35,727 nucleotides of DNA from Nitrospinaceae bacterium (GCA_029261395.1 JAJDBJ010000025.1:1-35727), one strand, 5' to 3'. Positions 1 to 35,727 are shown, counted from the stretch's first letter. Numbers and translations are program-made. Notes: generated by a model not told the origin, from the letters alone.

Positions 1-2
1 CG

Positions 3-152
3 CTGACCACGCAGGAGGTCGCCAATGCGGCGGTATTCCTGCTGAGCGAGCGCGCCAGCGGCATCAACGCCCAGGGCATCGTCCTCGATGCCGGTATGTC
101 CGTCAACTACTTCGACAAAGACATCGTCAAAAAAGCCCAGAGACCTGAATAA
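3..152 (+). CDS. C-terminal end of a short-chain dehydrogenase (enoyl-ACP reductase-like), partial
   Basis: The window opens inside this gene; only the last 49 codons and the stop are present. The fragment reads [17 protein letters not shown], followed by a [13 protein letters not shown] stretch. This matches the C-terminal part of SDR enzymes, where a conserved 'va.a..fL.Se.asgi.G..i.vDgG' segment forms the last strand of the Rossmann fold. FabI-type enoyl-ACP reductases have this ending, but so do other SDR proteins, so the substrate cannot be named from the fragment. It converges with pheS, about 127 bases away. The active-site Tyr/Lys lie outside the window. Confidence 0.7.
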
Positions 153-167
153 AAGTCACTTAATATC

Positions 168-256
168 AAAAACACAGATTCTTCGTCACTGCGTTCCTCA
201 GAATGACAGACGATTACGTTTTGTCATCCTGAGCGGCAGCGAAGGATCTGGGTTTT
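168..256. repeat. Dispersed intergenic palindromic repeat, copy 1
   Basis: The ends are imperfect inverted repeats (AAAACACAGATTCTTCG near the left, CGAAGGATCTGGGTTTT at the right) enclosing a CTCAGAATGACA / TGTCATCCTGAG pair. Related elements occur at 4724-4856 and 16866-16952, always between genes. Repeats of this style (TCATCCTGAG...GAAGGATCT) are widespread in many bacterial phyla. It sits between the convergent ends of the dehydrogenase gene and pheS and may fold at the end of either transcript. Confidence 0.75.
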
Positions 257-279
257 GAATTACGTGCCGAGGTACTCGG

Positions 280-1290
280 CTAGAATTGCTGGAGGAAGCG
301 CAGGTCGTTTTCGAAGAACAGGCGGATGTCGTTGATGCCGTACTTGAGCATGGCGATGCGTTCGATGCCCATCCCGAAGGCGAAGCCCGTCCATTTTTCC
401 GGATCGTAATCGACGGCTTTGAACACGGCCGGGTCCACCATGCCGGCGCCCAGAATTTCCAGCCAACCGGTTTGCGAACACACGCGACAACCTTTCCCGG
501 AACACATGACGCACTGGATGTCGACCTCCGCGCTGGGGCAGGTGAACGGGAAGAAGCTGGGACGAAACCGTACTTTGGTTTTCTTGCCGAAGGTGTGGTG
601 CACGAAGATGTTCATCACTCCCTTGAGATCGCTGAACGTCACGTTTTCATCGACCATCAGTCCTTCGATCTGGTGGAACATGGGGGTATGGGAAACATCC
701 GAATCACAGCGGTACACTTTTCCGGGTGCGATGATGCGTAACGGCGGCGGTTGTTTTTCCATGACGTGGATTTGCACCGGCGAGGTATGGGTGCGCAGTA
801 CTTTTTCGCCGCCGATATAAAACGTATCCTGCATGTCGCGCGCCGGATGGTCTTTGGGAATGTTGAGCGCCTCGAAATTGTAGTAATCGGACTCCACCTC
901 CGGTCCCTCCGCTACCTGAAACCCGAGGCTGACGAAGATGGCGATGAGTTCCTCCATGACCTGGGTGATGGGGTGGAGCGATCCGCGGGCTTCCTTGCGG
1001 CCGGGCAGGGTGATGTCGAAGGTGTTGTCGGCCCCTTCCGAGGAACTGCCTTTCAGTGTATCGGTTTTTTCTTTGATCTCATTTTCAATCCAGTTTTTAA
1101 GCTCGTTGACGTGCCGACCGACTTCCCTTTTTTGTTCGGAAGAAAGCTCGCGCATGTCCTTCATCACCTGCGTGACCAGACCCTTTTTCCCCAGAAAGTC
1201 CGTGCGCAACTGGCGCAGTTCATCCCCAATGCCGATCTCTGAGATCCGGTGCTTGAAGTCGTCTTTGTATTTTTTGATTTGTTCGATCAT
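280..1290 (-). CDS. pheS: Phenylalanine--tRNA ligase alpha subunit
   Basis: This is the catalytic alpha subunit of the alpha2beta2 phenylalanyl-tRNA synthetase, which charges tRNA-Phe in the cytoplasm. At 336 aa it has the usual length. An N-terminal coiled-coil region (about 1-90) is followed by the class II catalytic core: HPITQVMEEL, EGPEVESDYYNFEALNIP, DTFYI, RTHTSPVQIH (motif 2 region), and the C-terminal motif 3 FGMGIERIAMLKYGI. A four-cysteine segment, CVMCSGKGCRVC near residue 262, precedes GWLEILGAGMV, as in many PheS proteins. It is the last gene of the thrS-infC-rpmI-rplT-pheS string and is separated from rplT by a terminator-like hairpin. pheT, normally immediately downstream, is absent here: the next gene is convergent. 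The start ATG has no strong Shine-Dalgarno sequence. Confidence 0.97.
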   Translation of the reverse strand: MIEQIKKYKDDFKHRISEIGIGDELRQLRTDFLGKKGLVTQVMKDMRELSSEQKREVGRHVNELKNWIENEIKEKTDTLKGSSSEGADNTFDITLPGRKEARGSLHPITQVMEELIAIFVSLGFQVAEGPEVESDYYNFEALNIPKDHPARDMQDTFYIGGEKVLRTHTSPVQIHVMEKQPPPLRIIAPGKVYRCDSDVSHTPMFHQIEGLMVDENVTFSDLKGVMNIFVHHTFGKKTKVRFRPSFFPFTCPSAEVDIQCVMCSGKGCRVCSQTGWLEILGAGMVDPAVFKAVDYDPEKWTGFAFGMGIERIAMLKYGINDIRLFFENDLRFLQQF

Positions 1291-1314
1291 ATGCAGGGGA
1301 AACGAGATTTAAAT

Positions 1315-1348
1315 AAAAAAAGCCTGATCCCCGGTGGGGAATCAAGCT
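1315..1348 (-). terminator. Intrinsic terminator / possible attenuator between rplT and pheS
   Basis: Read on the minus strand, AGCTTGATTCCCC pairs with GGGGATCAGGCT across a short loop, with one mismatch and one bulge, and is followed by a run of seven T. This is a standard Rho-independent terminator placed just upstream of pheS. The CCGGGG of its 3' arm (1329-1334) can alternatively pair with an upstream CCCCGG (1371-1376), giving a mutually exclusive antiterminator-like fold. It could simply end the ribosomal-protein transcript, or it could attenuate pheS as in the E. coli pheM-pheST leader. The only short ORF in the leader carries a single Phe codon. Confidence 0.75.
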
Positions 1349-1406
1349 GATTAAATTTTCTGAAAAGAATCCGGGGCGGCACACGTTGGCCGGAGTGTCC
1401 CCATGA

Positions 1407-1766
1407 TTAACTACTCAACTGGGCTCGGGCCGTATCCATCAAAGCGCTGAAGGATTGCTCATTGCGGATGGCCATATCGGATAGTATTTTCCGATCGAGC
1501 TCCACATTGGCTTTTTTCAGGCCGTACATGAACTGGCTGTAGGTCATTCCGTCAGCGCGAACAGCGGCGTTGATGCGGGCAATCCACAATCGTCTGAAAT
1601 CTCTTTTACGAGCGCGTCGATCCCGGTAAGCATAGCAAAGAGCTTTTTCTACCGACTCTCTTGCTTTACGAAATACTCGGCTCCGGACACTTCGGAACCC
1701 TTTGGCCATACGGAGAACTTTTTTCCTTCTATTTCTCGATACGGTTCCATTTACTGCTCTGGTCAT
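1407..1766 (-). CDS. rplT: 50S ribosomal protein L20
   Basis: L20 binds 23S rRNA early in large-subunit assembly. The 119-residue protein has the full family pattern: a basic N-terminal extension ([14 protein letters not shown]), [18 protein letters not shown], then [14 protein letters not shown] and the globular C-terminus containing [18 protein letters not shown] strong Shine-Dalgarno (AGGAG) lies 7 bases before the ATG. It follows rpmI by 12 bases, so the two are translated from the same mRNA. In other bacteria L20 represses the infC-rpmI-rplT mRNA; no such operator was established here. Confidence 0.98.
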
Positions 1767-1778
1767 TACTTTCTCCTA

Positions 1779-1973
1779 TCAAGAAGGCAACAGCGCAATC
1801 ATGCGCTTGGCATCCCCACCTGTGAGGATACGGCCTCGCCTTAAATTACGTTTGCGTTTAGTCGTCTTACTGGTCAGGATGTGGCTGGTATAAGCGGAGT
1901 TTCGCTTTATCTTACCCGTACCCGTTTTGCGGAAACGTTTGGCCGCACCCTTGTGGGTTTTCATTTTTGGCAT
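1779..1973 (-). CDS. rpmI: 50S ribosomal protein L35
   Basis: This is a small basic ribosomal protein of 64 aa. It starts with the family signature [13 protein letters not shown] and ends with the [20 protein letters not shown]-type tail. It sits between infC and rplT, the near-universal order. The start ATG is 52 bases after the infC stop. Confidence 0.97.
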
Positions 1974-2025
1974 TTTTCAAATCTCCAGCGGAAACCGGTA
2001 ATCATACCTGAAGTATTCCAGAGAG

Positions 2026-2574
2026 TCAACTCTCAGAACTCGCGGAACTTTTGGTTTCCTTCTTGTTATTACCCTTGGGGACCAGAATCATGGTCAGGGT
2101 TCTCCCCTCCTGCTTGGCGTTTTGCTCGATGGTGCCAAATTCCTCCATGGCCTCCGCAACCCGCTTCAATAGTTTTTCGCCACCTGCGCGATGGACAATT
2201 TCCCGGCCCTTGAAAAAGATCACCACTTTGGCCTTGTCCCCGCCTTCCAGGAACCTTTTCACATGCTTGACCTTGAAATCAAAGTCATGCTGGTCGGTAT
2301 TGGGCCGGAATTTGACTTCCTTGAGGTGGACAACCTTTTGATTTTTCTTGGCTTCGTGGGCCCGCTTGTTGGCTTTGTATTTGTGTTTGCCCCAATCCAT
2401 GACCCGACAAACCGGTGGGTTGGCATTGGGTGATACTTCGACCAGATCCATATCCTGGTCCTGGGCTAGTGCAATGGCTTCGCGGGTAGGGAAGGTTCCC
2501 ATCTGTTCCCCATCGGTGCCAATGACTGCAACTTCCTTGACGCGAATCATGGTGTTTACTCTTTGTTTCTTGAT
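2026..2574 (-). CDS. infC: Translation initiation factor IF-3, probable AUC start
   Basis: IF-3 binds the 30S subunit and discriminates against non-AUG start codons. The N-domain (IRVKEVAVIGTDGEQMG), the linker and the C-domain (KEVKFRPNTDQHDFDFKVKH, then VIFFKGREIVH) are all present. The first ATG is at 2550 and would give 174 aa, but the conserved family N-terminus continues upstream in frame as IKKQRVNTMIRVKEV. This leads to an ATC codon at 2574-2572 preceded by a perfect AAGGAG (2583-2588) with 8 bases of spacing; the ATG has only a weak AGAG. I therefore place the start at AUC, giving 182 aa. Known infC genes use AUU or similar rare codons for autoregulation, because IF-3 suppresses its own start. 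The thrS stop lies 22 bases upstream. The C-terminal SSASSES tail is polar and unremarkable. Confidence 0.93.
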   Translation of the reverse strand: MKKQRVNTMIRVKEVAVIGTDGEQMGTFPTREAIALAQDQDMDLVEVSPNANPPVCRVMDWGKHKYKANKRAHEAKKNQKVVHLKEVKFRPNTDQHDFDFKVKHVKRFLEGGDKAKVVIFFKGREIVHRAGGEKLLKRVAEAMEEFGTIEQNAKQEGRTLTMILVPKGNNKKETKSSASSES

Positions 2575-2596
2575 ACAGTCTTCTCCTTGTTAAAGG

Positions 2597-4351
2597 TTAT
2601 TCGGCGTCTACCGCTTTGGTATCGACCCGCTCTTTCAACTCCCTGAGGAAATCCTCCAGCGGCATGGTTCGGGTCTCTTTGGACTTCCGTTTCCTCACCG
2701 CTACAGTCTTGGCTTCAATTTCCTGATCGCCGAGGACTAGCATATAGGGGATTTTCTGGAGTTGTGCTTCCCTTATCTTGAACCCAATTTTTTCATTTCG
2801 CAAGTCTTTTTCAACGCGAATGCCTTCTTCCTCCAGGCGCGAGGCGACTTGCTCGACATAGGGGAATTGGCTGTCGGTGATGGGTAGTAGAACCACCTGT
2901 ACCGGCGCCAGCCACGCGGGGAATGCTCCGGCGTAATGCTCGATCAGGCATCCGAAAAACCGCTCCAGTGAACCCATCAGCGCCCGGTGGATCATGATCG
3001 GCCGGTGCTTGTTGCCGTCTTCCCCGATATACGTCATCTCAAACCGTTCCGGCAGGTTGAAATCGACCTGAATGGTGGACACCTGCCAGTACCGATTGAG
3101 GCTGTCCTTGATCTTGATATCGATTTTGGGGCCGTAAAATACACCCTCGCCGGGATCTTCCTCATAAGGCAGTTCAGAGCGCTTGAGCGCCGCTTCCAGG
3201 GCCGTTGTGGCCGTATTCCAGTCCTCATCCGAGCCTACGGATTTCTCTGGTCGGGTGCTCAGGAACACCTTGTACTCCCAGAACCCGAACGAGCGCAGAA
3301 TGAACAACACGAATTTGAGAACCTTGGCGACTTCGTCCTCCAGCTGGTCCTGTCGGCAGAACAGATGGGCATCGTCCTGGGTGAACCCGCGTACGCGCAA
3401 AAGGCCGTGCATGACGCCTGACCGCTCGTAGCGATACACCGTACCCAGCTCTGCCCAGCGCAGGGGCAGATCGCGATAACTGCGAAGCCCGGTCTTGTAA
3501 ATCTGGATATGGAACGGGCAGTTCATCGGTTTCATGACATACTCTTTGCCCTCGATATCCATCGGCGAAAAAATATTCTCTTTGTAGAACTCCATGTGCC
3601 CGCTGGTTTTCCAGAGATCGGTCTTGGCGGCATGCGGCGTGTACACCAGTTCGTAGCCGTTGTTGTAATGCTCCTGCTTCCAGAACTCCTCCATCAGGTA
3701 GCGGATGCGCGCGCCCTTGGGATGCCACAGGATCAGCCCCGGCCCGACATCGTCCGACATGCTGTACAGATCCAGCTCTTTGCCGAGCTTGCGGTGGTCG
3801 CGTTTCTTGGCTTCCTCCAAGCGGTTGAGATACGCCTTCATTTCCTTCTTGTCGTTCCAAGCAGTACCGTAAATGCGCTGGAGAACGGCCTTGGTCTCGT
3901 CGCCGCGCCAATAGGAGGCGGAGGTGTGAAGCAGTTTGAATACTTTGAGGTGCTTGGTGTTTTCGACATGCGGACCGCGGCACAGATCGGTGAATTCCCC
4001 TTGTGTGTAGGCGGAAACGATCTCACCTTCCGCGAAATCCTCGATGATCTCGACCTTGAAATTTTCACCCATCGCGCTGAATATGTTCTTGGCGGATTCG
4101 GGAGACAGTTCGACGCGTTCGATTTCTAAACCGCTTTTTGCGATTTCGTGCATGCGGTGTTCGATCTTTTCCAGATCCTCCGGCTTGAACGGTTCCTCGC
4201 GATGGAAGTCGTAGAAAAATCCGTCCTCAATGACCGGACCGATGGTGATCTTGGTTTCCGGATACAACTGCTTCACCGCTTGCGCCATCAGATGCGCGGT
4301 ACTGTGACGGAGAGTTTCGAGATCGTACTGTTTTTGATTCGGATTGCTCAT
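2597..4351 (-). CDS. thrS: Threonine--tRNA ligase lacking the N-terminal TGS domain
   Basis: This class II synthetase charges tRNA-Thr. The editing domain begins almost at the N-terminus: RHSTAHLMAQAV contains the HxxxH pair and LCRGPHVENT its Cys/His partners. The catalytic core follows with motif 2 around TVYRYERSGVMHGL, zinc ligands in MKPMNCPFH (Cys), GFTQDDAHLFC (His) and PIMIHRALMGSLERF (His), then the anticodon-binding domain (PVQVVLLPITDSQ onward). At 584 aa it is about 60 residues shorter than the usual ~640 because the N-terminal TGS (N1) domain is missing. Only about 100 bases separate the start from the upstream tRNA-Val, so no TGS domain is hidden there. There is no strong Shine-Dalgarno. 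It is the first protein gene of the thrS-infC-rpmI-rplT-pheS string. Confidence 0.97.
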   Translation of the reverse strand: MSNPNQKQYDLETLRHSTAHLMAQAVKQLYPETKITIGPVIEDGFFYDFHREEPFKPEDLEKIEHRMHEIAKSGLEIERVELSPESAKNIFSAMGENFKVEIIEDFAEGEIVSAYTQGEFTDLCRGPHVENTKHLKVFKLLHTSASYWRGDETKAVLQRIYGTAWNDKKEMKAYLNRLEEAKKRDHRKLGKELDLYSMSDDVGPGLILWHPKGARIRYLMEEFWKQEHYNNGYELVYTPHAAKTDLWKTSGHMEFYKENIFSPMDIEGKEYVMKPMNCPFHIQIYKTGLRSYRDLPLRWAELGTVYRYERSGVMHGLLRVRGFTQDDAHLFCRQDQLEDEVAKVLKFVLFILRSFGFWEYKVFLSTRPEKSVGSDEDWNTATTALEAALKRSELPYEEDPGEGVFYGPKIDIKIKDSLNRYWQVSTIQVDFNLPERFEMTYIGEDGNKHRPIMIHRALMGSLERFFGCLIEHYAGAFPAWLAPVQVVLLPITDSQFPYVEQVASRLEEEGIRVEKDLRNEKIGFKIREAQLQKIPYMLVLGDQEIEAKTVAVRKRKSKETRTMPLEDFLRELKERVDTKAVDAE

Positions 4352-4453
4352 CTAAAAAAACACCGGTGAACCTGAACCGTATGAACGGTCCCATGAAAAA
4401 ATATTTAAATGGATTTGGAATTGATCCGTGAAGGACAACCTACGGGAAAACCA

Positions 4454-4525
4454 TAGGCGCGGGCGGTTTCGAACCGCCGACCCCTTGCATGTCAAGCAAG
4501 TACTCTACCCCTGAGCTACGCGCCT
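4454..4525 (-). tRNA. tRNA-Val (anticodon GAC)
   Basis: The cloverleaf is complete on the minus strand. The acceptor stem AGGCGCG/CGCGCCU is followed by U8-A9, a D-arm GCUC...GAGU, an anticodon stem CUUGC/GCAAG with loop UUGACAU (anticodon GAC, reading GUC/GUU), and a T-arm GGCGG-UUCGAAA-CCGCC. CCA is not encoded. It lies about 100 bases upstream of thrS on the same strand. Confidence 0.95.
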
Positions 4526-4723
4526 GTAAATCCAAAATTCGGATGCGGATGAATCGACATTCTAAGACCTGCCGCCATTTTGTCAAGGACGGAATACCTG
4601 CAGAAGACAGGCCTAAAAACCCTTAAAAAACAGCATGTTGAACTATTTGCAGGAAAAAGTCAAACAAAACTGCGGATGAAAGGCGGAAGAAGAGGTGAAA
4701 GGGATGGAGCCAGCCGATAATTT

Positions 4724-4856
4724 AAAACATAGATTCCTTGCTTCGGCAAGCTCAGGACACGCGGGCTATCGCCCCTCAGGATGACAAAACTGCGCAGAGG
4801 GTCATCCTGAGTCCTTCGGCAGACTCAGGATAAATTCCGCGAAGGCTCTATGTTTT
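4724..4856. repeat. Dispersed intergenic palindromic repeat, copy 2
   Basis: The outer inverted repeat AAAACATAGA / TCTATGTTTT encloses several nested GGATGAC / GTCATCC and CTTCGGCAAGCTCAGGA-type half-palindromes. It belongs to the same family as the copies at 168-256 and 16866-16952. The rest of 4526-4878 contains no gene that I can support. Confidence 0.75.
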
Positions 4857-4878
4857 GATGTAATAGGGAAAACGCGGA

Positions 4879-5445
4879 CTATGATGCTGAAGAATGGGTT
4901 TGCAGGTTGGCGTTGACCATGTAGTTTTCCAGCTCGTCTATCATTTTGTCCACCTTTCCGGTGTCCCTGCCCAGCCTGGCCTGGATGTCGCGGCTGTTTT
5001 TGTAATGATCGAGAGCCAGCTTTACTTCTCCCTGTTTGTCGTAAACAGAAGCCAGGACGAACCATTGCTCCGCCGCCTGCTGGCTTTGCTTGCCCGCGTA
5101 TTGAGCGGAATGGTCCAGCGCCTTTTTTAAATATTCGATCGCCTTGGGGTATTTGAACTGCTTGAAGTAGATGTTCCCCATACCGGCATAGGCGACTCCC
5201 ACATTGAGATCGGTATCAGAGCTGGCGCTCACATATCCCTGATAATAACCCATCGCTTTGTCATAGTCGCCGGACTGTTCTGCGTTTTTAGCCAGCGCCA
5301 GAAGGTCCTGGGAATCGCTCCCGGTCGTTTTTTTGACCAGGACTTCGAGTTTTTCCATGTTCATATAGCCGTACACACCCGCTCCCGCCAAAACCAGCGC
5401 GACAACAGCGATTAAAATAGTTTTGTTTTTCTTTTTCCCAGTCAT
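4879..5445 (-). CDS. Membrane-anchored TPR protein
   Basis: A 188-aa protein with a positively charged N-terminus (MTGKKKNK) and one transmembrane segment (about 9-28, ILIAVVALVLAGAGVYGYM). The rest is presumably periplasmic and contains about three tetratricopeptide repeats: AKNAEQSGDYDKAMGYYQGY, AYAGMGNIYFKQFKYPKAIEYLKKAL and AEQWFVLASVYDKQGEVKLALDHY. TPRs are protein-interaction modules; no catalytic motif is seen. An AAGGGAA Shine-Dalgarno lies 5 bases before the ATG. It appears monocistronic, and no specific partner can be named. Confidence 0.85.
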   Translation of the reverse strand: MTGKKKNKTILIAVVALVLAGAGVYGYMNMEKLEVLVKKTTGSDSQDLLALAKNAEQSGDYDKAMGYYQGYVSASSDTDLNVGVAYAGMGNIYFKQFKYPKAIEYLKKALDHSAQYAGKQSQQAAEQWFVLASVYDKQGEVKLALDHYKNSRDIQARLGRDTGKVDKMIDELENYMVNANLQTHSSAS

Positions 5446-5650
5446 AACATTCCCTTGGTTGGTGAAAAATGGATGCCAATCGAACCTAACTAGTGTAAAG
5501 GCAATAGAGTGATAATTTAAGGAATTGCGGGTGGAACGCCTTTAAGGCGCTCCTTTTCAAGGGTATTTTCTTCATGCCGTTCTGGCGGGGTCCCGAAAAT
5601 AAAGGAAGAGTCTCTCCCTTGCCACTCATGTAAAGAGGGGTTAATTTATC

Positions 5651-5667
5651 ACCGGCGATTCGCCGGT
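5651..5667 (-). terminator. Hairpin at the 3' end of the 5667-6341 gene
   Basis: ACCGGCG-ATT-CGCCGGT forms a 7-bp stem directly at the stop codon of the upstream minus-strand gene, followed by an A/T-rich stretch (GATAAATTAA) but no clean T run. It could be a weak terminator or a 3'-end stabiliser. Confidence 0.45.
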
Positions 5668-6341
5668 TAAATTTCGAAAGGTTTTAAAATAAAAATTGAG
5701 TCCATCATTTCCTTCATCACTTCCAGGTCGGCCTCCGTGTCGGTATCCAATTCCAAAGGAGTGGAGAGGGTGATCTCAAAAACGTATTTCCCGCGCGGGA
5801 TCAGATACACCTGGTTGATCGCGGACTCATTCTCTTCCGAGTCGGATTCGCTATTGAGAACGAAGCTCAGATAACCCGCATCAAAATTGGAAACCTGGAC
5901 CAATCGGATCCGGTCCATCATCTCGACGCCTTCATTGTTCTCCGAGACGCTTTTGGCCATGACCGCCGCGATCGCCAGTGGCGACACGTCCTTCGGGAGA
6001 TCGTCGATATAGTGCAAAGACACCTGGATCATGGGATTGAGTTTGGGATACGGCTCCTCGTGTTTGGCGATGAACAGCGGCGCCATACCCGTTTTGGACT
6101 TTTGATTCCTCAAGTTCTGGATATGCTGCTTGAGTCTCAGTTTCCCCGCTTCGCTGTTATTGAGGTCCGTCATCCACGTTTCCGCGTTGTCCAGACTCAG
6201 AAAATGCCAGTCGGGATTCTTGGTGATGGCAAACCCGGCATCGCGGTTGAAATACTTGTCACTTGGACTCTTTTCTGCAAAACTGCTGGTGGGTCCAATC
6301 AGGCTAAACACCAGAAAGGCTACGATCAATAACTGCGGCAT
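5667..6341 (-). CDS. Exported protein of unknown function
   Basis: The 224-aa protein begins with a clear signal peptide (LLIVAFLVFSLIGPTSSFAEK, cleavage expected near residue 22). The mature part contains FNRDAGFAITKNPDWHFLS, then LHYIDDLP and a conserved-looking C-terminal part (YLIPRGKYVFEITLSTP, later MKEMMDSIFILKPF). This resembles the small alpha/beta 'PsbP/DcrB-like' exported proteins ('gf.i..P.gW.f' start and 'm..ii.Sf.i' end), but I do not recognise a named family. A strong AGGAG sits before the ATG. It is apparently transcribed alone. Confidence 0.8.
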   Translation of the reverse strand: MPQLLIVAFLVFSLIGPTSSFAEKSPSDKYFNRDAGFAITKNPDWHFLSLDNAETWMTDLNNSEAGKLRLKQHIQNLRNQKSKTGMAPLFIAKHEEPYPKLNPMIQVSLHYIDDLPKDVSPLAIAAVMAKSVSENNEGVEMMDRIRLVQVSNFDAGYLSFVLNSESDSEENESAINQVYLIPRGKYVFEITLSTPLELDTDTEADLEVMKEMMDSIFILKPFEI

Positions 6342-6582
6342 TCACTTCTCCTTTTGCCTTCACCCGTGGATGCGGGAAATATTTTTCATCCCGTTACGAC
6401 CATTTCAGTATAAGGGGTGAAATCCATTCCGCACATAAAATCAACCCCACTTGGGGCATAGGCATAGAGAGTCATTGAAAAACGCAGAGTTAGAATCAAA
6501 ACTTTTTTGTAAAGTTAAGAACTATAATTTTGGAGTGAATAAAGGGAGAAGAGGGGGTTGAGGGGAATCACTGGAAATACAA

Positions 6583-6633
6583 AACCCCTCCCTTTAAAAA
6601 GGGAGGGGTTAGTAGAGTCCAGCGTCACGCTGG
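6583..6633 (-). terminator. Intrinsic terminator of the thi operon, with a preceding small hairpin
   Basis: Directly after the thiC stop is a small hairpin CCAGCG-TCA-CGCTGG (6619-6633). It is followed by a long perfect stem AACCCCTCCC / GGGAGGGGTT (6583-6610) ending in TTTTG on the minus strand, a good Rho-independent terminator. The small hairpin resembles the one at 15107-15122. Confidence 0.85.
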
Positions 6634-9227
<2,594 letters not shown>

Positions 9228-9252
9228 TGTGCGAACTTTTCCCGTTTACGGT

Positions 9253-10044
9253 TTAAAGGTCGATCAGTCCGTCAATGGGACTGCTGGCGGTGGCGTACAG
9301 TTTTTTTGGAATCCGTCCCGCTTCATAAGCCAGCCGCCCGCTTTGCACGGCCAGTTTCATGGCCTGTGCCATTTTCAAAGGATCTTTCGCACCGGCGATG
9401 GCGGTATTCATCAGCAGGCCGGCGACGCCCAGCTCCATGGCGCGGCTCGCGTCGGAGGCGGTGCCTACTCCGGCATCGACGATGACCGGGACAGAGACCG
9501 CTTCCAGAATCAATTTAAGGTTGTACGGGTTGCGGATGCCGAGCCCGGACCCGATGGGTGCGGCCAGCGGCATGACGGCGGAACAGCCGATGTCCTCCAG
9601 CTTTTTGCACAGCACCACGTCGTCGGAGCAATACGGCATCACGTGAAACCCGTCTTTGACGAGCAGTTTGGACGCTTCCAGTGTGGCTTCGTTGTCCGGG
9701 AACAGAGTTTTTTCATCGCCGATCACTTCGACCTTGATGAAGTTGCCGAGCCCCGCTTCGCGTGCCAGCTGGGCGGTCATCACCGTTTCCTTGACGCTAT
9801 AGCATCCGGCGGTGTTAGGCAGAAGCGTGTATTTTTCGGGATCGATAAAGTTGAGAATCGATTCTTTGGTTTTGTCGAGTTCGATCCGGCGGACGGCCAC
9901 GGTGACCATTTCCGCGCCGGAAATTTCCAGAGCCTGGCGGTTCTCTGCGAACGAAGCGTATTTTCCCGTGCCGACAATCAGCCGGGAGTTGAACACCTTA
10001 CCGGCGATTTTAAGTTTGTTATCCGTTTCTACTGCGGTTTCCAT
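9253..10044 (-). CDS. thiG: Thiazole synthase
   Basis: ThiG forms the thiazole phosphate of thiamine from 1-deoxy-D-xylulose 5-phosphate, dehydroglycine and the sulfur carried by ThiS thiocarboxylate. The family pattern is complete: [12 protein letters not shown], the catalytic lysine in [48 protein letters not shown] and [14 protein letters not shown] chose the ATG at 10044 (263 aa) because GAGG lies 6 bases before it; a TTG four codons upstream is in frame but lacks a good site. It is second in the thiamine operon, 64 bases after thiS. Confidence 0.97.
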
Positions 10045-10108
10045 TTTTTGCCTCAAAAAAAATTAAATCATTCTCTATTCTGGTAAGACGGGGGTGCGAA
10101 CCCAACGA

Positions 10109-10309
10109 TCAGCCGCCCCCGACGGCATGCACGATTTCGATCTTGTCCCCCTCGTTGAGCGGAGTCTGGTCGTAACTGGAACGGGGCACCACCTGGAAAT
10201 TGAGTGCGACGGCGATATGGGAGCCGGTGATATCCAACTCCTTGAGCATCTGGGTAACGGTCCCGCTCGATTGGAGATCTTTTTCCTGTCCGTTGATGAC
10301 GAGTTGCAT
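10109..10309 (-). CDS. thiS: Sulfur carrier protein ThiS
   Basis: A ubiquitin-fold sulfur carrier of 66 aa that starts MQLVINGQEKD and ends with the required Gly-Gly (IVHAVGGG). The C-terminal glycine is adenylated and converted to the thiocarboxylate that feeds ThiG. The ATG at 10309 is preferred; a GTG two codons upstream overlaps a possible AGGTGA ribosome-binding site. It is the first gene of the thiamine operon, just downstream of the TPP riboswitch terminator. No thiF or thiH is present in the window. Confidence 0.93.
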   Translation of the reverse strand: MQLVINGQEKDLQSSGTVTQMLKELDITGSHIAVALNFQVVPRSSYDQTPLNEGDKIEIVHAVGGG

Positions 10310-10337
10310 AGTCACCTGAAGTTGGGGGGCTTAAAAC

Positions 10338-10371
10338 AAAAAAAGCCGCAATCCAGAAAAGGACTACAGCC
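10338..10371 (-). terminator. Expression-platform terminator of the TPP riboswitch
   Basis: On the minus strand GGCTGTAGTCC pairs with GGATTGCGGCT, an 11-bp stem with several G-U pairs around a six-base loop, followed by seven T. It lies between the riboswitch aptamer and thiS, so control is probably by ligand-dependent transcription termination. Confidence 0.75.
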
Positions 10372-10394
10372 GATTTATAACGCAGTGCATTATA

Positions 10395-10481
10395 AACTAA
10401 CTTCCCTTCGCTGGCATTAACCAGATCAGGTTCAAAGGGTTGTCCTTATTGGACTCTCAGTTCGAAACAACACCCCTAGTT
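10395..10481 (-). ncRNA. TPP riboswitch (THI element)
   Basis: The minus strand carries the full thi-box consensus. It runs AACTAGGGGTG (5' half of P1/P2), CTGAGAG, ACCCTTTGAACCTGATC, TGGTTAATGCCAGCG and AGGGAAGTTAGTT, whose TAGTT closes P1 with AACTA. It binds thiamine pyrophosphate and lowers expression of thiSGEC when the cofactor is abundant. The terminator 24 bases downstream is its likely output. Confidence 0.97.
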
Positions 10482-10502
10482 CCCACTTGATTTTCAGGAG
10501 TC

Positions 10503-10530
10503 AGACTACTTGAATTAAAAAACAAGTCAA
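10503..10530 (-). promoter_or_regulatory. Possible promoter of the riboswitch-thi operon
   Basis: On the minus strand TTGACT (10525-10530) is followed after 16 bases by TAGTCT (10503-10508), a poor -10. The start would fall about 10 bases before the aptamer, which fits. The call rests on position and the good -35. Confidence 0.35.
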
Positions 10531-10536
10531 GAGATA

Positions 10537-10564
10537 TTGACCTTGCAAGAAAATCAGTTATTCT
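10537..10564 (+). promoter_or_regulatory. Promoter for the 10571 gene, likely giving a leaderless mRNA
   Basis: TTGACC (10537-10542), a 16-base spacer and TATTCT (10559-10564) form a reasonable sigma-70 promoter. Transcription would begin about 7 bases after the -10, which is the ATG itself at 10571. The gene has no Shine-Dalgarno, which fits a leaderless transcript. Confidence 0.5.
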
Positions 10565-10570
10565 AATCGT

Positions 10571-13129
10571 ATGAAACTATTTGAGACTAAACACCTTATC
10601 GCCCTCCTGGGGGTGCTGGCCCTGACATTTACAGGTTGTGCTTCCGGCGGCAGTAATAAGCCCGAGGCTCAGCAGACGGATCAGCAGATTGAAGCCCCCA
10701 ACACCATTTCCGGCCCTGACAAAGATTTGTATACGCAGGCTTTAAAGGCTCAGACCGATGGACAGTTTGAATCTGCCATCAAGTTATGGGAGAATTTTTT
10801 ATCCAGTCACCCGGACTCCTTTGAAGGGCATAACAATCTGGGGTTGGTGTATTACACTCAGGATATGCTGGAGCAGGCTCTGCGGGAATTCGAGACAGCC
10901 TACCGGTTGGAACCGGCTGACCCGATCATCCGAAAAAATCTGGCCCGTGCGCTACGGTTCAAGGCCAGCATGACCCACGAAAGCCGGGATTATTTTAAGA
11001 CGCTGGAAATTCTGGCCCGGTTGGAGAAGATTGTCGAACCTGAAGAAAAGCAGGCGATCCTTTTCAAGCAGGAGCAAGTGGAGGACCAGATTTTTCTGCA
11101 GGTGATCAAGGCGAACAATTCAGAGTCCTACCAGGATTTCGTCAACCGTTTTCCAGACGGATTAAACGCAGTACGAGCCCGGGAATATTTGGCCGAGCAT
11201 CCTAATCGGGTTTCCAGGTCGACCTCGAAAAACAAGGCTTCCAAGCCGATCTCGAATGGTAAAAGTTGGATCTCATCCGGCAAGGCAGTCAAAAACCCGA
11301 CCGATGGAACACCTTGGGAGTCCTCGGACAAACCACCCGAATACGCTTCTTCCCGTCCCACAGCAATCTACACACCGCCTCCGGCAGGAACCAAGCCGAA
11401 GAAAGAAGGTGATTTTTTCGGCACCGATTCCGAGGCTGTGGAGGATGTGACGGAAGAGAATGTAGGTGCCGCACAGGAAATGGATCCCTTAGCCGCTATC
11501 CCGTTTGAGGATTTTGAGAAACCCGAAAGGTCGAGCGGAGAGCAGGCTACCGCGAAGGCACCGGATGAAGGCAAGGAAAGCCTCAGGGTCGCGGGCGAGT
11601 TCAACGCAACCGATGGGAGTGCCACGGGCCTGGACACCCTGCCTGATTTGAAACCCTCTCCGGTCGTCGCCCTTCCGGTAGAAATGGATGCTCCCCAATC
11701 CACCGATACGGCAACCGCTTCTGTTGAAGGGGCTGTAGAACAAGCGGTCAAAGAAGAAATGCCCCTGGAGGAAGCCAGCGTTGACCCATGGGATCAAGCT
11801 ATAAAAGAGGAAGTACCGGCAGTAGCCCAGGCGGAAAGTGTCGAACCTGAACAAGCGCAGCCAGAGTCCGTTCAAGAAACTGAACCTGTTCAGGAGATGG
11901 CGGCAGAGCCGCAGGCAAGCCCTGCTGAATCTTTGGAGGTCGCTGGAAGTTCGGAATCCGAAGAATCTGAAAGCGAAAGAATTGCGCGTGTCGTAAGGGA
12001 GCAAATTGCAGCTGAAAATGCGGCATCCGAGCAGGCACAGCCGGAGCCTTCTGCTCAAGAGCCCGAGCCTGTCCAGGAGATGGCGGCAGAGCCGCAGGCA
12101 ATCCCCGAAGAACAGCCCATGGAGGTCGCGAACGTTGACCCGGCAGAAAGTTCTCCGGCAGAGGAGCCAGCACCGGACCCGGAAGACAATCAAAAAATTA
12201 GCCAGGAGACGATAGCCGAAACCGTGGCGGCCCTGGTTCCTTCGCTCCCTCAGCCGCAAGCGACGGAGACCCCTGCGGAAACTGTGGATTCTTCAAAAGC
12301 CATGGTCGTGGTTCAGATGAGTGGCGGTTCGACTCTGAATGTGCGGGCAAAGCCTACCACCCAAGGAGAAATTCTGGGTTATCTGGAAGATGGAGACATG
12401 ATGCCTTTCATGAGTGAATCGGGAGATTGGTATCAGATCGAAATTGAAGAAGGACTGTCCGGCTGGATCAGCAAAAAGTATTCAACCACTCGTAGTGTTG
12501 CTGTCGAGGCCTCCTTGCCCGTGCCAGAAGATGACATGACGAGTGAATTGGCTCCCCTTCAGCCTGAGCAGTCTTCCGGAGCTACGGAGGGCGCTATGAT
12601 CCTCGTCACGGTGAGTGAAGATTCGATATTGAATGTGCGCTCTATTCCATCTCCTAGCGGCGCGGTGGTGGATATGCTGTTTGGAGGGGATAAACTTCCT
12701 CTTGTGAAGGAAGAGAATGGTTGGTATCAGGTCCTGTTTGAAGACGAAACCACCGGCTGGATCAGTAAAAAGTTTTCCGTTGTGGAAGGTGGTACTCCCG
12801 TCGCTTCTGTGCCCGAAAAAGTTTCTGTGCCCGCACCGAAAGAAAAAACGACGGACTACTGGAATACTCCGGTTAAAAAGGCTTCGAAGGAGATGGTCAC
12901 TACGGTGGTTGTGATCAAGGTGCCGGAAGGATCTTCCTTGAATGTGCGTTCCGCCCCCTCTTCGCAGGGCGCAGTGGTGGGTAGTTTGAAGAGAGGCGAT
13001 ATGCGGCCCCTGCTGGAAGAAAATGGCGAGTGGTATCAAGTCGAACTTCAAGACGGCCAGGCCGGTTGGGTCAGTCAAAAATTTTCCGGCAAAATGGATT
13101 TGGGGTCGTCCTTCGTTCAAAGTCCTTAG
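10571..13129 (+). CDS. Lipoprotein with TPR and three SH3b domains
   Basis: An 852-aa envelope protein. The N-terminus is a lipoprotein signal (LLGVLALTFTGCASGG; lipidated Cys at 23). Residues about 50-130 form two to three TPR units (GHNNLGLVYYTQDMLEQALREFETAYRL). A long acidic, Pro/Glu/Ala-rich linker (about 190-575) holds an internal repeat built around EPVQEMAAEPQA, which occurs twice. Three SH3b domains follow at about 578-639, 675-737 and 775-844, each with a LNVR..P...GA/EI start, a central GDW/NGW/GEWYQ and a GWIS/GWVS..S ending. SH3b domains often bind peptidoglycan or proteins, so a cell-wall-anchored scaffold between outer membrane and peptidoglycan is likely (inference). There is no catalytic motif. 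It is divergent from the thi operon. Confidence 0.9.
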   Translation: MKLFETKHLIALLGVLALTFTGCASGGSNKPEAQQTDQQIEAPNTISGPDKDLYTQALKAQTDGQFESAIKLWENFLSSHPDSFEGHNNLGLVYYTQDMLEQALREFETAYRLEPADPIIRKNLARALRFKASMTHESRDYFKTLEILARLEKIVEPEEKQAILFKQEQVEDQIFLQVIKANNSESYQDFVNRFPDGLNAVRAREYLAEHPNRVSRSTSKNKASKPISNGKSWISSGKAVKNPTDGTPWESSDKPPEYASSRPTAIYTPPPAGTKPKKEGDFFGTDSEAVEDVTEENVGAAQEMDPLAAIPFEDFEKPERSSGEQATAKAPDEGKESLRVAGEFNATDGSATGLDTLPDLKPSPVVALPVEMDAPQSTDTATASVEGAVEQAVKEEMPLEEASVDPWDQAIKEEVPAVAQAESVEPEQAQPESVQETEPVQEMAAEPQASPAESLEVAGSSESEESESERIARVVREQIAAENAASEQAQPEPSAQEPEPVQEMAAEPQAIPEEQPMEVANVDPAESSPAEEPAPDPEDNQKISQETIAETVAALVPSLPQPQATETPAETVDSSKAMVVVQMSGGSTLNVRAKPTTQGEILGYLEDGDMMPFMSESGDWYQIEIEEGLSGWISKKYSTTRSVAVEASLPVPEDDMTSELAPLQPEQSSGATEGAMILVTVSEDSILNVRSIPSPSGAVVDMLFGGDKLPLVKEENGWYQVLFEDETTGWISKKFSVVEGGTPVASVPEKVSVPAPKEKTTDYWNTPVKKASKEMVTTVVVIKVPEGSSLNVRSAPSSQGAVVGSLKRGDMRPLLEENGEWYQVELQDGQAGWVSQKFSGKMDLGSSFVQSP

Positions 13130-13256
13130 CAATCCGTTCAGTGTTGATCGCGTTGTTGAGGGTAAGCTTCCTTCCCGTCTTTTAAAAAATTCCCTTATTA
13201 AATTTAAAATCTGATACAACATCAGCGTTTCTACATCTTTTATTAAGGAATACCCG

Positions 13257-14003
13257 ATGCAAGCAGTGATCTTACTGGCCGGTTATGGGTCGCGCCTGAA
13301 GCGCGACGATATCCCGCACAAATGCCTTTTGCCCTTTGGGAACGAAACCCTGCTATCGCGCCACCTCAACATTTTGCAGTCGCTAGGGATAGAGCAGACG
13401 GTATTGGTCGTCGGGCATAACAAAGAGGCGGTTAAAAATTATGCCCGAAGCCTCGATCTCAACATGCCCGTCGAGTTTGTGGATAATGACCGGTATGCAA
13501 CCACCGGCAATACGCTGTCTCTGGTGATGGGTCTGCGCGACCGCGAACAGGATTTGCTGGTGATGGACGGAGACGTGCTGTATCCAAAAGCCGCCCTGGA
13601 GGAATATGTCCGGCAATCCCGACCCTCCTCCTTTGCGGTGACGCCGGTGGATATCGACGATACCGAAGCCACCAAGGTGCTTCTGCGGGACGATCAAACC
13701 ATTGAATCGTTCGTGACCAAGCGGGATTTAACGCCGGAAGAAAAATCGCGGTTTCACATGGCAGGCGAGGCCATTGGATTTTTCATGCTGACCCAGGACG
13801 TGGCGCGCAACCTGGTCGCTCTTTACGACCGGGAGGAAGCTCGTTTTGTTCAGGTGCTTTGGGAAATCATCTTCAATGAAGTCACCCCACATAACGAAAT
13901 TCATCCATACCTTATCCCGAGCGGGGGATGCATAGAAATAGACACACAAGAAGACTACGAAGAAGCCCTCCGCTTGTATCAATCCCAAGCTGGAATATAC
14001 TGA
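13257..14003 (+). CDS. Nucleotidyltransferase (sugar-phosphate / phosphocholine cytidylyltransferase-like)
   Basis: A 248-aa GT-A fold nucleotidyltransferase. It starts with the nucleotide-binding signature AVILLAGYGSRLKRDDIPHKCLLPFG and continues with VLVVGHNKEAV, NDRYATTGNTLSLVMGL and the metal-binding MDGDVLYP. The C-terminal GGCIEIDTQEDYEEALRL is typical of the LicC-like / NTP_transf group. These enzymes activate a phosphorylated sugar, choline or similar group with CTP or UTP for surface polymers. The substrate cannot be read from the sequence. AAGGA lies 7 bases before the ATG. It is apparently monocistronic. Confidence 0.85.
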   Translation: MQAVILLAGYGSRLKRDDIPHKCLLPFGNETLLSRHLNILQSLGIEQTVLVVGHNKEAVKNYARSLDLNMPVEFVDNDRYATTGNTLSLVMGLRDREQDLLVMDGDVLYPKAALEEYVRQSRPSSFAVTPVDIDDTEATKVLLRDDQTIESFVTKRDLTPEEKSRFHMAGEAIGFFMLTQDVARNLVALYDREEARFVQVLWEIIFNEVTPHNEIHPYLIPSGGCIEIDTQEDYEEALRLYQSQAGIY

Positions 14004-14039
14004 AAAATCCGTAGATTAGCCTTCCAAAGCGTCCCCCTG

Positions 14040-14287
14040 GGTTTGTAACTATCTGATAAGTATACTATTTAGAAAGATAAAGCCCCCCAAGTTTTCCCGA
14101 TTCCTGACTCTATTCCCATAGAAATTATAAAATAATTTACATTAAAATAAGATAGTTATAAAATATTATAGAATTATAATGTATAATAGATTTTTAGTGT
14201 AATTATATATGAATAATAGTCTTTTCTAATAATCGATTTTCTATAGGTAATTGAAAATTATATCTTTTTTGCGCCATGTAATTTTAT
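14040..14287. other. Extremely AT-rich gene-free spacer upstream of a sigma-54 promoter
   Basis: This stretch holds no ORF of note and is mostly A/T from about 14095 to 14275, much richer than its surroundings. It contains the 10-mer GTAACTATCT (14045-14054), which also occurs beside the other sigma-54 promoter (25416-25425). A bendable AT-rich segment upstream of a sigma-54 promoter is a natural place for activator and bending-protein (IHF/HU) binding. No DnaA-box cluster was seen. Confidence 0.6.
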
Positions 14288-14305
14288 TTGGCATAACGCT
14301 TGCTC
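14288..14305 (+). promoter_or_regulatory. Sigma-54 (-24/-12) promoter
   Basis: TTGGCATAACGCTTGCTC has the invariant GG (14290-14291) and GC (14302-14303) separated by exactly 10 bases, with a near-perfect TGGCA and TTGCT. It lies about 64 bases before the start of the first small membrane protein gene, in a non-coding spacer on the right strand. Confidence 0.85.
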
Positions 14306-14368
14306 TATCTATAAAAGATTATCGAATTCTTTGTTTTTAACCTCTTGAAATGCGTGGAGTGAATCAAA

Positions 14369-14656
14369 ATGGAATCATTACAGGCACTGGCAAGTGAGCT
14401 TCAGTTCTCTCTCAGTATGAGTCAAATGATCATTAGTTTTGGCATCCTGGCCTTGGGGGCAATCTGGGGCCGAATGAAAGCGGGGCTATTTCTTTCACTG
14501 GGTACTTTTGCCTACTGGGGATATGCCGCCAATAAAGCGGTCTTGTTTCAGATGGTGATGGCTAACGGCTATGGAATCTTCATGACTGCGTTTCTCGGTC
14601 TGTTTCTGGGATTTTTGCTGTTTTACAATTGGGTTTCGCCTTCTTCCAGCAGGTAG
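14369..14656 (+). CDS. Small membrane protein of unknown function
   Basis: A 95-aa protein with three predicted transmembrane segments at about 18-36 (QMIISFGILALGAIWGRM), 39-58 (GLFLSLGTFAYWGYAANKA) and 68-89 (GYGIFMTAFLGLFLGFLLFY). It ends in a short polar tail. GGAG lies 9 bases before the ATG. It is the first gene after the sigma-54 promoter and is followed 34 bases later by a second small membrane protein of similar size and topology. No family is recognised. Co-transcription under sigma-54 suggests a two-component membrane unit made on demand (inference). Confidence 0.8.
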   Translation: MESLQALASELQFSLSMSQMIISFGILALGAIWGRMKAGLFLSLGTFAYWGYAANKAVLFQMVMANGYGIFMTAFLGLFLGFLLFYNWVSPSSSR

Positions 14657-14690
14657 ACGGCGGGTTTGCTTTCGGGGAGATTAAAGTACC

Positions 14691-14954
14691 GTGTTTGATG
14701 TTACGAATTGCGCAGTCACGCTCGATATTATTGTTCTCGCGCTGGGTTTGCTGGGGCTCAGTATCGTCTGGTCGCATTATAGAACGGCCTGGTTTATTGT
14801 TTATTTATCTTCCATGTACTGGGTATACACCCTGTACCAAACGGACCTCCTCCAAATGATGGGGCAGAACGCCTTTTACTGGTCGGGAGCCGCCGCCATC
14901 GCGTTCGGCAGTATCCTGCTGGCCATCATTAATCTTATGCCGGGAAGGCATTGA
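14691..14954 (+). CDS. Small membrane protein of unknown function, GTG start
   Basis: An 87-aa protein with three hydrophobic segments at about 8-28 (AVTLDIIVLALGLLGLSIVW), 33-50 (AWFIVYLSSMYWVYTLY) and 62-82 (FYWSGAAAIAFGSILLAIIN). The start is GTG at 14691, supported by GGGGAGA 10 bases upstream. It is probably an operon partner of the preceding gene, with which it shares size and topology but no obvious sequence identity. The family is unknown. Confidence 0.78.
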   Translation: MFDVTNCAVTLDIIVLALGLLGLSIVWSHYRTAWFIVYLSSMYWVYTLYQTDLLQMMGQNAFYWSGAAAIAFGSILLAIINLMPGRH

Positions 14955-14986
14955 CTTTCCGGTAGCATTACCTCCTCCTCTCCAAC

Positions 14987-15140
14987 TGCTGTAATCAGAG
15001 GTACCGGGGTCGCAAGACCCCGGTACCGGCACTTCGACATCCCCTCTTGTTCCTCCCTTACCAGTGTTATAATCAGAAAACCAGTGATGAGCCGGGCAGA
15101 TGGGGTCCAGCGTCAACGCTGGCCGGCACTTCGCCATCCC
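14987..15140. repeat. Two tandem copies of a hairpin-bearing intergenic repeat
   Basis: Copy 1 (14987-15043) has TGCTGTAATCAGA, a perfect 12-bp hairpin GGTACCGGGGTC-GCAA-GACCCCGGTACC (15000-15027, GNRA-type loop), then CCGGCACTTCGACATCCC. Copy 2 (15065-15140) has TGTTATAATCAGA, a hairpin CCAGCG-TCAA-CGCTGG (15107-15122), then CCGGCACTTCGCCATCCC. The flanks are conserved and the hairpin sequences differ. The 15000-15027 hairpin may also end the upstream small-membrane-protein transcript. Confidence 0.7.
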
Positions 15141-15196
15141 AACCCACATGCTGATGTCGTGTGTTTGGATCATCCTGTTTTTTAAAATACCGCCTT

Positions 15197-15889
15197 ATGC
15201 TGAAAAACTATAAAGCCGTGTTCTTCGACGTCGGGGGTACTTTGCTCCGCGTGCATCCGTCGGTGGGCGACGTCTACGCCACCCACGCCCGCGATTTCGG
15301 GTTCACGGGTAGTCCAGACGATCTCAACCGCGAGTTCCGGCAGGAGTGGTCCAACATGGGCGGTATGGAATCCCTGGGCAAGCAAAGTGGTCTGACAGTG
15401 GAGCGCGCGTTCTGGAAGGAGCTGGTGCACCGGGTGTTTGAGGCGCATGGCGGTTTGAACGATTTCGACCGCTACTTCAATCTCATCTACGATGTATTCC
15501 GCAATAAGGAAAGCTGGCGGGTGTTCGAGGATGTCAGCGAGTCACGCCTGCTGGATCAGTTGAAAGCTAACGGAGTGGTGCTGGGCGTGATTTCCAACTG
15601 GGATTCGCGCCTGCCGGAAATTCTCAAGAACACCGGCCTCGCGTCTTACTTCGATTTCATCCTGGCTTCCACCGTGGTCGGGTCTGCCAAACCGGATGCC
15701 GGCATATTCCTGGAGGCGCTCAAGCGGGCGGGCGTGCCGCCGGAGCAGGCCTGTCATATTGGCGACGAACCGACAGCCGATATCGAAGGCGCGCGCAACG
15801 TCGGGATCGCCCCTATCCTGATCGACCGCAAAGGACACCACAATGGCGACGGCATCAACCGCGTGGTATCGTTTCTCGAGCTCGTCTGA
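15197..15889 (+). CDS. HAD-superfamily hydrolase
   Basis: A haloacid-dehalogenase-type phosphatase of 230 aa. Motif I is FFDVGGTLLRV (the nucleophile Asp, with Gly in place of the common second acidic residue, as in DxGGT members). Motif II is GVISNWDSR (Ser/Asn), motif III is the Lys in GSAKPDAGIF, and motif IV is HIGDEPTADIEGA. A helical cap lies between motifs I and II. This pattern matches the HDHD3/REG-2-like branch of HAD hydrolases, whose substrates are mostly unknown. The ATG at 15197 directly precedes the conserved core; a GTG twelve codons earlier is in frame. No Shine-Dalgarno is visible. Confidence 0.9.
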   Translation: MLKNYKAVFFDVGGTLLRVHPSVGDVYATHARDFGFTGSPDDLNREFRQEWSNMGGMESLGKQSGLTVERAFWKELVHRVFEAHGGLNDFDRYFNLIYDVFRNKESWRVFEDVSESRLLDQLKANGVVLGVISNWDSRLPEILKNTGLASYFDFILASTVVGSAKPDAGIFLEALKRAGVPPEQACHIGDEPTADIEGARNVGIAPILIDRKGHHNGDGINRVVSFLELV

Positions 15890-15999
15890 AACCGTTAACC
15901 CCGGTCCCTCCCTTTAAAATATTTTCACGAAACCTTGAATAAAGCAGGCTTCAATCTTATCTGAATGGGAGTAGACGGTTTAACTTATTTGGAACTGAG

Positions 16000-16839
16000 A
16001 TGATGAATGCTCTAAAAACGACATTATTGCTGGGTGCATTGACCGTTTTGCTGGTCTACGGCGGCATGGCCCTGGGCGGCGAGCAGGGGATGATTTTTGC
16101 ATTTGTGTTTGCTGTGGTGATGAATTTCGGCGCGTACTTTTACAGCGACAAATTGGTATTGAAGATGTACAAGGCGCAACCGGTAACCGAATCCGAGTTC
16201 CCGGAAGTGTATGGGATGGTCCGGGATCTGTGCCGACGTGCCGACATTCCCCTGCCTAAAATTTACCGTATCCCTTCGCCGCAACCCAACGCGTTCGCCA
16301 CCGGGCGGAACCCGGAACACGCCGCCATCGCGTTTACCGACGGCATCCTGAACATGCTTGGCCACGATGAGTTCAAAGGCGTGCTGGCGCATGAACTGGC
16401 GCACGTCAAAAACCGGGATATTCTGATCGGAACGATTGTCGCGACGATGGCCGGGGCGATCAGCATGCTGGCCAATATCGCGCAGTGGGGGATGATTTTC
16501 GGCGGTGGTCGGGGCGGACGTAACGGCGGGCATCCGCTGATTCATATATTGATGATCATCATCGCCCCCATCGCGGCCCTGCTGGTGCAAATGGCCATTT
16601 CCCGCACCCGTGAATACCAGGCCGACCGCACTGGCGCGGAACTGATGGGGACTCCGGTGCCGCTGGCCAATGCCCTCGCCAAGATGGAGCGCAGTGCGAA
16701 ACAGATTCCCATGAACGCGGAACCGGCTACCGCCCATATGTTTATTGTCAGCCCGCTATCGGGCGGAGATTTGATGAGCCTGTTCAGCACTCATCCGCCA
16801 ATGGAAAAACGCATCGCCGCGCTGATGGCGCTGAGATAA
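16000..16839 (+). CDS. htpX: Membrane zinc metalloprotease HtpX
   Basis: An M48-family protease of the inner membrane that degrades misfolded membrane proteins. The 279-aa protein has two N-terminal transmembrane segments (about 6-22 and 28-46), the zinc motif [13 protein letters not shown] (HExxH form), two further hydrophobic segments (about 145-165 and 182-200), and the third ligand in [15 protein letters not shown]. The [16 protein letters not shown]-terminus is characteristic. Two ATG codons stand in tandem at the start. In other bacteria htpX is stress-induced; no clear heat-shock promoter was identified. A palindromic repeat follows the stop. Confidence 0.96.
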
Positions 16840-16865
16840 ATTCAATATCCCTTACATGCTTGAAC

Positions 16866-16952
16866 TGTCATTCTGAGGAGCCTAAGGCGACGAAGAATCT
16901 ATGTGTTCAAAACATAGATTCTTCGCTCCACTCCGTTCCACTCAGAATGACA
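16866..16952. repeat. Dispersed intergenic palindromic repeat, copy 3
   Basis: TGTCATTCTGAG at the left and CTCAGAATGACA at the right are exact inverted ends. An inner pair GAAGAATCTATGT / ACATAGATTCTTC is also exact. It is the cleanest of the three copies and could act as a bidirectional terminator between htpX and the convergent gene ending at 16982. Confidence 0.85.
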
Positions 16953-16981
16953 AGAAACCTCTCTTAGCCAGTTTTGAAATT

Positions 16982-17404
16982 TTATTTGAAAACCGTCAGC
17001 GGATCTTTTCCTCTTAAAGGATTCTCTCCCAAGTCGATACAGCGCACCCGCATATGGGATTTCGGCCCGAGATTGATGATCACCGCAATATCGTCGAACG
17101 TTAAATCTTCTCTGCCCTGGAACCGGGCAACATTGATCGTCGCCGGCAGATCGAATGCCCGCCTCTCACCCGGTTGTAAAATTTCACTCACAAACACTTT
17201 GCGACCGAGCACGACTTTGAGGTCGGCTTCCTCCTTACCGATGTTTTCGATGAAGAAATCATTGGCGCACCGTTCGGCCTCGCCCGGTTCGATGATACGG
17301 ATTTTTTCCACCTTGGTACTCTTATCCCCCGCCCAAAGACTTGCAGGTGCACCAAAAACCAGCATTAAGGCTAATATATATAAAATGGAAAATTTTCTAT
17401 TCAT
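16982..17404 (-). CDS. Exported protein of unknown function
   Basis: A 140-aa protein with a signal peptide (MNRKFSILYILALMLVFG, cleavage near APASLWA-G). The mature part (VEKIRIIEPGEAERCANDFFIENIG, then RKVFVSEILQPGERRAFDLP) looks like a small all-beta domain with two cysteines. I place the start at 17404, where GGAGG lies 7 bases upstream and the signal peptide begins; an ATG further upstream adds 26 residues of implausible sequence. It is the last minus-strand gene of the accessory region, 207 bases beyond the NTF2-like gene, so it may have its own promoter. Confidence 0.8.
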   Translation of the reverse strand: MNRKFSILYILALMLVFGAPASLWAGDKSTKVEKIRIIEPGEAERCANDFFIENIGKEEADLKVVLGRKVFVSEILQPGERRAFDLPATINVARFQGREDLTFDDIAVIINLGPKSHMRVRCIDLGENPLRGKDPLTVFK

Positions 17405-17611
17405 TGTATATCCTCCAATTGGGGGCGAAATGCACCCATAGTTGGGCTCGCGAGTGAAAAGATGCCAGGAATGAGTCTCCACTCACGGGTCTTAAGGAAC
17501 ATCTATTCTATCAATATGGTCCTGAATCCCCATTTAGCAATGGGTTGAAATCTATGTGTTGGAATTTAAAGTCAAAAACTCGTTCCGGAATGGGGTTACA
17601 GATCAGGTGGT

Positions 17612-18007
17612 TTAACTGGGCAGGGCCACTGCTATCATTGCCGTATCAGCAAACTGCCGAAACCGTTTTACTTTCGAGTGTACGATTTCGTAAAGATGCA
17701 CCGCTGCGGCTTCTATGGTTTTGTGTGTCTGTCGATGTTCCCCCAGATAAGCTCCCACCACGACCACTCGGGAGCCGTCCTCGGATTCGAACATCTCATC
17801 AATCCTGAATTTGAAATAAGTCCAGTCTTTTTCAAATGGGTGGAAAACATTTTTAATGACTTCATCGGCTCCGTGAAAGCGGCCTCCTTTTGGAAAACCC
17901 TCGTTTTGTATCCACTCGATATCTTTGGAGCAGAGGGAACGGAACAAATCGTAGTCTTTGGTTCGAAATGCGTTGTATAGATTTCCAATAATCTCTATCG
18001 ATGACAT
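17612..18007 (-). CDS. NTF2/SnoaL-like protein (second copy in operon A)
   Basis: A 131-aa protein with the SnoaL/NTF2-like alpha+beta cone fold pattern: an N-terminal helix (IIGNLYNAFRTKDYDLFRSL), WIQNEGFPKGGRFHGADEVIKNVF, strand-rich VVVVGAYLGEHRQTHKTIEAA and HLYEIVHSKVKRFRQFADT. Such proteins are small-molecule-binding or isomerase-like enzymes, and the ligand is unknown. I choose the ATG at 18007 (GGA 7 bases upstream); a TTG four codons earlier is in frame. A truncated relative lies at 22000-22107, sharing NAFRTKDYD with nearly identical DNA. It is the last gene of operon A. Confidence 0.85.
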   Translation of the reverse strand: MSSIEIIGNLYNAFRTKDYDLFRSLCSKDIEWIQNEGFPKGGRFHGADEVIKNVFHPFEKDWTYFKFRIDEMFESEDGSRVVVVGAYLGEHRQTHKTIEAAAVHLYEIVHSKVKRFRQFADTAMIAVALPS

Positions 18008-18036
18008 AACTGTTTCCAAAATTTAACCTTATATTA

Positions 18037-18474
18037 TTAAATATGACCTTCCTCCAGGTCCCTGAGATCGGCCCAGGTGATGACATCCGTGCGGGTGGGA
18101 TCGATCTGGTTTCTCTGCTCCAGGAATTCAGCCATGTCTTCGGCGTCCGGTTTTCTATCCAGGATTTTGCGGTTCAAAAGATCCCGTTCCTTCGTGTTCC
18201 GGAAACAGCCGGTTTCCTCCGCCCACTCAGCAATTTGTGCGTTGTCGTTCGTTTCTGCCAAATTCGCGAAATCCTCCGGAGATGTTGCCAGAAAGTTCAA
18301 CACATGCCGGTCAAGCGGGCAGGGATAAATGTATTCCCCCAGAGTGCTATTCCTGAGAGCCCGCGCTTTATCGATCATGCGCGGTAGATGAGCAATGCCC
18401 GCCAGCGTGTCCTTCGAACTTCGGGGCACGGCAGTGTTTAAATTCGGAGCTGTTATTTTTTTTGTAATCGTCAT
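18037..18474 (-). CDS. DUF5069-like protein
   Basis: A 145-aa soluble protein. The segment LAGIAHLPRMIDKARAL, followed by GEYIYPCPLDRHVLNFL, is the hallmark of the DUF5069 family. That family has no established function and often occurs beside NTF2-like and small redox genes. The C-terminal half is charged and helical (AQIAEWAEETGCF, later AEFLEQRNQIDP). GGGAGA precedes the ATG by 6 bases, and the gap to the upstream NTF2-like gene is 16 bases, so both are read from one mRNA. Confidence 0.82.
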   Translation of the reverse strand: MTITKKITAPNLNTAVPRSSKDTLAGIAHLPRMIDKARALRNSTLGEYIYPCPLDRHVLNFLATSPEDFANLAETNDNAQIAEWAEETGCFRNTKERDLLNRKILDRKPDAEDMAEFLEQRNQIDPTRTDVITWADLRDLEEGHI

Positions 18475-18490
18475 GGTGAATCTCCCTTAA

Positions 18491-18898
18491 TTAATGAGCA
18501 TGAAACACTTTGGATGTGATGATCCATGAGCGGTTTTCCTTCAACAGCGTGAACTGGTCCGTGAAGCGGAATCCGAGCCAGTCTGTGATCTCGACCCGCG
18601 CGGTGGCAATGGTTTCCGCGATATCAATGCTGGCGATCCTGGGGTCCAGATTCGGGGCAGGCGGGTTTTCGGTGACCCAGTCGAACAGGAGCTGAATCGG
18701 TCCGGCAAGCAGGCCGCCGCCAATATATCCGTGGATCGTCGCGTTTTTACGAAACGCGCGTTTCATGATCGCCGCATCGCCTCTGCGCCCGCCTTCGGTA
18801 TAAATCTGGATGACGGATGCAATGGCTTCGACATCCTTTTGGTTGTCCGCGCACCTTGACACCGCAGTGTCCTGCATGACGCTATCGATAGAATTCAT
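18491..18898 (-). CDS. NTF2-like / lumazine-binding-type protein
   Basis: A 135-aa protein of the nuclear-transport-factor-2 fold. It has an N-terminal helix ending IQIYTEGGRRGDAAIMKRAF, then FRKNATIHGYIGGGLLAGPIQLLFDWV, and C-terminal strands ARVEITDWLGFRFTDQFTLLKENRSW. The pattern matches the 'putative lumazine-binding' group of small cytosolic proteins in redox and stress operons; the ligand is unknown. AGGAG lies 7 bases before the ATG. It is a distant relative of the NTF2-like gene at 17612-18007. Confidence 0.82.
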   Translation of the reverse strand: MNSIDSVMQDTAVSRCADNQKDVEAIASVIQIYTEGGRRGDAAIMKRAFRKNATIHGYIGGGLLAGPIQLLFDWVTENPPAPNLDPRIASIDIAETIATARVEITDWLGFRFTDQFTLLKENRSWIITSKVFHAH

Positions 18899-18952
18899 GA
18901 TCTTTCTCCTTTTTAATTTTTAAGTTGAGTGAAATGTCTCATTAATTTAATT

Positions 18953-19369
18953 TTAAAATGCGTTTGTGTTCGCCGTGATAGTGGGTTGCCGTTCACCCAT
19001 CCAATATCGGCCAACATCCACCGCATCAATGGCCAGTGAAATGCTATCGAGTGCGATTACGGAAAGCAGCCAATAATAAAAGGGGCCACTTGCTATCGTT
19101 TGACCTAATTGCAGCCCAAGCCAGGGGACGGTGAACAGCCAGGGAAAATGACCAATACCCAGAAGCCTCACATATCCAAATTTTGCAAATAAGGCCGTCA
19201 TGATGAGCAGACCGACTATTGCTGCGACAAGCACTACAATGGCTTCCGGTGTTCCCAGAAAGAAAAATGGTGTAACTATATTTGCTGACACAAGCAGAAC
19301 CATCCATGCCTGCCAGGGTTTTGGTAGGGCGAGAATAGCTTTGTTAAATCCCATCATTGCTTTAAACAT
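18953..19369 (-). CDS. Four-helix integral membrane protein of unknown function
   Basis: A 138-aa membrane protein with four hydrophobic segments at about 20-38 (AWMVLLVSANIVTPFFFLG), 43-65 (AIVVLVAAIVGLLIMTALFA), 75-92 (FPWLFTVPWLGLQLG) and 97-119 (FYYWLLSVIALDSISLAID). No catalytic motif is seen. A strong GGAGG sits 5 bases before the ATG. It lies between PNPOx and the NTF2-like gene in operon A. String B has the exported hydrolase at the corresponding position. Confidence 0.8.
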   Translation of the reverse strand: MFKAMMGFNKAILALPKPWQAWMVLLVSANIVTPFFFLGTPEAIVVLVAAIVGLLIMTALFAKFGYVRLLGIGHFPWLFTVPWLGLQLGQTIASGPFYYWLLSVIALDSISLAIDAVDVGRYWMGERQPTITANTNAF

Positions 19370-19407
19370 GAGCCCCTCCTTTGTTAATTAAAAAGGCCAA
19401 TCAATAT

Positions 19408-20049
19408 TTAAGTGACCTGCGGTTTCCCGGATGATTCAATCCGGTGCCGCAGATTCTTGTTTTCGGATTCCAGCTCCGCGATGCGATCCGTGAGCTCCTG
19501 CTGAGAATCCTTTATCTCCTCCTGCGTGTACCGGGGGGTGATGTGTTGCGGGCAGTTCCAGTCGAACGCATGAACTTTGAACACGATGATCCGTTCCACC
19601 GTAGCTTGGTAATCCGGTACGATCAGTTTTTTCGCCAATTCCGGGTGATCCGCAGGGTCCAGCACTTCAGCTTCTGCCCAGACTTTTAATCTCTGCTTTT
19701 TGGGGTAATCCATCAGGAACAGCATTGTCTTGCTATTGTCGATGAAGTTACCCGTGCTGATGTACTGCCCGTTGCCGCGAAAATCGGCAAACGCCAGTGT
19801 ATTGTCGCCGGTCACCTTCAAAAATCCTTTTGGACCGCCCCGGAATTGCATGTAAGGCCAGCCATTTTCTCCTACAGAAGAAAGATAAAAGCTGTCTCGT
19901 TCTTCAATGTAGCTTCGTTCCTGCCAGGTGAGTTCGTTGCGAAACTTTCCGCCCTTCTCCATTCGCGCATAGGCAGTTCGCGTCCCGTACTTTTCCTGCT
20001 GAACCTTGACGCTGTCAGTAAATGCGAGTTCCGTGAAATTGTCTGTCAT
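19408..20049 (-). CDS. Pyridoxamine-5'-phosphate-oxidase-like flavoprotein, copy A
   Basis: A 213-aa protein of the split-beta-barrel PNPOx-like family, which usually binds FMN or F420 and reduces small substrates. The core motifs FYLSSVGENGWPYMQFRGGPKGFLKV, FADFRGNGQYISTGN and FLMDYPKKQRLKVWAEAEVL are typical. The first 31 residues are identical to copy B at 23152-23721, and by eye about 25 of the first 178 residues differ. Copy A has an extra C-terminal coiled coil (ELTDRIAELESENKNLRHRI). GGGAGG lies 6 bases before the ATG. The substrate is unknown; the enzyme family fits a redox/detoxification role. Confidence 0.88.
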   Translation of the reverse strand: MTDNFTELAFTDSVKVQQEKYGTRTAYARMEKGGKFRNELTWQERSYIEERDSFYLSSVGENGWPYMQFRGGPKGFLKVTGDNTLAFADFRGNGQYISTGNFIDNSKTMLFLMDYPKKQRLKVWAEAEVLDPADHPELAKKLIVPDYQATVERIIVFKVHAFDWNCPQHITPRYTQEEIKDSQQELTDRIAELESENKNLRHRIESSGKPQVT

Positions 20050-20101
20050 GGTGTCCTCCCGGTAATCCTTTCTAGTTCCGTCAGTAATTTTAAGAAAGAG
20101 A

Positions 20102-20136
20102 GGAGAGGGGAATCCTCAACGGGATTACCCCCCTCC
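20102..20136 (-). other. Large intercistronic hairpin between YHS and PNPOx genes
   Basis: GGAGAGGGGAATCC and GGATTACCCCCCTCC form a long stem with small bulges around a six-base loop. No strong T tract follows on the minus strand, so it may slow or process the operon mRNA rather than end it. Confidence 0.5.
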
Positions 20137-20156
20137 TTTTCTAACTGAAACGAGGA

Positions 20157-20681
20157 TTAAAGATCAGCAGGATTTTTGTCCTTGATCTTCGTCCAATTGG
20201 TTTCTGCTTTCACAATGTTTCCGGAAATGTCTTTATTCCAGATTCCCTGAATCTTGTTGTCCAGATTGAGGTAAAGTTTGCCGTTTACGATTTTCCAAAC
20301 ATCAGGATCGCCCACAAACTTCTTGCCCACTGCTGCTCCATAGGCGCAGTAACCGCCAAATTCGGGCAAATATTTGTGAGGATCTTGTGCGAATTTTTCC
20401 TGATTTTCTTTATTTACGAATAAATAGGTGATGCCGTGATGCTCAACAATGTGGTTGCCGTTCCCTCGCAGAGGTTTTTCGGTGGTGCGATAGGACACGA
20501 GGTCATACCCTTGAACACCGACAATACTGTTCGCGATTCCGGTGGTATGTTTTTGACTGCTCATGCCGCCCTCTTTTTTCATCATGTGGTTTTGCCCTGC
20601 ACAGGCGGCACCTGCCGTCAAAATGAACAACAAGGAAAAGATGGCAAAGAAACGGGAACTACCTTTAAGTACGGATTTCAT
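20157..20681 (-). CDS. Exported YHS-domain protein
   Basis: A 174-aa protein with a signal peptide (FFAIFSLLFILTAGAACAG, cleavage near residue 29), a His/Met-rich linker (QNHMMKKEGGMSSQKH), and the YHS-domain core. The core contains GVQGYDLVSYRTTEKPLRGN, ITYLFVNKENQEKFAQDPHKYLP and FGGYCAYGAAVGKKFVGDP, then WKIVNGKLYLNLDNKI. YHS-domain exported proteins are thought to bind metal; some relatives carry selenocysteine at the Cys of GGYCAYG, but here it is ordinary TGC. AGGAG precedes the ATG. It lies 222 bases after dsrE, the widest gap of operon A, so an extra promoter is possible. Periplasmic location contrasts with the cytosolic neighbours. Confidence 0.85.
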   Translation of the reverse strand: MKSVLKGSSRFFAIFSLLFILTAGAACAGQNHMMKKEGGMSSQKHTTGIANSIVGVQGYDLVSYRTTEKPLRGNGNHIVEHHGITYLFVNKENQEKFAQDPHKYLPEFGGYCAYGAAVGKKFVGDPDVWKIVNGKLYLNLDNKIQGIWNKDISGNIVKAETNWTKIKDKNPADL

Positions 20682-20903
20682 GATTAACTCCTTTTGGTTA
20701 GATTTTAAAAGTTATGTTGGTTAATTTTCGAAACGTATGTCACGTTAAAAGTTGATTCCTTATAAATTGATCGAGAAAATTTTTTACAAACTGCATTAAA
20801 ATAATTCGCGAAGACGTTCAAGCCTGCATGATTTTATTTTTTAACGGTCCCGCCCTCGCTGAATCCTGCCTTGCGTACTGTTTTCACTTTCTCCGACAAT
20901 AAT

Positions 20904-21278
20904 TTAAAACGTCATGACGGTATAGCCTTCGGATCGCAGTCTTTGCAGACTGGCCATGCCGCCGGTATTGGGGACTGGATTGTCCTTGACCAGATCACAG
21001 CCCGACTTCTCGGCGTCTTCGGTAGCACCGAAGGCATCTGCACAACCGCACGAAACTCCGGCGATCTTGTCCTTGACTGCTTCGAACAGCTCATGCGCGG
21101 GGTTTTTGGATCGGGAAAGTTCAGCAGGCCAGCGTGTGCCGGTTCCTTGAAACAGGATGGTCACATCGTCGCCCTTCTGTTTGAAGTCGTACGCCGAGGC
21201 CAGTCCATTGAACGCACGACCGAATGCTTCCTCGCCGCCATTTTTTGGATCGGAAAGAATAATGATTGCAGTTTTCAT
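20904..21278 (-). CDS. DsrE-family sulfur-relay protein, copy A
   Basis: A 124-aa DsrE/DsrF-fold protein: MKTAIIILSDPKNGGEEAFG, the helix FNGLASAYDFKQKGDDVTILFQGTG, HELFEAVKDKIAGVSCGCADAFG and a C-terminal LRSEGYTVMTF. The CxC pair (VSCGC) is at the site where DsrE-type proteins carry persulfide. The ATG overlaps the tetR stop (ATGA), with AGGAG inside the tetR end, so it is translationally coupled to the regulator. It is a paralogue of 24179-24541 (by eye about 60% identical), which has CAC in the same place. Sulfur transfer or redox sensing is an inference from the family. Confidence 0.87.
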   Translation of the reverse strand: MKTAIIILSDPKNGGEEAFGRAFNGLASAYDFKQKGDDVTILFQGTGTRWPAELSRSKNPAHELFEAVKDKIAGVSCGCADAFGATEDAEKSGCDLVKDNPVPNTGGMASLQRLRSEGYTVMTF

Positions 21279-21877
21279 GATTTGTTACTCCTTTTGGTTT
21301 TAGGTTTAGGTTTTTCTGAGTCGAGTGTTAATAGTTCCGGTAAGTTCTGGAGGACCCGTAGAAACGGTTGGGTTTCGCCGGTGGCTCGCGCCATGACCAA
21401 CGCCCCCTGGATACGAACCAACGCTTCTTCAGCTCGAAGTTTGGCAGTAGCCGGACTCAAACCTGACTCGCGTGCAACGCCCACGAGTGCGCCAAGCCAA
21501 GCCGTGAACGACCGATCAATATGCTGACGTATGGCGACATCCTCGTCACCCAGCGATAGCGAATCGAGCAGACACGAGTGATGACCCCCGCCGTAAAAAT
21601 CACTGAGGCGGTTAGCCATTTCATGGACGCGGTCCGAGGGCTCCCCGGGCTCGGTCAGAGGCACGAGGATGTGAGATACGAACCAGGTGTCGGCCCGCTG
21701 GAGTACGGCTTCGGCCATTTCCTTCTTCCCACCCGGAAAGCGGTGGTAAAGACTGGCGCGCTTGAGTCCGGTTGCTTCCGAAATGCGGCTGAGGCTTGCG
21801 CCTTCATAACCGTACAAGCGGAAGACTTCCGTTAGGCGATCCAGTAATTGACCCTCATCGATTTTTCTAACAGGCAT
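21275..21877 (-). CDS. TetR/AcrR-family transcriptional repressor
   Basis: A 200-aa regulator with the TetR helix-turn-helix in residues about 8-55 (LLDRLTEVFRLYGYEGASLSRI, then EATGLKRASLYHRFPGGKKEM). The C-terminal ligand domain contains GGGHHSCLLDSLSLGDED and LRAEEALVRIQGALVMARATGE, as in LmrA/YxaF-type members. AAGGAGG lies 6 bases before the ATG. Its own promoter is covered by a perfect palindrome, so it is autoregulated and, through coupling to dsrE, controls operon A. The ligand is unknown; the family usually senses small hydrophobic or electrophilic compounds. Confidence 0.9.
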   Translation of the reverse strand: MPVRKIDEGQLLDRLTEVFRLYGYEGASLSRISEATGLKRASLYHRFPGGKKEMAEAVLQRADTWFVSHILVPLTEPGEPSDRVHEMANRLSDFYGGGHHSCLLDSLSLGDEDVAIRQHIDRSFTAWLGALVGVARESGLSPATAKLRAEEALVRIQGALVMARATGETQPFLRVLQNLPELLTLDSEKPKPKTKRSNKS

Positions 21878-21917
21878 ATTTCAATCCTCCTTCACTCAGT
21901 TTAAGAACTCAGCGAGT

Positions 21918-21946
21918 ACTTTACCGAACGTTCGGTAAAGAGTCAA
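21918..21946 (-). promoter_or_regulatory. tetR promoter overlapped by a palindromic operator
   Basis: Minus-strand -35 TTGACT (21941-21946) and -10 TAAAGT (21918-21923) are separated by exactly 17 bases. A 22-bp perfect palindrome with core ACCGAACGTTCGGT spans 21919-21940, filling the spacer and the -10. This is the classic arrangement for a TetR autorepressor. No second copy of the palindrome was seen in the window. Confidence 0.85.
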
Positions 21947-21999
21947 GGGTTTTTTTGGCCTTTTTTTTAAATTTTTTTAGGCCCCACTCAGAAACCTAT

Positions 22000-22107
22000 T
22001 TAATTATTTAAAAACAATATCTTATAAAGCCTAACGGATATTAAATGATCGTAGTCTTTGGTTCGAAATGCGTTGTACAAAATTTTAATGATCTGAATGG
22101 ATGTCAC
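22000..22107 (-). pseudogene. Truncated NTF2/SnoaL-like gene remnant
   Basis: From a GTG at 22107 the frame reads VTSIQIIKILYNAFRTKDYDH. This aligns with the first residues of the NTF2-like gene at 17612-18007 (MSSIEIIGNLYNAFRTKDYDL). The DNA over TCGTAGTCTTTGGTTCGAAA is identical in both. After TKDYD the similarity stops and the frame runs to a stop after 35 codons. It occupies the last position of string B, as the intact copy does in string A. Confidence 0.8.
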
Positions 22108-22132
22108 ATTGCTTCTTAGTGTTACTACTGTG

Positions 22133-23131
22133 TTATTTGATATTGTGCTTGGCCAGGAACCGGAGAATATGTTCTGCAATGGCATCTCCCTCTTCCTCTA
22201 AAGCAAAATGGCCTGTATTGAGTAAATAAAAATCGATGTTCTTTAGATCCTTCTTGTAAGCATGAGCTCCTTCCGATGGAAAGATGTGATCATTCTTCCC
22301 CCAGACGATCAAAGTGGGCGGCTGGTGTTTGCGGAGATAGGCCTGCCATTTCGGATAAAGAGCAACATTGGTGCGATAGTCGTAGAACATGGCTAACTGG
22401 ATGGCATTGTTCTCAGGCCGGGTCAAATGTTGTAAATCAATATTCCAATTATCCGGACTGATTGTTTCAACATTTTGCACGCCATGCGTATACTGCCATT
22501 TCAATCCATCAGGGGAATGAAATCCTTCCAGCGCCTTCCCGTTGCCAGCCGTGTATTCGTTCCAGTATTTTTTGATAGGGACCCAAAATTTCCTGAGACC
22601 TTCCTCGTAAGCGCCGCCATTTTGCACGATCAGGGACTCTACCCGGTCCGGATATTTGGCGGCAATTCGATAACCAATGGGAGCGCCGTAGTCCATCAGG
22701 TAAACACTGAATTTCTCAACGTGCAAAGCTTCTAAAAAGCCTTCCACAATCTTTGACATATTGTCGAACGTATATGCAAAATCGGCCATCGGCGGCTGTT
22801 CACTTCTGCCATATCCGGGATAATCGGGAGCCAGCAAGTGATAACGATGGGACAAATCTTCTATGAGATTGCGAAACATGTGCGAAGAAGTGGGGTACCC
22901 ATGCAGTAGCAAGAGGGTCGGGGCATTTTTGGAGCCGGCTTCACGATAAAATATTTTCACTCCATTCACTTCAATCGTTTTGTGAAGCGTGGCATGGTGC
23001 CCAAGGAGTTTTACATTGTTAACCGATGAAGCATTCTTATGAGCCACCGTACCGGTGTTTGAGCCGTAAGCGTATCCCGCAATTAAAACCGTTATTGCAA
23101 TAGCCAACCATTGAACTGTAATTTTGTTCAT
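22133..23131 (-). CDS. Exported alpha/beta hydrolase (haloalkane-dehalogenase / epoxide-hydrolase type)
   Basis: A 332-aa protein with a signal peptide (VQWLAIAITVLIAGYAYG, cleavage near residue 23), then an alpha/beta-hydrolase domain. Visible elements are the oxyanion HGYPTSSHMF, DYPGYGRSEQP, the nucleophile elbow YLMDYGAPIG with Asp in place of Ser, the acid in VWGKNDHIF, and the catalytic His in NTGHFALEEE. An Asp nucleophile is typical of haloalkane/haloacetate dehalogenases and epoxide hydrolases, not of esterases. The ATG at 23131 is chosen (AGGAG 6 bases upstream) over one 7 codons earlier that would overlap PNPOx. It is the last intact gene of string B. The substrate is unknown. Confidence 0.88.
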   Translation of the reverse strand: MNKITVQWLAIAITVLIAGYAYGSNTGTVAHKNASSVNNVKLLGHHATLHKTIEVNGVKIFYREAGSKNAPTLLLLHGYPTSSHMFRNLIEDLSHRYHLLAPDYPGYGRSEQPPMADFAYTFDNMSKIVEGFLEALHVEKFSVYLMDYGAPIGYRIAAKYPDRVESLIVQNGGAYEEGLRKFWVPIKKYWNEYTAGNGKALEGFHSPDGLKWQYTHGVQNVETISPDNWNIDLQHLTRPENNAIQLAMFYDYRTNVALYPKWQAYLRKHQPPTLIVWGKNDHIFPSEGAHAYKKDLKNIDFYLLNTGHFALEEEGDAIAEHILRFLAKHNIK

Positions 23132-23151
23132 TGTGTTCTCCTTTGTTCTCA

Positions 23152-23721
23152 TTAAGAGGTTGCAAGATTCACCAGGCCCCGTTCAACTTCTTCCTGCGTG
23201 TACCGGGGGGTGATGTGTTGCGGACAGTTCCAGTCGAACGCATGAACTTTGAATACGATGATTCGCTCCACCGTAGCTTGGTAATCCGGTACGATCAGTT
23301 TTTTTGCCAATTCCGGATGTTCCGCCGGGTCCAGCACCTCGGCTTCCGCCCAGATTTTCAATCTTTGCTTTTGGGTGTAATCCATGAGAAATAGAACCGT
23401 CTTCCTGGTGGCGTTAATATTTCCGGTGCTGATGTATTGTCCGTTGCCGCGAAAATCAGTAAACGCCAGGGTGTTGTCGTCGATCACCTTCAGGAACCCT
23501 TTGGGACCGCCCCGGAACTGCATGTAAGGCCAACCGTTTTCACCGACAGAGGCCATGTAGAAACCGTCCCTGTCTTCGATATGTCTTTGCTCCTGCCAGG
23601 TGATCTGGTTGCGAAACTTTCCGCCCTGCTCCATGCGTGCATAGGCGGTTCGCGTCCCGTACTTTTCCTGCTGAACCTTGACGCTGTCAGTAAATGCAAG
23701 TTCCGTGAAATTATCAGTCAT
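23152..23721 (-). CDS. Pyridoxamine-5'-phosphate-oxidase-like flavoprotein, copy B
   Basis: A 189-aa split-barrel flavoprotein, paralogue of 19408-20049. It shares the complete N-terminus (MTDNFTELAFTDSVKVQQEK) and the C-terminal HAFDWNCPQHITPRYTQEE, with more changes in the middle (SFYLSS to GFYMAS, NFIDNSKTM to NINATRKTV). It lacks the coiled-coil tail of copy A and ends with ERGLVNLATS. The DNA is nearly identical at the 5' end and over the WNCPQH region but diverges between them, a pattern that could reflect gene conversion. AGGAG precedes the ATG. It lies between thioredoxin and the exported hydrolase in string B. Confidence 0.88.
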   Translation of the reverse strand: MTDNFTELAFTDSVKVQQEKYGTRTAYARMEQGGKFRNQITWQEQRHIEDRDGFYMASVGENGWPYMQFRGGPKGFLKVIDDNTLAFTDFRGNGQYISTGNINATRKTVLFLMDYTQKQRLKIWAEAEVLDPAEHPELAKKLIVPDYQATVERIIVFKVHAFDWNCPQHITPRYTQEEVERGLVNLATS

Positions 23722-23752
23722 GACCTTCTCCTTTTAAGGACTCCTTTTTCAA

Positions 23753-24100
23753 TTAAAGATGACTTTCGATGATACCGGCGATTTTATCTTTGGGTTGCAC
23801 GCCCACGATCTGTTGCACTAACTGCCCGTCTTTGAACAGCAACAATGCCGGGATACCGCGAATCCCGTATTTGTGGGTGGTCACCGGGTTGGCGTCGACG
23901 TCCACTTTCGCGATCAGGACGCGGTCGCCGTATTCTTCTGCCAGCGTTTCTATGGTTGGAGCCATCATGTGGCAGGGTTGACACCAGTCGGCCCAGAAAT
24001 CGACCAACGCCAGTTTTTTGGATTGGATCACCTCTGTTTCAAAGCCATCGTCATCCAGATGGACCACTGCATTGTTTGTGACTACGTTTTCCTGATTCAT
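23753..24100 (-). CDS. Thioredoxin-like protein with WCQPC active site
   Basis: A 115-aa cytosolic thioredoxin-fold protein. VDFWADWCQPCHMMAPTIE holds the redox pair in a CQPC form rather than the classical CGPC, which should shift its redox potential. The cis-Pro loop GIRGIPALLLFKDG is standard. The ATG at 24100 (AGGAG 5 bases upstream) is preferred over one 7 codons earlier. It probably supplies reducing power or thiol exchange for the DsrE and PNPOx neighbours (inference from operon context). The general cell thioredoxin could instead be elsewhere. Confidence 0.92.
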   Translation of the reverse strand: MNQENVVTNNAVVHLDDDGFETEVIQSKKLALVDFWADWCQPCHMMAPTIETLAEEYGDRVLIAKVDVDANPVTTHKYGIRGIPALLLFKDGQLVQQIVGVQPKDKIAGIIESHL

Positions 24101-24144
24101 CGTGTCTCCTTTCATGTTCATTCCAATATGGGATTAATTTTGGA

Positions 24145-24170
24145 AACCCCCTGCGAAACGCAGGGGGGTT
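24145..24170 (-). other. Intercistronic hairpin after dsrE copy B
   Basis: AACCCCCTGCG-AAA-CGCAGGGGG forms a near-perfect stem between dsrE and the thioredoxin gene. The following T stretch (TTTCCAAAATT) is weak, so it may only partly terminate and set the expression ratio. Confidence 0.55.
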
Positions 24171-24178
24171 GGCAGCTT

Positions 24179-24541
24179 TTAAAACGTAAGGACGTTAAAA
24201 CCGTCTTCCTGAAGCTTACTCAGGCTCGGCAGTCCGGTAGTTTTTGGAACGGAGTTGTCCTTGATCAGGTCGTATCCCGTGGTATCGGCGCCGAATACCT
24301 CGGCACAGGCACAAGAGATGCCCTGGATCTTGTCCGCGACCGCTTCAAACAATTCATGCGCGGGATGATCTTTCTTTTGCAGGACTTCCGGCCAACGTGT
24401 GCCGGCGCCCTGAAAGAGAATAGAGACTTCCTTACCGGCGTTCTTGAAATCGTAAGCCGATGCCAGACCGTTGAACACGCGTCCTAAAGATTCTTCAGAA
24501 TTGTTTTTTGGATCGGACAGAATGATGATTGCAGTTTTCAT
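24179..24541 (-). CDS. DsrE-family sulfur-relay protein, copy B
   Basis: A 120-aa DsrE-fold protein, paralogue of 20904-21278. It starts with the same MKTAIIILSDPKN and has FNGLASAYDFKNAGKEVSILFQGAG and HELFEAVADKIQGISCACAEVFG, giving the reactive-cysteine motif CAC. It lies 68 bases after the isochorismatase-like gene and is read from the sigma-54 promoter. By family it is a persulfide carrier or sensor; its partner could be the adjacent thioredoxin. Confidence 0.87.
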   Translation of the reverse strand: MKTAIIILSDPKNNSEESLGRVFNGLASAYDFKNAGKEVSILFQGAGTRWPEVLQKKDHPAHELFEAVADKIQGISCACAEVFGADTTGYDLIKDNSVPKTTGLPSLSKLQEDGFNVLTF

Positions 24542-24609
24542 TTTTTTAATTCCTTTCTAGTGAGTAGGTTGAGTGAAAATCAATTCACCCGAAAATTGAA
24601 TATTGTTGA

Positions 24610-25302
24610 TTAAGAAACCGCGGCTACGGTTTCCTGTTGGGACAGGGCCGCCACGGCTTCCTCGGTGGACCAAACGGTATTGGCCAGAAAACGGAAATTG
24701 ACCAGGGCCGCGTCGTAGCCGTTGCCTTCCGGAACTTTGGCGGCGGCGGTGGCATCTTTCACCACGGCCACCTCAAAACCCTGTTCGAGGAGTTCCCGCA
24801 AATGGCTTTCGACACAGAGGTTGGCCGACATTCCGGCCAGCACCACTTTGTCGATTCCGCGCTTTCGCAATTGGAGGACGAGATCGTTGGTTTCCGGTCC
24901 ATAAACTTTATGAGGACTCACCACCACGGTGTTTTCGTTCTCGATATAATGCTTGTACTGCTCCAGCCAATCGGGACCCGACCCGTTGAAATTTTCAAGA
25001 TTCAAGGGACCCTTGCGGTCGAACATATGGATGTCGTGCATCAGCTTTTCGAGCGCGCCCTCAAACTTCCAACGATGGTCGGTCGGGTAGTAGTAATGCG
25101 GCGAAACGAAAAGCGGGATGCCGTTGTCCTGCGCAGCCTTGAATAGCGATTCGATATTGGCGACCGTGTTGTTTTCCGTAACGCTCTCGCCGACCACGCC
25201 CCAGGTCACGCCCTGCGGACTCAAAAAATCGTTTTGGGGATCGGTGACCACCAGTGCCGTGTTGGTTGTGTCGATTTGCATACCGGGATTGGGAAGTGCC
25301 AT
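24610..25302 (-). CDS. Isochorismatase-like cysteine hydrolase
   Basis: A 230-aa hydrolase of the isochorismatase-like superfamily. The catalytic triad is visible: Asp in ALVVTDPQNDFLSP, Lys in VVVSPHKVYGPETND and Cys in LAGMSANLCVESHLREL. The cis-peptide-type segment VLAGMSANLC is typical. Family members hydrolyse amides (nicotinamidase, N-carbamoyl hydrolases, ureidoacrylate) or isochorismate, and the substrate here cannot be named. AGGAG precedes the ATG. It is the first gene of string B, 83 bases after the sigma-54 promoter and divergent to the activator gene. Confidence 0.9.
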   Translation of the reverse strand: MALPNPGMQIDTTNTALVVTDPQNDFLSPQGVTWGVVGESVTENNTVANIESLFKAAQDNGIPLFVSPHYYYPTDHRWKFEGALEKLMHDIHMFDRKGPLNLENFNGSGPDWLEQYKHYIENENTVVVSPHKVYGPETNDLVLQLRKRGIDKVVLAGMSANLCVESHLRELLEQGFEVAVVKDATAAAKVPEGNGYDAALVNFRFLANTVWSTEEAVAALSQQETVAAVS

Positions 25303-25384
25303 GGTGTTTCTCCTTGTTTAAGTTTTAAAAGTTTTGCCTAAGGGAGGCGAGCTAACCAGTTTCTTGAATCATTAACCTGTATAG

Positions 25385-25402
25385 AGCAGGTCCCGTGCCA
25401 AA
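25385..25402 (-). promoter_or_regulatory. Sigma-54 (-24/-12) promoter of string B
   Basis: On the minus strand TTGGCACGGGACCTGCTC has a perfect TGGCACG -24 element and a TGC -12 element. GG (25399-25398) and GC (25387-25386) are exactly 10 bases apart. It faces the isochorismatase-like gene. The activator gene at 25533 is divergent, so the shared spacer (25403-25532) should hold the enhancer site; it contains CTATTT-TT-AAATAG flanked by TAAC and GTTA. Confidence 0.9.
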
Positions 25403-25532
25403 CCGGATTTATTTAGTAACTATCTATTTTTAAATAGGTTATAGGGATTAAGAGCGGTCTTGATTTATGGCGAAAATTCGTTAATAGCGAAATTTAGTGG
25501 TCATGTTACGAAATTTGGGATATATTGGGGGC

Positions 25533-27017
25533 ATGAAATCGGATTCTGAAAACAAAACGGAACCTGCGGATCAGGCCTTGGAAGGGGTCCGACACCTGAA
25601 CAAGCTGATTCTGGAATCGGCGGGTGAGGGTGTGTATGGCCTGGACGGTGAAGGTAAGACCACCTTTGTGAATCCTGCCGCGGAACGCATGACCGGGTAC
25701 ACCGCCAGGGAGATGATCGGGCACTGCCAGCATAAACTGGTTCACCATTCAAAACCCGACGGAACGACCTACATTGATAAAGAGTGTCCCATTTATGCGG
25801 CGGTCAAGGATGGCAAAGTCCATACGGTTTCCAATGAAGTATTCTGGCGCAAAGACGGCACCTCGTTTCCGGTGGAGTATGTCAGCACCCCCATTTGGGA
25901 AAATCTGAAATTGCGCGGAGCGGTGGTTGTGTTCAAGGACATCAGCGAACGCAAACAGGCGGAGGAGGAAATCCAGTGCCTGCGCCGTAAACTGGAGTTG
26001 GAAAATGCCTACCTGCATGAAGAGGTCCTGGAAGCTAAAGCGTATGGCGAAATTGTCGGCAGCAGTCCGGCCCTGGAGGGCATTTTGCGGCAAATCGATA
26101 TGGTGGGGCCGACCGATGCCAGCGTACTGATTACCGGCGAGTCGGGTACCGGCAAGGAACTGGTCGCGCGGGAGATTCACAATCGTAGCGCCCGCAAACA
26201 ACGCACCATGATCAAAGTCAATTGCGCCTCCATCCCCAAAGAGCTGTATGAAAGCGAATTCTTCGGACATGTCAAAGGCGCGTTCACCGGAGCGATCAAG
26301 GACCGGGCGGGTCGATTCCAACTGGCCGATGGCGGGACGTTGTTCCTCGACGAGATCGGGGAAGTGCCGTTGGATCTGCAGAGCAAACTACTGCGCGTTT
26401 TGCAGGAAGGCACATATGAACGCATCGGCGATGAAAAAACGCTCAAGACCGATGTGCGCATCATTGCCGCCACCAACCGCAACTTGAAAGAAGAAGTGTT
26501 GGCGAAACGGTTCCGCGAAGACCTGTTTTACCGTCTCAATGTATTCCCGATAGAAGTGCCGCCCCTGCGACAGAGGATCGAAGATATCCCCAGCCTGGCG
26601 AACCGTTTTTTGAATCAGGCCGCCAGCAAATTGAACCTGCCGCTTCCCCAATTCACCAAGGCCAATATGCTGGAGCTGAAAGGCTACGACTGGCCGGGCA
26701 ATGTGCGGGAACTGCAGAACGTGATCGAGCGCGCCGTCATCACCTCACGGTCCGGCAAACTGGCGTTCAACCTGACCCAGGAACCAAAGGGCAATGGGAG
26801 GCAAGGGAAAGCGGAACGGCGGCGGGCGTCCGATGCTGAAACACCCGTCTTGACGGAAGAGGAAATGAAACAGAGGGACCGCGAGAATATTTTGAACGCC
26901 CTCGATCAAAGCGGCTGGAAAATTACCGGTGACGGTGGCGCGGCGGAAATCCTGGGAATGAAACCCACCACCCTGCACTCCAAGATCAAAAAACTCGGCC
27001 TCAAAAAACCGGATTAG
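25533..27017 (+). CDS. PAS-domain sigma-54-dependent transcriptional activator (bEBP)
   Basis: A 494-aa bacterial enhancer-binding protein. Residues about 17-130 are a PAS domain ([33 protein letters not shown] with the following [11 protein letters not shown]). A coiled-coil linker leads to an AAA+ domain with Walker A GESGTGKE (~202), the sigma-54 contact loop GAFTGA (~249), Walker [11 protein letters not shown] (~267) and [10 protein letters not shown]. The C-terminus is a Fis-type helix-turn-helix ([20 protein letters not shown]). There is no receiver domain, so it senses directly, perhaps through the Cys/His-rich PAS. I use the ATG at 25533; in-frame ATG 25503 and GTG 25497 are alternatives. 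It almost certainly activates string B and perhaps the 14.3-kb promoter. Confidence 0.95.
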
Positions 27018-27028
27018 TTGGATTTTCC

Positions 27029-27067
27029 TTGACAAAAATCTCAATGTATATATATTGTATATACATT
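27029..27067 (+). promoter_or_regulatory. mazEF promoter with MazE-type operator
   Basis: TTGACA (27029-27034) and TATATT (27051-27056), 16 bases apart, form a strong promoter. A perfect inverted repeat AATGTATATA-TATTG-TATATACATT (27043-27067) covers the -10 and start region, as expected for autorepression by MazE or MazE-MazF. Confidence 0.8.
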
Positions 27068-27090
27068 AAAACAACTGGCGGAGATGAAAC

Positions 27091-27327
27091 ATGGATGCGA
27101 TGGTGAACCCCTGGGGTAACAGTCTCGGCTTGAGAATCCCCAAAACCTTTGCTAAGGAAATTGGGTTAAAGAAAGGTACCAAGGTTAAAATGACCTTAGT
27201 GAAGGGTAAGCTGGTGATTCAACGGGCGGGCAAGGCTTCCCTGAAAGCGCTAGTGGATGAAATTACCCCGGAAAACTCTTATGAGGAAATGGATTTCGGC
27301 GGTGCCGAAGGACGAGAGGTATGGTAG
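27091..27327 (+). CDS. mazE: MazE-type antitoxin (AbrB-fold)
   Basis: A 78-aa antitoxin with an N-terminal SpoVT-AbrB DNA-binding fold (MVNPWGNSLGLRIPKTFAKEI, then GLKKGTKVKMTLVKGKLVIQ). An acidic C-terminal tail (DEITPENSYEEMDFGGAEG) wraps the toxin in this family. GGAG lies 7 bases before the ATG. It overlaps mazF by 7 bases, the usual toxin-antitoxin coupling. Confidence 0.94.
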   Translation: MDAMVNPWGNSLGLRIPKTFAKEIGLKKGTKVKMTLVKGKLVIQRAGKASLKALVDEITPENSYEEMDFGGAEGREVW

Positions 27328-27674
27328 CCCGTAAAAAGTATGTGCCGGATCGGGGACACATTATTTGGGTGGACTTTAACCCCCAGGCCGGGCACGAGCA
27401 GGCGGGACATCGTCCTGCCTTGGTAATATCCCCAAAACTCTATAACGAAAAATCCGGTCTGGCGATTTGTTGTCCGATCACATCCAAAGTGAAGAACTAT
27501 CCGTTTGCGGTAGAGTTATCTAAAAAACTGGGCGGTGGGTGTGTACTGGCCGATCAGGTCAAAAGCCTCGACTGGCGGATTCGCCACGCCAAATTAAAAT
27601 CCAAAGCCCCGCCCAAACTCCTCACCGAAGTCCTCGAAAAGCTCGAAATTCTTATTTTAGGTATTGAAGATTGA
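27321..27674 (+). CDS. mazF: MazF-type endoribonuclease toxin
   Basis: A 117-aa mRNA interferase of the PemK/MazF family: YVPDRGHIIWVDFNPQAGHEQAGHRPALV holds the catalytic Arg region, followed by CCPITSKVKNYPFAVEL and VLADQVKSLDWR (conserved Ser/Thr-Asp area), then LEKLEILILGIED. Length and motifs are complete, so it is probably active. It cleaves specific RNA sequences when not bound by MazE. The pair sits in a duplicated insertion spot (see the mosaic scar at 27703-27929). Confidence 0.95.
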   Translation: MVARKKYVPDRGHIIWVDFNPQAGHEQAGHRPALVISPKLYNEKSGLAICCPITSKVKNYPFAVELSKKLGGGCVLADQVKSLDWRIRHAKLKSKAPPKLLTEVLEKLEILILGIED

Positions 27675-27702
27675 ATATGGTTTGATGGAAGTACGTTTTG
27701 TA

Positions 27703-27888
27703 TTATTTTTTTCGAATTCCCCAAACCAGCACCAGATAAAACGGAATGTATTCGAACCAGGGGATCCACGGGGCGTAGTGGTTGATATCCTGATAATCGA
27801 AATAGAAGTCGAGGTAGTAGAGTCCGACGAGGCCCGGTCAGTAGAATCCCGGCGCGCCAGGGGAAGATGCACAGGAACGGCACCACCC
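27703..27888 (-). pseudogene. Degenerate 3' end of the GT-C-type membrane glycosyltransferase gene
   Basis: This copies the last part of the gene at 29553-31058. The minus-strand frame reads VPFLCIFPWRAGILLTG, then after a one-base insertion near 27825-27835 resumes as YYLDFYFDYQDINHYAPWIP and ends IRKK-stop at 27703. Many differences from the intact gene are synonymous (TAC/TAT, GAC/GAT, CCC/CCG), so it derives from a diverged allele rather than a fresh copy. It is joined at CACCACCC (27881-27888) to a copy of the activator-gene 3' end. Confidence 0.85.
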
Positions 27889-27929
27889 TGCACTCCAAGA
27901 TCAAAAAACTCGACCTCAAAAAACCGTAA
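27881..27929 (+). pseudogene. Degenerate copy of the activator-gene 3' end
   Basis: TGCACTCCAAGATCAAAAAA and the following bases repeat 26974-27012 of the sigma-54 activator gene, giving [15 protein letters not shown]-stop. One Gly is replaced by Asp and the last codons differ (CCGTAA against CCGGAT). It is fused directly to the glycosyltransferase fragment to its left. Confidence 0.85.
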
Positions 27930-27990
27930 TGAACTCTCGTGTTTTATCGCTATTCGTATCTTTAAGTTTATGAAAACTATCCTATAAACT

Positions 27991-29451
27991 TTATTTTAGT
28001 GCATCACCTTCTAATAATGGCTCCTCGATTTCCGATTGGGACAACCAGAAACAAGCCAATGGGGCAGGGATTTTTAAAAAAGTGGTATTGGTTTGAGTAA
28101 TTTTTTCCGGAATCACGTCGAAATCTGAAAACTCTCTGGTAATGATATATCCTCTTGGCAGGTTCTTTTCTTTACAAAGTTGAACCAAGCCTTTGATGTC
28201 CTGCATTTTAATATGGCTTTGCGTATATTTTACTTCGAAAGGAATTATGTCATTGTGAACCTCCGCCACAATATCCACTTCATAATTCTTTTTAGATTTC
28301 CAATAAGAAAATCGGATACTGATAGGATAATATCTGCTGTAGACATGCTTAAAAAAGGCTGTTTCAACAGCCGCGCCTAACCGAGTGTTGTCTTCAATTA
28401 ATGACCTTCCCTTTAAAAGTACACTTCCTGCAATAGCCGCGTCAGCCAGATAAACTTTGTATTTACCACGCAATACTTCTTTCCCGTAACCATAGGGAGG
28501 TAATTTGTAAATTAGATGTGCTGACTCGAACAATTCGATGAAGTTGCTGACTGTTTGTTTGTTCAATTCAAGATTGCGGCACAGAGTCGGCAAATCTAGA
28601 ATCCCTCCGTCGTGCAAACATAAATAGAGAAAAGTTTTCTCCATTTCCAATACCCGCCGCACTCCATAGAGCGCAGTCATATCTCGTTTTAAAACCTTAT
28701 CCACGATATCTTCCCGCAAGAGTCTTTGAGCGGTTGATATATTTTCTACTTGTGCCGTTTGAGGAAAACCTCCGCGAAGAAGGTATTCATTGAAATACGG
28801 CTCCAAAGGGCGTGCTGTTTCGCTCAATTGAATTCGTTTTTCAGGCGACCATGAAAATATTTCTTTGAGTGTTTTGATTTTCGGAAGTCGTGGAATTGCG
28901 ATATTTTTGATTTGCAGATATTCATAAAATGAAAGGGTCGGAAGTTTTATAGTGTGCCACCGGCCCACCCCGGACTCTTGATCTTTGGTGTTCAAGGGCG
29001 TGGCTGATCCAGTGACTGCGATCCGCCTTTTTTTTTGGAAATCCGCCTGATGTTTTAACCAGGTCGGCCAATTCTCGGTGTATTGAATTTCATCAAGCAA
29101 TAAATATTCTATTCCCTCTGAGGGAGGTTGGATTTCCTTCCAAGATTTAAGAACCTGTTCGAGTCCGATCAGCTTTGTTATGGGGTGGTCAAAGGTAATA
29201 TAAAGTATTCGATCAGGGCTAACCCCCTGGTCCAGTAATTCTTCGATCGCCTGGAGAAGCAAAGTTGTCTTTCCAACTTGCCTCGCCCCACTTAATAAAA
29301 TGGCCCGTGGCGCTGGCGGATCGGTCAGCCAGCCCATTAGTGGTTTAAAAGCGGCTCTTCTCCATAATGGAAGATCAGGTATTTTCCTCTCATCCCACCA
29401 TGGATTAAATTGCCGTAGAATTGCAAAAAGCTCAGATTTTGATACAATCAT
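27991..29451 (-). CDS. AAA+ ATPase with DUF4143 (archaeal-type ATPase family)
   Basis: A 486-aa protein with an N-terminal AAA domain: Walker A ILLSGARQVGKTTLLLQ, Walker B GIEYLLLDEIQYTENW and a sensor-like RRIAVTGSATPL. The C-terminal half has a winged-helix-like LPTLCRNLELNKQTVSNFIEL and the DUF4143 core (YKVYLADAAIAG, then FSYWKSKKNYEVDIVAEVH, IIPFEVKYTQS), which resembles a nuclease fold (D...E-x-K). Such genes are common on mobile or accessory DNA; their function is uncertain, and toxin-antitoxin-like or defence roles have been suggested. The sequence is visibly more A/T-rich than its neighbours, suggesting transfer. It lies in the second half of the duplicated insertion spot. Confidence 0.9.
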   Translation of the reverse strand: MIVSKSELFAILRQFNPWWDERKIPDLPLWRRAAFKPLMGWLTDPPAPRAILLSGARQVGKTTLLLQAIEELLDQGVSPDRILYITFDHPITKLIGLEQVLKSWKEIQPPSEGIEYLLLDEIQYTENWPTWLKHQADFQKKRRIAVTGSATPLNTKDQESGVGRWHTIKLPTLSFYEYLQIKNIAIPRLPKIKTLKEIFSWSPEKRIQLSETARPLEPYFNEYLLRGGFPQTAQVENISTAQRLLREDIVDKVLKRDMTALYGVRRVLEMEKTFLYLCLHDGGILDLPTLCRNLELNKQTVSNFIELFESAHLIYKLPPYGYGKEVLRGKYKVYLADAAIAGSVLLKGRSLIEDNTRLGAAVETAFFKHVYSRYYPISIRFSYWKSKKNYEVDIVAEVHNDIIPFEVKYTQSHIKMQDIKGLVQLCKEKNLPRGYIITREFSDFDVIPEKITQTNTTFLKIPAPLACFWLSQSEIEEPLLEGDALK

Positions 29452-29552
29452 ACTTAATACTCTTATAGAGTTAATTTAAGCATAGTATACCATTCTTATT
29501 TATGAAAAATAAGTATATTTTTAGAAAAATATGGTGATTATTGCGAGATAAC

Positions 29553-31058
29553 TCAAGCCTTTGTGTAGAGACCTTTATTTTTAAACCATTCCCACGCTAG
29601 AAATAAATAAAATGGAATGTATTCGAACCAGGGGATCCAGGGGGCGTAGTGGTTGATGTCCTGGTAGTCGAAGTAGAAATCGAGGTAGTAGAGGCCAACC
29701 AGTCCGGTCAATAGAATCCCCGCGCGCCAGGGGAAGATGCACAGGAACGGCACCACCCAGCACAGGTACCAGGGATTCTGCACCGGACTCACCAGAAACA
29801 CCAGCGCCATGATAATGAACAGTGGTTCCAGCACCGCTTTGGGTTCCGGGTTCTCAATCTCTTTTCGCCAGAACAGCAAATACAGCATGACCACGCCGAG
29901 AATCCCTGCCACGGTGATTTTGGCCAGCAGGGACGGCAGGTCGTAGGAGAAGGGGACGGGTCCGTTCGACTCCGCAAACAGTCCGAAGAACCAGACAAGA
30001 ATCGCAAAAATGCTGTCGTTCTGTTGCCAGCGCGTGGCGTAGGCTTTGAGACCGGAAAAATTTTGCGAGCCGATCTCAAGAAACGGCATGTAGAAAAACG
30101 CGACGAGTCCCCCGAACAATAAAATGCTCAATCCGCACCGCACCCAGCGGTTTTGAATTTTGGAGTCCGCCGCTTGATACTGTTGTTTGAGGATGAGCGG
30201 CAGTAAAATGGCGGGGTACAGTTTGCCCACCACACTGAGCGCGAGAAACGCATTGGCTGAAAAGAACCGTCGCTGGACCACGCAGAACAATGTGCCGCAC
30301 AGCATGGCGATGCCGATGATATCGAGGTGCGTCGAGTTGAACGTCTCCTTGATCACCAGCGGACACCAGAAATACACCATCGCCCACAGCCGGTTCATCC
30401 CCAGTGCCTGCAGGGTCAATACGATGAACATCAACGCCACCCCATCGAACGCCAGAAACAGGAGGCGCAGGGTGAGGATGCTATCGGGTTGAATCTGATG
30501 CGCCAGCCGGAACATCATTTGCGCCAGTGGTGGATAGATGGTCGCCACGCTGGGATGGTTGATGCGTTCCTGATACACCAGCGTTTCCGGGCTTTCCCAT
30601 TTCAGATCGTAGAGTTGGGACAGCTCCGCCGCGCTTTGGGTATCGTACATCTGCTCAAACGCCTCCGGGTCCTGGATGAGCAATTCCTTGAGGCGCGTTA
30701 CCTCCTCCGGCGCGAACTTGTAGGGGTTGATGTTATGAGCAAAGACCTTGCCATCCCACAAATAACGATACACATCGTCTTCCTGAATCTGTTGCGCGGG
30801 CATGATGGCGGCACGGAACAGCAGGCCGAGTACGATCAGCGTCCATAGCAGGCGGTGGTCGTCCACCGTCCGTTTCCAGATGATCCACACCGCCCCGGCA
30901 TAACTGGCAAACAGGCTGAAATAGATCGCCAGGTAGGTCAGGATGGGGCGGTCGCGGTAACCCTCCCCCCAGTTGAACTGGTAGGAAATCTGCCACATCG
31001 CCAGGTACAGGACGATGCTGAGGATGCCGAGGGGGATCAAGAGGATTCGTGGTCGCAT
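29553..31058 (-). CDS. Multi-spanning GT-C-type glycosyltransferase (mannosyltransferase-like)
   Basis: A 501-aa inner-membrane protein with about ten to twelve hydrophobic segments. The first periplasmic loop has the acidic motif QIQEDDVYRYLWDGKVFAHNINPYKFAP, a hallmark of GT-C polyprenyl-phosphate-mannose-type transferases (DUF2029/GT87-like). Other landmarks are HPSVATIYPPLAQ, LVIKETFNSTHLDIIGIAML, KLYPAILLPLIL and VFLVSPVQNPWYLCWVVPF. It likely transfers a sugar from a lipid carrier to a cell-surface glycan or lipid; donor and acceptor are unknown. A diverged copy of its 3' end lies at 27703-27888. Confidence 0.88.
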   Translation of the reverse strand: MRPRILLIPLGILSIVLYLAMWQISYQFNWGEGYRDRPILTYLAIYFSLFASYAGAVWIIWKRTVDDHRLLWTLIVLGLLFRAAIMPAQQIQEDDVYRYLWDGKVFAHNINPYKFAPEEVTRLKELLIQDPEAFEQMYDTQSAAELSQLYDLKWESPETLVYQERINHPSVATIYPPLAQMMFRLAHQIQPDSILTLRLLFLAFDGVALMFIVLTLQALGMNRLWAMVYFWCPLVIKETFNSTHLDIIGIAMLCGTLFCVVQRRFFSANAFLALSVVGKLYPAILLPLILKQQYQAADSKIQNRWVRCGLSILLFGGLVAFFYMPFLEIGSQNFSGLKAYATRWQQNDSIFAILVWFFGLFAESNGPVPFSYDLPSLLAKITVAGILGVVMLYLLFWRKEIENPEPKAVLEPLFIIMALVFLVSPVQNPWYLCWVVPFLCIFPWRAGILLTGLVGLYYLDFYFDYQDINHYAPWIPWFEYIPFYLFLAWEWFKNKGLYTKA

Positions 31059-31247
31059 AAGCCAGAAGTGGTTCTAAAGGTTGGTTTCCATTGTAATATC
31101 GGAACCCGAACAATTGCAGTACTAAATACAAAAACAAGGACTTAATCGCAGTATTAAACGGGAGAAAAATTTAGACTATGAATAGCGCACAATTCTTTTT
31201 AAACTGGTACTATTAACATTCACTATGATTGAAGCGAGGTTACCCAT

Positions 31248-33563
31248 TTGACGCAACAGAAAAAATCCTTTGGATGGAGTTCGATGGGTGAAGTTTTAGC
31301 CGATTCAATCAAGTCATTGCCCGATGCCTCCGATTTGGATTTAAACCGGATCAATCTGCTCTGGGGTCTGGTGGTCGGAGAGGAAATCGGGAGCCGTTCG
31401 CGGGTCGTTAAAACGACCCAAAGCACTCTATATGTGGAGATTAAAGGGCAGGAATGGGTGTCTGTACTGCAAACTTACGAGCGGAAAATCCTGATAAAAT
31501 TGAATAAAATCTTTGATTCTAAACGCTTTATGGAGATAATAGTTAATCAGGTCGAAGACCTCCCCATTATCTCCAATAAACCCTTAAAAATCTCGGCATC
31601 CCCGAGTTATAATCATCCTATGGATAACCAGACTGTTGCCCGAGAAGAACACTTGAAGCCGATAGCGGACCCCGAACTGCGGGAGCGTCTTGCCCGCCTG
31701 AGTACCAAGTTCCGCTTTGTCGCCCTGGCGTTGGTGAGTATTTTTATCCTCGCCAATTGTGCTTCGGTGCCATCCACCAGACAGCCCACTGTCCAATCCG
31801 AATCCAAAGCGGTGCGAGTGGATATTAGGGATGAACAGCCCTCGATGACGCTCGGCTCATCCAAGACATCCTATGCCGTGCGGCAGATTCAGAAGCTCAA
31901 CAAAAAATATCCCGACAGAAACTATCGCGACCCGCGCGCGTATTATCATTATTTGAAAGCGTACCACTACGAGCGGGAAGGCGATTTTGACGAAGCTGCC
32001 CGTAGCTATGCTCTGGTGGTTCAGTTCGATCCGAACCGCGAAGACCTGCATACGCATCTGGTCAGCCTGTATTTGCGCACCGGTCAATTTCAGCAGGCGC
32101 TGATAGCCGGGGAAGAGGCGATCAGCCGATTCCCGAATAATGTGCGGGTTCATATGGCCATGGGTGACATTTTATCCAGTCAGGGCAAATATCAAGAGGC
32201 ATCGGACCACTATAAGAAGGTCATGGAAGTAGAGCCCACCAACGCCCGCGCCTATTTGCTCGCCGGGTACAACCTGCGGGCGTTAAAGCAATACAAAGAC
32301 GCGGGCGAACTGTTTCAACAGGCCACCGTGGTGGAACCGGCCAACCCGTTGGGGTATCACTATCTTGGGTCGGCATTGGCGCGTACCGGCGAAATGCAAA
32401 GCGCAGAGGAAAAATTCAAAAAATCCCTGACCCTTCGCCCCAGCTTCATCGAAGCCCGTGAAAATCTGGCCCGTGTGCTGGAGCTTCAGAAAAAGTATCC
32501 GGAGGCCTTGGAGCAGTACAAAATTATTTTAAAACTGAAACCCGGCGATAAAAAAATCAACGAACATTTAAAACGGTTCGACTTTGAGGCCGGTGCCCAG
32601 TTTCCTGACAACCTACAAGTAACGGAAGCGCCTCCTTTCGTACCGAGTGAAGCCAACATCCATACCCAGATCGGTATTATTTTTTATGAGCAGGCAGTTT
32701 ATCTCGAAGCCGTAGACGAGTTTCGGCTGGCACTTGCCAATAAAGAAGACCAGGAACTGCGTCTCGTCATTGCTAAAATCTTTGAGTTGTTCGGCAGGAT
32801 GGATAAGGCCATTACCGAAGTGGAAGCCTACCGAAAAGTTGACACGGGCGGAGAGTCGATTGATATTCTATTGAATCTGGCGCGGCTCTACGGACTCAAC
32901 AAGGAAATGAAAAAATCCATTGAGCTCCTCAAACAGGCGGTGACCATGGATTCGGAGAATGACCGGTTGTATCATGCGCTGGCTTTGGCTCATATGTCGC
33001 TGAACGAAAATGAAGATGCCTACCAGAACATCAACAAGGCCATCCAACTGAATGACAAAAAGGATACCTATTACTTTGAGCAGGGTGCGCTTCTCGAGCG
33101 GTTGGGAAAATTCGACAAGGCCATCGACAGCATGAAGCGCACTTTGGAAATCAATCCGCATCATTCCAATGCGCACAACTTCATCGGGTATATTTACGCG
33201 ACGAAGGGAGAAGATCTCGACAAGGCTCAGAGTCACTTGGAGCAGGCGTTGACGATCCAGCCCCGAAACGGATATTTTCTGGACAGCCTGGGATGGATCT
33301 ATCACAAAAAGGGCGAGCCGCAACAGGCCCTGGTGCACATTAAAAAAGCGATGGTATACGCCCAGCCCGATCCGGTGCTCTATGACCATTTGGGAGACGT
33401 TCATTTTTCCATGGATAATGTGTCGGAAGCCCGCAAAGCCTGGAAGACCAGTCTGGCGTTGACTCTGAAGAAGTTGGAAGAACCGGCCGGAGAAATTCCC
33501 GACCCGGACAAGCTCCGGGAAAAAATCCGTAAGGCGGACCAAATGATGTTGCAAAGTTTCTGA
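31248..33563 (+). CDS. DciA/DUF721-like domain fused to a membrane-anchored TPR protein
   Basis: A 771-aa protein. Residues about 5-105 (GEVLADSIKSLP, INLLWGLVVGEEIGSRSRVV, TLYVEIKGQEWVSVLQTYER) match the DUF721/DciA domain, which in bacteria can be a loader of the replicative helicase. A hydrophobic segment (about 155-170, VALALVSIFILANC) follows, with Cys 171; the lipobox is imperfect (Asn before Cys). The rest (about 210-755) is roughly 12-14 TPR units, such as AYYHYLKAYHYEREGDFDEAARSY and FLDSLGWIYHKKGEPQQALVHI. The start is TTG at 31248 with GAGG 7 bases upstream; an in-frame ATG at 31620 would drop the DUF721 part but lacks a Shine-Dalgarno. It is followed by the LolB-like gene, so an outer-membrane/lipoprotein role is likely for the TPR part. 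Confidence 0.82.
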   Translation: MTQQKKSFGWSSMGEVLADSIKSLPDASDLDLNRINLLWGLVVGEEIGSRSRVVKTTQSTLYVEIKGQEWVSVLQTYERKILIKLNKIFDSKRFMEIIVNQVEDLPIISNKPLKISASPSYNHPMDNQTVAREEHLKPIADPELRERLARLSTKFRFVALALVSIFILANCASVPSTRQPTVQSESKAVRVDIRDEQPSMTLGSSKTSYAVRQIQKLNKKYPDRNYRDPRAYYHYLKAYHYEREGDFDEAARSYALVVQFDPNREDLHTHLVSLYLRTGQFQQALIAGEEAISRFPNNVRVHMAMGDILSSQGKYQEASDHYKKVMEVEPTNARAYLLAGYNLRALKQYKDAGELFQQATVVEPANPLGYHYLGSALARTGEMQSAEEKFKKSLTLRPSFIEARENLARVLELQKKYPEALEQYKIILKLKPGDKKINEHLKRFDFEAGAQFPDNLQVTEAPPFVPSEANIHTQIGIIFYEQAVYLEAVDEFRLALANKEDQELRLVIAKIFELFGRMDKAITEVEAYRKVDTGGESIDILLNLARLYGLNKEMKKSIELLKQAVTMDSENDRLYHALALAHMSLNENEDAYQNINKAIQLNDKKDTYYFEQGALLERLGKFDKAIDSMKRTLEINPHHSNAHNFIGYIYATKGEDLDKAQSHLEQALTIQPRNGYFLDSLGWIYHKKGEPQQALVHIKKAMVYAQPDPVLYDHLGDVHFSMDNVSEARKAWKTSLALTLKKLEEPAGEIPDPDKLREKIRKADQMMLQSF

Positions 33564-33590
33564 TTTCCTTTTTTCCTTCCGACCACGTTG

Positions 33591-34370
33591 ATGAAACGAA
33601 AACTTAAACTCCTCCTGTGTGTTTTGGCGGGTGTCCTGACAGCCTGCGAAACCCTTCCACCGCCCAAACCGGTGGAACCCCCTGCGCAGTTACTCACTCT
33701 TGAAGCAATTTCCAAGCAGTTGACGACACGGCAGGATGACATTCTCAATGTCAAATCCATAGTCAAATCCGCGATCAAGACACAAGACACTAATCACAAT
33801 CTCAAGCAAGTGCTTTTGATTAACGGAGAAACCTCACTGCGGCTGGATACCCTGAATCTGTTCGGTCAACCGGTCGGCGTCTTGATTTCCGATTCAACGC
33901 AAATTCTTCTGTACGATCCCAAAAGCAACAAGCTGTACCGGAATAGAGATGTGTGGGATATCATGATTCGGACGTTTGGAACGGTGTTTGATTTCCGCGA
34001 ATACATCAGCGTGTTTTCGGGCAAGATTCCCCGGCTCGCTTCGCTCACTCTGAAAGACGTTCGCTGGAATCCCGAAACCGGAAACTATCATGTGACGGCG
34101 GTTGATGCCGAGCGCAACGGCCCACTGGAGATAGAAGTGGATACACAAACCCTCCTTCCCGCCCGGCTGGTCAAATGGGGAAATGAAAAACAGGCTTACG
34201 CGGTGCACTGGGAAAATTACAAAAAAGTGGAAGGTCACCTGTTCCCCCATACCATTACCGTGCAACGCCTCTTGTCAGGCGATGAGTTGGTCATGAAATT
34301 CAATAACCCTCTCATCAACCAAGGGGTGCCGGAAGACGCCTTTCGATTGAATGTGCCCGAAAGTCATTGA
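33591..34370 (+). CDS. Outer-membrane lipoprotein, LolB/DUF4292-like
   Basis: A 259-aa lipoprotein with a clean lipobox (LLLCVLAGVLTAC, Cys 19). The mature domain is a half beta-barrel pattern of the LolA/LolB/DUF4292 type: QVLLINGETSLRLDTLNLFGQPVGVLISD, ILLYDPKSNKLYRN, ETGNYHVTAVDAERNGPLEIEV and AYAVHWENYKKVEGHLFPHTITV. LolB receives lipoproteins from LolA at the outer membrane. True LolB is shorter, so a DUF4292-type relative is the alternative. ATG 33591 is chosen over a TTG one codon earlier. The lolB-ispE-prs order known from E. coli is retained here. Confidence 0.8.
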   Translation: MKRKLKLLLCVLAGVLTACETLPPPKPVEPPAQLLTLEAISKQLTTRQDDILNVKSIVKSAIKTQDTNHNLKQVLLINGETSLRLDTLNLFGQPVGVLISDSTQILLYDPKSNKLYRNRDVWDIMIRTFGTVFDFREYISVFSGKIPRLASLTLKDVRWNPETGNYHVTAVDAERNGPLEIEVDTQTLLPARLVKWGNEKQAYAVHWENYKKVEGHLFPHTITVQRLLSGDELVMKFNNPLINQGVPEDAFRLNVPESH

Positions 34371-34386
34371 GCCCTGAACCCGACCC

Positions 34387-35286
34387 ATGAAACTTGTTTT
34401 TAAAACCCCCGCCAAAATTAATCTCGGCCTTTTCATTCTCGGCAAACGTCCCGACGGATATCACGACTTGGAGACGCTGTTCCAAATGGTCAGTCTGTAC
34501 GATACCGTGGAGCTGGAATCCTGTGAGAGTGGGATCGAGCTGGTGTGCGACGATCCCAGGGTGCCCACCGACGAAAACAATTTAATGATCCGCGCCGCCC
34601 GTCTTCTGCAAGAGGCGGTTCCGGAGAAACCCGGACTGGGCTGTCGCATGGTCCTGAAAAAGAAAATACCCATGGGCGCAGGGCTGGGGGGCGGTAGTGG
34701 CAACGCGGCCGGTGTCCTGATGGGGCTGAACCGGCTTTGGGATCTGAGGCTGAAGTCCGCCGAGCTTTCCGCAATAGCCGCTCGATTAGGATCAGACATA
34801 CCCTTTTTCCTGTGCACACCTTCGGCTTTGGGGCAGGGTCGGGGTGAACGTCTCACTCCTTTGCCATCGCCTGAAAAATTTCATGTTATCTTGGTTTATC
34901 CAAGGACACCGATGGCCACCGCAGAGGTTTATAGGGCCCTCAATTTCGATTTGACAAAAAACTCAAAAAATATTAAGATTTTGCGCGAATTTTTTTCCCA
35001 GTCGAATATAATCAGCGTGGGTGCGCATTTGCACAACGATCTGGAACCCATTGTTATTAAAAGGCTTCCTGTCGCAGAGAGCATTAAGGGGAAACTGCGC
35101 TCTCTGAGTGCGGCGGGTACGCTGGTATCGGGGAGCGGGTCAACTGTCTTCGGGATTTTTGAGGATTCAAAGACGGCTGAGCAGGCCTTTGTCCAATGTC
35201 GTGAGGAGGCATGGGATGTGTTTCTGACCGAGACCGTATCCAGTTTTTCCGAGTTCATGCCGGAAGAACTTCTCAATTATCCCTAA
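34387..35286 (+). CDS. ispE: 4-diphosphocytidyl-2-C-methyl-D-erythritol kinase
   Basis: A GHMP kinase of the non-mevalonate (MEP) isoprenoid pathway that phosphorylates the 2-hydroxyl of CDP-ME with ATP. The 299-aa protein has the substrate motif KTPAKINLGLFILGKRPDGYHDL, the ATP-binding IPMGAGLGGGSGNAAGVL, LGSDIPFFL and the C-terminal GTLVSGSGSTVFGIFED. All signature motifs are intact and the length is normal. It starts 16 bases after the LolB-like gene and is probably co-transcribed with it. Confidence 0.97.
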   Translation: MKLVFKTPAKINLGLFILGKRPDGYHDLETLFQMVSLYDTVELESCESGIELVCDDPRVPTDENNLMIRAARLLQEAVPEKPGLGCRMVLKKKIPMGAGLGGGSGNAAGVLMGLNRLWDLRLKSAELSAIAARLGSDIPFFLCTPSALGQGRGERLTPLPSPEKFHVILVYPRTPMATAEVYRALNFDLTKNSKNIKILREFFSQSNIISVGAHLHNDLEPIVIKRLPVAESIKGKLRSLSAAGTLVSGSGSTVFGIFEDSKTAEQAFVQCREEAWDVFLTETVSSFSEFMPEELLNYP

Positions 35287-35290
35287 AATC

Positions 35291-35308
35291 GGGCCTCGTA
35301 AGAGGTCC
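35291..35308 (+). terminator. Possible weak terminator after ispE
   Basis: GGGCCTC-GTAA-GAGGTCC forms a 7-bp hairpin with a GNRA-type loop and is followed by TTCGGTGTTTGTT, a poor T tract. The remaining 35309-35505 has no gene I can support. Confidence 0.4.
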
Positions 35309-35505
35309 TTCGGTGTTTGTTATGGTACTCTGATCCACACAAGCCTACCAAGTCTCTAAGAGTTCGTCAGTCGGTTAGCTAAGAATATATGAATTGGGGT
35401 CGCATCCGCTGGAACATGGGTCAGCGGGAAGAGGAAATATTTTTTACATACACAAAGCGTTAAGGGCAATTAACTTAATATATTAGTAGGGTTTTTACAC
35501 ACTAC

Positions 35506-35581
35506 TGGGGCGTCGTCAAGCGGTTAAGACACAGGATTTTGATTCCTGCATTCGGAGGTTCGAGTCCTCCCGCCCCAGCCA
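35506..35581 (+). tRNA. tRNA-Gln (anticodon TTG)
   Basis: The acceptor stem TGGGGCG/CGCCCCA, anticodon stem CAGGA/TCCTG with loop TTTTGAT (anticodon TTG, reading CAA/CAG), T-arm GGAGG-TTCGAGT-CCTCC, discriminator G and an encoded CCA complete the cloverleaf. It sits between ispE and prs. Confidence 0.96.
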
Positions 35582-35614
35582 ATTATTCATTTGTGAAACG
35601 GGGAACGCATAGCA

Positions 35615-35727
35615 ATGGGTGACAACGGCAGAGTTCTGGTATTTTCCGGAAGGTCCAATCAGGGTCTGACTCAGGAAATCTGCGATTATATGCACATTCC
35701 CATGGGCAATTCGGTCATCAAGGCCTT
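35615..35727 (+). CDS. prs: Ribose-phosphate pyrophosphokinase, N-terminal part
   Basis: Only the first 37 codons are inside the window. The N-terminus (RVLVFSGRSNQGLTQEICDY, followed by MHIPMGNSVIKAF) matches the start of PRPP synthetase, which makes phosphoribosyl pyrophosphate for nucleotide, His and Trp synthesis. The neighbour order ispE-tRNA-prs supports this. The catalytic and nucleotide-binding parts lie outside. Confidence 0.85.
   Translation, partial: MGDNGRVLVFSGRSNQGLTQEICDYMHIPMGNSVIKA

Follow-up and report, generated by a model that had tools for sequence, protein, structure and literature searches.

A DsrE-flavoprotein locus of a Nitrospinota genome under sigma-54 and TetR control, probably rebuilt in steps rather than duplicated as a module

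Two neighbouring gene strings of a Nitrospinaceae genome, each carrying a DsrE and a PNPOx gene, are best explained (probability roughly 0.7) as one operon locus that was rebuilt several times and brought under two-switch control, rather than as two copies of a module. This reading builds on the observed anatomy, gene trees, synteny and conservation of an operator and a promoter. The window, meaning the whole 35,727-nt stretch analyzed (GCA_029261395.1 JAJDBJ010000025.1:1-35727), is one complete contig of a 2.9-Mb Nitrospinota genome, whose nearest named relative among those compared is Nitrospinaceae bacterium PL23a_bin.2. A preliminary description of the window had derived both strings from segmental duplication of one ordered module and had proposed one core under two sensory inputs. 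The two-inputs idea was borne out by promoter and operator conservation at loci well beyond the window, and is broader than could be seen from the window alone. Duplication of the whole module was not upheld, as DsrE_A and DsrE_B are placed far apart in the trees and differ by a 4-residue indel; what survives of it is a partial tandem PNPOx-SnoaL duplication, supported by the PNPOx pair and a SnoaL stump. A locus can thus mimic a duplicated module though assembled from cassettes.

Both strings lie on the minus strand. In order, string A comprises TetR, DsrE_A, YHS, PNPOx_A, membrane protein, Lumazine_bd_2, DUF5069 and SnoaL_2 genes; string B comprises isochorismatase, DsrE_B, thioredoxin (Trx), PNPOx_B and exported alpha/beta hydrolase genes, with a PAS-AAA+-Fis sigma-54 activator (bEBP) divergent from it (Table 1). 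The kinds and positions assigned earlier to the DsrE, PNPOx, SnoaL_A, YHS, membrane, DUF5069, Trx, hydrolase, TetR and sigma-54 activator genes were confirmed. Pfam backs all string genes named there with the exception of the membrane protein; the YHS protein scores below the Pfam cut-off and above the NCBIfam cut-off. The list of interleaved genes was correct and incomplete, string A also holding the Lumazine_bd_2 gene and string B the isochorismatase gene. An NTF2-like gene placed at 22000 proved to be an ORF (22000-22185) of which only 59 nt (22048-22106) correspond to the SnoaL_A 5' end, the remainder being unrelated; the third member in B is this remnant, and the two strings do not contain the same genes in order.

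Table 1. Features of the two gene strings and their borders, in window coordinates.
Feature	Position	Strand	Basis or remark
Conserved exported protein P140, locus flank	16982..17482	-	70-79% in G001, G003, G005, G007, same border
SnoaL_2 protein, putative intact end of ancestral tail	17612..18019	-	Pfam PF12680 44 bits
DUF5069 protein	18037..18474	-	Pfam PF16798 104 bits; 90% G001, 80% G006
Lumazine_bd_2 (NTF2-fold) protein	18491..18898	-	Pfam PF12893 81 bits; 80% in G001
Small membrane protein	18953..19369	-	matches no Pfam family
PNPOx_A, split-barrel flavoprotein with C-terminal helix	19408..20049	-	fold match; inside genus PNPOx clade
Exported YHS-domain protein of cassette	20157..20681	-	NCBIfam NF041384 133 bits; 86% in G001
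DsrE_A, foreign-type DsrE	20904..21278	-	sequence identity, PF02635
TetR repressor of cassette	21275..21877	-	Pfam TetR_N + TetR_C_13_2
TetR operator TACCGAACGTTCGGTA, between -35 and -10	21922..21937	.	perfect site, conserved upstream of TetR
SnoaL 5' remnant, putative duplicated-tail stump	22048..22106	-	59 nt, 83% to 17948-18006, E 2.7e-12
Exported alpha/beta hydrolase	22133..23152	-	Pfam PF00561 112 bits; starts at PNPOx_B stop
PNPOx_B, split-barrel flavoprotein without C-terminal helix	23152..23721	-	Pfam PF01243 30.3 bits
Thioredoxin	23753..24121	-	Pfam PF00085 111 bits
DsrE_B, native Nitrospinota DsrE	24179..24541	-	clade + 4-aa deletion
Isochorismatase-family hydrolase, first gene of sigma-54 string	24610..25302	-	Pfam PF00857 100 bits
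Sigma-54 -24/-12 promoter TGGCACGGGACCTGC	25386..25400	-	site conserved at activator-linked loci
PAS + sigma-54 AAA+ activator + Fis HTH (bEBP), divergent	25497..27017	+	Pfam PF00158 242 bits, PAS, HTH_8

The DsrE pair (65% aa identity, dS about 2) is more diverged than the PNPOx pair (83%), as had been noticed earlier. This is the reverse of what family rates predict, because DsrE is the slower of the two in the order (DsrE_B is 78-88% identical to other genera, PNPOx 61-76%). In the DsrE tree (102 proteins, FastTree, including 80 loci from other phyla), DsrE_B belongs to a clade of 20 members, all from Nitrospinota (support 1.0), and DsrE_A groups with Nitrospirota proteins (support 0.74); the patristic distance from DsrE_A is 0.98 to DsrE_B and 0.43 to locus L079. 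The order-wide DsrE_B clade leaves out DsrE_A and its counterpart in genome G001, to which DsrE_A is 98% identical, the next best matches (73%) being in Nitrospirales and Phycisphaerae. A-type DsrE was found in 2 of 77 Nitrospinota genomes, those of the window and G001. All sampled B-type proteins share the 4-residue deletion, and DsrE_A and other phyla keep these residues. Cysteines C77 and C79 are invariant. The same DsrE type occurs in cultured Nostoc, Calothrix and Variovorax, the Calothrix copies retaining TetR and operator.

The locus is bordered as in relatives, by P140/HtpX and by a 519-aa membrane protein; string A's tail therefore occupies the position of the relatives' single tail, and TetR-DsrE_A-YHS looks like a cassette that was inserted. 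G007 has the row 519-aa protein, TetR, DsrE_B, Trx, SDR, PNPOx, SnoaL, P140, HtpX, headed by another TetR (30%, TetR_C_13; L060:5679-6281) that replaces the sigma-54 activator and isochorismatase. SnoaL directly follows PNPOx there and follows DUF5069 in G006. G001 runs from the 519-aa protein through bEBP, isochorismatase, DsrE_B, Trx, SDR and a 2Fe-2S protein to TetR, DsrE_A, YHS, its sole PNPOx, Lumazine_bd_2, hydrolase, DUF5069 and P140. The window's bEBP, which contains the GAFTGA motif, is 90% identical to that of G001, and its TetR is 93% identical to that of G001 and 79% to that of G026 (clade support 100). Isochorismatase orthologues (89-93%) are present in G001, G003, G004 and G006, and the Trx position is kept in these genomes and in G007. 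Going 5' from TetR, the window and G001 are strongly homologous across the promoter and operator; the homology fades further out, where the window (G000) has the SnoaL stump and an unrelated 2Fe-2S gene stands in G001. That gene (L059:10618-11127) is a lone 2Fe-2S thioredoxin-like (NuoE-type) gene between SDR and TetR. G004 and G006 hold the B string with one PNPOx. Because a number of the related genomes are assembled in fragments, little can be read into genes missing from G003, G004 and G006; in the rpoB comparison G004 was misplaced (partial gene) and left out. G005 (95% complete) has neither DsrE nor PNPOx, its row being 519-aa protein, bEBP scar, P140. The scar (L190:8910-9026) matches the last 39 bEBP codons (75 nt at 94.7%, E 9e-29) and, read as the trace of a deletion, implies that the module was once present there. 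Within one genus the locus is thus seen in a series of forms: the simple operon, the operon with the cassette, the operon with both cassette and partial duplicate, and a deletion that left a scar.

From these comparisons we infer the following direction and order of events. The ancestral operon would have been sigma-54-driven, with the activator followed by isochorismatase, DsrE_B, Trx, SDR, PNPOx and SnoaL. A TetR-DsrE_A-YHS cassette with its own operator would have been inserted ahead of PNPOx in the branch shared by the window and G001; in the window's lineage, the PNPOx-SnoaL tail would have been partly doubled beside Trx, giving PNPOx_B without a helical tail, the hydrolase and the SnoaL stump. 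Insertion and partial duplication would together leave the native tail behind the TetR cassette, and the native DsrE with the second PNPOx under sigma-54, each string being presumably co-transcribed. Since TetR operons in a different genus (G026, G050) also have string A's membrane and lumazine-like genes, the incoming DNA may have exceeded TetR-DsrE-YHS. The membrane gene follows PNPOx in G033, G026, G050 and G013 and comes one gene later in G028. As this TetR is common to another Nitrospinota genus, it may have moved independently of DsrE_A.

The PNPOx copies (83% aa, 82% nt, dS 0.85) both fall among the genus PNPOx sequences, in trees that are weakly supported for so short a gene, and appear from these trees to be younger than the split of the genus from its sisters; the homologue trees proposed earlier as a check on the age of the duplication thus give a recent answer for PNPOx and distant clades for DsrE. 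PNPOx_B is without the C-terminal helix that its relatives in the genus have. An adjacent paralogue and a remnant lie in the order of a tail that is single in relatives, as in a partial tandem PNPOx-SnoaL duplication, and PNPOx_B and the stump read as such a copy, whose end may have been overwritten by the hydrolase gene, absent from the corresponding place in genus relatives. The earlier remark that the PNPOx genes are close and most alike at both ends was correct (dS 0.37 and 0.42 at the ends, 2.06 in the middle). The contrast is partly general, PNPOx_A and its G004 orthologue also being uneven along the gene (dS 0.67/1.93/0.41), and its use as strong evidence of conversion was dropped. When segments picked after seeing the data were analyzed separately, the ends (codons 1-45 and 121-177) joined A and B (UFB 96), with alternatives rejected (AU 0.003-0.048), and the middle placed A with G004, G006 and G007 (UFB about 80), with A and B as sisters not rejected (AU 0.149). 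A GENECONV-like test gave p 0.006 for the longest silent identical run, uncorrected for 15 pairs. The segment comparison suggested for detecting conversion was therefore significant in joining the ends and not significant in the conflict of the middle, and gene conversion between the copies is suggested, short of proof.

A single in-place segmental duplication of DsrE-PNPOx-NTF2, followed by different insertions and faster DsrE divergence, would account for three gene kinds in the same order and strand and for the part of the row that is doubled in the PNPOx pair and the stump. It is nevertheless very improbable, as the DsrE and PNPOx pairs differ in history: the slower family is the more diverged, the Nitrospinota deletion is missing from DsrE_A, which groups with proteins of other phyla, and the pairs are unequal in age, that of DsrE being older than the order or foreign. 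Transfer or exchange of string A in full, TetR through SnoaL_A, as one operon from another Nitrospinota lineage to a place beside B, with PNPOx converted afterwards, has a model in G026 and G033 of another family, whose TetR(76-78%)-DsrE-PNPOx-membrane-lumazine-like/DUF5069 rows have a near-identical gene set, with B-type DsrE headed by that TetR. The joining of the PNPOx ends, the pairing of the PNPOx_A middle with G004, G006 and G007, and the silent run would also fit. This course of events is unlikely all the same, since PNPOx_A lies in the genus clade and not with G026 or G033, the tail adjoins P140-HtpX exactly like G007's single tail, and the middle of PNPOx is compatible with A and B as sisters. 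The stepwise rebuilding of one locus is thus preferred.

Both switches of the locus are conserved elsewhere. Of the activator-linked loci scanned across the phylum, 15 in all, 14 have the site TGGCAC-N5-NTGC between activator and first gene, the fifteenth having a weaker TGGCAT-N5-CTGC with one mismatch more; no -24/-12 site was found in the six TetR-type upstream regions tested. With a GAFTGA-bearing AAA+ activator and a -24/-12 promoter, string B qualifies as a sigma-54-dependent operon. The palindrome TACCGAACGTTCGGTA is the genome's only perfect site; in the 250 nt lying 5' of TetR, with up to 3 mismatches allowed, it recurs at 32/37 TetR-DsrE loci from several phyla, and none of 740 shuffles reached 3 mismatches. 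With a TetR_N HTH and a palindromic operator at its own promoter, the string A regulator has the features of a TetR repressor. Promoter and terminator scans gave no excess over shuffles; the TetR promoter was among the calls, and the operator is better evidence than this predicted promoter. In the gap between YHS and PNPOx_A (20045-20160) there is inverted-repeat-like sequence, of similar form and different sequence in G001, which may be a partial terminator dividing cassette from tail.

Companions of the module vary. Of the 77 loci outside near relatives, 62 have DsrE followed within 1.5 kb by a PNPOx-like gene of the same strand, often a larger, distant form of about 23-38% identity, and four others are truncated by a contig edge; a TetR gene accompanies 34 and a sigma-54 activator 10. 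LysR-type genes are near some further module copies. The TetR and DsrE trees conflict; regulators and cores are exchanged among loci.

Each component resembles a known system and departs from it. DsrE_A matches the DsrE/DsrF-like family (PF02635, 28.0 bits against a cut-off of 22.7; DsrEFH, TusBCD) and shares conserved cysteines; the DsrE_B model matches the fold weakly, best with 3mc3 (TM 0.60, E 2.7e-3) and DsrEFH 2hy5 (TM 0.56), and a PDB sequence search with DsrE returned nothing useful. Unlike in DsrEFH/TusBCD, the constant partner in the strings is a split-barrel protein and the motif is SCxC; the annotation of the two strings includes no DsrF, DsrH, TusB/C or DsrC/TusE partner. The PNPOx fold search gave 73 PDB matches at E <= 0.001, nearly all split-barrel among the matches listed, with PNPOx_A matching 2htd (E 8.6e-8) and HupZ (E 2.6e-7), and by fold it belongs to the FMN split-barrel superfamily. 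COG3576/HupZ/F420-type proteins share the fold and a weak sequence match (2htd, 5esc, 3f7e), whereas the window's proteins have extra N-terminal helices and PNPOx_A a long C-terminal helix. Assignment to the vitamin B6 enzyme PdxH was rejected (27.0 bits for A and 30.3 for B against a cut-off of 28.1; no C-terminal dimerization domain found). The TetR is like LmrA/YxaF-like repressors in its TetR_N and TetR_C_13_2 domains and a palindromic operator over the promoter, and differs in the operator itself, which is common across phyla to DsrE-linked repressors. The bEBP shares domains, GAFTGA and a conserved -24/-12 target with PAS-AAA+-Fis activators, differing in that its target operon is DsrE-PNPOx.

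Wide distribution of a DsrE-flavoprotein module is indicated, and as its repressor site is defined in sequence, the inducer, and hence the function, becomes directly testable. It is close to an even call, leaning slightly against, that DsrE and the split-barrel flavoprotein form an undescribed inducible redox module of many phyla, with the regulator, a sigma-54 activator or one of different TetR families, swapped in place and one TetR operator across phyla, the window then combining both circuits with native genes behind a foreign switch; no description of a DsrE-PNPOx module was found in the literature searched, with incomplete coverage and few terms. Given the accompanying Trx, SDR, hydrolases and NTF2-fold proteins, small-molecule-induced redox detoxification is offered tentatively as the likeliest role, itself short of probable: the flavoprotein would reduce or oxidize the small molecule, with DsrE (C77, C79) as carrier of thiol or sulfane sulfur and the interchangeable neighbours acting on the products. 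Sulfur transfer proper is less likely because the strings are without DsrF/H/C partners.

A separate rearrangement was seen at the other border. Where the sigma-54 activator gene and the gene for the 519-aa membrane protein converge, their 3' junction is partly doubled (26943-29771), fragments at 27734-27893 and 27881-27926 repeating the 3' ends of both genes; of the gaps between the repeats, one holds a PemK/MazF-like toxin gene (27321-27674) and the other an AAA_14/DUF4143 ATPase gene (27991-29451).
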